Source: Nitrosomonas communis
GTDB taxonomy: Bacteria > Pseudomonadota > Gammaproteobacteria > Burkholderiales > Nitrosomonadaceae
Direction of reading: 5' to 3'
NCBI RefSeq assembly: GCF_001007935.1
Contig: NZ_CP011451.1
Coordinates: 2,976,001-3,040,000, forward strand
Length of the DNA: 64,000 nucleotides
The notes beneath the pieces are model-generated. The model had not been told where the DNA came from. It saw nothing but the letters and a program-made list of their open reading frames with translations, and did no database searches. This document shows positions 1 to 64,000 of this stretch, in pieces. Both the position numbers and the translations under genes were made by a program. How positions within the stretch are numbered: the first letter of the stretch is position 1; each line of letters begins with the position of its first letter.

Positions 1-114
1 TTGTGATAAAGCTAATCCTGGCGGGCATCCATCGACTACACAACCAATCGCCGGTCCATGCGATTCACCAAACGACGTGACACAAAAAAGTTTTCCAAGC
101 GTATTCCCAGACAT
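1..114 (-). CDS. aroC: Chorismate synthase, N-terminal part (cut by window edge)
   Basis: The reverse strand reads 38 codons from the ATG at 112-114 and starts [20 protein letters not shown], the very conserved start of chorismate synthase. The FGESHG stretch is the family signature. The enzyme makes chorismate from 5-enolpyruvylshikimate 3-phosphate, the last step of the shikimate pathway, in the cytoplasm. The gene runs off the left edge, so its length and the rest of its active site cannot be judged. It is divergent from hemF across a 197-bp gap that must hold both promoters. Confidence 0.93.
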
Positions 115-311
115 TCTCTTTTACTCGTTAAATTGGTGAACCAAGTCTAACATATGCTGGTGTAGATTTTTACTGTTGCTCGCTGACGGATCATTTTATA
201 TCAATGCTTACGGCTGAATTTCTTTCCTAGTCGTATCCCTCTAGGTAAAATGATGTTTGCAGATAAAGATTATTATCTAATTGATGTTACTGAGCTAAAA
301 GAGGAGCAATC

Positions 312-1208
312 ATGAATACAGCAGAAGTCAAAGCGTTTCTCACTAATTTACAAAAAAGAATTGTTGCAGGATTAGAGCAACTAGATGGCAAGCCTTTCCT
401 GCACGATGCCTGGGAACGTCCAGAGGGAGGCGGTGGACTAAGCTGCGTGATTGAAGAAGGTAATATATTTGAGCGAGGGGGAGTTAATTTTTCTTATGTC
501 CATGGCAGCGGTCTCCCTGCATCAGCTACGGCTGCACGGCCTGAACTAGCTGGCCGTTCATTTGAAGCGACCGGGGTGTCACTGGTTTTGCATCCACGCA
601 ATCCCTATGCTCCCACTATACACATGAATGTACGTTTCTTTGAAGCCAAAAAAGAAGGATCAGAATCCGTTTGGTGGTTTGGTGGCGGAATGGATTTAAC
701 ACCGTATTATGGCTTTGAAGAAGATGCCATTCATTTTCACCAAACGTGTAAAAGCGCACTTCAGCCTTTTGGTGATGAATACTATCCTCGCTTCAAAAAA
801 TGGTGCGATGAGTATTTTTACTTAAAGCATCGCAAAGAACCGCGCGGTATCGGCGGTATTTTTTTCGATGATTTCAACCAACCTGATTTCACCACCTGCT
901 TTAATCTAATGCAGAGCGTGGGAGATCATTTTTTATCCGCCTATGTTCCGCTCCTGGAAAAACGCCTCAATACACCGTATAGTGAGCGTGAGCGTGATTT
1001 TCAGGCGTATCGTCGCGGACGTTATGTCGAATTCAATTTAGTTTGGGATCGAGGTACGCTATTTGGATTGCAAACAGGCGGGCGTACCGAATCGATCCTG
1101 ATGTCTTTGCCCCCAATTGTCAAATGGCGCTATAACTGGACTCCTCCACCAGGCAGTGCAGAAGCCGCACTTTATACTGATTTTTTGATTGGCAAAGATT
1201 GGGTATAA
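312..1208 (+). CDS. hemF: Oxygen-dependent coproporphyrinogen III oxidase
   Basis: This cytoplasmic enzyme uses O2 to decarboxylate two propionates of coproporphyrinogen III to vinyls, giving protoporphyrinogen IX in haem synthesis. At 298 aa it has the usual length. The conserved blocks [27 protein letters not shown] and the C-terminal [20 protein letters not shown] are all visible. A GAGGAG ribosome binding site at 301-306 supports the ATG at 312. It is a single gene, divergent from aroC, with convergent rsmA about 105 bp downstream. The oxygen-dependent form fits an aerobic organism. Confidence 0.97.
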
Positions 1209-1313
1209 TTGTTAGAAAAATTCTGGTTGAACGCTTCTTTATTAGTATGGTATTCAGCTTTCCTGTTGCCGTCCAATATAAACGTATAGTTTTAGATGAT
1301 AAATTAGCAAACG

Positions 1314-2087
1314 TTAAGGAACTTTAACCAGATAATTCACGATCCTGGCATATTGCACTATGGATAAATTCTCTGCCCGTAACCCGGAATCTAAGGCTAA
1401 AGCATCAAAATCTTCAGGCATGAGATAATCACGTAACGTATTGCGCAATGTTTTACGTCGTTGTGAGAAGGCAGATGATACAATTTTGCTAAATAACGAA
1501 TCTTGCTCAGCAGGAATAATCGTTTGCGCCAATGGGCGCATGCGTACAATAGCTGATTGTACTTTGGGGACAGGACGAAACGATTCTGCCGGGACCATCA
1601 GGATCTGTTCCATTTCAAAATAATTCTGTAGCATGACAGATAAACGCCCATAATCCGGCGTAGAGGGAAAAGCTACCATGCGCTCGACCACTTCTTTCTG
1701 CAACATAAAATGCATATCGGCGATATAGGAACAGAATCGACTGAGATGAAACAAAAGGGGAGTGGAAATGTTATAGGGTAAGTTACCGATGATGCGTAAG
1801 CGGTTACCCAATTGAGAAAAATCAAACTTCAGCGCATCTGCTGAATGAATGGTTAGTTTTTCTTCAGGAAATTCCAACCTTAGCTGCTTAACAATATCCC
1901 GATCAATTTCTATGGCATGAAGATGATCGACAATTTGCAGTAATGGTCGCGTCAATGCGCCTAATCCAGGGCCAATCTCAATAAGCCGGTCGCCCGAGGA
2001 TGGTCGGATAGCATGAATGATTTCAGCAATAATCTGTGGATCGATCAGAAAATTCTGACTAAAACGCTTGCGTGGAGTATGCTTCAC
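1314..2087 (-). CDS. rsmA: 16S rRNA dimethyladenosine methyltransferase
   Basis: RsmA (KsgA) uses SAM to dimethylate two adjacent adenines in the 3' terminal helix of 16S rRNA late in 30S assembly. The 257-aa protein opens with the typical RKRFSQNFLID block, then the SAM motif IGPGLGALT and the catalytic NLPYNIS (NLPY) motif. The start is GTG at 2085-2087. An in-frame TAG lies two codons upstream, so no longer form is possible, and no good Shine-Dalgarno is seen. It follows pdxA by 19 bp, which suggests translational coupling in the lptD-surA-pdxA-rsmA run. Confidence 0.97.
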   Translation of the reverse strand: MKHTPRKRFSQNFLIDPQIIAEIIHAIRPSSGDRLIEIGPGLGALTRPLLQIVDHLHAIEIDRDIVKQLRLEFPEEKLTIHSADALKFDFSQLGNRLRIIGNLPYNISTPLLFHLSRFCSYIADMHFMLQKEVVERMVAFPSTPDYGRLSVMLQNYFEMEQILMVPAESFRPVPKVQSAIVRMRPLAQTIIPAEQDSLFSKIVSSAFSQRRKTLRNTLRDYLMPEDFDALALDSGLRAENLSIVQYARIVNYLVKVP

Positions 2088-2106
2088 AATCTATGATGAT
2101 GAAATC

Positions 2107-3105
2107 TCAGGATGATTGCCGAGCACACTGCTTTTGAGCCAGCATGATTGCCATTTCTATCGCTACTCGTAAACTACCTGGATCAGCTCGTCCCGTTCCA
2201 ACCAAATCAAGGGCGGTGCCATGGTCCACCGATGTACGAATAATGGGAAGTCCCAACGTGATATTAACCCCCGTGCCGAAGCTTGCATACTTAAGCACAG
2301 GCAATCCCTGATCATGATACATGGCAAGAATGCAATCATAATCCTTTAACCGCACTGGATTGAACAAAGTATCGGCCGGCAAAGGCCCCAGCAAATTCAT
2401 GCCTTCTGCACGAAGTTTGGTCAGCACTGGGATGATGGTGTCAATTTCTTCACGACCCATATGTCCTGACTCACCTGCATGAGGATTAAGCCCCGCAACG
2501 GCAATACGTGGATGATTAATAAAAAAACGATTAGCCAGATCATGATGGATAATACGTAATTTCTGCTCGAGCTTTTCAGGCGTAATCGTTGCAGCGACTT
2601 CTTTCAAGGGCAAGTGCGTAGTAGCAAGCGCTACCCGCATGTGGCCCCCTACCAACATCATCACAACTTGACTGTGCGTCATCTCTGCTAGATATTCAGT
2701 ATGGCCTGTAAAGGGGATGCCCGCTTCGCTGATGATTCCCTTGTGAACCGGTGCTGTCACCATAGCATCAAATATTCCATTTTGACAACCTTGTATAGCA
2801 TATTGCAGTGTTTCAATGACATAACTTGCATTCGCTGGCTCCAATTTGCCAGGGGAGACAGGTGCGTTTACCGGTATATGCACAAGTTGCAGGCTACCGG
2901 GTTTATGTTCACTGAAATGAGCAGAGGGTTTTTCGATTAATTCCATGGGCAGTTGTAACAATGCTGCGCGCTGTTGCAGCATGTCACGGTCTGCAATAAC
3001 CACGAGTTGGCAAGATAAGGCTTCCTGGGCAATTTGTATGCACAAATCAGGGCCAATGCCAGCAGGTTCCCCTGCCGTCAAGGCAAGTATAGGTATATTA
3101 TTCAT
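2107..3105 (-). CDS. pdxA: 4-hydroxythreonine-4-phosphate dehydrogenase
   Basis: PdxA oxidises 4-phosphohydroxy-L-threonine with NAD, and the product goes to PdxJ for pyridoxine 5'-phosphate synthesis. The 332-aa protein shows the family start (LALTAGEPAGIGPDL), the metal and substrate region around TGHTEYLAE, and the C-terminal MYHDQGLPVLK and SVDHGTALD blocks. It lies 15 bp after surA and 19 bp before rsmA on the same strand. The surA-pdxA-ksgA order is also known from enterobacteria, so co-transcription is likely. Confidence 0.97.
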   Translation of the reverse strand: MNNIPILALTAGEPAGIGPDLCIQIAQEALSCQLVVIADRDMLQQRAALLQLPMELIEKPSAHFSEHKPGSLQLVHIPVNAPVSPGKLEPANASYVIETLQYAIQGCQNGIFDAMVTAPVHKGIISEAGIPFTGHTEYLAEMTHSQVVMMLVGGHMRVALATTHLPLKEVAATITPEKLEQKLRIIHHDLANRFFINHPRIAVAGLNPHAGESGHMGREEIDTIIPVLTKLRAEGMNLLGPLPADTLFNPVRLKDYDCILAMYHDQGLPVLKYASFGTGVNITLGLPIIRTSVDHGTALDLVGTGRADPGSLRVAIEMAIMLAQKQCARQSS

Positions 3106-3120
3106 CGACTGGCTATACTG

Positions 3121-4491
3121 TTAAATATCTTCGGCTCGATATTCAACATAAGCCTGATCGCGTAGCTGCTGTAACCACTCCTGCATCACCATTTCTGCCT
3201 TTCTTGCATGAATCGCCTTGCGTGCAGTTTGGCGTTCCTGCTCATTACTGACATCTTGTGATCGACGCTCGATCACTTGAATCAAATGCCAGCCAAATTG
3301 GCTCCTTACAGGAGAGCTGATTTGGCCAGGTAAAAGCGCATCCATAGCCTGTTCAAATTCAGGAACCGTATCACCAGGAGAAAGCCAGCCTAGATCTCCG
3401 CCGCTTGAGCCGCTGGCATCTTCAGAATGAGCTTTCGCTGTTTCTGCAAAATTAGCCCCTTTATCAATGCGATCTTTAATTTGCATGATCATGCGATGCG
3501 CATCATCTTCTGATATCAACTCACTGATTTTGATCAGAATATGACGGGCATTTGTTTGCTTGATAATGACCACCGGAGTTTCCTGTGGACGTCGACCCAA
3601 TAATTTGAGAATATGAAAACCGACAGGACTTTGAATGATGGGCGTTACTTGACCACGCTGCATTTTCACCAGTATTTCAGCAAAAGAGGGTCCCATCTGC
3701 ATAATGGGTCGCCATCCAAGGTCTCCTCCCTGCATCGCATTGGGGGCATCGGAAAATTCCGCTGAGACTTGCGCAAATTCCACACCTTCCTGTAATTTTC
3801 TCATGGCAGCTTCTGCGCGTTGGCGCTTCGCTTCAATCTGTGCTGCATCCATTTGTTCCAAGATCTGGATCAGAATATGGGCAACATGATATTCATCATT
3901 ACCAATTGATGAGGTTTCCTGAGTCCGCAGAAAATTATCTATTTCCCCTTCTGTTACATTAATCCGGCTGTTTACCTCACGTTCTTTTAATCGAGCCATA
4001 AGAACTTCATTGCGTATCTCATCCCGGAATTGGCTCAAACCAATCCCTTCTTGATCGAGCGCTGCATAGAATTCCCCCATCGATAACTTATTTTCCTTAG
4101 CGATATTGCGTATCGTTTTGTCAAGCTCAGTATCATTAACGGATATGCCCAGTTCTTTGGCACGCTGCAACTGGGCTCTCGTCAGGATGAGACGTTCTAG
4201 CAATTGTTTTCCCAACACATCAAAAGGTGGCAGTTGTATTCCCTGTTTCTGCAATTGTCTGACGGTATTTTGAATCACATCATTGAGCTCAGTACGAGTA
4301 ATCACTTCTTCATTAACGACAGCAACAATATGATCAACTGGTATGGCTTGGCTGAGGGCAACAACAGTTTGTTGTGCAACCGCTTTCCCGGTTATTGCCA
4401 TAATGATTAGCATCAACATAATCTGACAAGCAAAACTTGCCTGGTTAATATGATGGTTAGCTATTCTGCGTATATTTTTCACCATTCCCAT
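3121..4491 (-). CDS. surA: Periplasmic peptidyl-prolyl isomerase and outer membrane protein chaperone
   Basis: SurA escorts unfolded beta-barrel proteins, LptD among them, across the periplasm to the Bam machinery. The 456-aa protein has a long basic N-region and hydrophobic core ending near ITGKAVAQ, which reads as a cleaved signal peptide. A SurA N-domain follows, then two parvulin (PPIC) domains, the first around [10 protein letters not shown] and the second around [12 protein letters not shown] at 4491 has GGA seven bases upstream; the in-frame ATG two codons later is also possible. It lies just downstream of its client gene lptD. Confidence 0.96.
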
Positions 4492-4527
4492 TTATTCCGA
4501 TTATGTATGAGTAAGTATTCATCTTAT

Positions 4528-6789
4528 TTAGAACTGTTGGCTTGTATGTGTATAGCCTGGAATACCCTGGCGCAATACCCGTATCGGATTATTCCCTACT
4601 CGCATCAGGCCATTTAATTCGAGTTGGACAAAAAATGCCGTAGAAGTTCTCTCCGTTGCGGTAATAAACCTATTTAGCACCATACGCAATGTCCAGCAAC
4701 ATGAATTGTATTCTACCCCTACCAGTCCAGCTAAAAGCTTATCATCCTGCAATGAGTAGTTCACGCTTGCCATCCCTTGCCAGTTTTTCAGAAAGGGCCA
4801 TTGAGTGGATGCATCGACCTGTTCCAGAGGTGCTCCTGGAACCGGAAATAGTAAATTAGTACTTTGCACTACTCCAGGCACTCCTCTAGTATAACGATAG
4901 CCTAGATTGAATACTTTACCGGGCTCTGGATGATAACTTACGCCAGTGCGAATTTTTTCTATGCGGAATTCTCTTTCATCGAGTTGCACACTCGTGTCAG
5001 TCGTGATCATCGGGGTGATTTTTCCAGAAATAGCTGCAATAAAGTCTGTTTTATTACTGGTGGTTTGTTGCCCGCTTAGCACCACGTCGCGATCTGAAAA
5101 ACGTACTTTCTGACCGACTGCAAGCCGTAGTCGCTCATTCCCTGTTGTTGATTCAATAAGACGCGAAGTCAATGCCAAAGTAATCTCATTGGCGTCATTG
5201 ATCCGGTCATGCCCGCTGAACCGGTTTTCAGTAAAAATTTGGGCAAAACTGAAATCCATCTCCGCTGATTCAAAGTTGGGGAAGATACTATTATCCTGAT
5301 TGCGGAAGGGAACATAGAGGTAAAAAATGCGTGGCTCAAGCGTTTGTACAAAATTTTCATTTCTGAATTTGGTATCCCGCTCAAATACTACACCCGAATC
5401 GAGGCTGAATAGTGGTACAGTACGATTGATATTGGAATCTCCATTTTCACTTACAGGTTCATTTAAATTATATCGCGTGTGATGCAAGCTTACCTTAGGT
5501 TTAATATAGCCAAATGCCGTTTGCAAAGGCAAGCTAACGCTGGGAAAAAGTACTAAGCGCAATCCATCGGCCAGCTTTAATTGCTGCCCATCTGGCAATC
5601 GTTGGGTTTCGAAAAAAAAGTTCGTCCAGATACTCGTCAAATCAAAATCCAATCCATAAACATCACGCTGTGATGCTGTCAAGGTAAACTGAGGCAAACG
5701 CTTGTAGGGCGGGACAATGAGACTTCTAGGGTCTTGAAGTGTTTGAAAACTCTGGACAAGTGTGGTAAAACTTATCGCACCCTTCTGGCCTAAGCTACCA
5801 TTATAGGAAGTACTCGCCTGTTGTAAAAGGTTGGTTCTGGCAGTGAGGTTAACGTTAGTGCCAAGATCACGAAAAAAATCACGATCAGAAACGTGATTAT
5901 AGTCAACATTACCTGACCAGCCTTTACCGAAATACTGAGCATGATTCAAGAAAACACCATAACGCGTCTCATTAGTGATCAGATCATTAGGCAGTATATC
6001 GAGAAGCGCTTGCCCACCCAGCGTTTCGCCTATATAGCGGAACTCATTTTCGAACATGATGCCGCGCTTACTCATAGCACGTGCCGTAATCGTTGCATCG
6101 TAATTAGGTGCAATATTCCAATAAAAAGGCAGTGACACTTCCACACCGCTTCGCGCCGTATTGCCCATAACGGGTGCAAGAAAACCTGTTTTTCGTTTAC
6201 CGCTATAGGAAAAATTTAACCACGGTAAATAAAGAAAGGGCACATCCTTGAAGGCAACCCTAACATGACGTGCAGTACCGACTTCTTTCTCTTCATCAAT
6301 TTCCAAGTCTTCCGCCCGGATGAACCAATCATCGTTTCCGATTGGGCAAGTGGTATAATTACCGTTTTTTAGCCGGTAATGATCTTCTCCTTCAAACAAA
6401 AATAAATTTCCACTGCCGCGCCCTCCCCCTTCTTTTAAATAATAATTCGGCTGGCCAAGCTCCCCTCTCAGCGTTTCGAGATTCAACCTGAGATGAGATC
6501 CTTCCAACACATCTTTCTCACGTTCAAGATGGACTTTGCTATCAATAATCGCATCTTTTGTGTCTGGAAGATATTTCATATAATCGGCTGATATCACTTG
6601 ATCGCCACGTTGCAATTTAGCTTTTCCTATCGCTTCCACTTCTTCGTGAGGATGACCTTTTATTTCATCAGCCTCTATAAATACCGGTAGTTTCTTTTTT
6701 GAACCACTCAACTGCTCGGCTGCAACCACGACGACAGATGAGCCAAGTAAAATGAAAAAAACGAGAATTTGAATATAATAATTGTTCAT
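4528..6789 (-). CDS. lptD: LPS-assembly outer membrane protein LptD
   Basis: LptD is the beta-barrel that, with LptE, inserts lipopolysaccharide into the outer leaflet. The 753-aa protein has a hydrophobic signal peptide to about residue 24, an OstA/LptA-like domain (roughly 35-150), then a long barrel rich in alternating strands. E. coli LptD uses two disulfides between four cysteines. Here the middle one (TTCPIG) and the C-terminal adjacent pair (NSCCWTLR) are visible. No cysteine is seen in the N-terminal domain before TTCPIG, so only one interdomain disulfide seems possible. It is first in the minus-strand run to rsmA. Confidence 0.95.
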   Translation of the reverse strand: MNNYYIQILVFFILLGSSVVVVAAEQLSGSKKKLPVFIEADEIKGHPHEEVEAIGKAKLQRGDQVISADYMKYLPDTKDAIIDSKVHLEREKDVLEGSHLRLNLETLRGELGQPNYYLKEGGGRGSGNLFLFEGEDHYRLKNGNYTTCPIGNDDWFIRAEDLEIDEEKEVGTARHVRVAFKDVPFLYLPWLNFSYSGKRKTGFLAPVMGNTARSGVEVSLPFYWNIAPNYDATITARAMSKRGIMFENEFRYIGETLGGQALLDILPNDLITNETRYGVFLNHAQYFGKGWSGNVDYNHVSDRDFFRDLGTNVNLTARTNLLQQASTSYNGSLGQKGAISFTTLVQSFQTLQDPRSLIVPPYKRLPQFTLTASQRDVYGLDFDLTSIWTNFFFETQRLPDGQQLKLADGLRLVLFPSVSLPLQTAFGYIKPKVSLHHTRYNLNEPVSENGDSNINRTVPLFSLDSGVVFERDTKFRNENFVQTLEPRIFYLYVPFRNQDNSIFPNFESAEMDFSFAQIFTENRFSGHDRINDANEITLALTSRLIESTTGNERLRLAVGQKVRFSDRDVVLSGQQTTSNKTDFIAAISGKITPMITTDTSVQLDEREFRIEKIRTGVSYHPEPGKVFNLGYRYTRGVPGVVQSTNLLFPVPGAPLEQVDASTQWPFLKNWQGMASVNYSLQDDKLLAGLVGVEYNSCCWTLRMVLNRFITATERTSTAFFVQLELNGLMRVGNNPIRVLRQGIPGYTHTSQQF

Positions 6790-7203
6790 TACACGTGTAA
6801 GTCATCCTGAAAATCTTTTTTTCAGGAAAATGCTTGTTATAGTCAGGTTGTCAGCCTATCCACATCATAGGAATAATATGAAATAGAGACGGTACAAAAA
6901 CGAGATAAAGATAATCATTTCACATCAAGCGTGCTAAATGAAAGCTCTTATTCCATTTCCAAATCAAACATGACGCGAAGGCGGGCCGCAGACCGTATCA
7001 ATAATACGGCAAAGTGAAACCGGCAAAACCAGTTTTGATTGAGAAAATGGAATTAATAGGGTTTTATCACATAAAAGTAATCAACCCGTTCATGATTATT
7101 CTCAGGAGTTGTTTTAAAACGTGCAGAATAGAATTTAGTTCATTTATCGTGTCCATTACCCATTCTAAATAAGAGTATCATTTTAGCTGACAAAATTTAT
7201 TCC
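6790..7203. other. Divergent intergenic region lptD / dinG-like gene
   Basis: This 414-bp gap separates divergent genes and must hold both promoters. It contains one full copy of the dispersed 101-bp palindromic element (described separately). I see no gene and no clear promoter hexamers. Confidence 0.6.
6951..7052. repeat. MITE-like palindromic element, copy A
   Basis: This 102-bp element begins TTCCATTTCCAAATCAAA and ends with the imperfect inverse (TTTTGATTGAGAAAATGGAA). It is flanked by direct TTA triplets at 6948-6950 and 7053-7055, as expected of a 3-bp target duplication. The interior carries the shared TGACGCGAAGGCG and AATACGGCAA words seen in the other copies. It has no coding capacity. 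Confidence 0.85.
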
Positions 7204-9201
7204 ATGTCCGATCTTGCTACTATTTTTTCTGAAAACGGCCTGCTAGCCCACACAATACCAGGGTATCGAGTTCGTACTCAGCAATCGCAAATGGCTCAAG
7301 TCATTGCTCATATCATTGAACATCATGGTGTATTAATAGCAGAAGCTGGCACCGGAACCGGGAAAACATTTGCTTATCTGGTACCCACCTTATTGATGGG
7401 CGGCAAAGTGATTCTCTCTACCGGCACTAAAACATTGCAAGATCAACTGTTTAATCGGGATATTCCTACCATTCGTGCAGCACTTAAAATCCCGGTCACC
7501 GTGGCACTGCTCAAAGGACGAGCTAATTATATCTGTCATTACCATCTGGAAAAAACATTACAATCTGATCACCTTAATTTCGCATCGCGTGAGGAAGTCA
7601 AATATCTTGGATTGATCGAACGTTATGCCAAGTCGAGTTACCATGGTGATAAAAGCGGGCTCAGCAAAGTTCCGGAAAATGCAGCGATATGGCAATATGT
7701 GACTTCCACTCGAGATAACTGCCTTGGTTCGGAATGCCCGAATTACAAGCAATGCTTTGTAATGGAAGCACGCAAACGTGCGCTCTCAGCCGATATGGTT
7801 GTAGTCAACCACCATTTGTTCTTTGCTGATGTGATGCTGCGCGATGAAGGGTTATCAGAGCTTCTACCTGCCTGCAATACGGTCATCTTTGATGAGGCCC
7901 ATCAGTTGCCAGAAGTGGCCAGTCTGTTTTTCGGTGAATCAGTCAGCACCAGTCAGTTGTTGGAACTCGCGCGCGACACCGAAATGGAAGCCTTGCTCAA
8001 TGCCAAAGACTTCACGCCACTTCCTGAAGCAGTGGCTGCTATGGAAAAGGCAACGCGTGACTTACGATTAACTATAGCTGGAGAAAACACGCGCTTGCCA
8101 TCTGCTGCCGTGATGCAAAACCCTGACTTTAAAGATACGCTCGCGCTTCTCCAGGAAAAACTCATGCTACTGGTCAGCCTGCTTGAAAATCAAGCGGTAC
8201 GCTCACAAGGGCTGGAAAACTGCTGGCGCCGTGCTACTGCCCTTCATGCCAGCATCAAACGCTGGTGTGAACAAATTGAAAATGAAGGTTATGTTCGCTG
8301 GGTGGAAACGTTCAATCATGCTTTACAGCTCAATGCCACACCCTTATCTATTGCTGAAATATTTAATAAACAATTAAACGCCTCGCCGCGTGCGTGGATA
8401 TTTACTTCAGCCACTTTGGCAGTCAAAAATGATTTTTCTCATTACCAGCATGCGATGGGATTAGGGGCGGCTCAGTCAATCTGCTGGAGCAGTCCATTTG
8501 ATTTTCCGAATCAAGCTCTACTTTATGTCCCAACTCACCTTCCTCATCCTAATAACCGCAGCTATTCCGAATGCGTAGTCAAAGCTGCCCTGCCAGTATT
8601 GCGGGCAAGCCGTGGCCGCGCCTTTTTTTTATGCACCAGTTTGCGCGCGATGCAGCAAGTTTATGAGCTATTACAAGCAACATTCGGACAGGAACAGCTT
8701 GATTATCCGCTCTTGCTGCAAGGACAGGGATCACGCTCCACGATGTTAGATCGCTTCCGTGAGTTAGGCAACGCCATTCTCATTGGTAGCCAATCCTTCT
8801 GGGAAGGGGTCGATGTACGGGGTGAAGCACTCTCATTAGTCATCATCGACAAGCTGCCGTTTGCCTCCCCAGACGATCCAGTCCTCTCGGCACGTATCGA
8901 AAAAATCAATAAAGAAGGTCATAATGCCTTCATGGAGTACCAGCTGCCTCGCGCCATCATCAGTCTGAAACAAGGGGCCGGGCGCCTCATCCGGGATGAA
9001 AAGGATCGAGGAGTGCTGATGATCTGTGATCCCCGTCTGATTACTCAATCTTATGGCAAGCGTATCTGGCAAAGCCTGCCCCCGATGAAACGCACCCGGA
9101 ATTTAGCTGACGTAGAAATTTTTTTTGCTGAAAAGAGTAATCAAAGCAACCTGGAAGAAGCCACCGGACTAAATCAAGTAAAAGGCAGTTATAATTGCTA
9201 A
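7204..9201 (+). CDS. DinG/YoaA-type iron-sulfur DNA helicase
   Basis: This is an XPD-like superfamily 2 helicase of the DinG/YoaA group, ATP-dependent 5'-3' helicases acting in replication repair. The 665-aa protein shows Walker A AEAGTGTGKT (47-56), four cysteines suited to a 4Fe-4S cluster (C111, C173, C178, C184), the DEAH box (230-233) and a C-terminal QGAGRLIRDEKDRG motif VI. The length is nearer YoaA than E. coli DinG (716 aa), so no symbol is given. The TAA stop at 9199-9201 is also the left target duplication of repeat copy B. Confidence 0.93.
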   Translation: MSDLATIFSENGLLAHTIPGYRVRTQQSQMAQVIAHIIEHHGVLIAEAGTGTGKTFAYLVPTLLMGGKVILSTGTKTLQDQLFNRDIPTIRAALKIPVTVALLKGRANYICHYHLEKTLQSDHLNFASREEVKYLGLIERYAKSSYHGDKSGLSKVPENAAIWQYVTSTRDNCLGSECPNYKQCFVMEARKRALSADMVVVNHHLFFADVMLRDEGLSELLPACNTVIFDEAHQLPEVASLFFGESVSTSQLLELARDTEMEALLNAKDFTPLPEAVAAMEKATRDLRLTIAGENTRLPSAAVMQNPDFKDTLALLQEKLMLLVSLLENQAVRSQGLENCWRRATALHASIKRWCEQIENEGYVRWVETFNHALQLNATPLSIAEIFNKQLNASPRAWIFTSATLAVKNDFSHYQHAMGLGAAQSICWSSPFDFPNQALLYVPTHLPHPNNRSYSECVVKAALPVLRASRGRAFFLCTSLRAMQQVYELLQATFGQEQLDYPLLLQGQGSRSTMLDRFRELGNAILIGSQSFWEGVDVRGEALSLVIIDKLPFASPDDPVLSARIEKINKEGHNAFMEYQLPRAIISLKQGAGRLIRDEKDRGVLMICDPRLITQSYGKRIWQSLPPMKRTRNLADVEIFFAEKSNQSNLEEATGLNQVKGSYNC

Positions 9202-9303
9202 TTCCATTTCTAAATCAAAAATGACGCGAAGGCGAGCCGTAGGCAGTATCCAATAATACGGCAAGGTGAAACCGACAAAGTCAGTTTTAATTTAGCAATA
9301 GAA
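9202..9303. repeat. MITE-like palindromic element, copy B
   Basis: This 102-bp copy starts TTCCATTTCTAAATCAAA and ends AGCAATAGAA, flanked by TAA at 9199-9201 and 9304-9306. The left TAA is the stop codon of the helicase gene, so the element abuts the coding sequence without altering it. It may act as the 3' end hairpin of that transcript. Confidence 0.85.
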
Positions 9304-9330
9304 TAACACCTCGTGCGAACCAGCAACCCC

Positions 9331-9822
9331 TCATGGTGAGGGTATTGAGGTGTGAACGGACTCTAATCTACTATGCAACAAGTGGGCTAATCCTTTGGCT
9401 CCTTGTTGCATCACCTGGTGATGATTCCATCTGAACAAAGGCAGCGCAAGTGGAGCAACGAGATTCATCCACAACCGATTAAGGTGCACATCCCACTCAT
9501 AGCGCACAACCGTCACACCATCCTCATGAAAAAAATTCCATCGCCCAGTTCCAATCACTTCACCGTTGGCCCGCCCTTCTATTAACTTCAAAGGAACGAT
9601 TCGCGTCACACGTATATCGAAAACAAGCCGATAAGGAATCCGCCCTTTCCAGATAAAACGATGCACACACTCTACTCCATTCTTATCGCCCGTAACAAGT
9701 TTTTCCACTTTCTCACTGCCCAGCCACCATTTTGGCCAATCAAGGCAATGAGTAATCGCCTCAAACACCTCGGCTAAAGAGGCACTGATGCGCCATTCAG
9801 TGACCAATTGGAATTTTGTCAT
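9331..9822 (-). CDS. SRPBCC-fold (polyketide cyclase/dehydrase-like) protein
   Basis: A START/SRPBCC-like small-molecule binding protein of about 163 aa. Its N-terminus, TEWRISASLAEVFEAITHCLDWPKWW, is the usual first strand and helices of the fold, and RYEWDVHLNRLWMNLVAPL follows near the C-terminus. The ligand is unknown. The open frame runs up to 9894, but those upstream codons lie partly in repeat copy C. I chose the ATG at 9822 (MTKFQL) because AAGGTAAGC precedes it. It sits alone between repeat copies B and C. Confidence 0.75.
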   Translation of the reverse strand: MTKFQLVTEWRISASLAEVFEAITHCLDWPKWWLGSEKVEKLVTGDKNGVECVHRFIWKGRIPYRLVFDIRVTRIVPLKLIEGRANGEVIGTGRWNFFHEDGVTVVRYEWDVHLNRLWMNLVAPLALPLFRWNHHQVMQQGAKGLAHLLHSRLESVHTSIPSP

Positions 9823-9877
9823 GCTTACCTTATTAATCGAAGAAGAAGAAAAATTCTTAATCACCTCAATGGGCTTA

Positions 9878-9978
9878 TTCCATTTCCAAATCAAACATGG
9901 CGCGCAGGCGAGCCGCAGACAATATCAATAATACGGCACGGTAAAGCCGGCAATGTGGGTTTTAATTTAGAAATGGGA
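9878..9978. repeat. MITE-like palindromic element, copy C
   Basis: This 101-bp copy is flanked by TTA at 9875-9877 and 9979-9981. It lies upstream of the SRPBCC gene, between it and the convergent end of the next gene. Its right end reads GGGA in place of GGAA. Confidence 0.83.
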
Positions 9979-10007
9979 TTACTATCTTTTTCTACACGCA
10001 CCGCTTG

Positions 10008-10628
10008 CTAAGGAATATCACGAATTGCTATCTGATTCTCCTCGAATCTATTTCCTCTCTCCCCTTGATTATTGATGACGATAGAATCAGCCAATGCTGC
10101 TTCATTGGTACAGATCCGCAGCCGTTCCTCTGCACTTGCTTTAGTATCCCATGACACAGGTCGTATATTCCTGCCTTGCAGCGTTATAGCAATTTGACCG
10201 CTTCTGATCCATAGCCATGTTGAGAGCATGCGCCTTGCATCAGATCTCAGGTTGGATAGCTCCAGGAAAATACCCCTTCTATTACCTATTGAAGCGACCT
10301 TGAGCATTTGCTTCTCGTCTTTTGCAGAAACTTTTATCGGGTCGTATTTTGCGATATCGTTGCTGCCGCTTTTGTCAGAATGCATCTTCCAGCCGATCAC
10401 TGGGAAAGCAGATAAAGGTTCACAGCTCCCTTTTCTTTTTTTACTCTCACAACTAGCTTGAGCGCTGGTGTTGCAGTTCTCAAAACCAAGGTCAATTGCG
10501 GGGTTTTGCCCAGAGTTCTGAGCGTTTACCGCTGAATATATTGCTATTGTTACAGACTCGGCGCTACTTGGCGCAGAAATAATAATTACAAGCGCTCCCA
10601 CACAAAGAGTAAGGACTAATCGCTGCAT
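10008..10628 (-). CDS. Secreted protein of unknown function
   Basis: I do not recognise a family. The 206-aa protein starts with a clear signal peptide (MQRLVLTLCVGALVIIISAPSSA, cleavage likely before ESVTIAIY), so it should be exported. The mature part has several cysteines (FENCNTSAQASCESKKRKGSCE) and a tryptophan-containing central section, and no membrane segment. AGGAGA upstream of the ATG at 10628 supports the start. It is a lone gene beside other secreted unknowns. Confidence 0.7.
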   Translation of the reverse strand: MQRLVLTLCVGALVIIISAPSSAESVTIAIYSAVNAQNSGQNPAIDLGFENCNTSAQASCESKKRKGSCEPLSAFPVIGWKMHSDKSGSNDIAKYDPIKVSAKDEKQMLKVASIGNRRGIFLELSNLRSDARRMLSTWLWIRSGQIAITLQGRNIRPVSWDTKASAEERLRICTNEAALADSIVINNQGERGNRFEENQIAIRDIP

Positions 10629-11239
10629 GATTAATCTCCTTCTGTCTATGCGCAGCGTCGATACCGATTTAAAACCGAGAGAGTGTCATAATTGAAGTAA
10701 TCAGCTACTGCGTTACCTCATCTTTTCCATCTCAGCCTGTAGCCTGAATGCTTATTACCTAAGTCACTATCAGTAGCCGTAATGATCGACGCTCTAACCT
10801 CTTAAAGTAGATAATTGATTTTTTTCAGATCAATACCCATAAGTTTTTTCATAAGTTAACTCCAATTATGAAAGTGAGTAAATACGTATAAATACTTATG
10901 GATTATCTTTAGGACGCCTCTAAAAATTCATAGTTCTGAACGAGACAAAGAGAGAACAAAAAATGTTGACGCAGCATATAGCTGATAGCTAAGGAAATAT
11001 TTTTTGTGGACAACCAAGTATTGTGACGAGACGGGGTAAGTTGGCAATCCGCGAAGTGGATGCTCGCAAAAATAACTTTATTTTATCCATGAGTGCCTGT
11101 CAGTGCTTGTCACTTGATTCTGGTATCAGAAAGAGAACCAGATTAAGCAAAAGATATTACGAGTTATCCTTCAGATTACAGCTTAGATGCCGCTATAAAT
11201 CATGATGATTTGGAATATTTTATTAAAACGAAAAAAATA
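10629..11239. other. Intergenic region between two secreted-protein genes
   Basis: About 610 AT-rich bases between divergent genes. I see no convincing gene: the 60-codon open frame at 11023-11205 lacks a ribosome binding site and any protein character. Promoters for both neighbours are expected here but are not clearly readable. Confidence 0.5.
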
Positions 11240-11872
11240 ATGAATTTATTAGCGAAATCTATAATATTTGGCCTATTGCTAAGCGTTTCTGTGACACATA
11301 GTCACGCTGCTGACTACCGAATATGTAATATGTCAGCCAATGTCACGTTGAGCGGTTATCCTGATTGGTGGTATTTTGACAACAGCTCAAGCTATAATTT
11401 CAGCCTGGCTCCTGGAGGATCTACCGATTTAGAGAAAGGATCCTGTATCAAAGGATTATATTCTTCCTACGGAGCATCACCCGGTTGTTCTTATGAAAAC
11501 CAGGAAAATTGCACCTGGAATAGAAGTTCCACATGCGAATCAAGCACGTTTGTTTATGGCACATCCACTGACGGCACTGTCGAAGGTTGGCAAAGTGTCG
11601 ATGGTGTGATGGATTGCTTGGATGCAGCTAATCAAATCATGCAATGCCAACAGGCTGGATATGATTCGGTCGGCCCGTGTAGATGCACACGAATAGGCAG
11701 CCATTGTAGCAGCATCTTTTCTGAAGTCGCTTGCATGTTTGCTTGCATGCTTTCTAATGCTGGGCAAACTGGCGGTGGGGAACCCGTCGGTGGAGAGGGA
11801 GGAGAAGATACCGTGAAGGATGAAAAGCTGAGAGCCTATATCAGGCAACAAAACATACCTAGCTTGAAATAA
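11240..11872 (+). CDS. Secreted cysteine-rich protein of unknown function
   Basis: About 210 aa from the ATG at 11240. A signal peptide MNLLAKSIIFGLLLSVSVTHSHA is followed by ADYRICNMS. The mature protein has an aromatic, asparagine- and serine-rich N-half and a cysteine-rich middle (CQQAGYDSVGPCRCTRIG then CSSIFSEVACMFACM), consistent with disulfides, then a Gly/Glu linker and a charged tail. The frame can be extended to a TTG at 11210, but the signal peptide starts naturally at 11240. Neither start has a strong Shine-Dalgarno. Function unknown. Confidence 0.65.
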   Translation: MNLLAKSIIFGLLLSVSVTHSHAADYRICNMSANVTLSGYPDWWYFDNSSSYNFSLAPGGSTDLEKGSCIKGLYSSYGASPGCSYENQENCTWNRSSTCESSTFVYGTSTDGTVEGWQSVDGVMDCLDAANQIMQCQQAGYDSVGPCRCTRIGSHCSSIFSEVACMFACMLSNAGQTGGGEPVGGEGGEDTVKDEKLRAYIRQQNIPSLK

Positions 11873-11911
11873 GCGAAATAGATACAAACTCAATCGCAAA
11901 GAAATGAGTAG

Positions 11912-11978
11912 GTAGGGTGTAATAAGCGAAGCGCATTGCACCATTTGTATCAAAGGCGCAATAATGATTGCGTCCTAC
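11912..11978. repeat. 67-bp palindromic repeat, copy 1 (downstream of multicopper oxidase)
   Basis: It begins GTAGGGTGTAATAAGCGAAG and continues into GCGCATTGCACC, ending ATGATTGCGTCCTAC. GTAGG and CCTAC close the outer palindrome, and GGTGTAAT pairs with ATTGCACC inside. A near-identical copy in the same orientation lies at 13241-13307. Repeats with this GGTGCAATAAGCG core are known to be dispersed in many bacterial genomes. Confidence 0.8.
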
Positions 11979-12088
11979 GCAGTACACGGGCTCATTAGAT
12001 TATATAAGAGCATGATAAAGTCATTATAAATTTGTTATTGACCCGATTTACAAAACCTTTACCATTTTTCTTCTGGTGACCGCTATTT

Positions 12089-13153
12089 TTATTCGACCGT
12101 AAAAGTCGTCGTCATGCCAGCCTTGATGTGATCATTGACATGGCAATGATACATCCAGTTGCCCTTGACATCTGGCTGCATATCCAGCGTTTTGGTAGCC
12201 GCTGGCAACACTTCAGTTACATCCACGCGATTACCATTATGCAATAAAGTGGCGCCATGCCAATGCGGCGAATGAAGATCGACTTCGCTTCCCATGCCTA
12301 TGATATACCAGCGCACCCGTTCACCACTGCGCATCACATACCCTTTATTATTGCCATAAACCAATCCATTAATTCCATGTTTCAAATTACTTTCCTCAAA
12401 TTCTTCGCTTCTGGGATCACAAGAACCTGTGCAAGTGGAAAGATTGATATCACGATATAAGCTATCATTTTCATCGAATACCGTAAAAAGGGAAATAAAT
12501 TCACGATCTACCGCCAGTGGTTTCTCTTTGTTACTTGAGATAATGAGCGGACCAATCAGCCCGGCATTGGTATCGGCAGATTCATTGACATGACTATGGT
12601 AAACCCAGGCGATGGAAGAAGGATCATTTGGACCAGGGCCTGCGCGCTCTGGCACTTCCCAAATATAAGTGTGCTTTCCTCCCGGCTTCACGATTCCACC
12701 AGATGTATGCTTGTCATCTGCTGAATGGGCAGCGCCTTCGTGTTCCTTGGAATAACGCACGCCATGCGGGTGGATACTTGCTGGAAAACGGGTATTGTTC
12801 TTAAAATGAACCGTAATTCTGTCTCCCACGGCTGCCCGAATGACAGGCCCAAGTATACCCAGATGCTTCTCCTCAGCGACACGCGGTTTTACCGCACCAA
12901 ACCCGGCGGTATACTCTCGATAGACCGACTTTAAATATCGCCGGCCAATTCCTTGCTCGACAAATACACGCTCATCTGCAGTAAATTCATTGCCTGTCAT
13001 CGGATTAGCAGGAAAGGAAGGCGCATAATCCCATAATACTTCATCCGCGGCTATCCAATAAACCCGGTTTCCACCTTTAGCCCAAGCTGGATTGCTGATA
13101 AGTATAGTCAGCATCAGAACGGAAACAAGTAAAAGAACTTTATTTTGCAACAT
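12089..13153 (-). CDS. Two-domain periplasmic multicopper oxidase
   Basis: A small multicopper oxidase of about 354 aa, exported by the signal peptide MLQNKVLLLVSVLMLTILISNPAWA. Copper-binding motifs appear in pairs: HPHG and YHSHVNE in domain 1, HSPHWHG and YHCHVNDH (type 1/type 3 sites) in domain 2. The SIHPHGVRYSKEHEGA region resembles ceruloplasmin-like oxidases. Two-domain enzymes of this kind act as trimers. The substrate is unknown; phenol or metal oxidation, or nitrogen oxide chemistry, are all possible. The frame extends to 13291 through a repeat, but AGAGGAAC precedes the ATG at 13153. Confidence 0.9.
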   Translation of the reverse strand: MLQNKVLLLVSVLMLTILISNPAWAKGGNRVYWIAADEVLWDYAPSFPANPMTGNEFTADERVFVEQGIGRRYLKSVYREYTAGFGAVKPRVAEEKHLGILGPVIRAAVGDRITVHFKNNTRFPASIHPHGVRYSKEHEGAAHSADDKHTSGGIVKPGGKHTYIWEVPERAGPGPNDPSSIAWVYHSHVNESADTNAGLIGPLIISSNKEKPLAVDREFISLFTVFDENDSLYRDINLSTCTGSCDPRSEEFEESNLKHGINGLVYGNNKGYVMRSGERVRWYIIGMGSEVDLHSPHWHGATLLHNGNRVDVTEVLPAATKTLDMQPDVKGNWMYHCHVNDHIKAGMTTTFTVE

Positions 13154-13240
13154 CGAATAGTTCCTCTTTGATAAAAAATAGCGAGCTTTCAGACTGATCA
13201 CATAATCTTCGCTCTGACAAATGTGATATCGGTTTAGGAG

Positions 13241-13307
13241 GTAAGGTGTAATAAGCGAAGCGCATTGCACCATTTGTATCATAAAGCGCATAATGATTGC
13301 GTCCTAC
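13241..13307. repeat. 67-bp palindromic repeat, copy 2 (upstream of multicopper oxidase)
   Basis: It starts GTAAGGTGTAATAAGCGAAG and ends GATTGCGTCCTAC, nearly identical to 11912-11978 and in the same orientation. It lies about 90 bp upstream of the oxidase start codon. Confidence 0.8.
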
Positions 13308-13946
13308 ACGGGCTGATCGTGCTGCAGATCTAAGACCGTTAGTATTGCTTAGTTGACAATGCCATCCTAAAATTACCGATGACAGCAGCTATGTTCGCTC
13401 ACAGTTTTATGAAAAGCTCTATTTATTCCATTGCCTCAGCAAGTTTTATATCGTCCTTCTGTAGTTCGTTCACTACCGTGAATCGATCAACCTCTCTCTT
13501 TAAGGCGATTTTCTCCACAAAAGCTAAAACATCTTCCTAACTGTTTAGGGTGATCGCTTTATGAAGACCCTTATCTCTTCAGTTAATAGAATCATCATAC
13601 ATACCTTAGTTTATAAAATATCACCGATAGTTATCATACAAATGATCCACAGCTTGGCAACACCTTCTCCAAGAGCAATATTGAATTTGCTGAAGGATTA
13701 GCCGTAAAGACAAGGTAAAATTACTCGCACTCAACAACATAATTCGGTTTAGTAACTGGGTTACTGATGCGAAGCCGTTAGTATTGATTTACTAGTAAGA
13801 TTACCTCAATTTGGTCTATAGGTGCAGTAGGTAGGATCGGTTGAATAGTTCCAATCTTGTTGTTCCTATGCAGGCGGAAACCCTGGGTAGTCAACAAGCT
13901 GGATACCCGCTTTCACGGGCATGACGATTTTAGGGCCTCAGCGTGT
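13308..13946. other. Intergenic region upstream of the oxidase, ending in a REP-like hairpin
   Basis: About 640 bp without a credible gene. The right end (13896-13926) has a short imperfect hairpin of the type CTGGATACCCGCTTTCACGG followed by GCATGACG, a common dispersed REP-like sequence in proteobacteria. It lies just after metG and could serve as its 3' end structure. Confidence 0.55.
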
Positions 13947-16070
13947 TTATTTCACCCGCATCCCCGGCTGCGCACCCTCATCGGGTGAAAGTAAAAACAG
14001 CCCTCCCCCACTGCCCTCATCACTTGCTGCCAGCACCATCCCTTCCGACAAACCAAATTTCATTTTTCGCGGCGCGAGGTTAGCGACCATCACGGTGAGA
14101 CGACCTTTAAGCTTTTCTGGATCATAAGCTGACTTAATACCAGCAAACACGGTGCGCTGCTCTGCGCCAATATCCAAGGTCAGTTTGAGTAGTTTCTCCG
14201 CACCTTCCACATGTTCGGCATTAACAATGCGAGCAATGCGTAGATCGATCTTGCTGAAATCGTCGATCGAGATGATTTCTGCGATCGGTGTAATCGCGCG
14301 TTGCTGGATATGCTGTTGCGCTTCTGAATGACGCACGCGTGAGTGAGAATCAGAAGCTGGGGCAATAGTTTGTTTATTGGCTTCAATCAATGCATTGATT
14401 TGTTTAGCATCAATGCGCGTCATCAGATGCTGGTAGGGATTGATCACGTGCCCTGCAGGCAAGAGCACGGTAGATAAAGCTTGGCCGGTTTCTTGTTTCG
14501 GCCAGAGAAGTGATGCGCAGTTGAGGAAATGTTCAATTCTTGCTGCTGTGGCAGGCAGAATCGGTTTCAGGTAACACGAAAGCAAATAGAACAGTTGAAT
14601 GCCCAGGCTGCAGGCCAGATGTAATTCGTTGTTGCGCGCAGTCTCTTTGGCGATGTCCCAGGGCGCCAGCTCTTGAATCAGTTCGTTTACTTCATCTGCG
14701 CGCTTCATGATTTGCCGCACGGCGGCAGAAAAATCCCGCTCTTCATAGGCTTGTTCGATAACGCCAGACTGCCAGGAAGCGAAGCGCTCATCGATCATTT
14801 GCTGCAACGTGCGATATTCTTCGCCCGCTACCAGTTTACCGTCAAACCGTTTAGTAATGAATCCTGCGCAGCGGCTGGCGATATTGATGTACTTGCCGAC
14901 CAGATCCGAATTCACGCGTGCGGTGAAATCTTCCAGATTGAGATCGATATCTTCCAGTGTGCCGTTCAGTTTAGCAGCATAGTAATAACGCAGCCATTCC
15001 GGATTAAGCTGTTGCTGTAAATAGCTTTCCGCAGTAATAAAGGTACCACGTGATTTGCTCATCTTTTCACCATTCACAGTAAGAAAACCATGCGCAAAAA
15101 TCTGGGTGGGTGTGCGATAGCCTGAATTCTCCAGCATGGCCGGCCAGAAGAGCGCATGAAAATACAGGATGTCTTTGCCGATAAAATGATACAGCTCGGT
15201 AGTGCTATCTTTCTGCCAAAATTCATCAAAATCGATGCCACGCTGCGCACACAAATTTTTGAAACTGCCCATATAACCAATGGGCGCATCAAGCCAGACG
15301 TAAAAATATTTGCCGGATTCACCGGGTATTTCAAAGCCAAAATACGGCGCATCACGTGAGATATCCCAGTCAGACAGTTTGTTTTCTCCAGCCTCCCCTA
15401 ACCATTCGTGCATTTTGTTGGCCGCTTCTGCTTGCAGATGGTTAGCTTCCCGTGTCCAACGGCGCAGGAAATCTGCACAGCGGCTATCGGATAAACTGAA
15501 AAAGAAATGCTCAGAGGCTTTTTTCACGGGGGCCGCACCCGAAACCGCAGAGTAAGGATTTTTTAATTCTGTCGGCGCATAGGCTGCGCCACAGGCTTCG
15601 CAGGAATCACCATACTGATCTTGCGCACCGCACTTTGGGCATTCCCCTTTTACGAAACGATCCGGCAGAAACATATTCTTAACTGGATCATAAAGCTGCT
15701 CAATGGCGCGCACTTTGATAAGCCCCATGGCTTTCAGTTTCTGGTAAATGTCTTCCGAATACTGACGGGTCTCTGGTGAATGCGTACTGTAGTAGTTATC
15801 AAACTGGATATGAAAGCCGGTAAAATCACGCAAATGCTCACCATGCACCCGGGCAATCAGTGCTTCCGGCGTCATGCCTTCTTTCTCGGCGCGCAGCATG
15901 ATAGGCGTACCATGTGTATCATCAGCACACACGTAGTAAACGGTGTGCCCTTGCATTTTCTGGAAGCGAACCCAGATATCGGTTTGAATATATTCCACCA
16001 GGTGGCCAAGGTGAATGCTGCCGTTAGCATAAGGCAGCGCGGAAGTAATCAGCATCTTGCGTGTGTTCAT
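13947..16070 (-). CDS. metG: Methionyl-tRNA synthetase
   Basis: It charges tRNA-Met with methionine. The 707-aa class I synthetase shows the HIGH-type motif HLGH (20-23), a zinc knuckle with C144, C147, C157 and C160, and KMSKS at 336-340. A C-terminal tRNA-binding EMAP/Trbp111-like domain follows from about residue 600 ([21 protein letters not shown]), which marks the long dimeric form. It is divergent from mrp across 119 bp. Confidence 0.98.
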
Positions 16071-16189
16071 CGATCGTCGGTATGTTGAATGTTCGGGAAG
16101 GTGAATTGTAACAAACTGGATACTTTCCCCCGATATTTGTTAACATCAATCATTTCAATAAATCATGCTCTGCATAAAGGAGTGGCATC

Positions 16190-17278
16190 GTGGCGATTAC
16201 AGAACAACAAATAGAAACCGCCCTCAAAGAAACCATCGACCCTACCACGGGTAAAGACTACGTCACCAGCAAGGAAGTACATAACATCAAAATTGATGGC
16301 AACAATGTTTCGCTTGATATCGAGCTGGGCTACCCGGCCAAAAGCGTGATCGAATCGATCCGCCAGCAAGTCAGCAATACTTTGAAAACTATTCCGGCTA
16401 TCGGCAATGTCACTGTCAATGTCAGTAGCAAGATTATCCCGCATAGCGTGCAACGCGGCGTTAAACTGATTCCCGGGGTGAAAAACGTGATTGCTGTCGC
16501 TTCCGGCAAAGGGGGTGTTGGCAAATCGGCGACTGCGGTCAATCTTGCGCTTGCGCTCGCTGCTGAAGGCGCCAATGTCGGCATCCTGGATGCGGATATC
16601 TATGGCCCATCACAACCCCAGATGCTTGGCATCAGCGGTCAACCTGAATCACCGGATGGCAAAACGATTGAGCCGATGCGTGCCCATGGTATTCAAGCCA
16701 TGTCCATCGGGCTATTGATCGACGTAGAAACTCCGATGGTATGGCGGGGTCCGATGGTAACGCAGGCCTTGCAGCAACTGTTGAATGATACCCGCTGGCA
16801 TGACCTCGATTATCTTGTGATTGACCTACCGCCCGGTACTGGCGATATTCAATTGACGCTCGCGCAGAAAGTGCCCGTGACCGGTGCGGTCATCGTGACC
16901 ACTCCCCAAGACATCGCATTGCTAGATGCCCGCAAGGGATTGAAAATGTTTGAAAAAGTCGGCGTCCCGATTTTGGGTATCGTGGAAAACATGGGCATGC
17001 ACACCTGCTCAAAATGCGGCCATACCGAGCCGATTTTTGGCACAGGAGGTGGAGAAAAAATGTGCAAAGACTATGAGGTCGAGCTGTTAGGCGCCCTGCC
17101 GCTGGATATTAAAATCCGCGAGCACACCGATTCAGGAAAACCCACAGTAATCGCTGAACCAGACGGACAGATTGCCGAAATTTATCGTACCGTTGCACGG
17201 CGGGTAGCAGTCAAAATCGCCAACCTATCAAAGGACTACTCTGAGGTGTTTACTAAAATAATTATGGAGAATGACTAA
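16190..17278 (+). CDS. apbC: Iron-sulfur cluster carrier protein (Mrp/ApbC)
   Basis: A Mrp/NBP35 family P-loop ATPase that carries and delivers Fe-S clusters in the cytosol. At 362 aa it has an N-terminal DUF59-like (MIP18) domain (1-85), the deviant Walker A GKGGVGKS (106-113) and the cluster-binding CSKC (C273, C276). The start is GTG at 16190, preceded by AAAGGAG at 16176-16182. It is 8 bp upstream of dcd, and divergent metG-mrp with downstream dcd is a familiar arrangement. Confidence 0.96.
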
Positions 17279-17286
17279 TTCCTGAT

Positions 17287-17853
17287 ATGACCATTAAATC
17301 AGACAAATGGATCCGCAAGATGGCCATCGAGCACGGTATGATCGAGCCATTCGAGCCTGCACAAATCAAGCACAAAGATGGCAACAGCATCGTTTCCTAT
17401 GGCACTTCGAGTTATGGCTACGATATTCGCTGCTCAGATGAATTCAAACTTTTTACCAACCTGAATTCGACGATTGTCGACCCCAAGCAGTTTGATTCGA
17501 ATTCCTTCGTGGATGTTAAAAGTGAGGTCTGCATCATTCCCCCCAACTCCTTTGCTCTTGCGCGCACCGTCGAGTACTTCCGCATTCCGCGCAGTATTCT
17601 CACAATCTGCCTCGGGAAATCCACTTATGCCCGCTGCGGAATCATTGTCAATGTCACCCCTTTTGAGCCAGAATGGGAAGGTTACGTCACCCTCGAATTC
17701 TCCAACACCACCCCGCTACCCGCCAAGATCTATGCTAATGAAGGTGTTGCCCAAGTGATCTTCTTCGAAGCGGACGAAATCTGTGAAACCTCTTACAAGG
17801 ATAGGAACGGTAAATACCAATTTCAGCAAGGTGTGACGCTGCCTAAGATATAA
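17287..17853 (+). CDS. dcd: dCTP deaminase
   Basis: It deaminates dCTP to dUTP, feeding dTMP synthesis. The 188-aa protein has the normal length. The block [20 protein letters not shown] and the trimer-interface region [20 protein letters not shown] with the catalytic glutamate are well kept. It lies directly after mrp and is probably co-transcribed. Thymidylate kinase is encoded about 39 kb further on. Confidence 0.97.
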
Positions 17854-18056
17854 TTTCAGACTAAAGGGTACTTCCTCTAAAAATCCAGAGATGCCCTAAA
17901 ATCACTGCTTATCTTACACAATATAGAAATGATATATAGCTTAACCAGTTAAGAATGATTTAGAATATATAGGATTAAAGAACATATCGACAGTTCGGTT
18001 GTTTACGCAGTTCTATGGACAGCGCTTATTTGTGTTCGATAGGGCAACCCGCGTAA

Positions 18057-18132
18057 GGCGCAATAACTATCGGGCATTGCGCCGTATGTGCTACCTTACC
18101 ATCTGGTGCAATGCGTTACACTTATTGCACCT
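18057..18132. repeat. Pair of palindromic repeats with GGYGCAAT arms
   Basis: Two adjacent hairpins: GGCGCAAT/ATTGCGCC (18057-18083) and GGTGCAAT/ATTGCACC (18105-18132). The arms match the core of the 67-bp repeats around the multicopper oxidase, so this is a rearranged member of the same family. Confidence 0.7.
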
Positions 18133-18137
18133 TACCA

Positions 18138-18230
18138 GCTAAATCAAACATAACTTTGTCGGCTCTTCTTGCTGTATTATTGATATTGTTTACAGCTTGC
18201 CTTCACTTCATGTTTGGTTTAGATGAGAAT
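18138..18230. repeat. MITE-like element, decayed copy G (inverted)
   Basis: It shares AAATCAAACATAACTTTGTC, GTATTATTGATAT and CTTCAC with the reverse complement of the complete copies. Both termini are eroded, and it is fused to the palindromic repeat on its left. Confidence 0.7.
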
Positions 18231-18314
18231 TCTTTTTGAATCATTCTTAATAGGCTATAACAGCTTTGTATCTTCATGACGACAGCGCCTGGTGCGTAAC
18301 TAGGGAGGGAAATC

Positions 18315-19939
18315 ATGTACATACCCAAGCACATCGTAATCCTGAAATACTTTTACCAGACAAGTCTGTTTGTTTTAGCGCTGATAATTTTGGCTAGCCA
18401 TGCTCTAGCCAATAAAAGTAATCCATCCCAGAATCAGACTGGTTTTACTCGTTTTGGCTTCGGATCGCGGTTTTGTTAGCAATGAAGAGATTCGGGATGC
18501 ATTTGCGTCCATTTGCAGAGAATAGAATCATAATTTATTTCCGCAGCCAACCCACGTTACCAGCTCGCGCGTGAGCTGGTGTCACGTCAGCCATTGGCTG
18601 TATCTGTTTCATATACCCATCCTTACGGTGAAAGTTTTTTTGCAGTTGAAGATTTGATGGATAAGTTCCATGTTATGGAACATCCTTCGAACGCCCATGT
18701 CCTTGTTGTTAGATATAGCGCAACTGATCCCGTCAATGCACAAAAAATGCAGAAGGATTGGCAGCGCATCACAGAAAAGCCGCTGCTGGTTTTAGTTTTA
18801 AATCACTTGAGGTAATCATCGCTTATGAGGTAAAAGACGAAGAAACAAAACAGCACGCTGCGCTACTGCAACAAGCAATCATTAACAGCCGTGCAGCACA
18901 GGAATGGGACGATAATACCCAAGCCATCGTCGTATCGTTTCATCTTGGCCCCAAGCATGACAGCATGATCTTATTTGATAGCAAGCTCAAACAATTGTTA
19001 CCCGCTGGCATGCGTTTATTACCCGATAATCAAAGCGACATCGGCAGCCTGAGCGTTTGGTTACAGCGCGAAGCCAGCCTGAGTCAGCCACTCACATCGG
19101 AGGATATTAGGGTGGTGCTCTGGCACATGGCGCGGATTTTGACTGGAATGAGCAAATGCGCGAAGCAGCACAGCTATTGATGAATCGCTACCAGATCGAA
19201 TTCGTATTTTCGATGGCAGATCAGTCCACTATTGAGCGTGCTATACGCAAGCTGGAACGACGCGGTGCCAAAGCAGCCATTATCGTGCGGAGCTTTACCA
19301 TGATGGAAGAAAGCTTTCGGCGCGAGATTGAACGCATGGTCGGGCTGGATATAGAAAACAAGGCTCAAAACACATCTGCCCATGAAGTTCATGTCGACAA
19401 GGATTTGTACAGCATGGCATAGTAAAAAACATTCCTACCCGCATCCGCACTCCTTTACCCATCCGAACAACAGGAGGAATGGGAGCACATCCGCTATTCG
19501 CGCCGCCCTGCTTGATCGTGCGCGCACCTTATCTAAAGATGCGGCCAAAGAAAACATCACTCTGGTGGCACATGGCTCAGAAGATGACCAGCAAAACGAG
19601 CAATAGCTTCAAACACTGGAAACACTTGCTATGCAGATGCGCAAAACAGGCGTAATGAATTTCGTGCAATCAGAGTCGCAACCTGGCGCGAAGACTGGCC
19701 AGATAAGCGTGATCCTTGGATTGAAAAAATTCGTACCATGAGTAAAGAAGCGCAAAAGCAAGCAGGAAGCGCGCTTGTTATTTCTGCACGGATTAATTAT
19801 GAACGAAGGGCATGAGAAAAAGTTTTTGGCTGGATTGGAATATGAGCTTGTCTCAGGATTTGCGTCACATCCCTTGTTTGTCCAGTGGGTTGAGGAGCAA
19901 ATCAAAGCAGGCATGGTGCAGCTCGGGGTCAATAAATGA
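18315..19939 (+). pseudogene. Decayed CbiX-like (sirohydrochlorin chelatase family) secreted protein gene
   Basis: Pieces of one long protein lie in successive frames. GGGAGG and ATG at 18315 give a signal peptide (MYIPKHIVILKYFYQTSLFV and on to ALA). ASDRGFVSNEEIRDAFASI, LARELVSRQPLAVSVSYTHP, VVSFHLGPKHDSMILFD, MREAAQLLMNRYQIEFVFSM with IERAIRKLERRGAKAAIIVR, TLVAHGSEDDQQNEQ, and a tail LAGLEYELVSGFASHPLFVQ ending at 19939 follow. At least five frameshifts or stops separate them. The order matches proteins with repeated CbiX domains. No intact product can be made. It has no neighbouring cobalamin or sirohaem genes. Confidence 0.82.
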
Positions 19940-19969
19940 ATCTGCTGTATGCTACAATTTTGTATTAGC

Positions 19970-20033
19970 AAAACTGCATTTTAGCGAAACTTCGTTGTAT
20001 CGAAACTGCGTTTTATCGAAACTGCGTTTTCAC
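19970..20033. repeat. Four tandem copies of a 16-bp unit
   Basis: The units are AAAACTGCATTTTAGC, GAAACTTCGTTGTATC, GAAACTGCGTTTTATC and GAAACTGCGTTTTCAC, directly abutting. They lie between the end of the pseudogene and the frmA promoter region, about 155 bp before the frmA start. Confidence 0.85.
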
Positions 20034-20187
20034 TAACTCATGCTGAATTCTTGACAAAAAAACTTCCTATCACGCCAATGATACGTTAATATTTTGACCA
20101 TAGCTGGCTCGACTTTGAATGCTGACTACCTGACGTTCTGGAAGAGCACTTAATATCATTTGATCAAACAAAAAGGAATCATCGAGT

Positions 20188-21294
20188 ATGAAAACACGTG
20201 CCGCTGTTGCCTGGCAGGCAGGACAACCTCTCACGATTGAAGAAGTCGATTTGATGGCTCCCCAAGCCGGCGAAGTCCTGGTTGAAATCAAAGCAACCGG
20301 CATTTGCCATACCGATTATTACACCCTTTCCGGCGCTGATCCGGAAGGATTATTTCCAGCCATCCTGGGACATGAAGGCGCAGGTGTCGTGGTTGATACC
20401 GGTCCTGATGTCAAATCGTTGCAGCAGGGCGATCATGTCATTCCCTTGTATACGCCGGAGTGTCGTGAATGCAAATTCTGTCTGTCCCGAAAAACCAATC
20501 TATGCCAGGCCATTCGCAGTACTCAGGGTCGCGGCATGATGCCGGATACCACCTCCCGCTTTTCACTCAATGGAAAACTGATCCTGCATTATATGGGTAC
20601 CTCCACTTTTTCCAATTATGTAGTCGTACCTGAAATTGCACTGGCCAAAATTCGCAAGGACGCCCCCTTCGATAAGGTCTGCTATATCGGTTGTGGGGTC
20701 ACTACTGGCATTGGGGCGGTCGTTTTTACCGCTAAAGTAGAAGCCGGGGCCAATATCGCGGTATTCGGCCTTGGCGGCATTGGTTTGAATGTCATCCAGG
20801 GCGCCAGGATGGTCGGAGCTGACAAAATCATCGGTGTGGATATCAACCCGGCGCGCGAAAAAATGGCGCGGGAATTCGGGATGACGCATTTCCTCAACCC
20901 CAATGAAACAGAGAATATTGTCGATGCCATCGTGCAATTGACAGGCGGGGGTGCCGACTATAGCTTTGAATGCATCGGCAATCCGCAGGTCATGCGTCAG
21001 GCACTGGAATGTACGCACAAGGGATGGGGGCGCAGCATCATTATTGGTGTGGCAGCAGCCGGCGCTGAAATCAGCACGCGCCCGTTCCAGTTGGTGACAG
21101 GTCGTAAATGGGAAGGTTCTGCCTTCGGTGGGGCTCGTGGTCGCACTGATGTTCCCAGAATCGTCGACTGGTATATGGAGGGAAAAATCAAGATCGATCC
21201 CTTGATTACGCATACACTGAAGCTGGAAGATATCAATGAAGGCTTCCAATTGATGAAAGCAGGCCAATCCATCCGTTCGGTCGTCATTTACTAA
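20188..21294 (+). CDS. frmA: S-(hydroxymethyl)glutathione dehydrogenase (class III alcohol dehydrogenase)
   Basis: It oxidises the formaldehyde-glutathione adduct to S-formylglutathione with NAD, and class III enzymes also act as GSNO reductases. The 368-aa protein carries catalytic zinc ligands C40, H62/E63 and C169, structural zinc cysteines C92, C95, C98 and C106, and the NAD fold GLGGIG (194-199). AAGGA upstream of the ATG supports the start. fghA follows after 4 bp, so the two steps are made together. No frmR-type regulator lies next to it. Confidence 0.97.
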   Translation: MKTRAAVAWQAGQPLTIEEVDLMAPQAGEVLVEIKATGICHTDYYTLSGADPEGLFPAILGHEGAGVVVDTGPDVKSLQQGDHVIPLYTPECRECKFCLSRKTNLCQAIRSTQGRGMMPDTTSRFSLNGKLILHYMGTSTFSNYVVVPEIALAKIRKDAPFDKVCYIGCGVTTGIGAVVFTAKVEAGANIAVFGLGGIGLNVIQGARMVGADKIIGVDINPAREKMAREFGMTHFLNPNETENIVDAIVQLTGGGADYSFECIGNPQVMRQALECTHKGWGRSIIIGVAAAGAEISTRPFQLVTGRKWEGSAFGGARGRTDVPRIVDWYMEGKIKIDPLITHTLKLEDINEGFQLMKAGQSIRSVVIY

Positions 21295-21298
21295 CAGC

Positions 21299-22150
21299 AT
21301 GACGACTCATCTGGAAACGCGCAGCACCCATCGCTGTTTTGGAGGCACACAAGGTTTCTATCAGCATTTATCAGAAACCATCGGTTTGCCAATGCGATTT
21401 TCGGTCTATCAACCCCCGCAGGCTCAGCACGGCTCAGTACCCGTCCTTTTCTTTCTTGCCGGACTGACCTGCACGGAAGAGACCTTCATGATCAAGGCAG
21501 GCGCACAACGTATGGCTGCTCAACTCGGTATCATGCTGGTCAGCATGGATACTAGCCCTCGCGAGACAGGTATTCCAGGTGAAGCAGGCGATTGGGAGTT
21601 GGGTGCGGGTGCAGGATTTTATCTGGATGCAACTGAAGCACCTTGGTCAAAGTATTTCCGGATGGAAAGTTATGTGACACAGGAGCTGTACCAGCTCATT
21701 TTGTCCCATTTCCCGGCACAGCAAAATCGTGTCGGTATCTTTGGCCATTCGATGGGCGGCCATGGCGCCTTAACACTTGCGCTGCGCAATCCAGATCTGT
21801 ATCGATCCGTTTCAGCATTTGCTCCGATCGCTGCTCCGCAACACTGCCCGTGGGGCCAGAAAGCATTCAGTCATTATCTGGGCGCATCTCGCGAAAATTG
21901 GTGCAAACATGATGCAACCGCCTTAATCGAAGCGGGGCATCGACTACCTGCGCTCCTCATTGATCAAGGTCTCAAGGACCCTTTCCTGGCAGAACAATTG
22001 CAGCCAGATCGTTTTGAAGCAGCCTGCCGGCTGCATGGGCAACCCCTGACAATCCGCCGCCATGATGGCTATGACCACGGCTATTACTTTATCAGCACCT
22101 TCATGACAGATCACTTACAGCATCATTATGATCAGCTTAGTCAGCTATAG
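21299..22150 (+). CDS. fghA: S-formylglutathione hydrolase
   Basis: It hydrolyses S-formylglutathione to formate and glutathione, the second step of formaldehyde detoxification. The 283-aa esterase-D-type alpha/beta hydrolase has the nucleophile motif GHSMGG (S151), acid D227 (IDQGLKDPF) and H260 (GYDHGYYF). ATG is 4 bp after the frmA stop. It converges on the EAL gene with only 8 bp between stop codons. Confidence 0.96.
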   Translation: MTTHLETRSTHRCFGGTQGFYQHLSETIGLPMRFSVYQPPQAQHGSVPVLFFLAGLTCTEETFMIKAGAQRMAAQLGIMLVSMDTSPRETGIPGEAGDWELGAGAGFYLDATEAPWSKYFRMESYVTQELYQLILSHFPAQQNRVGIFGHSMGGHGALTLALRNPDLYRSVSAFAPIAAPQHCPWGQKAFSHYLGASRENWCKHDATALIEAGHRLPALLIDQGLKDPFLAEQLQPDRFEAACRLHGQPLTIRRHDGYDHGYYFISTFMTDHLQHHYDQLSQL

Positions 22151-22158
22151 CAACTTAA

Positions 22159-23385
22159 TCAGTTTGTGCTAACTACCAAAAGCTCCGTTTGTACCCTGTT
22201 TAGCCACACTTTTATCCATTCTGGAATTTCTTCGGCCAATAATGGTTTTGAGACAAAATTACCTTGCGCGAGATCACAGCCAGTACGGCGCAGTAATTCC
22301 CAGTCATCCCTATCTTCAACCCCTTCCGCCACTGATTCCATATTTAATTGTTTGGCCAATGCCAGACTAGCATCATAAATCACACGCAGCGTTTCATCTT
22401 TCCAGGCCCGGTGGACGAATCCTTGATCGATCTTGAGCTCATCAAAGGGAATATCGCGTAACTGCGCCAATGAAGAATGTCCGGTACCAAAATCATCGAT
22501 GGAAAGCTGAAAGCGCTTCAAGCGCAGTCGCGTCAGAATCTCGAGCGATACGCGCATATCCCCCATCAACTGACTCTCAGTGATTTCCAGCACCAGTTTT
22601 TGCGGTAAAATTCCGATGTCGGCAGCAAGCTTAACAACGTGATCCTGGAAATCCAGAGAAGTCAGATTATCCATAGAAACATTGACGGAAACGCGTAACT
22701 CAAACCCTGCCTGTTGCCATTTTTTGGCTTGTGTAAATGCCTGTAAAAGGACGAACTGAGTTAAATCATTGATCAGGCCGTGTTCCTCCGCTACATGGAT
22801 AAATTGATCCGGAAAAACGAGGCCATCTTCAGCATGATGCCAACGCACCAATGTCTCGACCCCCACGACTGCACCACTGGCAACCGATACCTTCGGCTGA
22901 TAATAATTGATCAGTGCGCCTTCTTTAATGGCAGTTTTGATTTCTTCCGCGCTATATATTTTTTTAGCTTTAGATGGTTTTGCTGGCACTGGTGGCGCCC
23001 ATTGTGTCAACAATGCCAGCATTGCTTCAGGCTGGACAGGTTTTTGCAGATAACCAAGCATATGTATTTTATGCGCCTGCACCAATCTCTCAGCCGTTCT
23101 CAGCATGCGCTCATCCTCGCCGCTCACGAGAATCAAGCTGCCCGTAAACTGCCGATCAACCAGATAACGCACAAATTCGATCCCGTCCATTCCCGGCATG
23201 TTCAAATCAAGCAATATCAGATCAGGCCGGGTTGCCTCGTTATCCACCTGCACTAATGCATCTGGCCCATTATCACAGCAAACAACGGATGTAAATCCGT
23301 GTTTTGCCAGCATCCGTGCCAACAATTTGAGCATAAACTGCTCATCGTCAAGAATCAAAATCTTGATCGCAGATCTTTCGATCAT
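22159..23385 (-). CDS. Response regulator with EAL cyclic-di-GMP phosphodiesterase domain
   Basis: About 408 aa. An N-terminal receiver domain (ILILDDEQFMLKLL, phosphoacceptor D in LILLDLNMPGMDG) is followed from about residue 150 by an EAL domain. The EAL signature reads ETL (GVETLVRWHH), keeping the metal-binding glutamate, and IDDFGTGHSS, KIDQGF and SVAEGVED are conserved, so it may still hydrolyse c-di-GMP. The frame opens at 23433, but AAAGGA precedes the ATG at 23385, which begins MIERSAIKIL. It lies downstream of a TetR gene and a membrane hydrolase gene on the same strand. No histidine kinase is adjacent. Confidence 0.92.
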   Translation of the reverse strand: MIERSAIKILILDDEQFMLKLLARMLAKHGFTSVVCCDNGPDALVQVDNEATRPDLILLDLNMPGMDGIEFVRYLVDRQFTGSLILVSGEDERMLRTAERLVQAHKIHMLGYLQKPVQPEAMLALLTQWAPPVPAKPSKAKKIYSAEEIKTAIKEGALINYYQPKVSVASGAVVGVETLVRWHHAEDGLVFPDQFIHVAEEHGLINDLTQFVLLQAFTQAKKWQQAGFELRVSVNVSMDNLTSLDFQDHVVKLAADIGILPQKLVLEITESQLMGDMRVSLEILTRLRLKRFQLSIDDFGTGHSSLAQLRDIPFDELKIDQGFVHRAWKDETLRVIYDASLALAKQLNMESVAEGVEDRDDWELLRRTGCDLAQGNFVSKPLLAEEIPEWIKVWLNRVQTELLVVSTN

Positions 23386-23446
23386 GATGTTCCTTTCCAG
23401 GGAAAATAATGCGTCATGAGCTAGAATAAACATAGCTCAAACCCGT

Positions 23447-24493
23447 TTAATCAATCCAAAAAGCGCCTTTTTGACGTTGCAAATACCACTTAGTGCTCCC
23501 GTCTTCTCTGCACCCGCCATAGCGAAACGATGGGGGCAGTATGGGAAATTTAAACCGTAAATCATAAAACCAGATACATACTCCTTTTTCAGAGGTGTCA
23601 ATTCTATCGAATTGTGGAAATACCGCAAACCGTCGGAAATCTGCCAAGGCAGGCTGATGCCAGGCTTCACGTACCAGCATGGTATCAGCAGGAATATCAC
23701 CAAACCGCTTAACTTGTTGCCACTTTGCTGAATTCAGCGGCTGATAAACGGCAAGCATTTCCGATAGCACGCCATGATCAGGAAACGCCGCCGAGAAATC
23801 AGATGACAATTTAACTAATAGAATATGATAAATTTCTTCCTGCATGACAACGATTTGCCAGTTAAAAGGCGAAAAAGGCTGTGGTAACACCCTGATTTCT
23901 GCGGCAGGGAGAGCCATTTTCTGGACATAAGCCAGACCAATGCCCCTAGCCCGTTCATGCAAAGAGACTAAAAATATCACATACATCGTCAGGCAAATGA
24001 GCGCAGAACCAGCGATAGACTTCTTTTCTGGAAAAATGTAACTCATGACCAGCCCCAAGATGATAATGGCACTGAACCATAAGTCAACGACAAACGCGAG
24101 CGGCAGAGAAAATCGTTCGGTAGAAAAAGGCGCCAGCAGCATCACTCCATAAGACGTCATCAAATCTTCTGTGATATGAATGGCAATTCCAAGACCGGAC
24201 GGAATCAAAAAAAGCTGCCATGAATAACGGCCACGCGCAACCTTGGAAAATAAATGTGCCAGCAGAAATGCCCACAGCGGCAACATCACGAGCGAATGGG
24301 TGGGGCCTTGATGCCAATTAAGATAGATCAGCGTATCAATTAACCGTAATACCACATCCATATCAGGAAAAGCTGCCGCCGTCATGCCGGCGATGAGGCG
24401 GATACGCACTGGTAGCGCTTTTAATCTCGGCAGCACTGGCTCGGCTGCACGCACCAGCAAGGCACCGCTTAAGGCATGAGTCAAGGTATCCAT
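23447..24493 (-). CDS. Membrane-bound metal-dependent hydrolase (YdjM/DUF457 family)
   Basis: The 348-aa inner membrane protein starts MDTLTHALSGALLV, the hallmark of the YdjM-like family, with the metal-type motif FPDMDVV and HQGPTHSLV a little later. About four or five hydrophobic segments fill the first 190 residues, and a soluble C-terminal half follows. Members are annotated as hydrolases by motif, and the substrate is unknown. It is 12 bp after the TetR gene and 61 bp before the EAL regulator. Confidence 0.85.
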   Translation of the reverse strand: MDTLTHALSGALLVRAAEPVLPRLKALPVRIRLIAGMTAAAFPDMDVVLRLIDTLIYLNWHQGPTHSLVMLPLWAFLLAHLFSKVARGRYSWQLFLIPSGLGIAIHITEDLMTSYGVMLLAPFSTERFSLPLAFVVDLWFSAIIILGLVMSYIFPEKKSIAGSALICLTMYVIFLVSLHERARGIGLAYVQKMALPAAEIRVLPQPFSPFNWQIVVMQEEIYHILLVKLSSDFSAAFPDHGVLSEMLAVYQPLNSAKWQQVKRFGDIPADTMLVREAWHQPALADFRRFAVFPQFDRIDTSEKGVCIWFYDLRFKFPILPPSFRYGGCREDGSTKWYLQRQKGAFWID

Positions 24494-24505
24494 CGCATGG
24501 GATGA

Positions 24506-25162
24506 TCAATGGGTCGAGTATTTGCTGGAAGATGGGCTGATACGAGGCACTAGTGTCAGGATGGCACTTGGCTTGGCACCACCATAAATAGTCTCTCCCA
24601 GCCACATTGCTAATTCTAAATTGCGATTCAGGAATTGTCGCGTACGCTTCGATCCAGGTGTTTCATCGCGCATCCAGAAAAAGAACGTCATCAGATAAAC
24701 AGTGGTCAAAGCCGATTCCTCCAGCGCACGCCGCAGAAATGTGGCATCACGTTGCGCTGCTTCACGAATCCATTGCACAGTTCGGCTAATGCGCATCACT
24801 GCCGGAATCTGAATATGGATGTGCCCGGGTTCAAGCTTTGCCAAAATCATTTGGCATGTTACCTTGCGCTGAACCGCCAGGGCATCCAGCCAAATCATGA
24901 TGAGATCATGAATACGCTGCTGCGGTGTCAGTGCTGAGAAATCAGCAGTCTTTGCCTCTCTGAGCATGATGCCGTCTGCCCGATCAAACCAGGCATCCAC
25001 CAGTTCTTCTTTTTCACGAAAGTAATTGCGTATCTCATCCAAGGAAATATTCATTTCAGCCGCAATATCATAAAAACGAACGGCCTCCCAAGAAGTACGC
25101 GCAGCAATTGCAACAGCAGTATTGACAATGTCATCACGGATATTTTCACTTTCTGTTATCAT
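24506..25162 (-). CDS. TetR-family transcriptional regulator
   Basis: A 218-aa regulator. The N-terminal helix-turn-helix is visible in SWEAVRFYDIAAEMNISLDEIRNYFREKEELVDAWF (about residues 19-54), with the usual TetR tail of helices for ligand binding and dimerisation. A strong AAGGAGG at 25168-25174 precedes the ATG. It heads a likely operon with the membrane hydrolase, and is divergent from a secreted-protein gene. Its ligand is unknown. Confidence 0.88.
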   Translation of the reverse strand: MITESENIRDDIVNTAVAIAARTSWEAVRFYDIAAEMNISLDEIRNYFREKEELVDAWFDRADGIMLREAKTADFSALTPQQRIHDLIMIWLDALAVQRKVTCQMILAKLEPGHIHIQIPAVMRISRTVQWIREAAQRDATFLRRALEESALTTVYLMTFFFWMRDETPGSKRTRQFLNRNLELAMWLGETIYGGAKPSAILTLVPRISPSSSKYSTH

Positions 25163-25184
25163 CTTGCCCTCCTTAAGCGATTGC

Positions 25185-25200
25185 TTCTCGATTGCGAGAA
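25185..25200. promoter_or_regulatory. Candidate operator palindrome in the tetR upstream region
   Basis: TTCTCGATTGCGAGAA is a 6-4-6 inverted repeat 23 bp upstream of the TetR start codon, between two divergent genes. TetR proteins usually bind such palindromes in their own promoter, so autoregulation is a reasonable inference. Direct CGATTGC words overlap it. Confidence 0.45.
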
Positions 25201-25346
25201 ATACACTTTAATTAGCTAAATTGTGCTTTATATCCTATAAGAAATAAGAGAACATGCTCGCAATTTTTTATCTCGATATAAAGATAGGATACTCTAACCA
25301 ATTCAATAAAAATAAATTTCAACAAATTAAATTAGAGGTTATTTAT

Positions 25347-26216
25347 ATGAAACAATGCATGAAGCCGTTTATTTTATCTGCCTGCTCCCTTGCTCTGCTG
25401 GGCAGCACCCATTTTGCATCAGCAGATACTGCCGGTGATGCTGAAACCTTGCTCAACTGGGCTGAAAATACTTATCGTAAATTCTTCCCAAGCCATCAGG
25501 CTACGCAAAGTATTGAGCCTTGGCTCTTCAGACATTACCCTGAAGTGGGAATTTATGCAGGCGTCAATAAGACTGATAACGGCGTTTATGTATTAGGCGG
25601 ACCTTGGGGCAATAATCCTACCTTCATTGACAACCTGCCCAATATGCTCAACCATATTGCCAATTCAGGTGGCAATGGCAGTATCCCTGCCTGCAACACC
25701 GCCAATATCCCTGACGGTCTGTTTTACACGCAAAGTGGCAATGTCGTCAATGTCACGACTAATGGGCAATGCATTCCACTTCCCACGAATAGCAATTTGT
25801 GTGAGCCCCCCCGCCAGGCTGTTGCAACAGGTATTTCCTTACTCACCACCAGCAACGGTACTCCCCCTGATATAAAAGGAATTACCATGAGCATCCCGGG
25901 CATTCCCAACCCATTTCAATCTCTTGCAAGTGATTTCTCCAACATCAAGCATTGCACCATTAATGCACCGGCAGAAAACGCCAATTTAATCATCAACTCA
26001 GATGTTTGCTACGACATGACATCCGCATTCGAAGGACAATTTGGCAGTATTCCTGGTATGACGATTACTCCGCCCATCACTATGGCAATCAAAAATACTG
26101 TTACCAGTCAGACTGTAGCCGACTGTTTCGCCACAGATGCCAGTAGTATCTCCGATGCCTTCACTAATGAAGTGTGGGTCAAACAAAATGGTTCTTTTAT
26201 CAAAGTTAACAATTAA
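25347..26216 (+). CDS. Secreted protein of unknown function
   Basis: The 289-aa protein starts MKQCMKPFILSACSLALLGS with a signal peptide ending near HFASA. An N-terminal module of about 80 residues follows (ETLLNWAENTYRKFFPSH, then VGIYAGVNKTDNGVYVLGGP). The mature C-half has six or more cysteines and no membrane segment. The frame can extend to 25254, but AGAGGTT lies before the ATG at 25347 and the signal peptide starts there. No family function is recognised. Divergence from the TetR gene makes it a possible target of that regulator. Confidence 0.78.
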   Translation: MKQCMKPFILSACSLALLGSTHFASADTAGDAETLLNWAENTYRKFFPSHQATQSIEPWLFRHYPEVGIYAGVNKTDNGVYVLGGPWGNNPTFIDNLPNMLNHIANSGGNGSIPACNTANIPDGLFYTQSGNVVNVTTNGQCIPLPTNSNLCEPPRQAVATGISLLTTSNGTPPDIKGITMSIPGIPNPFQSLASDFSNIKHCTINAPAENANLIINSDVCYDMTSAFEGQFGSIPGMTITPPITMAIKNTVTSQTVADCFATDASSISDAFTNEVWVKQNGSFIKVNN

Positions 26217-26362
26217 CTTATTCTACTTTTAACACCCGCTCTTCACCCTTATGTCGCCTGAACGGTGACACAAGGGTGAATTGGCACCCAAAAACTGTAC
26301 AGATTGTTAAGCTCTGGCAAGATTAAAAAGAAGCTTAATGAAGGTGAGTAACTAACATACTC

Positions 26363-26695
26363 TATTCGGGCGAACTCAAGGCAAAACTAGCGCTAGCAGT
26401 TATACACGGTGCTGAAACTGTCCCACAATTAGCAGCGCGTTATCGTTCTATTTCCAAATCAAAATTGACTTTGTCGGCCTCTCTTTGCCTGTCTGCCGTA
26501 TTATTGATATTTCTGCGGCTTACCTTCGCATCATGTTTGATGTGGAAATGGAAGAATAAGTAAGAGTTTTTATATACCAAAGAATTCAATCACCTGCTGG
26601 AGGTAAAGCAGGATGTATTCATATAATTGGGCAGGTACCCTCAAGAACGATTTCATCAAAGGCTTGACAGTCTTACGCCTGATGAAGTCTACTAC
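26363..26695 (+). pseudogene. IS3-type insertion sequence remnant, interrupted by a MITE copy
   Basis: Left piece (26363-26445) encodes YSGELKAKLALAVIHGAETV and then PQLAARYR, typical of the OrfA helix-turn-helix start of IS3-family elements. Right piece (26627-26695) encodes ERFHQRLDSLTPDEVYY, the OrfB C-terminal signature. Nearly all of the transposase between them is gone, and MITE copy F sits in the gap. It is inactive, and it lies immediately upstream of egtB. Confidence 0.75.
26446..26553. repeat. MITE-like palindromic element, copy F (inverted)
   Basis: It starts TTCTATTTCCAAATCAAA and ends TGTGGAAATGGAA. The interior is in the reverse orientation to copies A-D (ACTTTGTCGGC, GTATTATTGATAT). 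No clean 3-bp duplication flanks it, which fits later rearrangement of the IS remnant it lies in. Confidence 0.8.
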
Positions 26696-26765
26696 CCTTA
26701 CGGAAGAACCAATCACGTTATAGGGAGCCACTTCAATCCCGTCTTTTTCCTTCAGGAGAAGAATC

Positions 26766-28076
26766 ATGGCATCTTCTTTAATATATGCGAAATACGCTTC
26801 AATACGCGCACGCACACTGCAACTAATTGAGCCTCTGAGCGAAGAGGATTGCTGCGTAAAGTCAATAATGCCGGAAATGAGTCCAGTGAAATGGCATCTT
26901 GGTCATATCGCCTGGTTCTTTGAAACCTTTATACTGCAGCATTATGAGAAACCATTCAAACCTTTTCACCCGGCATTTCACACCATGTTCAGCTCTTACA
27001 ATAAGTCTGGCCAGACCCATCCGGATCCCTTGCGTGGGCTATTCACACGTCCATCCTTATCCGTAATTCGCGACTATTGCCGGACAGTGGACGAGCGCAT
27101 GGCACAGGTCCTGAACTACCATGCTGATGATAAAATGGTAAACACCTTAACCATCCTCGGAATGAATCATGAGCGACAGCATCAGGAATTGATACTCACC
27201 GACATCAAGCATTTGCTATCGCAGAATCCGCTTAACCCTTGCTTTATCGTAGCGCAAGATCCTGCACCAACAGCTCCTAAATATCCGCTTGCTTCAGCCC
27301 CTCCTCCACTCGAATGGTGCCACTTCGAAGGGGGGCTTGTGGAGATCGGATATAAGGGAGAAGAATTTAGCTACGACAACGAGTCACCTCGACACAAACA
27401 ATACCTGCTCCCTTATCAACTGGCATCCAGGCTCGTCACCAATGGAGAATATCTTGAATTCATTAAAGCAGGCGGCTACCATAACCCCAGCTTCTGGTTC
27501 TCCGAAGGATGGGACTGGATCAAAGCCCACCGTCGCGAGCATCCCCTCTACTGGCGTGGTAATAATGGCAGCTGGCAGGAATTTTCACTCAGCGGACTAG
27601 CACTGCTAGATCCGTCTTTGCCAGTTATCCATATCTCGCTTTATGAAGCTGAGGCCTACGCTCGATGGTCGGAGGCAAGGCTTCCTACCGAAGCCGAATG
27701 GGAACATGCTGCCTCCCAACAAAAAATAGAAGGATGTTTTGCCGAGAATAACCGGTTTCACCCCTCTACCGCAGTAGTAACCAGTAGAACCGAGCCTGCT
27801 CAACTCTACGGTGATGCATGGGAATGGACGCAGTCAAGCTATTCACGCTATCCTGGCTATAACCCTGCAAAACCGAACGATCACGAGCCCATGTCCATCG
27901 TCTGGGATGAGGCAGTAGGTGAATATAATAGTAGATCCATGGTGAACCAATACGTATTGAGGGGTGGATCCTGTATTACCCCACAAAAGTGGATCCGTGC
28001 GAGTTTCCGCAACTTCTTACCTGCTAGTACTAATTGGTATTTTACGGGCATCCGACTGGCACGCGACGCAACCTGA
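26766..28076 (+). CDS. egtB: Ergothioneine biosynthesis sulfoxide synthase EgtB
   Basis: A non-haem iron enzyme joining hercynine and a thiol donor (gamma-glutamylcysteine or cysteine) through O2. The 436-aa protein has an N-terminal DinB-like four-helix domain carrying iron ligands H47, H135 and H139 (WHLGH, MNHERQHQE). A C-terminal formylglycine-generating-enzyme fold follows (LPTEAEWEHAA, GDAWEWTQSSY, YVLRGGSC). AGGAG at 26754-26758 precedes the ATG. The partner methyltransferase EgtD is not next to it, as it often is. Confidence 0.93.
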   Translation: MASSLIYAKYASIRARTLQLIEPLSEEDCCVKSIMPEMSPVKWHLGHIAWFFETFILQHYEKPFKPFHPAFHTMFSSYNKSGQTHPDPLRGLFTRPSLSVIRDYCRTVDERMAQVLNYHADDKMVNTLTILGMNHERQHQELILTDIKHLLSQNPLNPCFIVAQDPAPTAPKYPLASAPPPLEWCHFEGGLVEIGYKGEEFSYDNESPRHKQYLLPYQLASRLVTNGEYLEFIKAGGYHNPSFWFSEGWDWIKAHRREHPLYWRGNNGSWQEFSLSGLALLDPSLPVIHISLYEAEAYARWSEARLPTEAEWEHAASQQKIEGCFAENNRFHPSTAVVTSRTEPAQLYGDAWEWTQSSYSRYPGYNPAKPNDHEPMSIVWDEAVGEYNSRSMVNQYVLRGGSCITPQKWIRASFRNFLPASTNWYFTGIRLARDAT

Positions 28077-28403
28077 TCATTCGCTTCAAACTGGATGGTA
28101 AGTATTTTTCTGACAAAACAGAAAACCTCATGGTCTTCTCACAGAAACTTACTCATCCAATAGCAAGAAAAATTAGGAGTAGTATATCTTTTTGCACATT
28201 TCTTAATAAAATATATGCTTAACGAATGAATTTTAATCGCTTATTGGTGCGCCAGCGCACAGAAAATAGTAAATACAGCGGCTATACTCTTAAATAGCTC
28301 TTATATTGAACCTATCTAATCCAGGTTCGGGCGCTAGTAAATTTTTCCGCTCCTTACTATTCAGTGAGGAACTTCACTCTTAATTATAATGAGGTAATCT
28401 ATT
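28077..28403. other. Intergenic region after egtB
   Basis: An AT-rich stretch of 327 bp. No egtD or other gene is recognisable. The 62-codon frame at 28034-28222 overlaps egtB and looks fortuitous. Confidence 0.5.
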
Positions 28404-28706
28404 ATGAATAATCATTTGAAAGTGGTGTTTACTGTCGTGATGTTAGCGTTCATTCTTTCCGCATGTGATTCCAGGGAAGAAAATAGGCGCGAAAACGTAC
28501 TGGAGCAGAAAGCGGATAGAATGGAAGAGAAAGCGGATATGACGCGTGATCGTGGAGAAGCCGCGGCCGATCGGATAGAAAAACGAGATCCAGGACTGAC
28601 TGATTCTCCCTCTATTGACCGTGCTGCCGAGGCCACTCGTAAGTCTACAGAGAGAAGCGCCGATCAAATGGAAGAGCAAGCTGATCGTATACGTGAGCAG
28701 AAGTAA
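28404..28706 (+). CDS. Small lipoprotein with charged coiled-coil repeats
   Basis: The 100-aa protein has a type II signal peptide with lipobox ILSAC (Cys21), so it should be a lipid-anchored envelope protein. The mature part is almost entirely charged heptad-like repeats (VLEQKADRMEEKADMTRDRG and later RSADQMEEQADRIREQK), predicted to form a coiled coil. GAGG about 10 bp before the ATG supports the start. Function unknown; a stress-linked structural role is only a guess from the nearby stress genes. Confidence 0.8.
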   Translation: MNNHLKVVFTVVMLAFILSACDSREENRRENVLEQKADRMEEKADMTRDRGEAAADRIEKRDPGLTDSPSIDRAAEATRKSTERSADQMEEQADRIREQK

Positions 28707-28725
28707 CGGTTGATCTGATCAACAC

Positions 28726-28752
28726 CGGCTCCTCCTTTTAGCGGGGAGCCGC
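28726..28752 (+). terminator. Hairpin after the lipoprotein gene
   Basis: CGGCTCC (28726-28732) pairs with GGAGCCG (28745-28751) across a short loop. A smaller palindrome, GTTGATCTGATCAAC (28709-28723), precedes it. There is no clear T-run after the stem, so intrinsic termination is uncertain. Confidence 0.45.
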
Positions 28753-29323
28753 AAGAACACAATATATGCTGGTTACAAAAAGTAGGAAAGTAAGAGTCAA
28801 ACTCTACGAAATGCTTGATTATGTATATAATTTATTTACACATAAATTTTGGCATATATTTGTACTTTTCAAAAAACCGGGGCACAAGCTGGTACTCAGC
28901 TCAGAACTATCAATTTAGTTAGAGTGTAGGACTTTCTAATAAAGAAGAGTCTGAAAGAAATTGGTGAATTTGAGTATTCGAACTTGATTCCGTTTTGGTC
29001 TGATTAAAAGTATCTCACTCATATTTTTACCATTGTTCAGCTCTTTACCCTTGGTATCGATAGTTGCCTCAGGAAAGAAGCACGGGCGGTAGAATTAACA
29101 GGCGCTCGAAGTTAATATACGGGTTAAAGAGATCGGTACAGAACACATTGACTTTTCTATCAAACCATTACCAAATATGGGTATATCCCTGATGTGTACG
29201 CACAACAGCATGGTGTTTGAATTCAACCAGAGCACATTATTGAGTGTTACAAATAGAGTAACTTAGTATTTATAAGAAAGTTGTTATAAACGAAACATTT
29301 TTTTCTTAATAAATCTAATATTT
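28753..29323. other. Gene-free AT-rich stretch
   Basis: About 570 bp between convergent genes. No credible coding frame, RNA gene or repeat was recognised. Confidence 0.45.
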
Positions 29324-29935
29324 TCATCCTCCTAATGTGCGATCCTGAGATTTGAACCATTCGAGCGCGTTTTCAAAGTGTGATGGCTCAAAATCGGGCC
29401 AATATTGCTCTACCACATAGATATCCGCATATACTGACTGAGCAGGCAAGAAACCGCTAAGTCGCCTGCCTCCTCCCCAGCGGACGATCAAGTCGATGCG
29501 AGAGACCTCTTCGGAGCGCATCCGTCCGGCTCTTAAACCTTTCAAATCCCAATCCCAGCCGTAGTTAACTAAAAAATTCACCTTGATACCCCTTCCTTGC
29601 CGTGAACGAAAGCGACGCAAGGCAGCTGGAAAGTGAGATGACTCATCGTCTCCTAATACAAGTAGTGCTGCTCCGCGCGCGGCAATCTCTTCCGCGAAAA
29701 TGATGCAGGCATTACGGAAGGCTTCTGCCTGAGCGGCCGGTCGATGAGTGTTGTCCTTAGTGAAGCCATAGATTGAGAACTCTTTAATGTCCAGTTTACG
29801 GCACATTTCGTACAGCTCTATTCCAGGCAGAATACCATGGGCGTAACCTTCCTCCTTAGCGAGATTCCGTGACTGGGCCCAACGTCGATTGCCGTCGGGA
29901 ATGAAACCTACATGACAGGGGAGCATGCTTTTCAT
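29324..29935 (-). CDS. Short cis-prenyltransferase (UppS-like)
   Basis: A member of the cis-prenyl diphosphate synthase family. The 203-aa protein has the diphosphate-binding DGNRRWA motif near its N-terminus and a good C-terminal RLSGFLPAQSVYADIYVVEQ followed by WPDF. At 203 aa it is about 50 residues shorter than housekeeping UppS, and it is not in the usual frr-uppS-cdsA setting. It is therefore probably a second homologue making a different isoprenoid chain. The ATG at 29935 or the one three codons in could be the start. Confidence 0.85.
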   Translation of the reverse strand: MKSMLPCHVGFIPDGNRRWAQSRNLAKEEGYAHGILPGIELYEMCRKLDIKEFSIYGFTKDNTHRPAAQAEAFRNACIIFAEEIAARGAALLVLGDDESSHFPAALRRFRSRQGRGIKVNFLVNYGWDWDLKGLRAGRMRSEEVSRIDLIVRWGGGRRLSGFLPAQSVYADIYVVEQYWPDFEPSHFENALEWFKSQDRTLGG

Positions 29936-30638
29936 AATTATGGATTATATTATTTGTGTGAGAGAACCTTTATTTGCTTCTATCGGATAATGTTTAAGTA
30001 TATTTAGTATCTCCTTACTTTTTTACAAATACAATACGTGTAAGCCCCTAGTCAATCAGACGGGACTTGACATTTAATGATTAAAAAACGCTTGAAAACC
30101 ATTTTCAACGGCTTATTAAACATCCTCTACCCCGGCATGATCTTCTATCAATAATTTGATGGGATGGCACTTTGCTCTGCGCGTAGTCGTTTGCTGAATC
30201 GTAGCTTCTCTTATTGTATTGCTTTGAGTGGTAGGTACAATCAGTCTCCTTGAATTAATGGATGAATATTTGAAAAGATTTACTGACGACACGAATTACC
30301 GTGGTGAGTTGCATATATAAGCGAGAATCTATTGTAGAAGAACATACGTCGATTATCTTGTTCTGTTCACCAAAGGACATTGTTTTATTCATTCTCATCT
30401 TGCCTGCATAACGAATATTAATTGCATAGTTAGAGCTGTTACCAGCCGTTGGCTATAAATTTCCAACCAAAAGCTCTTTAATGTGTGTTAACGAACAGAA
30501 GTTAAGAAATTTGCTAGCTAGTATTGAATCATTCTCCTTTTAAGACGGAGATAAGATCCCAAAAACATTACAGGAAGCAGATAATAGATTTCGTTTGTTG
30601 AGGGAAAAATTGCGAAGTTAAATATGAGGAGCTATATC
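29936..30638. other. Gene-free AT-rich stretch
   Basis: About 700 bp between the divergent uppS-like gene and the KGG stress gene. I see no gene or repeat in it. It must contain both promoters. Confidence 0.45.
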
Positions 30639-30968
30639 ATGACTTCAGATAAAGAGAAAGAAAAAAACGGTGGTGATGGCGGCAATACTGATAAACGAGG
30701 TTTTGCTTCCATGGATGAAGAGAAGCAGCGTGGAATAGCCAGCAAGGGCGGCAAAGCAGCCCATGAAAAAGGCACTGCGCATGAGTTTGATTCGGAGGAG
30801 GCACGCGAAGCTGGCAGAAAAGGTGGTGAGACAGTCAGCAAGGACAGAGAACACATGGCGGATATTGGCCGGAAAGGTGGTGAATCAGTCAGTAAGGATA
30901 AGGAGCATATGTCCGAGATTGGTCGGAAAGGTGGTAAAAGCAGCCATGGTGGCGATAAGGATGAGTAG
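30639..30968 (+). CDS. KGG-repeat general stress protein
   Basis: A 109-aa, very hydrophilic, glycine- and lysine-rich protein. Four KGG-type repeats are visible (GIASKGGKAAHEKG, EAGRKGGETVSKDREHMADI, GRKGGESVSKDKEHMSEIGR, KGGKSS), as in Bacillus GsiB and Con-10-like stress proteins. These are induced by starvation or dehydration and their exact action is not known. The frame opens at 30624, but TGAGGAGC sits just before the ATG at 30639, so that start is better. Confidence 0.88.
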   Translation: MTSDKEKEKNGGDGGNTDKRGFASMDEEKQRGIASKGGKAAHEKGTAHEFDSEEAREAGRKGGETVSKDREHMADIGRKGGESVSKDKEHMSEIGRKGGKSSHGGDKDE

Positions 30969-31339
30969 AATGCCAACAGCTAGCCAGAGCCATTAGTACA
31001 AGCGCTGCCTTCCAAAGTGAAATTTGAAGCGTTTAATTGTGATCGCGTTACTCATGCATTGAGTTGATTGCGAGCACTTCATTAATAGCTAAGTCTAAGT
31101 TTTATCTGGTCGAATCAACACCCCACTTATCAATTTAACCAAAATATCGACGATAGCGCAAACGGTCGATTAGGTTGTTTGCGCACAGACACGACAAATT
31201 TCAATACTCTATTTTCAAGCTTCACTCATTCATCGGCCTATTACTAGAGATTATCGATTAGCCGGACCAACATTTACATCTATTAATATTCTTCAGGTTA
31301 GCGCAGGATGGGTTACCTTGAGGAATAAAGGAGAACAAA
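30969..31339. other. Intergenic region upstream of the ferritin-like pair
   Basis: About 370 bp without a credible gene. It should hold the promoter of the two ferritin-like genes, but no clear -35/-10 pair stands out. Confidence 0.45.
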
Positions 31340-32545
31340 ATGGCACTCAATTTATTTGAAGATAAAGGTTGCCCGTTAGACAGGCAGCGGTTTACCTGGA
31401 AGGAACTGGTTCAACCTCCAATCAGCAAACTCGATGATGACGCGTTCACGCGGGTTCGAGTTATTTTGATGAACGGTATGGAAATGGAGGCGATCCGTTT
31501 TTCGCATGGGTGTGCCCGAATGAATCGGGAATGGCAGCTACCCCTTGCCCAACTACGCATTGTCGAGCAGCACCAGGCAACGATGATCAATGGACTTTTG
31601 GGAGCGGATCATTCAACCCTCGAGACAACCATTGCTTATGAACAAGTTGCGATCGAAGTAACGGCTGCAGTCGCACAGAATGAACCTGATGAGTACCTGG
31701 CCCAGGTATACCGTTTTGGTATGTTGGAGGATTTCGACCATCTCTACCGCTATAGCGCAATGTTGGATCGGCTGGAAGGTAAAGATGCCAATAATATTCT
31801 TCAATGCTATACGGATATTGTGCCAGGCCGTCCCACGATAGTAGAGCACCGGGCACCTCAAGACAACCTGCGGGAGCATTATGATCGCCTGCGCGCTGCG
31901 CCGATTACCAAATTGCATGCGCTGACCATCATGTCAAGCGAGCAGCAAACGCAGAATTTTTATCTGAATGTCGCTCCCATGTATGCTGACCCGGTAGTGC
32001 GGCAGTTATATACGGAAATCGCATCCATTGAGGAACAGCACGTGACGCAATATGAATCGATTATCGACCCACGTGAAACCTGGCTTGAAAAATGGCTGTT
32101 ACATGAGGCTAACGAGGTTTATAACTATTATAGTTGCGTACAGCAGGAAACAAATCCACGTATCAAAGCCATCTGGGAGCGTTGCCTCGATTATGAACTG
32201 GGGCATTTGCAGGTTGCGATAGAAATGTTCAAGCAATATGAACGACGCGACCCGGCCGAAGTTTTACCGGGGGACTTGCCCGAACCGATCAAATTCGAGA
32301 GCCAGCGCGAATTTGTACGCCGCATTCTTAACCAGGAAGTCGATCTGCGCGCACGAGGTACTCAGTTCGTGAATAAATCTCAGGAAGGAGTGGAATCGCA
32401 ACAATACCGGCAGCACCTTAACGCGTCAGGTTCACCAACCAATACGGTTGCAGCAGGCTATGAATGGTTTGCGGGCACAGAACTCGCACGTGATGGGGAA
32501 GCCACAAGAGAAAAATATGTACGTGGCCAAAAAATCGCCCACTAG
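31340..32545 (+). CDS. Double ferritin-like domain protein
   Basis: The 401-aa soluble protein is helix-rich. It has repeated Glu/His patterns of ferritin-like diiron bundles: EMEAIRFSHG and RIVEQHQAT early, IASIEEQHVTQYE mid-protein, WLLHEANEVYNYY and DYELGHLQVAIEMF later. This suggests two four-helix bundles. AAGGAG precedes the ATG. It is 35 bp before another ferritin-like gene and close to a KGG stress protein, so oxidative or starvation stress is the likely setting. The reaction is unknown. Confidence 0.75.
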   Translation: MALNLFEDKGCPLDRQRFTWKELVQPPISKLDDDAFTRVRVILMNGMEMEAIRFSHGCARMNREWQLPLAQLRIVEQHQATMINGLLGADHSTLETTIAYEQVAIEVTAAVAQNEPDEYLAQVYRFGMLEDFDHLYRYSAMLDRLEGKDANNILQCYTDIVPGRPTIVEHRAPQDNLREHYDRLRAAPITKLHALTIMSSEQQTQNFYLNVAPMYADPVVRQLYTEIASIEEQHVTQYESIIDPRETWLEKWLLHEANEVYNYYSCVQQETNPRIKAIWERCLDYELGHLQVAIEMFKQYERRDPAEVLPGDLPEPIKFESQREFVRRILNQEVDLRARGTQFVNKSQEGVESQQYRQHLNASGSPTNTVAAGYEWFAGTELARDGEATREKYVRGQKIAH

Positions 32546-32580
32546 GGTTTCTAGGTATGGACAACGAGAGGTGAATAACC

Positions 32581-33309
32581 ATGGATAAAACCACTGTTTT
32601 AGGAAAGAATCGTTCAGGAGTAGACATATCCCCGATTGATATAAAGCAAATGATGTCGCTAGCTAAAGTGACTCCCGCTTCCTCACCGGGAGATGAGAAA
32701 GCTATTGCACAGATGCGCGAGGAATATATCGCCGAAGCTGACGTGATAGGATCAGTTCCACTGCCAGGCACACTGAAAGGGATGGCAAGCACTGCAATGG
32801 AAAAACTGATGGGCAAAAGTCCTGAAGGATTTATAGACAAGCTCGGCTGTCGGCTTGCGTTTGAGCGTACCGGAGTGAGGCTTTATGATGCTCTCATAAC
32901 AAAGTGTTCAACTGCACCGATGAGCTCCAATATTTCACTCGATAGGCTGAACGAGTTCCGGAATGAAGAGTTTCAGCATTTTAAGCTCGTGGAAAACGCG
33001 ATCCGATCCATCGGCGCGGATCCAACTGCACAGACACCATCGGCCGATGTAGACGGGGTGATTTCGCTCGGCCTGATACAGGTGCTGACCGATCCGCGCA
33101 CATCGGTAGCACACTGCCTGGAAGCCATGCTAACCGCGGAGCTGGCAGATAACGATGGCTGGCGGATGCTTATCATGCTGGCCGAAAAGATGGGTATGGA
33201 AGATATGGCTCGGGATTTCCAGCAGGCGTTGCGGGAAGAAGACGAGCATCTTGTTTCTATTCGCCAGTGGTTTAAGGAGATGGTCATAAAAGACACGGTC
33301 GGAACCTAA
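32581..33309 (+). CDS. Ferritin-like domain protein
   Basis: The 242-aa protein has a four-helix ferritin-like/rubrerythrin-type bundle in its C-terminal two thirds. Metal-type residues appear in LAFERTGVRLYDAL, FRNEEFQHFKLVE, LTAELADNDGWRML and REEDEHLVSIRQWF. The N-terminal 80 residues are less structured. GAGAGGTG upstream of the ATG supports the start. It is probably co-transcribed with the preceding double-domain protein and may work on the same substrate or metal. Confidence 0.78.
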   Translation: MDKTTVLGKNRSGVDISPIDIKQMMSLAKVTPASSPGDEKAIAQMREEYIAEADVIGSVPLPGTLKGMASTAMEKLMGKSPEGFIDKLGCRLAFERTGVRLYDALITKCSTAPMSSNISLDRLNEFRNEEFQHFKLVENAIRSIGADPTAQTPSADVDGVISLGLIQVLTDPRTSVAHCLEAMLTAELADNDGWRMLIMLAEKMGMEDMARDFQQALREEDEHLVSIRQWFKEMVIKDTVGT

Positions 33310-33350
33310 GCAATTGTTATAAATTTTGCATCCTGGCGCTGAATGTAACG

Positions 33351-33437
33351 TACTGATGAAGCCTGGGTTTACATCGCCATGTTTCGTATTATGTTGAGGA
33401 AACCAGCTTAAAAGCAGGCACTTCCAAACAGTTTCTA
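33351..33437 (+). mobile_element. 3' end remnant of an IS5-like transposase
   Basis: GATGAAGCCTGGGTTTACAT and onward encodes DEAWVYIAM, the C-terminal end typical of IS5-family transposases, followed shortly by TTCCAAAC. The same block recurs at 62452-62530. Only the last few dozen codons survive. Confidence 0.6.
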
Positions 33438-33594
33438 AAGGAGAGTTAACTTCCTTTTTAACTGACTAATACTACATAAGCTAAGCGTCGTGTAGAAAGC
33501 TATGATGTAAAAATAGCTTTCTATCCAGTATGTTTTATACGAACCAACTGAATTGATAGCGAAAAATCTGCCACGGCTGAACTCGAAATGCAAG

Positions 33595-34600
33595 TCAACC
33601 TACCGCGCGGCCCTTGATATTCACTGGCGCAAACCGAGCCAACAAGGTACGCGCCGCTTCCATGACAGGACCAGTAGTCTTACGCGGATAGCATTCGCTC
33701 AAGCACTCCGCGGTACCACCACGGATGGAATTCAGCAATGCTTGCGGACATTCCGAGGTATTATCGAACCACTTGATATTTTCACACGGCATATAACTCT
33801 CGGTCGCAAGCCCTTCCGAGAAGATCACGGCGTGCCGGTCAAGCAGCAAGTGGAAGTATTCGATGTCCTTGATACGAGTATCGCGAAACACAGTCACGCC
33901 GTTAATCAGAAATTTGGCGGGAATAAGCTGATTGCGGAAAAAAATTGCATGTTCCTGCGAGACGCAGACATCCCGCTCCGGCAGCGCTGGCCCGAAAGCG
34001 CCAGCGGTAATGCGCACTGGAGCACTCTTTGCCAGACCGAAAGGGGTAGCGATGCGTTGCTGTCCAATCCATCGCAATGGTTGCCAGCCGCTGTTCAACG
34101 TGTGCACCTCGTCACCCACAGCCAACTCCTCCACCGGGCAGTAACCATGCCTGGTCAGGATGCGGGTGCCGCGAAGGAAACAGGCATGGCCATAGTGATA
34201 AGTTTCACTACCACTTATAGAGCCGGGGAATGTTACCGTAACGGTGCCTTCACCAAAATTGAGTCCGGCGCCAGTATACTCATTTTCAAAAACTTTGTTT
34301 TCCTCAATGTGCCAATTAAACGTGCCTTTATTTTTATTAACACCATCCACTACGGCATCCATGTGTTGAACTAAAAGAATGGTTTCCGTCAGACCATGTG
34401 ACCGTAACCGCAATTTCATCCTCTTTTTCTAGAATGCTGTTTTCCCCGTTTATTGCAAAACTACCTTCGCCCCGCACTTTAAAGCCATTTTTAGTAGCAT
34501 CGTTCTTGGAAATAGAGTTATTACCACCTGCAACATTCTTGATAGTGATACTTGTATAAGTGATAGCCATGCTGTCATCATGATCATCATTTTTAGCCAT
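33595..34600 (-). pseudogene. Hint-domain protein gene with a frameshift (paralogue 1)
   Basis: Two frames together make one protein of about 330 aa like its neighbour at 35195-36184. The 5' frame runs from the ATG at 34600 (after GGGAGA) to AVTVTWSDGNHSFS, and the 3' frame continues at about VQHMDAVVDGVNKNKGTFNW. The break lies near 34370. The C-terminal part is a Hint_2-type hedgehog/intein domain starting ACFLRGTRILTRHGYCPVEE, with VSQEHAIFF as the histidine block. If the frameshift is real, the reading from 34419 has lost its N-terminal strands. A sequencing error is also possible. Confidence 0.8.
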
Positions 34601-34793
34601 GTTACTATTCTCCCTAGTACATGAAATAGTGGATAATTCTCCGCGCGTGCATTGCCAATAAAGTTTTGCTTAAACTTCTTTTTGGCAAAAGCGGATCTCA
34701 AGCAGCTTCCAGCACTGCTTAAAACGCTATTCGTTTTGCGCAAGCACTTATTCAAGCCTTTCTTCATTTCTTTAATCGAAATAATGAGTGTTA

Positions 34794-34831
34794 CAGGGAA
34801 TTATCCTGTTCTGATATAGGAATTGTTCCTA
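34794..34831. promoter_or_regulatory. Two 15-bp palindromes upstream of Hint gene 1
   Basis: CAGGGAATTATCCTG (34794-34808) and TAGGAATTGTTCCTA (34817-34831) are spaced 23 bp start to start. They fit the YAGGAA-N3-TTCCTR pattern also found upstream of Hint gene 2. They lie about 195-230 bp before the start codon and look like operators for a dimeric activator. Confidence 0.6.
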
Positions 34832-35145
34832 CATGAACAGTAGATTATTTCGAATGATAACTATATCGGCAACAGTGACTAATATCTGTAGTGTAAGTAT
34901 TAAAAATTTATTTGCACAATTGAAATTACTAGAGTCTGGATTTTCCACCAGAACCAATCAAGGAAAAAATCTTGGGCAGATTTAACTGATAAATCAGAAA
35001 ATAATACCTACAACGGTTTTTTGTTCGTTCGTGTAGGTGAGAGATTAAAATTCGGAGAGAATTGGAGCAAAGGCTTGGAAACATTGCATTTATGTCAATG
35101 CTAGCGCTAGAGGTTTGCTACAAATCGGCATATTGTGCACGCACT
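34832..35145. other. Intergenic region between the two Hint genes
   Basis: An AT-rich stretch with no supported gene. The 138-codon plus-strand frame starting at 35062 is mostly antisense to Hint gene 2 and is rejected. Confidence 0.45.
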
Positions 35146-35182
35146 ATCCTGGCCGATGGCAGTTTCCGCCATCGGCCAGGAT
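35146..35182 (-). terminator. Strong hairpin downstream of Hint gene 2
   Basis: A perfect 15-bp stem: ATCCTGGCCGATGGC (35146-35160) and its inverse (35168-35182), with a 7-base loop. It starts 13 bp after the stop codon of the Hint gene on the minus strand. There is no long T-run, so it is a terminator by position and stem strength only. Confidence 0.7.
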
Positions 35183-35194
35183 TTAAATTGCTAG

Positions 35195-36184
35195 TTAACC
35201 TACCGCGCGATTCTTGGCATCTGCCGGCGCAAAACGGGCCAACAGAGCACGCGCCGCTTCCACAGCAGGGCCAGTGGTTTTGCGCGGATAACATTCAAGC
35301 AAACACTCGGCGGTACCGGCGCGGATGGCGTTCAGTAAAGCTTGTGGGCATTCCGCGGTATTATCGAACCAATCGATATTTTCACAGGGCACATAACTCT
35401 CGGTGGCCAATCCTTCCGAGAAGATCACCGCATGCCGGTCGAGCAGCAAGTGGAAATATTCGATGTTATCGATACTAGTATCGTGAAACACGGTCACGCC
35501 GTTGACTAAAAATCTGGCGGGGATAAGCTGATTGCGAAAAAAAACTGCGTGATCCTGTGAGACGCAGACATCCCGCTCAGGCAATGCTGGCCCGAAAGCG
35601 CCAGCGGTAATGCGCACCGGCGCACCTTTTGCCAATCCGAATGGCGTGGTGATGCGTTGACGGCCAATCCACCGCAGCGGCTGCCAGCCACCGCTCAGTG
35701 TGCGCACTTCGTCACCCACCGCTAGTTCCTCGACCGGGCAATAGCCATGCCGTGTAAGGACTCGTGTGCCGCGAAGAAAGCAGGCGTATTCAAATGCTAT
35801 AGAAGGAGAAGATGCAGTCCCAGAAGGTGTTCCATCTTGTATTTTCGAAGGAAATATAACTTGAACAGTATGATTTGAAGAACCAATTTTAAGAGTGGGA
35901 AAAGTCGAAGAGAAACTATTTTCGGAAATTTCCCAAGTAAAATTATTTTTACCAGAACTTGTAACTAAAGCTTTAATATCTTGAGAAAAAATGTTAGTTC
36001 CATCAAACCATTCAACTGTAACTAAGATTTCTTGGCCAATGAAGGGAGGAGTATTTCCCGCATAATTACCTGAACCTGTAATTTTAAAGCCTGAAGCATT
36101 ACCTTCATTTACATCAATTATATTATCTCCAGCAACGCCATTAGTATCTATAGCAATATTTGAGATATTTGTTGTGTTAGCCAT
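35195..36184 (-). CDS. Hint-domain (hedgehog/intein-type) protein, paralogue 2
   Basis: The intact 329-aa protein. Residues 1-130 look like a beta-rich Ig- or cadherin-like module (ILVTVEWFDGTNIFSQ, FTWEISENSF). From ACFLRGTRVLTRHGYCPVEE onward (about residue 133) there is a Hint_2 domain: leading Cys, VRTLSGGWQPLRWIG, and VSQDHAVFF with the histidine. Hint domains self-process by N-S acyl shift at that Cys, but no C-terminal His-Asn is seen. There is no signal peptide, so export by a type I system is possible. GGAGA precedes the ATG. Confidence 0.85.
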   Translation of the reverse strand: MANTTNISNIAIDTNGVAGDNIIDVNEGNASGFKITGSGNYAGNTPPFIGQEILVTVEWFDGTNIFSQDIKALVTSSGKNNFTWEISENSFSSTFPTLKIGSSNHTVQVIFPSKIQDGTPSGTASSPSIAFEYACFLRGTRVLTRHGYCPVEELAVGDEVRTLSGGWQPLRWIGRQRITTPFGLAKGAPVRITAGAFGPALPERDVCVSQDHAVFFRNQLIPARFLVNGVTVFHDTSIDNIEYFHLLLDRHAVIFSEGLATESYVPCENIDWFDNTAECPQALLNAIRAGTAECLLECYPRKTTGPAVEAARALLARFAPADAKNRAVG

Positions 36185-36499
36185 GTTATTGTTCTCCGGG
36201 GTTCATAAAATAATTGGTAATTCGCCGTGCGTGCATCACAGCAATAAAAAAAGTGTATTAGTCGTTAAATTTCCTAAGTCATAAGTCTTTAAATCATTCG
36301 CTTCCTTATCAGGAACGCGCTATAAAACGAACCCAGAGAGTTTTACTAAACTTCATTTTGGCGAAACGTCTATCAATCAGCTTTTGAGTATCGCCTAACA
36401 ACCTTCGCTTAACACCGTCATTCGTTTCGCAAGCTTTTATCTCAAATCTCCCAAACTTATTTAATCAGAAAGAGAAGAAAGAGATAAGGAATTTACTTT

Positions 36500-36698
36500 T
36501 CTTAATGTAGGATGTTTTCCTACATTAAGAAATATTATAAGCGGTTTTCTAAATATGATGTAGGAATTTTTATTACTTGTATTAAATATTTTATGATTTT
36601 TTCTTATTCACATATAGGAACTTTTCCTATATGTGAGAAATATTATTAGATGTGGGTATTGCAGGCGTTTTTCCTATATCAATACAGGAAATATTCTT
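36500..36698. promoter_or_regulatory. Array of 15-bp palindromes upstream of Hint gene 2
   Basis: TAGGATGTTTTCCTA (36508-36522), half-decayed TAGGAATTTTTATTA (36561-36575), TAGGAACTTTTCCTA (36615-36629), CAGGCGTTTTTCCTA (36662-36676) and CAGGAAATATTCTTA (36684-36698). The first three are 53-54 bp apart, about five helical turns. The first has arms extended to 13 bp (36500-36530), the third to 12 bp (36609-36635). AGAAATATTAT recurs 108 bp apart. The layout suggests cooperative binding by one regulator. Confidence 0.65.
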
Positions 36699-36938
36699 AT
36701 ATGGATGGTTTGTTATTTTGGAGTTTTATAATGCAGGAGGCTACAGTAACCTATGCATGTGCTATAAAGGTTACCAATTTAACTTCCGGTAGTTAAACCG
36801 GGTTGAGGTGCTGTTAATTATTAGAAAATTAAATTACGGATAGAGTAACAATTGGTAAGAAATAATCTATTACGATGAGTCAACTCACTCATTGCAAACG
36901 CAACGAGCTGAAAGAACTTATGGAATGGAAATTTTTAA
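36699..36938. other. Remainder of the Hint gene 2 upstream region
   Basis: The AT-rich stretch between the palindrome array and the end of the 541-aa gene. Together with 36185-36499, which resembles the leader of Hint gene 1, it makes a 754-bp gap without a gene. Confidence 0.5.
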
Positions 36939-38564
36939 TTATGAAGGAATATCAATAATATCAGGCTCTTGAAGCATAGATTCTTGCCCTGAAACCCTGA
37001 GTAGTTCGAGTCCAGCCAGCCCCAAACCCAGTTTGCGTGAGTCATTCTTTCCCCAAGCCTGAGGTGAACTGGCGTCTGGTAGTTGAAACTTAATTCGGTA
37101 CGTACTTTTCCCATCCAGATATTCCGGAGTCAATGGCAGGCGAAAAGGCACGTTGTTCATGGTGCGGTCTAATCTCCAGCATAATAGAGGACGGCTGTTA
37201 ATACTCACCATCACTCGTTGAAACAAGCGGTCCGGTGGCAAATATGTACGAAGATGGAGTAACAGCTCAATGTGATCGTCCACTGTCTCGGTTTCGAACT
37301 GGATAGCCGCATCAGAACCGTCTGTCCAGCGGCCCCATGGCTCATTGGCAGACCAGCCCTCGCCAAAAAATCCCGTCAAAGTGTTTTCTTCATTGGCAGC
37401 AATATAACGGCTTAACGGTAGACGTGGCTGGGGAACGATTTTGACGGGCGTGCTGCACTCAACTAACACTTCGGTAGAAGGTGACGAAGAGAAGGAACGG
37501 CAATTTTCTTGCAAGGCCGGGGTTAGCGTCGTGCTTATCTTACAAGCTGCCATACTCGTCATTGCCGCGATGCTGTGCAATTGAGGTTTTTTTGCGGCGT
37601 CATTTCGGTCGGAAACGCCTGCTTCTGCATTCTGGTGTGTCTGCCGTATCCAGACAAAGAACTGATGCGCACGTGCTGTCTCACTGTGACTTAAACAAAG
37701 TTGCTGAGCCAGAACGTCTGTCTCCACAGCCTGGCTGTCTCCCAGAGCTGACATAAAGGCTTCTGTCCCAGCAGGGTTTTCAAAGCAGGCCGGTCCCGCA
37801 TGTGCATCAAGCACCCGAGTCAGGTTTTCCCGCGTCAGCAGCCCAGCACTGCCCCGCTCATCCGCTATGATAACGGCAGCGCCAGCTGCCGCGGCTTGAA
37901 GCGCCGGTTGTCCGGTTGCGATCACACAGCTATAACGTACATAAAACTCGGATGCAATACCCTGCAAGCATGTGGCATAGGACAAGCGTTCGAGCTGCAT
38001 GCCTAACACTTCGCAGGCAGCCGCTACGGTTGAACTAAAGGCAGCGTCATCGGATATCACGAGTACGCTATTCCGCTGTACGCCATTCCGTTGAGCAGCC
38101 ATTGACCCGGAAGAAAGACAGTTCTTCTCCTCTATCCCGGCGGCAAGGCTGAATTGCCGATTCAGCGGAATACCGCACTCCACCAAAATCCCTCGCAGCA
38201 AGGGTATATCGGAGAGATAACCCACGATGCAGGGATGCACCGGGAAAACACCTTGTAAGATGCCGTAGACCGTTACGCCGTAAACCACAGGCTGACAGGA
38301 AGTCCTGCCCAGTATTTCATTGATCGCCGACAGATCCCAACACAGATACATATCTGGCTTTCTCTCCTCCGAATCAAGATCTGTCAGAGACTGGAAGGTT
38401 GTCCAACCCGTTTCCTCCTGTAGCGAGCTTGATCCTCTGTTGATAATGATAGCACCGACTGATTCCCGGCTCTGCTCTAAAAAACGCAGAACCCGGCGAT
38501 AAGCATCGCAAAGCGCCGGTTGAATGGGCGCAATCAGACATAGATTTAAAACCTGTTTTTCCAT
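36939..38564 (-). CDS. Protein of unknown function, possibly glycosyltransferase-related
   Basis: The 541-aa soluble protein has no signal peptide. Residues 1-300 show alternating strands and helices (LNLCLIAPIQPALCDAYRRV, CVIATGQPALQAAAAGAAVI, IIADERG) resembling a GT-B-like fold, though I see no catalytic signature. The C-terminal 150 residues look like a beta-sandwich (GFFGEGWSANEPWGRWTDGS, LLHLRTYLPPDRLFQRVMVS) of the type attached to some glycan enzymes. The middle is low-complexity. It lies alone upstream of the Hint region, and no good ribosome binding site is seen. Confidence 0.6.
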   Translation of the reverse strand: MEKQVLNLCLIAPIQPALCDAYRRVLRFLEQSRESVGAIIINRGSSSLQEETGWTTFQSLTDLDSEERKPDMYLCWDLSAINEILGRTSCQPVVYGVTVYGILQGVFPVHPCIVGYLSDIPLLRGILVECGIPLNRQFSLAAGIEEKNCLSSGSMAAQRNGVQRNSVLVISDDAAFSSTVAAACEVLGMQLERLSYATCLQGIASEFYVRYSCVIATGQPALQAAAAGAAVIIADERGSAGLLTRENLTRVLDAHAGPACFENPAGTEAFMSALGDSQAVETDVLAQQLCLSHSETARAHQFFVWIRQTHQNAEAGVSDRNDAAKKPQLHSIAAMTSMAACKISTTLTPALQENCRSFSSSPSTEVLVECSTPVKIVPQPRLPLSRYIAANEENTLTGFFGEGWSANEPWGRWTDGSDAAIQFETETVDDHIELLLHLRTYLPPDRLFQRVMVSINSRPLLCWRLDRTMNNVPFRLPLTPEYLDGKSTYRIKFQLPDASSPQAWGKNDSRKLGLGLAGLELLRVSGQESMLQEPDIIDIPS

Positions 38565-38801
38565 TGCTTATAAGAAAGAAGGGGAGTAGAACGCCTCCAA
38601 CTGCTTTTCTGGATACTCAGAACAGTTTTAGCATGACCGCAAGCATTCCATTACCATAATTATTAAGTCGGCATATTGTATGCTAATAATGAGTGATGAA
38701 TCGAGTTGTTTAACCGCCCAGGAAGGTTGGCAATGTGCTATAAGGATTGGAGAAGCAGAACAATGATTTCCAGCCTTATCTTCTCCTTTAGATCACTCCC
38801 T

Positions 38802-41309
38802 TTATCCGACTTTGCGCAATGTCCACAAAGGAGGATGTGTCAGGGTTGAGCGCGTTCCCAGCAATCCTGCAATAGTTACACCTATCATCCCCACCAAAAT
38901 ACCGACGAGCCAAATCCAGGCGTTAAAGGTATATGGAACATTCAAGACATACTTAGCAATCACATAAGCGAGCACGCTTGCACCGGCTGACGCAAAGATT
39001 CCCACCAGACCACCCAGTATGGCAAATTCAGCCGCCCAGGCACGGACCAGTTGCCTACGTTTGGCACCTAACGTGCGAAAAATCGCCGCCTCATAAATGC
39101 GCTCATCCTGGGTTGCTGAAATAGCGGCATAAAGCACGATAAAACCAGCCAATAAAGTAAACAAGAACACAAATTCTATCGCGCGGGATACTTGCACAAT
39201 CATTTTCTGTACCTGCTCGATCACAGTTGCCACATCAACCACCAGCAAATGGGGGAAACTTTTGACCAATTCGTGCATCACGCCGACTTGTGAAGGGGGC
39301 AAATAAAAGCTGGTTACATAATTAATTGGATACGCATCCAGCTCGCCGGGACGGGCGATTACAAAAAAATTAACGCGAAAGGTATCCCAGTCAACTTTCC
39401 GCAGGCTGGTAATCGTGGCGGAGAACGGGCTGCCCGCAATATCAAATGTTAACCGGTCACCTAATTTGACCCCAATGATTCCGGCGACTTCCTCCTCCAG
39501 GGATAATTCGTTCTCAGGCGAATCTGCTCCCTGCCACCAGCGGCCTGCCACAATCTCATTATCCGACTGGAGTTTATCTGCCCAGGACAGATTGAATTCA
39601 CGGTTGAGCAATTGCTTCTTCCGTGCCTCGGTATAATCATCGATGCGCACTGGCTGGTCGTTAATTGTCATCAAGCGACCCCGCACCATCGGATAGAAAT
39701 CAGGCTGCTGCATCCCATGCTGTACAAAAAATTCTGCCAAAGGCTGTAACTGATCAGGTTGAATATTGATCAGAAACCGGTTAGGGGTATTCGGCGGTAA
39801 GCTGGTGCGCCAATCCCTTAGTAAATCACTCTGAATCAGGGTGAGTACTAGCATCGCCATCAAACCCAGCCCCAACGCAATCGATTGAACCAGACTCGCA
39901 ATGGTGCGGCGCCGGATATTAGCCAGCCCATAACGCCACGCACTTGCCGCTTGCTGACGTACCAGCATTAATAACTTAATCAATACCCAACCGAGTAATG
40001 CAAAAATTGCAATCGCAGCCATGAATCCTAGCATGACCAAGATACCCATGCGCAGTTCGCCTGCTTCCCATATGAATAAAATTGAGAGCGCCAACAGGCC
40101 AAAGGCGTACCCTGCCAGACCATGCAGATTAGTTATGCCGAAATCGCGACGCAACACCCGTAACGCAGGCACACGCCGTAAATTAAGCAAGGGGGGCAGG
40201 GAAAAGCCGAGCAGCAATACCATACCACTCAATAAGCCATGCACTGCGGGTAAGCCACTGGGCAAAGGTAATGAGGTTTCCACCAAGCCGGCCAACCAAT
40301 GCGATAGAAACTCTTGTGCAACAAAACCCAGCAAGCAACCTAACCCACTGGCCACCAATCCCAATATGACGAAATGATACAGATACAGGTGCAATATCGT
40401 TGACTGGCTTGCTCCCAGGCAGCGCATAATGGCACACCCATCAAGGTGACGCTGGGTAAAACGGCGCACAGCAAGCGCCATGGCTGCAGCAGCAACCACT
40501 ACACTTGCTAACGCAGTCAGGCTCAGAAATTTTTCTGCACGCTCCAATGCGGAGCGGATTTCCGGACGCGCATCACGTATGCCTTCGATGCGTTGTCCAG
40601 GCACGAGTTCCTTCTGCGCCCAGCTACGAAACTCGGCAACCTGTTTTTCTTCCCCCGCCACTAACAGTTGATAGGTGACTCGACTACCTGGCTGAATCAG
40701 ATGGGTCGCAACCAGATCATCTGCATTCATCAATAATCTAGCTCCCATATTGATAAAGCCGACCGAATAATCCGGCTCACGCGCAACCAATGCAGCTACA
40801 GTCATGCAGGTAGCGCCTAGTTCCAGTGTTTCACCCGGAGTAATATCGAGACCCGCCATTAGTTTTTCATCGATCCAGACGGTACCTGGAGAAGGAATCC
40901 CTTGCGCCACATAGGTCCTTTCCTCCGTGATGATTTCACTGGCAGTGTGCGCAAGCCGCAATTCACCCCGTAGCGGATAGCCAGCCGATACCGCCCTGAT
41001 TTCAGCCAGAAGATTATTCTCTTCCTTGCTCGCCATGCTGGAAAACCGGGTCAATGTAGCGGTCTTTAAACCGAGTTGCTCGGCTTTATCCGCATAATGA
41101 GCTGACAAAGGGCGATCGCCAATGACGAGTAAATCAGCACCCAGTAATCGATTACTCTCTCTGGAAAGAGCAAGCTGCACTCGATCAGCAAAAAATCCAA
41201 CCGTGGTGATACTGCTAACCGCAATCATGAGTGCCAGCACCAGTATGCGTAATTCACCTGCGCGCCAATCACGACGCAGCATACGAAAGGAGAGTCGAAA
41301 AAGATTCAT
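38802..41309 (-). CDS. ybbP: FtsX-like ABC transporter permease (YbbP type)
   Basis: The 835-aa inner membrane protein has an N-terminal transmembrane segment, a large periplasmic domain, and two FtsX-like four-helix blocks (around 265-500 and 700-835), as in E. coli YbbP of the LolCE/MacB superfamily. The ATPase partner YbbA is encoded upstream on the same strand at 45885-46556, but here an RND pump pair and a MITE copy lie between them. The substrate is unknown; membrane lipid or lipoprotein handling is suspected for the family. Confidence 0.88.
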   Translation of the reverse strand: MNLFRLSFRMLRRDWRAGELRILVLALMIAVSSITTVGFFADRVQLALSRESNRLLGADLLVIGDRPLSAHYADKAEQLGLKTATLTRFSSMASKEENNLLAEIRAVSAGYPLRGELRLAHTASEIITEERTYVAQGIPSPGTVWIDEKLMAGLDITPGETLELGATCMTVAALVAREPDYSVGFINMGARLLMNADDLVATHLIQPGSRVTYQLLVAGEEKQVAEFRSWAQKELVPGQRIEGIRDARPEIRSALERAEKFLSLTALASVVVAAAAMALAVRRFTQRHLDGCAIMRCLGASQSTILHLYLYHFVILGLVASGLGCLLGFVAQEFLSHWLAGLVETSLPLPSGLPAVHGLLSGMVLLLGFSLPPLLNLRRVPALRVLRRDFGITNLHGLAGYAFGLLALSILFIWEAGELRMGILVMLGFMAAIAIFALLGWVLIKLLMLVRQQAASAWRYGLANIRRRTIASLVQSIALGLGLMAMLVLTLIQSDLLRDWRTSLPPNTPNRFLINIQPDQLQPLAEFFVQHGMQQPDFYPMVRGRLMTINDQPVRIDDYTEARKKQLLNREFNLSWADKLQSDNEIVAGRWWQGADSPENELSLEEEVAGIIGVKLGDRLTFDIAGSPFSATITSLRKVDWDTFRVNFFVIARPGELDAYPINYVTSFYLPPSQVGVMHELVKSFPHLLVVDVATVIEQVQKMIVQVSRAIEFVFLFTLLAGFIVLYAAISATQDERIYEAAIFRTLGAKRRQLVRAWAAEFAILGGLVGIFASAGASVLAYVIAKYVLNVPYTFNAWIWLVGILVGMIGVTIAGLLGTRSTLTHPPLWTLRKVG

Positions 41310-41352
41310 AAAGAGGATTCCATCAAAAATTTACAGCATGCTATTCATTTTA

Positions 41353-41452
41353 TTCTATTTTCCAATCAAACATGACGTGAAGGTGAACCGCAGACAGGAT
41401 CAATCATACGACAAGGTGAAGCCAACCAAGTTAGTTTTGATTGGGCAAGGAA
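41353..41452. repeat. MITE-like palindromic element, copy E
   Basis: It starts TTCTATTTTCCAATCAAA and ends TTGGGCAAGGAA, with the shared CATGACGTGAAGGTGA and ACAAGGTGAAGCC interior. TTA lies on the left (41350-41352) but is not matched on the right. It lies between the RND permease and ybbP genes of one strand. Confidence 0.8.
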
Positions 41453-41472
41453 ATGACTTCGGTAGTGGTCAA

Positions 41473-44400
41473 TCACTCAGGAAGCAGCGCGCGAGGCTGC
41501 TTAGACTGTTCGTTGACAGGTGTCTGCCGACTGCCTGAGAATCGGTCCAGATACAGGTAAATCACCGGGGTAATAAACAAGGTGATCACTTGGGAAAACA
41601 ATAAGCCCCCTATCACTGCCAGCCCGAGCGGTTGCCGCAACTCGGCGCCGGCACCGAGACCAAGGGCAATCGGCAGCGCACCCATCATAGCAGCGAGTGT
41701 GGTCATCATAATTGGACGAAAACGAAGCAGGCAAGCTGTATGAATTGCTTGGTAGGGTGTCAGATGTTGCTCCCGTTGGGCGTCCAGTGCAAAATCGATC
41801 ATCATGATGGCGTTTTTCTTCACAATACCGATCAGCAATAAAATACCGATCATAGCCATGACAGAAAGCTCGATATTGAAAAACCATAAAATACCCAGCG
41901 CACCCACCGCTGCGGAAGGAAGACCTGCAAGAATCGTAATGGGATGAATATAGCTTTCATAGAGCACCCCGAGTAACACATAAATAACCAGCAGTGCCGC
42001 CACAATCAGGATGAGCTGGCTTGTCTGGGAGGATTGAAAAGCTGCCGCATCGCCAGCAAAGCTGGTCAGAATGCTGTCAGGTAGATTGATTTCATGTTTG
42101 AATTGTTCGATCAGTTTAGCAGCTTCCCCCAAAGCAGCGCCTGGCGCAAGATTAAATGAGATGGTCAAAGATTCAAGCTGCCCCACATGATTGATTGCCA
42201 GCGGCCCCATTTCGCGCACTACCGTTGCCACGCTCGATAACGGTACGAGCGCACCATTTTTTGCTCGCAAGTGAATGTTATCAAAAGCACTCTCATCGGT
42301 ACGATACTCCCCTGCCACTTGCAGAATGACGCGATAACTATCGCTTGAGGTGAAAATGGTCGAAACCTGCCGCTCGCCAAAAGCACTGTACAACGCTGAC
42401 CGAATCGCAGCGACTTCTACACCCAGTAAATTGGCTTTATCACGATCAATTTCGAGCCGCGCTTGTAACCCTTTGAGTTTCATATCACTCGTCACATCCC
42501 GGAACACGGCGTGCTGCTGCATACGTGACATGACAGCATCTGCTGCCGCATACAAATCCTCAGTCCGTACGCTGCGCATCACGTATTGATAGCGGCTCTT
42601 ACTGGGCATACTGCCAATCCTCAGATTTTGCGAGGGCGTCATGAATATCCTGACGCCAGCCATACCGCGTACTTCTTTACGCAATACTTCCAGCACTTTG
42701 CTCATCACGGGGCGTTCGCTACGCGGTTTGAGGCCGATAAACATACGTGCGTTGTTAGCGCCTTCGGTAAAGGTAATGCTATTATCAACAAAGGGATGAG
42801 CCTGAATGATTTCACTGGTTTGTTCTACCAAGCGGGTCAAGGCGGGAAAGGAAATATCTTCTGCTGCTTCAATCGAAATCATGATTCGGCCCGTATCTTC
42901 TTCGGGAAAGAATCCTTTGGGCAGCACCAGAAAGAGTATACCCGCCGCAACAAAGGTACTCAGGGCAATTGTCAGCACGGTGCGCCGATGACGCAACGCC
43001 CAGTCCAGCACATAGGTATAGGCTGCCAACAGATGATTAAATCCGTTCTCAAACCATTGCGTCAATCTCATACTCCATCCATCTGATGAATCCAATACCA
43101 GATAACGACTTGCCATCATGGGAACCAGCGTGAGCGAAACAACAGCCGATACCAGTACTGCAATACTGACGACCGCAGCAAATTCGTGAAACATCATGCC
43201 GATAACCCCTGGCATGAAAAAAACCGGGATGAAAACAGCTACCAGCGAAATCGAAATGGAGAGGATGGTAAAGGTAATCTCTTTCGAGCCACGTAATGCT
43301 GCCTGCATTGGCGGCAAGCCATTTTCGATATGTCGCACGATGTTTTCCAGCATCACAATAGCATCGTCCACCACCAGCCCAACAGCGAGGGTAATGGCCA
43401 GCAGGGAAATATTATCGAGCGTATAGTCAAAAACGCGCATCAGCATCACCGTACCCAGCAATGAAATCGGTAACGATAACGCGGGAATAAGCGTGACAGC
43501 AGGTTTACGCAGGAACAGGAACATGACCAGAATCACCAGCGCAACGGTTAAGCCAAAAGTCAGTTGCACATCAAAAATCGCATCCCGGATAGATTGGGAG
43601 CGATCAAGATAAAAGGCCAATTGCACCGAAGCAGGTAATTGCGCACTTATTTTCGGTAAGGCGACCTTGACAGCATCGGAAGCGGCTACGACATTCGCTC
43701 CAGGCTGTGCATAAACAAGCAAGCCGATGGATGGCTGGCCATTTGTCCAGCTCGCAGTCTTGACCGATTCCACACTATTTTCCACCATGGCCACGTCTGA
43801 TAATTTAACCGGATGACCGTTGGGCGTGGTAGCAACAATCAACTCTGCAAAGGCATCCGCGTTATCAAGCTGGCGATTAGCCTGAACGATCAAGGTCTGA
43901 CGAAGCCCATCCAGTGTACCCACAGGCGAATTGTCATTGGCTCGCGCCAATGCATCTGCGATATCATCCACTGTTAAGTTGCGCGCGGCCAGTGCCAGTG
44001 GATTGACCTGCACGCGTACGGCATACTTTTTCTGACCATTAGGTCGTATTTCACCGATGCCCGGCAGCGTAGACAAAGCCGGTACAATCAGCTTATCAGC
44101 AAAATTATTCAGCTCGGGTAATGGCATCGTTTCTGATGTCAGCGAAAGGATGGTAACCGGCGTATCGGCTGGATTGACTTTGCGATAGGAAGGCATTGTG
44201 GTCATTTCAACCGGCAGCGATTGCTGCGCCCGCAATAGTGCCGCTTGCACATCCACTGCTGCACCGTCCATATCACGATCCTGGTTAAATTCCAGCGTGA
44301 CCACGGTAGTCCCCTGCGTACTGGTTGAGCTGATGACTGATAAACCCGCAATCGCTAAAAACTGACGCTCAAGAGGAGTAGCCACAGCTGAGGCCATCGT

Positions 44401-44571
44401 ATCCGGGCTTGCCCCCGGTAACACCGCATTGACGGTAATGGTAGGGGTATCAAAACGGGGTAATGCTGCAATAGGAACACCGCTATAAGCCAGAATGCCC
44501 GCAATGACGGCTGTCAATGACAACAATATTGTCATTATCGGACGGCGTATACATAATTCGGCCAGATTCAT
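41473..44571 (-). CDS. RND efflux pump inner membrane permease (HAE1/MdtC-like)
   Basis: The 1032-aa proton-driven exporter has twelve transmembrane helices and two large periplasmic loops. The N-terminus LCIRRPIMTILLSLTAVIAG, the proton relay GLVVDDAIVMLENI in TM4 and the FMPGVIGMMFHEFA and LIGIVKKNAIMMIDFAL segments are family hallmarks. The closest kind appears to be MdtB/MdtC. It pairs with the adaptor gene 7 bp upstream. No outer membrane TolC-type gene is next to it. The substrate cannot be told from sequence. Confidence 0.95.
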   Translation of the reverse strand: MNLAELCIRRPIMTILLSLTAVIAGILAYSGVPIAALPRFDTPTITVNAVLPGASPDTMASAVATPLERQFLAIAGLSVISSTSTQGTTVVTLEFNQDRDMDGAAVDVQAALLRAQQSLPVEMTTMPSYRKVNPADTPVTILSLTSETMPLPELNNFADKLIVPALSTLPGIGEIRPNGQKKYAVRVQVNPLALAARNLTVDDIADALARANDNSPVGTLDGLRQTLIVQANRQLDNADAFAELIVATTPNGHPVKLSDVAMVENSVESVKTASWTNGQPSIGLLVYAQPGANVVAASDAVKVALPKISAQLPASVQLAFYLDRSQSIRDAIFDVQLTFGLTVALVILVMFLFLRKPAVTLIPALSLPISLLGTVMLMRVFDYTLDNISLLAITLAVGLVVDDAIVMLENIVRHIENGLPPMQAALRGSKEITFTILSISISLVAVFIPVFFMPGVIGMMFHEFAAVVSIAVLVSAVVSLTLVPMMASRYLVLDSSDGWSMRLTQWFENGFNHLLAAYTYVLDWALRHRRTVLTIALSTFVAAGILFLVLPKGFFPEEDTGRIMISIEAAEDISFPALTRLVEQTSEIIQAHPFVDNSITFTEGANNARMFIGLKPRSERPVMSKVLEVLRKEVRGMAGVRIFMTPSQNLRIGSMPSKSRYQYVMRSVRTEDLYAAADAVMSRMQQHAVFRDVTSDMKLKGLQARLEIDRDKANLLGVEVAAIRSALYSAFGERQVSTIFTSSDSYRVILQVAGEYRTDESAFDNIHLRAKNGALVPLSSVATVVREMGPLAINHVGQLESLTISFNLAPGAALGEAAKLIEQFKHEINLPDSILTSFAGDAAAFQSSQTSQLILIVAALLVIYVLLGVLYESYIHPITILAGLPSAAVGALGILWFFNIELSVMAMIGILLLIGIVKKNAIMMIDFALDAQREQHLTPYQAIHTACLLRFRPIMMTTLAAMMGALPIALGLGAGAELRQPLGLAVIGGLLFSQVITLFITPVIYLYLDRFSGSRQTPVNEQSKQPRALLPE

Positions 44572-44578
44572 TGCTTAT

Positions 44579-45844
44579 TTAGAGCGATGGAAGGAGTGAA
44601 GGGGATGGAGTATTGTTATTGCCAGAATCCGATCTCAACCCACCCTGATCAGAATCAGACACTTGCCCGCAAGTTCTGCTCGGGTTTACCGTAGTACCAG
44701 CACGAAGATGCTGAGCTCCTTCAATCACGACACACTGACCCGCTTCTATCCCTTTTACCACCGCAATACCCTCCTGGATCAACTTGACATCAACTCGTTG
44801 GGGCATTGCTTTATTATCTTCTCCCACGACAAAAACAAGCTGACCGTTGGGTCCGGTTTGTAGCGCCTGAGTGGGGACGGTTAATGCCTTAGGCAATATA
44901 CTGGCGATCAACGTCACATTAGCAAACATGCCAGGCCAGAACTTTCCGTCTGCATTAGCAAATTCGGCTTTGATCTGGATCGTGCCACTGGCCGTATCGA
45001 CTGCACTATCAATAAATACGATACGTCCCTCTCGCTCCTGTTTGTCAGAAAGGTTAAGCTGGGCACTAACGGTTACTTCTCCTTTGGCAAGCGCTTGTTT
45101 CAGAGTGGCTAATTCACGTTCAGGCAACACAAAACTCACATAAATCGGATCAATCTGGGTAATGCTTACCAGCAGAGAAGCTTCCGGTCGGACCAGACTG
45201 CCGGGATAAACCTGGATAGCGCCCGTCCGGCCTGCAATCGGTGCCACTATCTCTCCATAACCACGGGTAACACGGTCTACCTGCACAGCAGCCTCATCAA
45301 ATTTCAGTTGATTCTGCAACAACTCAACCTGGTTTTCTGCAACATCCAGTGCTGCCTGAGAAATAAAATTTTTGTGAAACAATTCCTGTTGGCGATGGAG
45401 CTGACGCATTGCATTATGCAATTCGACCCTTGTCTTGGCGAGCTGCGCAGCGGATTTAGCTAGATTGGCTTCCTCGGCACGTGTATCAAGGGTAAACAAT
45501 CGTTCGCCCTTAGCCACGAACTGGCCTTCCTTGATATGAACTGTTTTGATCGCGGCTGCGACCTGCGGCCGTACCTCAACTATTTGTATAGGCGATACGG
45601 TACCTTTAGTCTTAAATTTGACCGGCACATCCCGTTGCGAAGTCAGGGTTGCTACGACTGGAATCGGCATGACACTTACTTCATTTTTTGGGATGCGATT
45701 GGCAGCTGAATCATGAGTTCGCAAAAACCAAAAACCCGCTGCCAGTACAATGAGCAAAAAACTGATGAAAGCCATCCTCGAATAACCTTTGCCAGCGGCC
45801 GAATCCTTCTGGGAAATTGCTGCTGCCGATACCTTATTTGTCAT
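44579..45844 (-). CDS. RND efflux membrane fusion protein (MdtA-like)
   Basis: The 421-aa periplasmic adaptor has an N-terminal membrane anchor (MAFISFLLIVLAAGFWF), a lipoyl-like half (VRPQVAAAIKTVHIKEGQFV), an alpha-hairpin around 130-180, the second lipoyl half (GEIVAPIAGRTGAIQVYPGS) and a beta-barrel. It joins the inner membrane pump to an outer membrane channel. It lies between ybbA (40 bp upstream) and the pump gene, all on the minus strand. The C-terminal 40 residues are low-complexity. Confidence 0.94.
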   Translation of the reverse strand: MTNKVSAAAISQKDSAAGKGYSRMAFISFLLIVLAAGFWFLRTHDSAANRIPKNEVSVMPIPVVATLTSQRDVPVKFKTKGTVSPIQIVEVRPQVAAAIKTVHIKEGQFVAKGERLFTLDTRAEEANLAKSAAQLAKTRVELHNAMRQLHRQQELFHKNFISQAALDVAENQVELLQNQLKFDEAAVQVDRVTRGYGEIVAPIAGRTGAIQVYPGSLVRPEASLLVSITQIDPIYVSFVLPERELATLKQALAKGEVTVSAQLNLSDKQEREGRIVFIDSAVDTASGTIQIKAEFANADGKFWPGMFANVTLIASILPKALTVPTQALQTGPNGQLVFVVGEDNKAMPQRVDVKLIQEGIAVVKGIEAGQCVVIEGAQHLRAGTTVNPSRTCGQVSDSDQGGLRSDSGNNNTPSPSLLPSL

Positions 45845-45884
45845 TACTCTATCAAAAATGATCTGAATATAGAGCCATATCTTT

Positions 45885-46556
45885 TCAATGGATTATTCTA
45901 CCGCTGGCCATTCGTATTTGCCGCGAGCAGCGAGTAGATAAAGCTTCATCATGAGTCACGAGCACTAGCGTGGTTCCTCGTTCCCGATTTAACTCAAACA
46001 TCAGTTCGATAATTTGTGCACCCGTTGCAGAATCGAGGTTACCCGTTGGCTCATCGGCAAATAACATTTTCGGCTGAGTTACGAAAGCACGAGCAATCGC
46101 AACACGTTGCTGTTCACCGCCCGAAAGCTGCCGCGGATAATGTTTAAGCCGCATTCCCAGTCCGACACGCTCAAGCAATGCCTGTGCTGCCCGTCTCGCA
46201 TCATTTATACCGGCAAGCTCCAATGGCAACATTACATTCTCGATAGCGGTCAACGCAGGCAGTAATTGAAATGACTGAAACATAAAACCAAGCAATCTAC
46301 TGCGTAAAGCCGCCCGTTCATCCTCATCCAGCAGAAAAATATCCTCACCATCCAGGTAAACATGGCCACTGGTCGGAACATCCAGACCGGCCAATAGTCC
46401 AAGTAAGGTAGATTTTCCCGAACCAGAAGCACCTACTATAGCGATCGATTCGCCTGCATTTACTTTCAGGGAGATATCCTGCAAAATCGTTAGTCGATTA
46501 TCGCCGGTATCGACTTGTTTAGTAAGGGAGTCTGTTCGCACGATAGGATGTGCCAT
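45885..46556 (-). CDS. ybbA: ABC transporter ATP-binding protein (YbbA type)
   Basis: An ATPase of the LolD/MacB type with Walker A GASGSGKST, signature LSGGEQQRVAIARAF, Walker B MLFADEPTGNLD and the H-loop VTHDEA. It energises the YbbP permease. The frame opens at 46598, overlapping tesA, but MAHPIVRTD at 46556 matches the usual start. In that case the tesA and ybbA start codons are only 22 bp apart on opposite strands. The RND genes follow it. Confidence 0.9.
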   Translation of the reverse strand: MAHPIVRTDSLTKQVDTGDNRLTILQDISLKVNAGESIAIVGASGSGKSTLLGLLAGLDVPTSGHVYLDGEDIFLLDEDERAALRSRLLGFMFQSFQLLPALTAIENVMLPLELAGINDARRAAQALLERVGLGMRLKHYPRQLSGGEQQRVAIARAFVTQPKMLFADEPTGNLDSATGAQIIELMFELNRERGTTLVLVTHDEALSTRCSRQIRMASGRIIH

Positions 46557-46578
46557 TTGTTTAGCACGATTATTCATC

Positions 46579-47253
46579 ATGAAAAATTTTTTGATCATTC
46601 TTTTTTTTCTATTCCCTATTACGTCTTATGCCGTAGCTAACCCAGCTAATGGCATCACTGTCATGATTTTTGGAGATAGCTTATCGACCGGCTATGGTTT
46701 GCCAGCAGAAGTTGGATGGGTTAATCTGCTCAAACAACGAATGCAGGCGCTCTCCCCTCATTATCAAGTCATCAATGTCAGTATCAGCGGTGAAACAACG
46801 CTGGGGGGACGTCATCGTATTGAGCAAGCACTCAAAACGCATCAACCGGACATCGTCATCATTGAATTAGGTGGTAATGATGGTTTACGCGGCGCATCCA
46901 TTCAATCTATCCATGATAATCTAGAGGCCATCATTCAAGTTTGTCAGCGAAATAATGTCACGCCTTTACTCGCTGGGATGCAACTACCGCCCAATTATGG
47001 CACAGCCTACACCCAAAAGTTCCGCAATATTTATCCCCAGCTTGCTGAGCGCTATCAATTAAAGCTAGTTCCTTTTCTGCTGGACGGATTTGGAGATAAG
47101 CGCGAGTTTTTTCAAGCGGATGGCATTCATCCGGACGTAGCTGCTCAAAAGTTGATTACAGAAAATGTATGGGAAGTGTTATACCCGATGCTGGAATCAA
47201 ACTACTCTACTGTGCAGAAAAGCATACAACTCGAACCCGCATTTGATAACTAA
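46579..47253 (+). CDS. tesA: Periplasmic GDSL esterase / thioesterase I
   Basis: An SGNH hydrolase that cleaves acyl-thioesters and esters, as the E. coli TesA/PldC lysophospholipase. The 224-aa protein has a short signal peptide (MKNFLIILFFLFPITSYAVA), the GDSL block with Ser34, the GGND block (N100), and the D181/H184 pair (DGIHPD). It is divergent from ybbA and almost abuts it, as tesA and ybbA are also paired in E. coli. No Shine-Dalgarno is visible. Confidence 0.94.
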   Translation: MKNFLIILFFLFPITSYAVANPANGITVMIFGDSLSTGYGLPAEVGWVNLLKQRMQALSPHYQVINVSISGETTLGGRHRIEQALKTHQPDIVIIELGGNDGLRGASIQSIHDNLEAIIQVCQRNNVTPLLAGMQLPPNYGTAYTQKFRNIYPQLAERYQLKLVPFLLDGFGDKREFFQADGIHPDVAAQKLITENVWEVLYPMLESNYSTVQKSIQLEPAFDN

Positions 47254-47372
47254 TTTGATAAGAAAAAACAGGATGTCCGTAGATTGTTCACAAGCTGTGA
47301 AGAAACAAAGCAAGCGCCCCAAGCGCGAGGTGGGCGAAATGCAGTTCCATGGGAAAACTCGTAAGCTCGTTT

Positions 47373-48347
47373 TTACGGCCTGGTAACAGGATTCTCCTCA
47401 TCCAATCTCTGCAGAAAAGTTGTCAGATCATTGGGTAATGCCGCTTCGAGGCCAATATATTCCCCGGTTGCTGGATGCGTCATCTTCAAACTAGCCGCAT
47501 GCAGAAACATGCGTTTTAAAGCAAGCCTTTGTTTCCCTTTCATCAGTTTTTTATTCAACTCAAAATCGCCATATTTATCATCCCCTACAATCGGAAAACC
47601 TAGGTGTGCCAAATGGACCCGAATTTGATGGGTACGGCCGGTTTTTAATTCTGCTTCGAGCAAGCTGAAGTTTTGCCAATTTTTTTTCAAAGTAAACACG
47701 GTATGAGCTGGCAATTCTTTTTTTTCCTCATTCTTCCCTGACATCACCATGACACGTCGCTCACCGTCAGCGGTAACAAATTTATTAAGTGATAATTTCA
47801 CACTTTGTTTAGCATTGCGCCATCTTCCCTTGACCATTACCGAATAACGTTTTTGGACGATTCCCTCTCGAATCTGTCGATGTGCCTCGACCAATGCGCT
47901 GCGTTTCTTGGCCAGCAGCAGAACGCCAGAGGTTTCCCGATCCAGGCGATGTACCAGTTCCAGGAATTTCCAGTCAGAGTGATGAGCGCGTAACTGTTCG
48001 ATCACACCATAACTTATGCCACTACCACCATGCACTGCGATGCCGGAGGGTTTATTAATAGCCAACAGCCATTCATCTTCAAACAACACTTCAAAAGCAG
48101 CAAGCGGAGGTTTTATTATTTTTTGAGCGCTTTGGAATGTTCTGATGGGCGGAATACGCACCTTATCATTCTGCTGCAAGCGATAATCTGCATTGATTCG
48201 CTTACTGTTGACACGTACCTGACCGCTGCGCAGGAGTTGATAAATGTGACTCTTGGGCACCCTTTTAAAACGCTTGAAGAAAAAATTATCAATGCGTTGC
48301 CCATCGGCTTCTTCATTGATATTTTCTACAATGACCATATCTGGCAT
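47373..48347 (-). CDS. rluC: 23S rRNA pseudouridine synthase RluC
   Basis: It isomerises specific uridines of 23S rRNA to pseudouridine (955, 2504 and 2580 in E. coli). About 324 aa. The N-terminal S4 RNA-binding domain (FKRVPKSHIYQLLRSGQVRV) is followed by the synthase domain with the catalytic Asp in VHRLDRETSG and the C-terminal GRTHQIRVHLAHLG. The start is probably MPDMVIVE at 48347; the frame extends to 48389 and neither site has a good ribosome binding site. Divergence from rne is a conserved arrangement. Confidence 0.95.
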   Translation of the reverse strand: MPDMVIVENINEEADGQRIDNFFFKRFKRVPKSHIYQLLRSGQVRVNSKRINADYRLQQNDKVRIPPIRTFQSAQKIIKPPLAAFEVLFEDEWLLAINKPSGIAVHGGSGISYGVIEQLRAHHSDWKFLELVHRLDRETSGVLLLAKKRSALVEAHRQIREGIVQKRYSVMVKGRWRNAKQSVKLSLNKFVTADGERRVMVMSGKNEEKKELPAHTVFTLKKNWQNFSLLEAELKTGRTHQIRVHLAHLGFPIVGDDKYGDFELNKKLMKGKQRLALKRMFLHAASLKMTHPATGEYIGLEAALPNDLTTFLQRLDEENPVTRP

Positions 48348-48389
48348 AATATTTTTGTTTAACGTATTAATTTTACCTATACTCTTCAT

Positions 48390-49014
48390 TTAGAATTCAC
48401 ATATTTACCCATATACTACATAAATCATGTACTAATTACATGATGAGCATAATGACACCGGGTAATGGTTAACTCACTCGATAGGTTTAAAGTTTTGAAG
48501 TGTTGAAGAAAATCAGCACTGATTTGGTTAATGTCGCTCACCACCTAAAGTAGCGATAGTAATTGATTTGCGCGCTCAAAGCACATATGAATTTAGTTTC
48601 CGGTTTCGTAGTACCCGCCGACGGGATAGACTTTGTCGAAACCTTGTATAACTTGATTTCAATCCTGTTTCCACAATTTACAGGAACCAAGCTACACGCT
48701 AGAAATTGGCCAATCTTCACGGAAGGGAAAAATAAAAAAGGTCTGAATAAGAGAAAGAGTGTTGGAAGCACCCAGAGCATGAGCTCCCATATAACAAGCC
48801 AGGCAAATCTTGGCGTGGCTCCCTATCATCGAGAAAAACTCAAGGGGTTAAGCTCCGCGATACTGCGATGTACCACTATAACCACTCCATACCGTCCTTT
48901 CCTAATACCATGATCCAATTACTGAACAATAAATTCTATTATGCGTAAACGATAGGAAGCTATGCTGCCTGATATGCAGCAATCTGCCCGTGAATTGAGC
49001 GCGGGAGGCATAAA
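48390..49014. promoter_or_regulatory. Long 5' region of rne
   Basis: A 625-bp gap before rne with no convincing gene. In E. coli, rne has a long 5' UTR through which RNase E controls its own mRNA, and a similar role is likely here. Just before the start lie TGCTGC/GCAGCA (48963-48981) and a weak CCCG/CGGG pair (48987-49005) that overlaps the GGGAGG ribosome binding site at 49003-49008. Confidence 0.5.
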
Positions 49015-51636
49015 ATGAAACGCATGTTATTCAATGCGACACAGCCAGAAGAGTTGCGTGTCGCAATTGTAGATGGACAAAAACTGATTGATCTCGATAT
49101 TGAGACAATTGGTAAAGAACAACGTAAAGGCAATATTTATAAAGGAGTGATTACCCGCTTAGAACCAGGATTAGAAGCCGCTTTTGTTGATTATGGTGGA
49201 GACCGCCATGGTTTTTTGCCTTATAAGGAAATCTCCCCCACCTGCTTCGGTGAGAGCCCTGATTTACCGGGTCATCATATTCCAAGCTTACTCCGAGAAG
49301 GTCAGGAGCTGATTGTTCAAGTTGATAAGGATGAGCGTGGCACGAAAGGTGCTGCATTAACTACCTACATTTCCCTGGCAGGGCGTTATCTCGTGCTGAT
49401 GCCCAATAATCCGCATAGTGGAGGGATATCCCGCCGCATCACCGCAGAAGAGAGAACTGAGCTGCGGGATGTCATCTCGCACCTGCAGATTCCGCCCGGG
49501 ATGAGCATTATTGCACGTACTGCAGGCATTGGCCGCAATGAAGAAGAGTTGCAGTGGGATTTAAATTATTTGACCCAGCTTTGGTACGCGATTGAAGAAG
49601 CTGCTAAGAATCAAAGCGGTATCTTTCTGATTTATCAGGAAAGCAGTCTCGTTATTCGTGCCATTCGCGATTATTTTCATCACGAAATCGGTGAAATTCT
49701 GATCGACAATTCTGAAATTTATGAACAAGCGTGCCAATTCATGGCTCACGTCATGCCAGACAATGTCGATCGTCTCAAACTGTATCAGGATGATATCCCC
49801 CTATTCTCTCGCTTCCAGATTGAACACCAGATAGAAACGGCTTACTCCCGGCAGGTATCCCTGCCTTCAGGCGGAGCTATCGTCATTGATCACACAGAAG
49901 CGCTCGTATCTATCGATGTCAATTCAGCACGAGCCATTCGAGGTGCTGACATCGAAAGCACCGCACTTAATACCAATCTGGAAGCTGCAGACGAAGTTGC
50001 CCGGCAGCTGCGTTTACGCGACTTAGGGGGATTGGTGGTCATTGATTTTATTGACATGGAAGTCGCCCGTAACCAGCGGGAGGTGGAATCACGTCTGCAT
50101 GAAGCGCTGCATCATGATCGTGCACGTGTCCAGGTCGGAAAAATCTCACGCTTTGGATTATTGGAGCTATCGCGCCAGCGCCTACGTCCATCGCTTGGAG
50201 AAAGCAACTATATCACCTGCCCACGTTGCCATGGTACGGGACATATCCGTGGTACTGATTCATCCGCTCTGCATATTCTCAGAATTATTCAGGAAGAAGC
50301 GATGAAAGAGCATACCAGTGCCCTGCATGTGCAGCTTCCTGTCGATGTGGCTACTTTTCTGTTAAATGAAAAACGTTCTGATATCCATAGTATCGAAGCA
50401 CGCCTGAAAGTTAATATTATCCTCATTCCGAATATCTATTTGGAAACGCCCAATTATAAAATTACTCGGCTACGCCAGGAGGATATGAAATCAACTGAAA
50501 TACAAGCCAGTTATGAGATGGTAGAGAAAGTTGCAGAGGAAATTATTCTGCCGACAGCGCAGGAAGCCAAGCCAACACGTCCACAGGCCGCAGTAAAAGG
50601 AATTACACCCACGCAACCTGCGCCAGCACGTGAAGAAAAAACTCGCGAACAAGCCTCATTCTTGGATAAATTCTTTGGCTGGTTCAAACCAACCAGCCAG
50701 GAGCATGCGCCAGAAGAACCTGCTCCACCCAGCCATAAAGAGAAATCCCAGCGTCACGAACGGGGTCGGGGACGTCGGGATCGTGGTCGTGGTGGCCGCA
50801 GTAAAGAGCTCCTTACTCATGAACAACGCAAGCATCATGATCTACATGAGCCTCTGCAAGAATTGCCCCAAGAGCCTGCGGGTGTCCTGCTAGAAGAGCA
50901 GATTGCTTCTGAACCCCATGGAAGAGCCGTACAGAAAAGTCGTGATAGTCAGCTTGCGCGAAGAAAACAAGCCCATCCGCCGCGTGAAGAAAAAGTACAT
51001 ACAGAGGTAGAAGTACCGACCGAAGAAGGCATCTCGCCAGTTGAGGCATTACCTGAGCAAATGGAAGAACGTGAAGAGCGTGGTCGTTCACGCCGCCGTC
51101 GTGGAGGGCGGCAGCGTGATCGCTCTGAGCGATCACGTCTGCATAAAGTAGCTGATACTGAGGAAGCCGCTTCCTTGGAAGAAACTCAGCCTGAAAGTCA
51201 ATCTGAAAGCCACTTAAATGATCAGGCATCAGCGCCCAAACTCATTACTTTTAAGGCAGAAAGTGTCCTCACTGAAATGAGTGAAACCAGCGAGAAATCT
51301 GAATCAGCCGATTATTCTCCTGATCTGCCAGCAACAGCACCACCTGCTCCTATTCCACAATTTGATTTGCCATTCAAGCACATCTCGACGCCAGCAGAAC
51401 AGGAATTATCTGCTTCCCCACCCAGCTCGCCTCAATCGGATGAGCCGGCTGAGCCATGTCCGGCTTCCGAATTCCCGGATTTGTCCAAAAGTGGCTTAAT
51501 CATGATTGAGACCGCCCCTGATAAAATTTCTGAAGCAATGGAAGATCTGACTTCTCCCAAGAGACAACGACGTAAGCCAGCAGTCATAAAAATGATTGAA
51601 TCTGAGCCATTAATTCAGGTAGAGACAAAAGATTAA
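49015..51636 (+). CDS. rne: Ribonuclease E
   Basis: The main mRNA-decay endonuclease, also maturing rRNA and tRNA on the inner membrane. The 873-aa protein has an S1 domain (about 36-120), the DNase I-like catalytic core with D301 and D344 ([18 protein letters not shown]) and the zinc-link cysteines C402 and C405 (TCPRCHG). Past residue 530 it is a disordered scaffold: Arg-rich patches ([18 protein letters not shown] and [20 protein letters not shown]) for RNA binding and acidic/proline stretches. GGGAGG supports the start. The tail is shorter than in E. coli (1061 aa). Confidence 0.97.
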
Positions 51637-51689
51637 TTTTCTGAATAAAAAAATGGGGCTGTGATTACTTAATTTAATAAGATAAGGAT

Positions 51690-53186
51690 ATGAGCGATTT
51701 TCCAGAATACGACGAAATCCATGTTATTTCAGACATTCACATGGGTGGCAATAAGGTAGATTTTCAAATTTTGCGTGAAACCGAGCGCCTCGCCAACTAT
51801 ATCGGTTGGGTCGGACAGCAACGGCCTGGCGGACGCGTGGCATTGATATTGAATGGCGATATCATCGATACATTGGCAGAAGACATTCACGGCTATGTGG
51901 CCACTGATGAAGCCATTGCCACCGTACAGCGAATCATGAAAGATGCATCTTTTTCCAATATCTGGAAAGCTTTGGCTGATTTTGTCAAATCGGAAGGACG
52001 CACCCTGATCATTATCATTGGCAATCACGATATTGAATTATCTTTTCCTGTGGTACAACGCCTGATTATCACGTATCTGGCAGGAGCTGATCAAACAGCG
52101 CGCGCACGCATTGAATTTTGCACAACCGGCGCAGGCTACACCTGCATGGTTGGAAATGCACACATCTATTGTACTCACGGGAATGAAGTGGATGCGTGGA
52201 ATTACAACCGTTATGAAGATCTCGCAAAAGTGGGGCGACGCTTGAATGTGGGCCGTTCACTTAGTCCCAGCGAATGGTACCCCAATGCCGGTACGCGCAT
52301 GGTTAAAGATATCATGAATGAAGTGAAGCGCAAGTTTGCCTGGATCGATCTGCTTAAACCAGAAACATCTGCCGCCGTCGGTACCTTATTGGTACTTGAC
52401 CCATCACAAGCAAGTAAAATCAATAAGCTGCTACCGATTGTGGGTGAAAAGGTAGAAGGACAAAAGCAAATTGATCAACGGCTTTCCGCTGAAGGCTTTC
52501 ACCAGCCCAGTCAGGATGCTGCCATCCCATTTACCGCCGATCGTTTATTAGGGCCCAACCTTAAAGCTGGTGTATTAGGCGCTACCGCAACTGACACCCG
52601 TAGCGCTGATGACATGTTGCTCGCTGCGGAAAAGAGCTTTCGTACTGGTGCACAGACTGTCTTAACCGCTAACAGCACCTTAGGCACACCACAACTCATC
52701 TGGGATAGTTTAACTGGTTGGATGAGGGGTGTCGGTAAAGATGAAGCACTGCGTCGTGCGCTTAAAGACTGGTTGGAAGATGACAAAACATTTGATATTT
52801 CCGATCAGGATGATACTTACAAACAGGTGACGGCCGCAGTCGGATCATCCATTGACTTTATTATTACCGGTCACACGCATCTTGAACGTGCCATCAACAT
52901 GGGAGGCGGGCGCTATTATTTCAATAGTGGTACCTGGATTCGTTTGTTACAGTTTACCGAAGCCATGTTAAAAAACACAGCTTCCTTCAAACCAGTATAC
53001 GATGTACTCATCAATGGAAAAATGGAAGCGATTGATCAGGCAAGATTTGATAATCAGCCATTTGTGATGGACCAGACCAGCGCTATATCGATCAAAGAAG
53101 AAAGCGGTAAAGTAGTTGGGAGGTTGACCCATGTTGTGGGTGACGGCTCAGGCCTACCTCTTGAGATAAAAAAATTCCCGGAGTAA
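51690..53186 (+). CDS. Calcineurin-like metallophosphoesterase, partner of a CHAT protease
   Basis: The 498-aa soluble phosphoesterase has a complete metal site: D15 and H17 (SDIHMGG), D57 (NGDIID), N112 and H113 (GNHD), H163 (CTHGNE) and H395/H397 (GHTH). An insertion of about 210 residues lies between H163 and GHTH, much longer than usual, mostly helical with repeated hydrophobic clusters; it may be the contact surface for a partner. No signal peptide. AAGG precedes the ATG, 53 bp after rne. The CHAT gene begins 4 bp downstream, so the two are made together. The substrate is unknown. Confidence 0.88.
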   Translation: MSDFPEYDEIHVISDIHMGGNKVDFQILRETERLANYIGWVGQQRPGGRVALILNGDIIDTLAEDIHGYVATDEAIATVQRIMKDASFSNIWKALADFVKSEGRTLIIIIGNHDIELSFPVVQRLIITYLAGADQTARARIEFCTTGAGYTCMVGNAHIYCTHGNEVDAWNYNRYEDLAKVGRRLNVGRSLSPSEWYPNAGTRMVKDIMNEVKRKFAWIDLLKPETSAAVGTLLVLDPSQASKINKLLPIVGEKVEGQKQIDQRLSAEGFHQPSQDAAIPFTADRLLGPNLKAGVLGATATDTRSADDMLLAAEKSFRTGAQTVLTANSTLGTPQLIWDSLTGWMRGVGKDEALRRALKDWLEDDKTFDISDQDDTYKQVTAAVGSSIDFIITGHTHLERAINMGGGRYYFNSGTWIRLLQFTEAMLKNTASFKPVYDVLINGKMEAIDQARFDNQPFVMDQTSAISIKEESGKVVGRLTHVVGDGSGLPLEIKKFPE

Positions 53187-53190
53187 TGAT

Positions 53191-55215
53191 ATGAGCACTA
53201 TTCCCAGCAAAGCCATCCAAAAAGTCAAACTTGAATTTCTCAGACCGGGACCCTCGCACAATCAGTTACTCTCTCCCCTTACGCCATATATTGCGTTATG
53301 TGGCGAAGAAGGGCCAGTGACGGTGCAAATGCCATTTGAGCACCGACAATTATTAATGCGCTTGCGCAGGTTACGTTATGAATCCGATAAGGACCCCGCC
53401 AAGGATGAGCAACGCCAGGCTGAAGTTCGTGATTTAGGTGAAGCGATTGGGAGAGTGCTCGGTCAGATTCCAGCGTTGCTTTCCGAATTGGGTAATGCCG
53501 CAGTGGAAGCCGGAAAACTGGTTCATCTGCGCCTTTCCTTATCTGCGTTTGAGCTTGGCCTGGTTCCATTTGAGCTTGCCGTCGGCGTGGATGGATTCCC
53601 AGGCTCTGGCTCCCCGTTATTCCTACAAACACGTGCACCGATCTCAATCACACGAGAAATCCGCCGCGGGCGGCCTCTTCCAATTAATTGGAACCGGCCA
53701 CCCCGTATCCTCTTTGCTTTTGCAGAACCCGATGGACTTTATGTTCCCGCTCAATCTCATTTACAAGCCCTACGTTCAGCCATCGAACCGTGGGTAAAAA
53801 TCAGAAACCCAGGGAGGGATAAGGAACGCGTAGAGGATGTTAAAAAGATTTTGACTGTCCTGCCTAATGCGACCTTGAAACAGATCCGTGAAGCATGTGC
53901 CCAAGCTGAGTATACTCATGTACATATTCTGGCACATGGTGCACCCTTGGAAAATTCCGGTAATAAACGCTACGGCGTAGCGTTATGTAGCGATTTTGAT
54001 TCAAGCAAAGATATCATTGATGGTGAAAGGCTTGCCATTGCGCTGACAGCGCGTGATTCATCAGGAAATACAAAATTCTGTCCGACACTCGTTACGCTCG
54101 CAACCTGTGATTCAGGCAATATCGAATCGATGCTTACCCCTGGTGGCAGTATCGCACATGAACTGCATGCTGCAGGTATTCCCTGGGTGATTGCATCACA
54201 GTTCCCGCTATGGATGAGTGCTTCAGCAATTGCTGCCGAAGTACTTTATCAACGACTACTGGATGGCAACGACCCGCGCTGGGTCATCTATGAATTACGT
54301 CAGCGCTTACGCACCGATGCAGCAGGCACTCATGATTGGGCCAGTATCGTCGCTTACGCCACCGTACCATTAGATTTTGAAGACCAGGTCGATGCCTTCC
54401 GCGACAAACAAATCAGAAGACGACTGGAAGTCAAATTTGATCGGATCGATGAACTGGTAGGGGCTAATATCGAGATTGAACAAACCCAGCAAACGTTCGA
54501 TTCTGCTGAACTTGAAGAAGAAATCGGTTTCTTGTGCAAGTCGATTCGTAACGAACTCAAAGCATGGCGTGAGGAGCCTGAAGCAGTGGCATCTTTCGAA
54601 ATCAAAGCCGAACGCCTCGGCATGAGTGCAGCCAGTGAGAAACGTATTGGCATCGCCTATTCATTACTTGCAAGTAACCATGCGGTTGATCCCAGCAAAA
54701 TTCCGAAGTGGGCAAAGGAAAGCAAAAAAGCCTATGAAGCTTCTCAAGCATACTATCGCGAAGCCTTGGAATTCGAGCCGCATAATTATTGGGTGATGAC
54801 GCAATTTCTTTCCATTACAGCCATACCTGCCTTAACCAGTAGTGCAGCTTTTAAATGCTTATCAGAAGAGTATGGTCAATGGTGGATCACGGCTCGCCAA
54901 ATTGTCGAGTGGGAGTTGAATAAGGCCAGCGGAGATAATCGGGCGTATACCTTAGCAACAATGGCCGAGCTCGCTTTGCTCGGTGTAGCCTATGGTGTAC
55001 CAGATTTCAATGATCCACACGCAAAAGAGGAGATTATTCGTTATTGCAATGAGATGCGGGCGCAGCTTGATCCTGATGACTTCCCGCTCCTGTCAACACA
55101 GCGTCAATTCAGGCGCTACATCAGATATTGGGATAGAGAAGAATGGAGAGGTTTGGCCTATACTGCCTTGGAAACGTTAGGAGGTAGATTATCAGAAGAA
55201 TCTCTGGAAGATTGA
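53191..55215 (+). CDS. CHAT-domain caspase-like protease with TPR-like C-terminus
   Basis: The 674-aa cytoplasmic protein. A CHAT peptidase domain covers about residues 90-395. The catalytic dyad is visible: H249 in HVHILAHG and C306 in LVTLATCDSGN, with GIPWVIASQFPL and MSASAIAAEVLYQRLL after it. Residues 400-470 are a charged helical linker. 510-535 is a TPR-like hairpin (KAYEASQAYYREALEFEPHN), followed by more helices to the end. GGAG overlaps the end of the preceding gene, so translation is coupled. CHAT proteases act in conflict systems; the target here is unknown. Confidence 0.9.
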   Translation: MSTIPSKAIQKVKLEFLRPGPSHNQLLSPLTPYIALCGEEGPVTVQMPFEHRQLLMRLRRLRYESDKDPAKDEQRQAEVRDLGEAIGRVLGQIPALLSELGNAAVEAGKLVHLRLSLSAFELGLVPFELAVGVDGFPGSGSPLFLQTRAPISITREIRRGRPLPINWNRPPRILFAFAEPDGLYVPAQSHLQALRSAIEPWVKIRNPGRDKERVEDVKKILTVLPNATLKQIREACAQAEYTHVHILAHGAPLENSGNKRYGVALCSDFDSSKDIIDGERLAIALTARDSSGNTKFCPTLVTLATCDSGNIESMLTPGGSIAHELHAAGIPWVIASQFPLWMSASAIAAEVLYQRLLDGNDPRWVIYELRQRLRTDAAGTHDWASIVAYATVPLDFEDQVDAFRDKQIRRRLEVKFDRIDELVGANIEIEQTQQTFDSAELEEEIGFLCKSIRNELKAWREEPEAVASFEIKAERLGMSAASEKRIGIAYSLLASNHAVDPSKIPKWAKESKKAYEASQAYYREALEFEPHNYWVMTQFLSITAIPALTSSAAFKCLSEEYGQWWITARQIVEWELNKASGDNRAYTLATMAELALLGVAYGVPDFNDPHAKEEIIRYCNEMRAQLDPDDFPLLSTQRQFRRYIRYWDREEWRGLAYTALETLGGRLSEESLED

Positions 55216-55224
55216 TGAGAGCAA

Positions 55225-56289
55225 TCAACCCTGGTATCGCGTCGGCGCCATTACCTTAACGTAGCAAAGCAGCATCTCTTCCAGAAACAATTTGGCGTTG
55301 AGAGGATGACGCGCTAATTGCTGGCTCATGATCAAATTGCGCCAGAAGCTGGCAAGCAGCTTGGGATCTGCAGTTGAGGCCAATTTTCTTATAGTGGTTT
55401 CTTGATGGACATGGTAGCGAATTTTTCCTATGGTACAAACACATATCAGGTCATAGCACCACTTTTGTAACCAACTGACAATCTCGGGTAAATCCAGTTT
55501 ATGCAGACTGTTGGCCAGAGAAATAGGGTCAAAGCTGGCTGGCATGCTGATTTTCCGGATAAAATCTGTATGCTGGTTAAAATAATCTTGCTGGCTGAAT
55601 GCCGCAGCTTGCAAAGGTGAAGCACCTGACAGAGCCAGACAGATATCGGCATGTTCTACTCCCTGCTGTGTCAACCACTTACGCGCAGTGGCCGCATCAG
55701 GTATGGGCAGCGTAATATGCTGGCAACGACTACGAATGGTTGGCAGCAGATCTTGCGCACGATGCGCCACCAGAATGAAAAGAATATGGGATGGAGGTTC
55801 TTCAAGTTTCTTCAATAAGGCATTGGCTGACGCTACATTCATGGCTTCTGCTGGATGAATCAGAATTACCTTGAGCCCATCCTGATGACCTGAAAGATAA
55901 ACGAAATCGTTCAGCGCTCGCACTTGCTCGATGGTAATATATTGGCTGGGCTTTTTCCCTGATTTGGTATGATCTGCCTCTTGCCTGTCTATGCCGCTGC
56001 TTGCGGAACCCGCTTCGCCAGACGATTCAATAAGTGCTTCTGGTGTCATTAAATAAAAATTTGGATGGGTTTCCTGCTCAAACCATTTGCAGCTTGCACA
56101 TACGCCGCAGGCAATCTGTTCCACCGTTATCTGCGTACACAATAATGATTTGGCAAGGCTTCGTGCAAAGCCTAGTTTGCCTATTCCTTTTCTGCCTTTC
56201 AGCAACAAGGCGTGTGTCTTCAAAGCCACCGAGCCTCTCACTTGTTGCCAAATAGTATATTGCCAGGGATAAAGTTCATTCATTTGCAT
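55225..56289 (-). CDS. holB: DNA polymerase III subunit delta-prime
   Basis: Clamp-loader subunit that, with delta and gamma/tau, loads the beta clamp. About 354 aa. It has the AAA+-like core with LLLKGRKGIGKLGFARSL, a zinc module (CGVCASCKWF) and the sensor region ALLKKLEEPPSHILFILVAH. The frame opens at 56301 inside a MITE copy, so the true start is MQMNEL at 56289 or MNEL at 56283. tmk lies upstream on the same strand, as in many bacteria, but with the MITE between them. Confidence 0.94.
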   Translation of the reverse strand: MQMNELYPWQYTIWQQVRGSVALKTHALLLKGRKGIGKLGFARSLAKSLLCTQITVEQIACGVCASCKWFEQETHPNFYLMTPEALIESSGEAGSASSGIDRQEADHTKSGKKPSQYITIEQVRALNDFVYLSGHQDGLKVILIHPAEAMNVASANALLKKLEEPPSHILFILVAHRAQDLLPTIRSRCQHITLPIPDAATARKWLTQQGVEHADICLALSGASPLQAAAFSQQDYFNQHTDFIRKISMPASFDPISLANSLHKLDLPEIVSWLQKWCYDLICVCTIGKIRYHVHQETTIRKLASTADPKLLASFWRNLIMSQQLARHPLNAKLFLEEMLLCYVKVMAPTRYQG

Positions 56290-56295
56290 TTCTAA

Positions 56296-56396
56296 TTCCA
56301 TTTCTAAATCAAAAATGACGCGAAGGCGAGCCGCAGACAGTATAAATCATACGGCAAGGTGAAGCCGACAAAGTCAGCTTTGATTTAGAAATGGAA
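56296..56396. repeat. MITE-like palindromic element, copy D (between tmk and holB)
   Basis: This 101-bp copy starts TTCCATTTCTAAATCAAAAA and ends GATTTAGAAATGGAA. TAA flanks it at 56293-56295 and 56397-56399. It is the least decayed copy. It ends 7 bp from the probable holB start codon, so its terminal repeat (reading GGAATTAGAA on the minus strand) lies in the translation initiation region. Confidence 0.88.
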
Positions 56397-56468
56397 TAAC
56401 AATCCATTTTGTGAGCGAATCGCTTCTTTTTCGTAGTATGTTTGCTCATTCCTCACCCTATGGTAGAT

Positions 56469-57092
56469 TCACTCAAATAATGCTTGCTGGATGATAGCTT
56501 CCAAGGCGATTGTCACCTCATGCAGCGGTTGGCTTGAATCGACCAAGCAAATTCTTTCGGTAAATTGCTGCGCTCGCTGTAGATAAGTTGCGCGTACCTG
56601 GAGAAAAAATTCATCCTGTTCTCTCTCGAACCGATCAGTTATTTTGGCCGATTGCACACGCTGTCTAGCCATTTCTATCGGTACATCGAAATATAATGTA
56701 AGATCAGGCTGGAACACGCCCTGTACCCACTGCTCCAGTATGTGCAACTTATCGAATGGCACTCCTCTGCCCCCTCCCTGATAAGCAAAACTCGCATCAG
56801 TGAAGCGATCCGAAATGACCCACTCCCCTCTATGGAGTGACGGCAGAATAACTTTATCCAGATGCTCCCGCCGTACTGCAAACATCAGCAATGCTTCCGT
56901 TTCCGCATGCATGTGCTGACCAGGATCGAGCAGCAAGGTGCGCAATTGCTCACCCAGTAAGGTGCCACCTGGCTCACGTGTTGTTACGACATCAATTCCT
57001 TTATCTTCTAAAAAATTTTCCAGCCAGGCCAAATGAGTGCTCTTGCCTGCGCCATCAAGGCCTTCTAAAGTAATGAATTTCCCCCGCTGCAT
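56469..57092 (-). CDS. tmk: Thymidylate kinase
   Basis: It phosphorylates dTMP to dTDP. The 207-aa protein has the P-loop [11 protein letters not shown], the dTMP-binding DR motif ([18 protein letters not shown]) and the LID region. The start is ATG at 57092 ([10 protein letters not shown]). It is upstream of holB on the same strand, and a MITE lies in the gap. Divergent from ampD. Confidence 0.96.
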
Positions 57093-57200
57093 AAGGTAGC
57101 CTGCTTATCTAAATATTCATAAATAAAATCCAACCCCATCTGCTTTGCCTTATTATATCTGTTCAATAACTTAAATTCTGTCATCAGAATAAAACAACAT

Positions 57201-57773
57201 ATGCAAATCAATCCTGCCGGTTATCTCGAGAACGTGCGTTTCATTTCTTCACCGAACTGTGATGAACGCCCAACTGAATGTGCTATCAGTTTATTGGTAA
57301 TTCATAACATCAGCCTGCCACCGGATGAATTTGGCGGAAATGGTGTAATCGAGTTATTTACTAACCAGCTTGATCCGCAAGCGCATCCTTATTTTGAATC
57401 ATTGCGTCATCTCAGGGTCTCCAGCCACTTTTTCATTCGCCGCGATGGGGAAATCATCCAGTTTGTTCCGTGCATACAGCGCGCCTGGCATGCGGGGGTG
57501 TCCTGTTGGCAAGGCAAGGAGCGTTGTAATGACTTCTCCATCGGGGTTGAATTGGAAGGAAGCGATGCTCTACCCTTTGAACCTGTTCAGTACGATCAGC
57601 TCATTGCGCTCACGGTCTCTTTGCTCAAGGCCTACCCCATTATCGATATTGCAGGGCATGCCGATATTGCCCCCACGCGTAAAACCGACCCAGGTCCTTA
57701 TTTTGATTGGGGGCATTATCGCCAGGGATGTTCTAGCGATGATATTCACCAGCACGTTCAGGTTGGTAGGTGA
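57201..57773 (+). CDS. ampD: 1,6-anhydro-N-acetylmuramyl-L-alanine amidase AmpD
   Basis: A cytosolic zinc amidase of peptidoglycan recycling, splitting anhydro-muropeptides. The 190-aa protein shows zinc ligands H35 (LLVIHNISLP), H153 (AGHADIAP) and D163 (KTDPGPYFDW), plus FSIGVELEG with E117 and the core RRDGEIIQFV. Its last 41 bp overlap the convergent rnk gene. Loss of AmpD raises AmpC in other bacteria, but no ampC or ampR is seen here. Confidence 0.95.
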   Translation: MQINPAGYLENVRFISSPNCDERPTECAISLLVIHNISLPPDEFGGNGVIELFTNQLDPQAHPYFESLRHLRVSSHFFIRRDGEIIQFVPCIQRAWHAGVSCWQGKERCNDFSIGVELEGSDALPFEPVQYDQLIALTVSLLKAYPIIDIAGHADIAPTRKTDPGPYFDWGHYRQGCSSDDIHQHVQVGR

Positions 57774-58146
57774 CTTCTACGATACGAACGCGCAATACGC
57801 CACCGCCAGGTTTTGGCCATTCGATTTCATCTCCTTGAGAAAGACCCAGCAGCGCACTGCCGACCGGCGCAAGAATTGAAATCTTGCTACCGCTGGCGTC
57901 AATGTCTCTAGGATAGACCAGTGTTAATTCAAATTCTTCAGACGAAGATTCAACTTTAAACCTTACTGTAGAATTCATAGTCACCACAGTAGGTGGCACA
58001 TCCATCGGATCAACGACTTCCGCTCGCATCAATTCAGCCTCTAGTTCATCCTTACCCGGGAAAGCATTGCTGGGTAATGAATCAATAAGCCTCTCCAATC
58101 TCTCCGCATCAAGCGTTGAAATAATAATTTTTGGTCTGGTTTTCAT
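57733..58146 (-). CDS. rnk: Nucleoside diphosphate kinase regulator (Rnk, GreA-like)
   Basis: The 137-aa protein has an N-terminal short coiled-coil (DAERLERLIDSLPSNAFPGK) and a C-terminal FKBP-like GreA/GreB domain (MNSTVRFKVESSSEEFELTL, SILAPVGSALLGLSQGDEIE). Rnk binds RNA polymerase near the secondary channel. AGAGGG precedes the ATG. Its 3' end overlaps that of ampD by 41 bp in a convergent layout. Confidence 0.92.
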   Translation of the reverse strand: MKTRPKIIISTLDAERLERLIDSLPSNAFPGKDELEAELMRAEVVDPMDVPPTVVTMNSTVRFKVESSSEEFELTLVYPRDIDASGSKISILAPVGSALLGLSQGDEIEWPKPGGGVLRVRIVEVTYQPERAGEYHR

Positions 58147-58204
58147 TTTTACCCTCTTGGCTTTTGCTTAATACAGCTTATCCGCATTATGAAAGAAGAT
58201 CTCA

Positions 58205-58298
58205 TTCCGTTTCTCAAACAAATCTAACTTTGTCGGCTTTCCCGTGTCGCCTTATTCTGCCCGGGCTCACCTTTGTGTTATATTTGATTTGAAAGGAA
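58205..58298. repeat. MITE-like element, decayed copy H (inverted)
   Basis: About 94 bp starting TTCCGTTTCTCAAAC and ending TTTGATTTGAAAGGAA, with CTAACTTTGTCGGC inside. It is the most diverged copy and has no matched flanking triplets. It lies in the 266-bp gap between rnk and the mutarotase gene. Confidence 0.65.
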
Positions 58299-58412
58299 AT
58301 AGCAAGCAGACAGAAGAAACGCACATCATGCGTCATGCCCCTATCGAGACTACAACAGATTGATTGATTAACCGGCGTTTTTTCCAACCCCGATTTTATC
58401 TAAACCTCATTA

Positions 58413-59318
58413 TCACATATGTTCAATACGATAATTGGCAATCAGTCTAAATTCACTGCCTGGTTGTATTGTAATGATATCCGTGGCGGCATTGGTCGTT
58501 TCCACGCACAACATGCGCAGATAATCGTCATCTTGCAAATCAGCCATCTCTGCCGAAATTCTGGCCCATGGGTTCCACACCACAGCCGTTTGACTGCCTT
58601 GAGACGCGATATGAATCCGACGCTTCATAGCAGGATCATGCACGATGATATCGTCTAAGACATCCAGGTAAATGCGATCCACTTCCGAGCTGATGGTCAC
58701 AGCACCTGATTGCATTTTTTGCTGTCCCCCATCGGCCTTGTCGAGGTACTGCCTGCCCTCCAACCCTGAAACACGGACTTGATGAATATCACCCACACTG
58801 AAATAGGTGTGGAAGGCTTGCGTAATGGAGATTGCCTGATCTCCAGTGTTGCGTGTCACTAGTGCTAGATTAAGCGTTTCTCCGATTATAATTTCCAGTC
58901 TCAAAATAAAGGCATGTGGCCAGATAGCCTGCGTCTCCGGTGTATCTGCCAATCCTAATACCACTTGATTATCACCATTAGCCGTCACACTCGTTTCAAT
59001 CACATCCCACATGCGGTTACGCACAAAACCATGCGCCGCGCGGCCTTTTCCTTCTGGATCAGGGCCAAACCAAGGCCAGCAAATCGGTACGCCCCCTTTA
59101 ATTGCTTTTCCTGCCTGATAATAAGCCTTCTGGCTGAGAAACATCAAATCATCTGTTTTACCAGCCGGCTGAAAAGAAAGCACCTGACCGGCGTAGACTG
59201 AAATCAGTGCACTGGCCTTAGCGTTTTTTACTCGAATAAATGGAAAACCACCCTGTCCTTCAAAAAATTCAACCTGCCCAGCAATGCCATGATCTCTATT
59301 TAATTGTGCAATACCCAT
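58413..59318 (-). CDS. Glucose-6-phosphate 1-epimerase (YeaD-type mutarotase)
   Basis: An aldose-1-epimerase-superfamily enzyme that interconverts hexose-6-phosphate anomers. The 301-aa protein shows the family blocks GGVPICWPWFGPDPEGKGRA with AHGFVR, the substrate-binding ITQAFHTYF and the C-terminal VVWNPWARISAEMADLQDDD, with the expected catalytic histidine and glutamate or aspartate regions. AAGGT precedes the ATG. It is divergent from acnA. Confidence 0.93.
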   Translation of the reverse strand: MGIAQLNRDHGIAGQVEFFEGQGGFPFIRVKNAKASALISVYAGQVLSFQPAGKTDDLMFLSQKAYYQAGKAIKGGVPICWPWFGPDPEGKGRAAHGFVRNRMWDVIETSVTANGDNQVVLGLADTPETQAIWPHAFILRLEIIIGETLNLALVTRNTGDQAISITQAFHTYFSVGDIHQVRVSGLEGRQYLDKADGGQQKMQSGAVTISSEVDRIYLDVLDDIIVHDPAMKRRIHIASQGSQTAVVWNPWARISAEMADLQDDDYLRMLCVETTNAATDIITIQPGSEFRLIANYRIEHM

Positions 59319-59423
59319 TTTTTACCTTATTTTTTGTCGCAATAAGTTTGGAATGATAAACTCAAACCCAAACTTCATAAACTGCTATTAGTAAATCATC
59401 CCGCTTACTTTTAAGGATATGCC

Positions 59424-62276
<2,853 letters not shown>

Positions 62277-62290
62277 AAAATTTCATGCGC

Positions 62291-62310
62291 GCTGGAGGAT
62301 ATTCTCCAGC
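62291..62310 (+). terminator. Hairpin after acnA
   Basis: GCTGGAG (62291-62297) pairs with CTCCAGC (62304-62310) across six bases, 14 bp after the acnA stop. There is no strong T-run, so termination is inferred from position. Confidence 0.45.
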
Positions 62311-62451
62311 ATGTTTGAAGCCAACAAGAGCAAGTGCTCTCAACTGATTTGAAAGTATTTAATTTACAGTAGCATCTGGCAATACCACTTATAAATGATC
62401 ATCTTGGCTGCCTTCGCGCAGACTCAGTAGAAGCTATGAGCGCCTCACTCG

Positions 62452-62530
62452 GACGGATGAAGCCTGGGTTTACATCGCCATGACCCGCAGTATGTTGGAG
62501 CGCTTGACATAAAACAGGAGTTTCCAAACT
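62452..62530 (+). mobile_element. 3' end remnant of an IS5-like transposase
   Basis: The reading DEAWVYIAMTRSMLERLT ends in TAA at 62511-62513. It is the same C-terminus as the remnant at 33351-33437 and typical of IS5-family transposases. TTTCCAAACTGATG follows, then CTACACTAAACCGGACAC, which looks like an end sequence of another element. The main body of the transposase is missing. Confidence 0.6.
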
Positions 62531-62562
62531 GATGTGGCTACACTAAACCGGACACATTCCTT

Positions 62563-62620
62563 AAAATATAGCATGTCCCCTGTAAATTATAATCAATTTA
62601 TAGGGGACATGCTATATTTT
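62563..62620. repeat. 26-bp-arm palindrome
   Basis: Arms at 62563-62588 and 62595-62620 with one mismatch and a six-base loop. The left arm begins AAAATATAGCATGTCCCCT. On the plus strand a T-run follows the right arm. It could terminate transcription from both sides or be an IS end. Confidence 0.75.
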
Positions 62621-62703
62621 TGATTTCAGCCATTGCATATTCTCCTTTCAATAATAGTGAGCGATACATCCCGTTTGGATGGAGTCGATGGCGCAAGGCA
62701 GTA

Positions 62704-64000
62704 TTAGCTGTAAAGGATGATGCGCTCAGCACGCTGTAACTCATCCGGTGAGCCATGCATCACTAGGATGTCGTTTGCTGCAATACTTGTTTCTGAGGAT
62801 GGCATCACGAGGCGGTCCCCATGTCGAACGATAGTGATGAATGTGATGCCACCCGGGTTAACCTCGCCAAGCTGTCTTCCGATGGACTTACAGTTGGGCG
62901 GAATCTCAATTGAATGCACGTGCTCTTCGCTGCTATAGCTCGCTGTCTCAGTCAGCGTGTCACCTCGGAAGAACTCCCGTATCAATCGATATTTTCCGGA
63001 TCTTTGCTCCTGAATACGCCGCATAACTTGTGATGGCGGGACGTCAAGTAGTAGCAACGATTGTGATGCGATCATCAAACCCGCTTCTAGCGTTTCAGGT
63101 ACAACCTCTGTAGCACCTGCTTTCTGTAATTCACTCACTCGACTCTCGTCGCGCGTACGAACCATCACAGGCAGTTCAGGGCGAGCCCTCCTTATATACT
63201 CAAGGGCTTTTAGGGATGCCGCAACATCGTCGTGACTGATAATAACGAGGCGTGCTCGGTCAAGGCCCAGCAAATCCAAGACATTCCGATCGGTCGCATC
63301 ACCGTAGTAAACAAGTTCGCCAGCAGCGTGAGCCTGGCGCACACGCGCTGGATCGAGGTCAAGCGCAATATAAGGAATACTCTCCTCGTCGAGTAGGTGC
63401 GCCACACTTTGGCCAATTCGGCCGTAGCCGAAAATAATTACATGGTCTTCAAGCTGCGTAATTATACCAAGCTCTAATGTTGGACTCATGGGTGAGTTGC
63501 TGGATCGAGACAGGTCTCGCACGAGTAGGCTAGCGATGGCGTGGTTGTGCCGGATGATAAATGGTCCGGCGATCATAGAAAAAAGCACTGACGTGAGCGC
63601 AATCTGACCTAGCAAGGTATCGATCACGTTAGCGGAGAGTGCTATGGCCAGGAGGGCAAACCCGAATTCTCCACCAACAGACAACAATAATCCGGTTCGC
63701 CAGGCCGTTAGCGGGTCAGTACCTACTTTTCTCACCATAAACGAGACAAGCAGTGCCTTGCTCGTTAGCAAAACTACTGCTCCGAGAATCGCCCAGTGCC
63801 AGATACGAGGAAGGCTAGCTGGATCTAGCAACATGCCGATGCCGATAAAGAAAAGACCGAGTAAAACGTCTCTAAATGGCCGAACGGTTGACTCCACTTG
63901 GTGGCGGAACTCTGTTTCACCAATTACCATCCCCGCGAGGAATGCGCCGAAAGCAAGGGACAGGCCTAGGCTGTTGGTCGTCCACGCAGCCAGCAAAGCA
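62704..64000 (-). CDS. KefB/KefC-type monovalent cation:proton antiporter (partial, cut by window edge)
   Basis: The C-terminal 432 codons of a CPA2-family K+/H+ antiporter. The reading starts mid-membrane-domain (ALLAAWTTNSLGLSLAFGAF, then LAGMVIGETEFRHQVE). About four more membrane segments follow, then a TrkA-N Rossmann domain (HVIIFGYGRIGQSVAHLL, GDATDRNVLDLLGLDRARLV) and a TrkA-C domain at the end. It probably exports K+ in exchange for H+ under control of nucleotide binding. The TTG at 63996 is not the real start; the gene continues to the right. Confidence 0.9.
   Translation of the reverse strand, partial: ALLAAWTTNSLGLSLAFGAFLAGMVIGETEFRHQVESTVRPFRDVLLGLFFIGIGMLLDPASLPRIWHWAILGAVVLLTSKALLVSFMVRKVGTDPLTAWRTGLLLSVGGEFGFALLAIALSANVIDTLLGQIALTSVLFSMIAGPFIIRHNHAIASLLVRDLSRSSNSPMSPTLELGIITQLEDHVIIFGYGRIGQSVAHLLDEESIPYIALDLDPARVRQAHAAGELVYYGDATDRNVLDLLGLDRARLVIISHDDVAASLKALEYIRRARPELPVMVRTRDESRVSELQKAGATEVVPETLEAGLMIASQSLLLLDVPPSQVMRRIQEQRSGKYRLIREFFRGDTLTETASYSSEEHVHSIEIPPNCKSIGRQLGEVNPGGITFITIVRHGDRLVMPSSETSIAANDILVMHGSPDELQRAERIILYS

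Follow-up and report, generated by a model that had tools for sequence, protein, structure and literature searches.

What is the function of a metallophosphoesterase (MPE) gene and a CHAT protease gene that lie back to back in Nitrosomonas communis, and do they act as one system? Here we follow up a pair in a 64,000-nucleotide stretch of that genome (the window), which an initial annotation had put forward as a candidate defence or stress-death system. Its features, all on the forward strand, are as follows.

51690..53186, +: MPE open reading frame, 498 aa; LpxH-like fold by model, protease gating predicted
51732..51740, +: MPE metal motif D15-x-H17, invariant in 58/58
52176..52178, +: MPE metal ligand H163, where the long insertion begins (alignment of 58)
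52473..52709, +: part of the MPE insertion, codons 262-340, predicted gate; low pLDDT with conserved islands
52548..52553, +: MPE candidate cleavage site 1, L287-G288, in 44/58 sequences; cleavage putative
52680..52685, +: MPE candidate cleavage site 2, L331-G332, in 53/58 sequences; cleavage putative
52872..52880, +: MPE metal motif H395-x-H397, invariant in 58/58
53180..53183, +: GGAG within the last MPE codons, probable ribosome-binding site for CHAT, 7 bases before its ATG
53191..55215, +: CHAT protease, 674 aa, whose C-terminal domain is TPR-S-like
53212..54375, +: caspase-like CHAT region, residues 8-395; structural match to Craspase TPR-CHAT over residues 8-393
53935..53937, +: CHAT catalytic H249, invariant in 58/58
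54106..54108, +: CHAT catalytic C306, invariant in 58/58
54388..55179, +: TPR-S-like helical domain, residues 400-663; predicted sensor

MPE and CHAT form a conserved, coupled unit

Both open reading frames lie as initially described (MPE 51690-53186, CHAT 53191-55215) with 4 bases between them, and the translational coupling proposed for them agrees with the GGAG at 53180-53183, within the last MPE codons. Adjacency across genomes, set in advance as a check on the proposed system, holds well in the prokaryote genome collection: a CHAT gene sits directly downstream at 55 of the 57 loci with a clear MPE relative, at a distance of -14 to +18 bases in 54 of the 55 paired loci. These counts were taken from tblastn-anchored frames; a simple gene caller missed the MPE behind antisense ORFs at some loci. 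All eight plasmid records with an MPE have a CHAT relative beside it, and MPE and CHAT family distances correlate (r 0.95, a figure that includes shared ancestry). The pair is rare, occurring in 2 of 274 genomes of the class, and is also present in distant phyla; viral contigs and phage records were searched and yielded no relatives of it. We conclude that the two genes make up a genuine unit, conserved and coupled. Literature searches of partial coverage, with preprints and most subscription papers outside it, turned up no description of exactly this pair.

The genomic site is variable

In Nitrosomonas the pair sits at the rne-holB junction (the names rne, holB and tmk being assignments of the initial annotation). 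The idea that a cassette was inserted between core genes is supported by genome G011, which after the window's own has the most similar holB of those searched: there rne and holB are adjacent and the pair is absent (locus L084). The GC content of the cassette is unremarkable, and composition gave no signal of a recent insertion. We rejected an rne operon because, among 72 clustered loci, the 863-881-aa ORF read as rne is found upstream of the pair at five Nitrosomonas loci only (L008-L011 and L014) and flanks differ elsewhere, which leaves the pair outside any conserved rne operon, as originally supposed.

Besides the pair itself, no gene family recurs next to MPE-CHAT in most loci. Upstream genes vary and include a TIR-NACHT-TPR gene beside the pair (L028), a flotillin (L036), a TPR protein (L012) and a TIR gene (L033). 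The flanking set comprised 173 genes from 36 loci (L027-L060, L062 and L064) within limits of length, distance and five genes per locus, of which 137 genes from 30 loci remained after a residue limit (none from L056-L058, L060, L062 or L064); only L029 and L058 in the set come from the window's clade, and some of its genes are probably spurious antisense ORFs. Among the 137 genes, and for the 25 of 42 PADLOC families listed, ThsA, ThsB and Cas3 are represented by one gene each, mad8 by four, mad3 by three and AriA by two, counts that stand without a control set; in the Pfam listing of the flanks (25 of 138 families), regulators, transporters and metabolic enzymes predominate. With few defence neighbours and no control set, a strong defence-island claim was dropped as unproven. 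Of the two counts proposed initially, that of adjacency across genomes comes out high (55/57), and the defence genes seen nearby are few.

Architecture of the two proteins

The MPE meets the description of a calcineurin-like metallophosphoesterase by Pfam match (Metallophos, E 8.5e-9, above cut-off), by its D-x-H / D / N-H / H / H-x-H ligands and by fold. The full metal site originally read from the window alone is invariant in all eight residues (D15, H17, D57, N112, H113, H163, H395 and H397) across 58 aligned MPEs, those of the window and 57 others; the 58-sequence alignments omit L007 and L048, where the CHAT frame is split, and L061 and L063, which have no CHAT. The insertion of about 210 residues was likewise seen correctly, the H163-H395 span being 212-250 residues (median 232) in these sequences. 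Within it the MPE model falls below pLDDT 50 at residues 270-285 and 293-337. Site L287-G288 is absent from 14 of the 58 paired MPEs and L331-G332 from 5, the two Leu-Gly pairs occurring together in 44; Leu-Gly is found 2.2 times per MPE loop vs 0.8 in shuffled loops, in sequences that are related to one another. By model, the MPE fold is LpxH-like: VIA-align places LpxH nearest (Z 17.8, rmsd 3.7, 212 aligned) ahead of the runner-up family (Z 14.2, rmsd 3.9, 204 aligned), and Foldseek puts Rv0805 narrowly at the top, with Rv0805 and the purple acid phosphatases level with LpxH. The MPE resembles LpxH (UDP-2,3-diacylglucosamine hydrolase) as its nearest solved fold by VIA-align, but shares only ~16% identity with it and carries an insertion much longer than the LpxH lid. 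Each structure alignment has 55 rows, L061 and L063 being among those for the MPE; MPE and CHAT family profiles, run against the sequences of solved structures, gave doubtful matches only.

The protease matches Pfam CHAT at E 9.8e-24 (84.7 bits vs a cut-off of 24), and the H249/C306 dyad picked out in the initial annotation is invariant in all 58 sequences (window and 57 others). Its modelled fold is of the Craspase/separase type, with Craspase TPR-CHAT nearest (Z 23.3, rmsd 3.5, 302 aligned) and separase second (Z 21.3, rmsd 3.8, 305 aligned). The TPR-like tail noted earlier can now be described more closely, as a helical domain, by model, that is related to Pfam TPR-S (PF20308) and that we call TPR-S-like: 35 of the 58 CHAT relatives match this family at E <= 1, the best of them at 1.2e-7. 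Taken by itself, the window protein reaches 13.4 bits, below the cut-off of 27.6; a diverged relative 30% identical to it scores 41.3 bits, and an hhalign comparison with a TPR-S trypsin gave 73%. Y522, E593, Q639, R642 and Y643 are invariant in this domain across the 58 sequences. TPR-S was reportedly predicted, by Burroughs and Aravind in 2020, to be a sensor of NAD-derived signals.

Diverged relatives exchange partners

More distant relatives exchange one partner, with a trypsin in place of CHAT or a ComEC-type beta-lactamase-like enzyme in place of the MPE. In the latter case the diverged CHAT-TPR-S gene (30% identity to that of the window) overlaps by 4 bases a neighbour that, among solved structures, comes closest to ComEC-type beta-lactamase-like domains. 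This is the enzyme class of the pro-nucleases in PMC12799240. In the former, the L063 MPE adjoins a trypsin gene and has a loop of 62 residues, inside the paired range of 59-96, without Leu-Gly. In the alignment the L061 MPE is without D15, H17 and D57, and its positions 112-113 are unreadable. For eleven weakly related MPEs, three of which lie on contigs <9 kb, no CHAT was found at the locus; their loops measure 9-18 residues in five and 71-75 residues, of other sequence, in six, so the loop alone is no marker of pairing.

A possible protease-gated phosphoesterase

For the sensing, cleavage, ungating, substrate and purpose of the pair we infer the following course of events, which we favour tentatively and hold to be plausible rather than probable: MPE-CHAT would be a two-gene proteolytic switch in which CHAT cuts the MPE and ungates an activity that harms or arrests the cell. 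A signal, perhaps a nucleotide derived from NAD, is probably perceived through the TPR-S-like domain; the triggered protease would then cut the adjacent MPE where its inserted lid is flexible, with the conserved L287-G288 and L331-G332 as the most likely sites. Cleavage would open the two-metal active site, and the released activity may hit a phosphoester or pyrophosphate in nucleic acid, a nucleotide or a lipid-linked nucleotide, with cell harm or arrest as the predicted outcome, in phage defence or another stress-death response. Because CHAT substrates are commonly encoded nearby (PMC9729208), the MPE itself is a likely substrate; the same source reports that Csx30 is cut after L407. According to its title, PMC11106740 describes Craspase orthologs that cleave a nonconserved site in Csx30, which makes conservation a weaker guide to cut sites and slightly lowers our confidence in this course of events.

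Precedents for such gating are described in PMC12799240. Hachiman and AVAST each have a nuclease pro-enzyme that is switched on by a partner protease, HamM being cut in two disordered insertions; in canu, defence requires the predicted cut sites of CanC, the protein that CanAB activates; and the authors of that paper expect other enzyme classes of this gated pro-enzyme design. As in the Hachiman, AVAST, Lamassu, DRT and canu pairs of that work, the hydrolase gene here adjoins the protease gene and the partners co-occur; as in its trypsin systems, the hydrolase gene lies upstream; and the MPE insertion, predicted in part to be disordered and holding conserved residues, may be a counterpart of those in its pro-nucleases. 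Unlike those pairs, in which the hydrolase is a metallo-beta-lactamase nuclease and the protease a trypsin or MALT1-like caspase, ours joins a calcineurin-type phosphoesterase to a CHAT protease with a TPR-S-like domain, and gating of the MPE is a prediction. Since its hydrolase is a phosphoesterase, we do not file MPE-CHAT as a gated pro-nuclease pair; the words "calcineurin", "metallophosphoesterase" and "CHAT" have 0 occurrences in the main text of PMC12799240.

Among CHAT systems, type III-E Craspase (TPR-CHAT, or Csx29, with Csx30) shares the fold and the His/Cys dyad and has its substrate encoded nearby (PMC9729208); its helical domain is N-terminal rather than C-terminal, the putative partner here is an enzyme, and CRISPR genes were not seen next to the pair in the window. 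SAVED-CHAT resembles the window protease in its CHAT domain (Z 20.6, rmsd 2.6, 197 aligned) and in a PADLOC SAVED_CHAT match (E 1.3e-13), but that match spans only residues 222-391, inside the CHAT part, and the other domain here is TPR-S-like. The caspase-type conflict systems of PMC7159879 also combine a caspase-superfamily peptidase with a constant neighbouring hydrolase gene; their peptidase, however, belongs to MoxR-vWA ternary systems and their hydrolase is of alpha/beta type.

Alternative readings

The same architecture could serve nucleotide signalling, with the MPE destroying or making a signal that the TPR-S-like domain senses, thereby setting a threshold, and CHAT as an effector that cuts other proteins. 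This reading is credible if unlikely: the nucleotide- and pyrophosphate-cleaving enzymes Rv0805 and LpxH are among the best fold matches of the MPE, and the NAD-derived signals that TPR-S was reportedly predicted to sense would suit it. A role as nucleotide-cleaving components in conflict systems has also been suggested for calcineurin-type enzymes (PMC7159879). A signal-clearing enzyme, however, needs neither tight coupling to a protease nor a long insertion with conserved sites, and no constant signal-making neighbour is apparent beside MPE-CHAT, since no further gene family recurs at most loci.

The LpxH-like modelled fold also fits a lipid-linked substrate. One reading, to which we give little weight, is that the pair regulates a metabolic pathway of lipid or sterol-like type: the MPE would act on lipid-linked phosphate and the protease would control a GMC-hydrolase-ADC-patatin operon. 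That operon, whole or in part, lies on the same strand upstream of the pair in Methylobacter, Shewanella, Rheinheimera and Azotobacter loci, and in the window's genome it is found ~240 kb from the pair, with an oxidoreductase that best matches solved cholesterol oxidases. Within one clade that takes in the window, 17 of 22 tips have a strong match to the marker gene ADC; outside it none of the 33 searched tips does (3 outside plasmid tips were not searched); within Nitrosomonas, 5 of 6 CHAT carriers have ADC vs 6 of 79 others. Against this, a strong ADC match is missing from the other pair-bearing lineages and six Nitrosomonas have ADC without CHAT, so that neither needs the other, each occurring alone; the Nitrosomonas carriers may be a single lineage, and shared ancestry or joint transfer could explain co-occurrence at the level of the clade. 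Rather improbable, too, is an accessory role in everyday stress physiology, without a part in immunity or cell death, which would sit well with the mainly regulatory, transport and metabolic families listed among the flanks (25 of 138) and with the lack of relatives in the viral and phage collections, but less well with the rarity of the pair (2/274 class genomes), its presence in distant phyla, its plasmid copies and its effector-type domains.

As an observation in its own right, in one clade the pair co-occurs, often unlinked, with an ADC-like gene that belongs to a lipid-type operon.

Implications

A more specific form of the protease-gated switch, doubtful as a whole, would have a CHAT protease with a TPR-S-like sensor uncap a two-metal phosphoesterase of LpxH-like fold, whose target would be a nucleotide or a lipid-linked substrate, as a further class of gated pro-enzyme in bacterial immunity, accompanied in one clade by a cholesterol-oxidase-like/patatin operon with membranes as a possible target. 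The residues L287/G288, L331/G332, C306 and D57 can be tested directly, and the pair they belong to is spread over several phyla. MPE-CHAT could be an unrecognised relative of the protease-activated antiviral enzymes; if the proposed gating is true, proteolytic effector activation would extend from metallo-beta-lactamase nucleases to calcineurin-type phosphoesterases, in a modular pattern that joins a sensor-protease to exchangeable hydrolases.

Conservation and distribution of the gene pair

The metallophosphoesterase (MPE, 498 aa) and the adjacent CHAT protease (674 aa) form a real, conserved and rare two-gene unit. Both are open reading frames with Pfam matches above cut-off:

51690-53186, MPE gene
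53191-55215, CHAT gene

A ribosome-binding site had initially been placed within the first gene; indeed, GGAG lies inside the 3' end of the MPE gene, with the CHAT start 7 bases further on. Scanning a single genome of each species yielded 68 MPE loci, comprising 57 clear relatives (L008-L064; E 1e-34 or better; 28-97% identity) and 11 weak ones (L065-L075; E 3e-11 or worse), with the closest relatives of the window pair in Nitrosomonas. CHAT sits immediately 3' of MPE in 55 of the 57 clear loci (exceptions L061 and L063), bearing out the proposed phosphoesterase-CHAT unit, and was found at none of the 11 weak MPE loci. At 54 of the 55 paired loci the two genes lie -14 to +18 bases apart; the value of 142 at L048 is due to a split CHAT frame. 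Eight plasmid records hold MPE, and the same eight hold an adjoining CHAT relative. The predicted MPE metal ligands (D15, H17, D57, N112, H113, H163, H395, H397) and CHAT dyad (H249/C306) are invariant in 58 aligned sequences (the window plus 57, omitting L007, L048, L061 and L063). MPE and CHAT family distances correlate at r 0.95, a figure that includes common ancestry.

The 4.07 Mb single-contig genome of the window has one Pfam CHAT match. Of 274 genomes sampled from the class, two match the profile of the CHAT family, one of them in fragments; within Nitrosomonas, the CHAT query (P0002) finds strong matches in 6 of 85 genomes and a marginal seventh (6.6e-4). Going by record titles, the taxa represented at these 57 loci are, among others, Proteobacteria, Desulfobacterales-type MAGs, Myxococcota, Acidobacteria (Bryobacteraceae), anammox and Phycisphaerae Planctomycetes, and one Acidimicrobiia MAG. 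A search for holB matched 37 of 38 genus genomes, with loci obtained from 30; CHAT adjoins holB in two (the window's genome and G018), the rne end lies near holB without the pair in two more (L084, holB 72% identical, and L092), and neither CHAT nor the rne end lies within ~1.5 kb of holB in the other 26.

Genomic neighbourhood and a companion operon

Of the flanking genes, 173 qualified and 137 were scanned, representing 30 loci out of 36. As raw counts among the best 25 of 42 PADLOC families, mad8, mad3 and AriA appeared in 4, 3 and 2 genes, and ThsA, ThsB and Cas3 in one each. The best 25 of 138 Pfam families were chiefly regulators, transporters and metabolic enzymes, with a ThsB-type TIR in 2 genes. 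Direct scans placed a TIR-NACHT-TPR gene 24 bases upstream of the pair at L028 and a TIR gene among the neighbours at L033. Elsewhere, a flotillin gene in a Desulfobacterium MAG shares 4 bases with the MPE start (L036:8205-9998), and a single run near the pair on a Methylobacterium plasmid (L004:10159-14084) holds a Dam methyltransferase, a second metallophosphoesterase and an ORC-CDC6-like gene.

At nine loci (L017, L018, L020, L021, L023-L026, L058), same-strand upstream genes make up a partial or complete set of alpha/beta hydrolase, ADC-like, patatin and GMC oxidoreductase; L022 retains the GMC part before a contig end cuts the locus. The window's genome has this operon ~240 kb from the pair:

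L116:7662-13371 (G000:C1 about 3265661-3271370), GMC oxidoreductase, alpha/beta hydrolase, ADC-like and patatin genes

The FAD part of its oxidoreductase begins near residue 210; cholesterol oxidases are the best solved matches (7.1e-39), and identity to the L017 enzyme is just 34%. Searching 50 genomes (48 CHAT carriers) for ADC, the marker gene of the operon, gave strong matches in nine and a weak one in the genome of L036; seven further carriers, outside the 50, have ADC adjacent to the pair, and thus 16 of 55 CHAT carriers are positive. In a tree of 58 pairs, ADC-positive carriers and the window make up 17 of the 22 tips of one apparent clade, with no strong match in the 33 tips searched among the 36 outside it (the other three are plasmid tips). 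Across the class, ADC occurs in 3 of 321 genomes (the window's, the other CHAT carrier G234, and one weak). Within Nitrosomonas it occurs in 5 of 6 CHAT carriers versus 6 of 79 others, with non-carrier ADCs 77-79% identical to the query as against 62-63%; in two genomes with ADC and without CHAT (G026, G006), the stretch read held no recognisable GMC gene or pair. ADC marks presence of the gene and not of the whole operon, which, among unlinked cases, was read from end to end in the window's genome and G439. The link between pair and operon is suggestive and confounded by descent.

Protein folds

The MPE model (pLDDT 80.6, pTM 0.82) is nearest by VIA-align to LpxH (Z 17.8, rmsd 3.7, 212 aligned), followed by a DNA polymerase delta subunit (Z 14.2, rmsd 3.9, 204 aligned); Foldseek puts Rv0805 and purple acid phosphatases on par with LpxH. 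The CHAT model (pLDDT 87.6) matches Craspase TPR-CHAT over residues 8-393 (Z 23.3, rmsd 3.5, 302 aligned), separase (Z 21.3, rmsd 3.8, 305 aligned) and SAVED-CHAT (Z 20.6, rmsd 2.6, 197 aligned). Its supposed TPR-like tail is a C-terminal helical domain of TPR-S-like type: PF20308 matches 35 of 58 relatives (E <= 1) and the window protein weakly, and the domain profile aligns (probability 73%, E 3.1e-5) with the L061 TPR-S trypsin, both having an STxRQ motif. Two strong TPR-S matches lie elsewhere in the window's genome, both inside L185: G000:C1:3181345-3181704, in a protein that also matches MAP3K TRAF-binding (L160:1204-2619), and G000:C1:3178453-3178734.

Partner exchange and a possible gating mechanism

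Both clear loci lacking CHAT carry another protease. Downstream of MPE at L063 come two genes, one trypsin-AAA and one TPR; at L061 it is a TPR-S-trypsin gene, with D15, H17 and D57 missing from the aligned MPE and positions 112-113 unreadable. On three rhizobial plasmids, relatives of the L061 trypsin (one matching full length, two over ~70-74%) lie 9-12 bases 3' of a gene with below-cut-off alpha/beta hydrolase matches:

L151:5056-7668, hydrolase-like and trypsin-type gene pair
L152:3696-6218, hydrolase-like and trypsin-type gene pair
L153:3747-6254, hydrolase-like and trypsin-type gene pair

In G507 (L188:4791-7825, minus strand), a CHAT-TPR-S gene (30% identical to the window CHAT; TPR-S 41.3 bits, above cut-off) overlaps by 4 bases a neighbour that, among solved structures, is best related to competence/ComEC beta-lactamase-like domains. 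We infer a modular layout of an exchangeable hydrolase followed by a sensor-protease; L188 may be a canu-like locus in which the protease is of a different type.

Two reports offer precedents. CHAT substrates are often encoded close by, and Csx30 is reportedly cleaved after L407 (PMC9729208); a further title describes Csx30 cleavage at a nonconserved site by Craspase orthologs (PMC11106740). In Hachiman and AVAST, a pro-nuclease is switched on by a partner protease, HamM is cleaved in two disordered insertions, and CanC of canu is activated by CanAB (PMC12799240); the Discussion of that paper expects other enzyme classes.

By analogy, we propose that the CHAT protease may open MPE; signal sensing, cleavage, substrate and purpose are all inferred. 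The insertion of some 210 residues noted initially holds up, the H163-H395 span being 212-250 residues across relatives. Within it, residues 270-285 and 293-337 are modelled at pLDDT <50, and the stretch holds a few conserved positions, namely two candidate cut sites, L287-G288 in 44 of 58 MPEs and L331-G332 in 53 (both in 44). Against this proposal, conserved Leu-Gly sites are absent from some paired MPEs, and 6 of the 11 weak, unpaired relatives have a 71-75-residue loop of other sequence (the other 5 are nearly loopless), so the loop alone is no mark of pairing. Our best reading of the pair is as a putative phosphoesterase counterpart to the gated nuclease-protease pairs.
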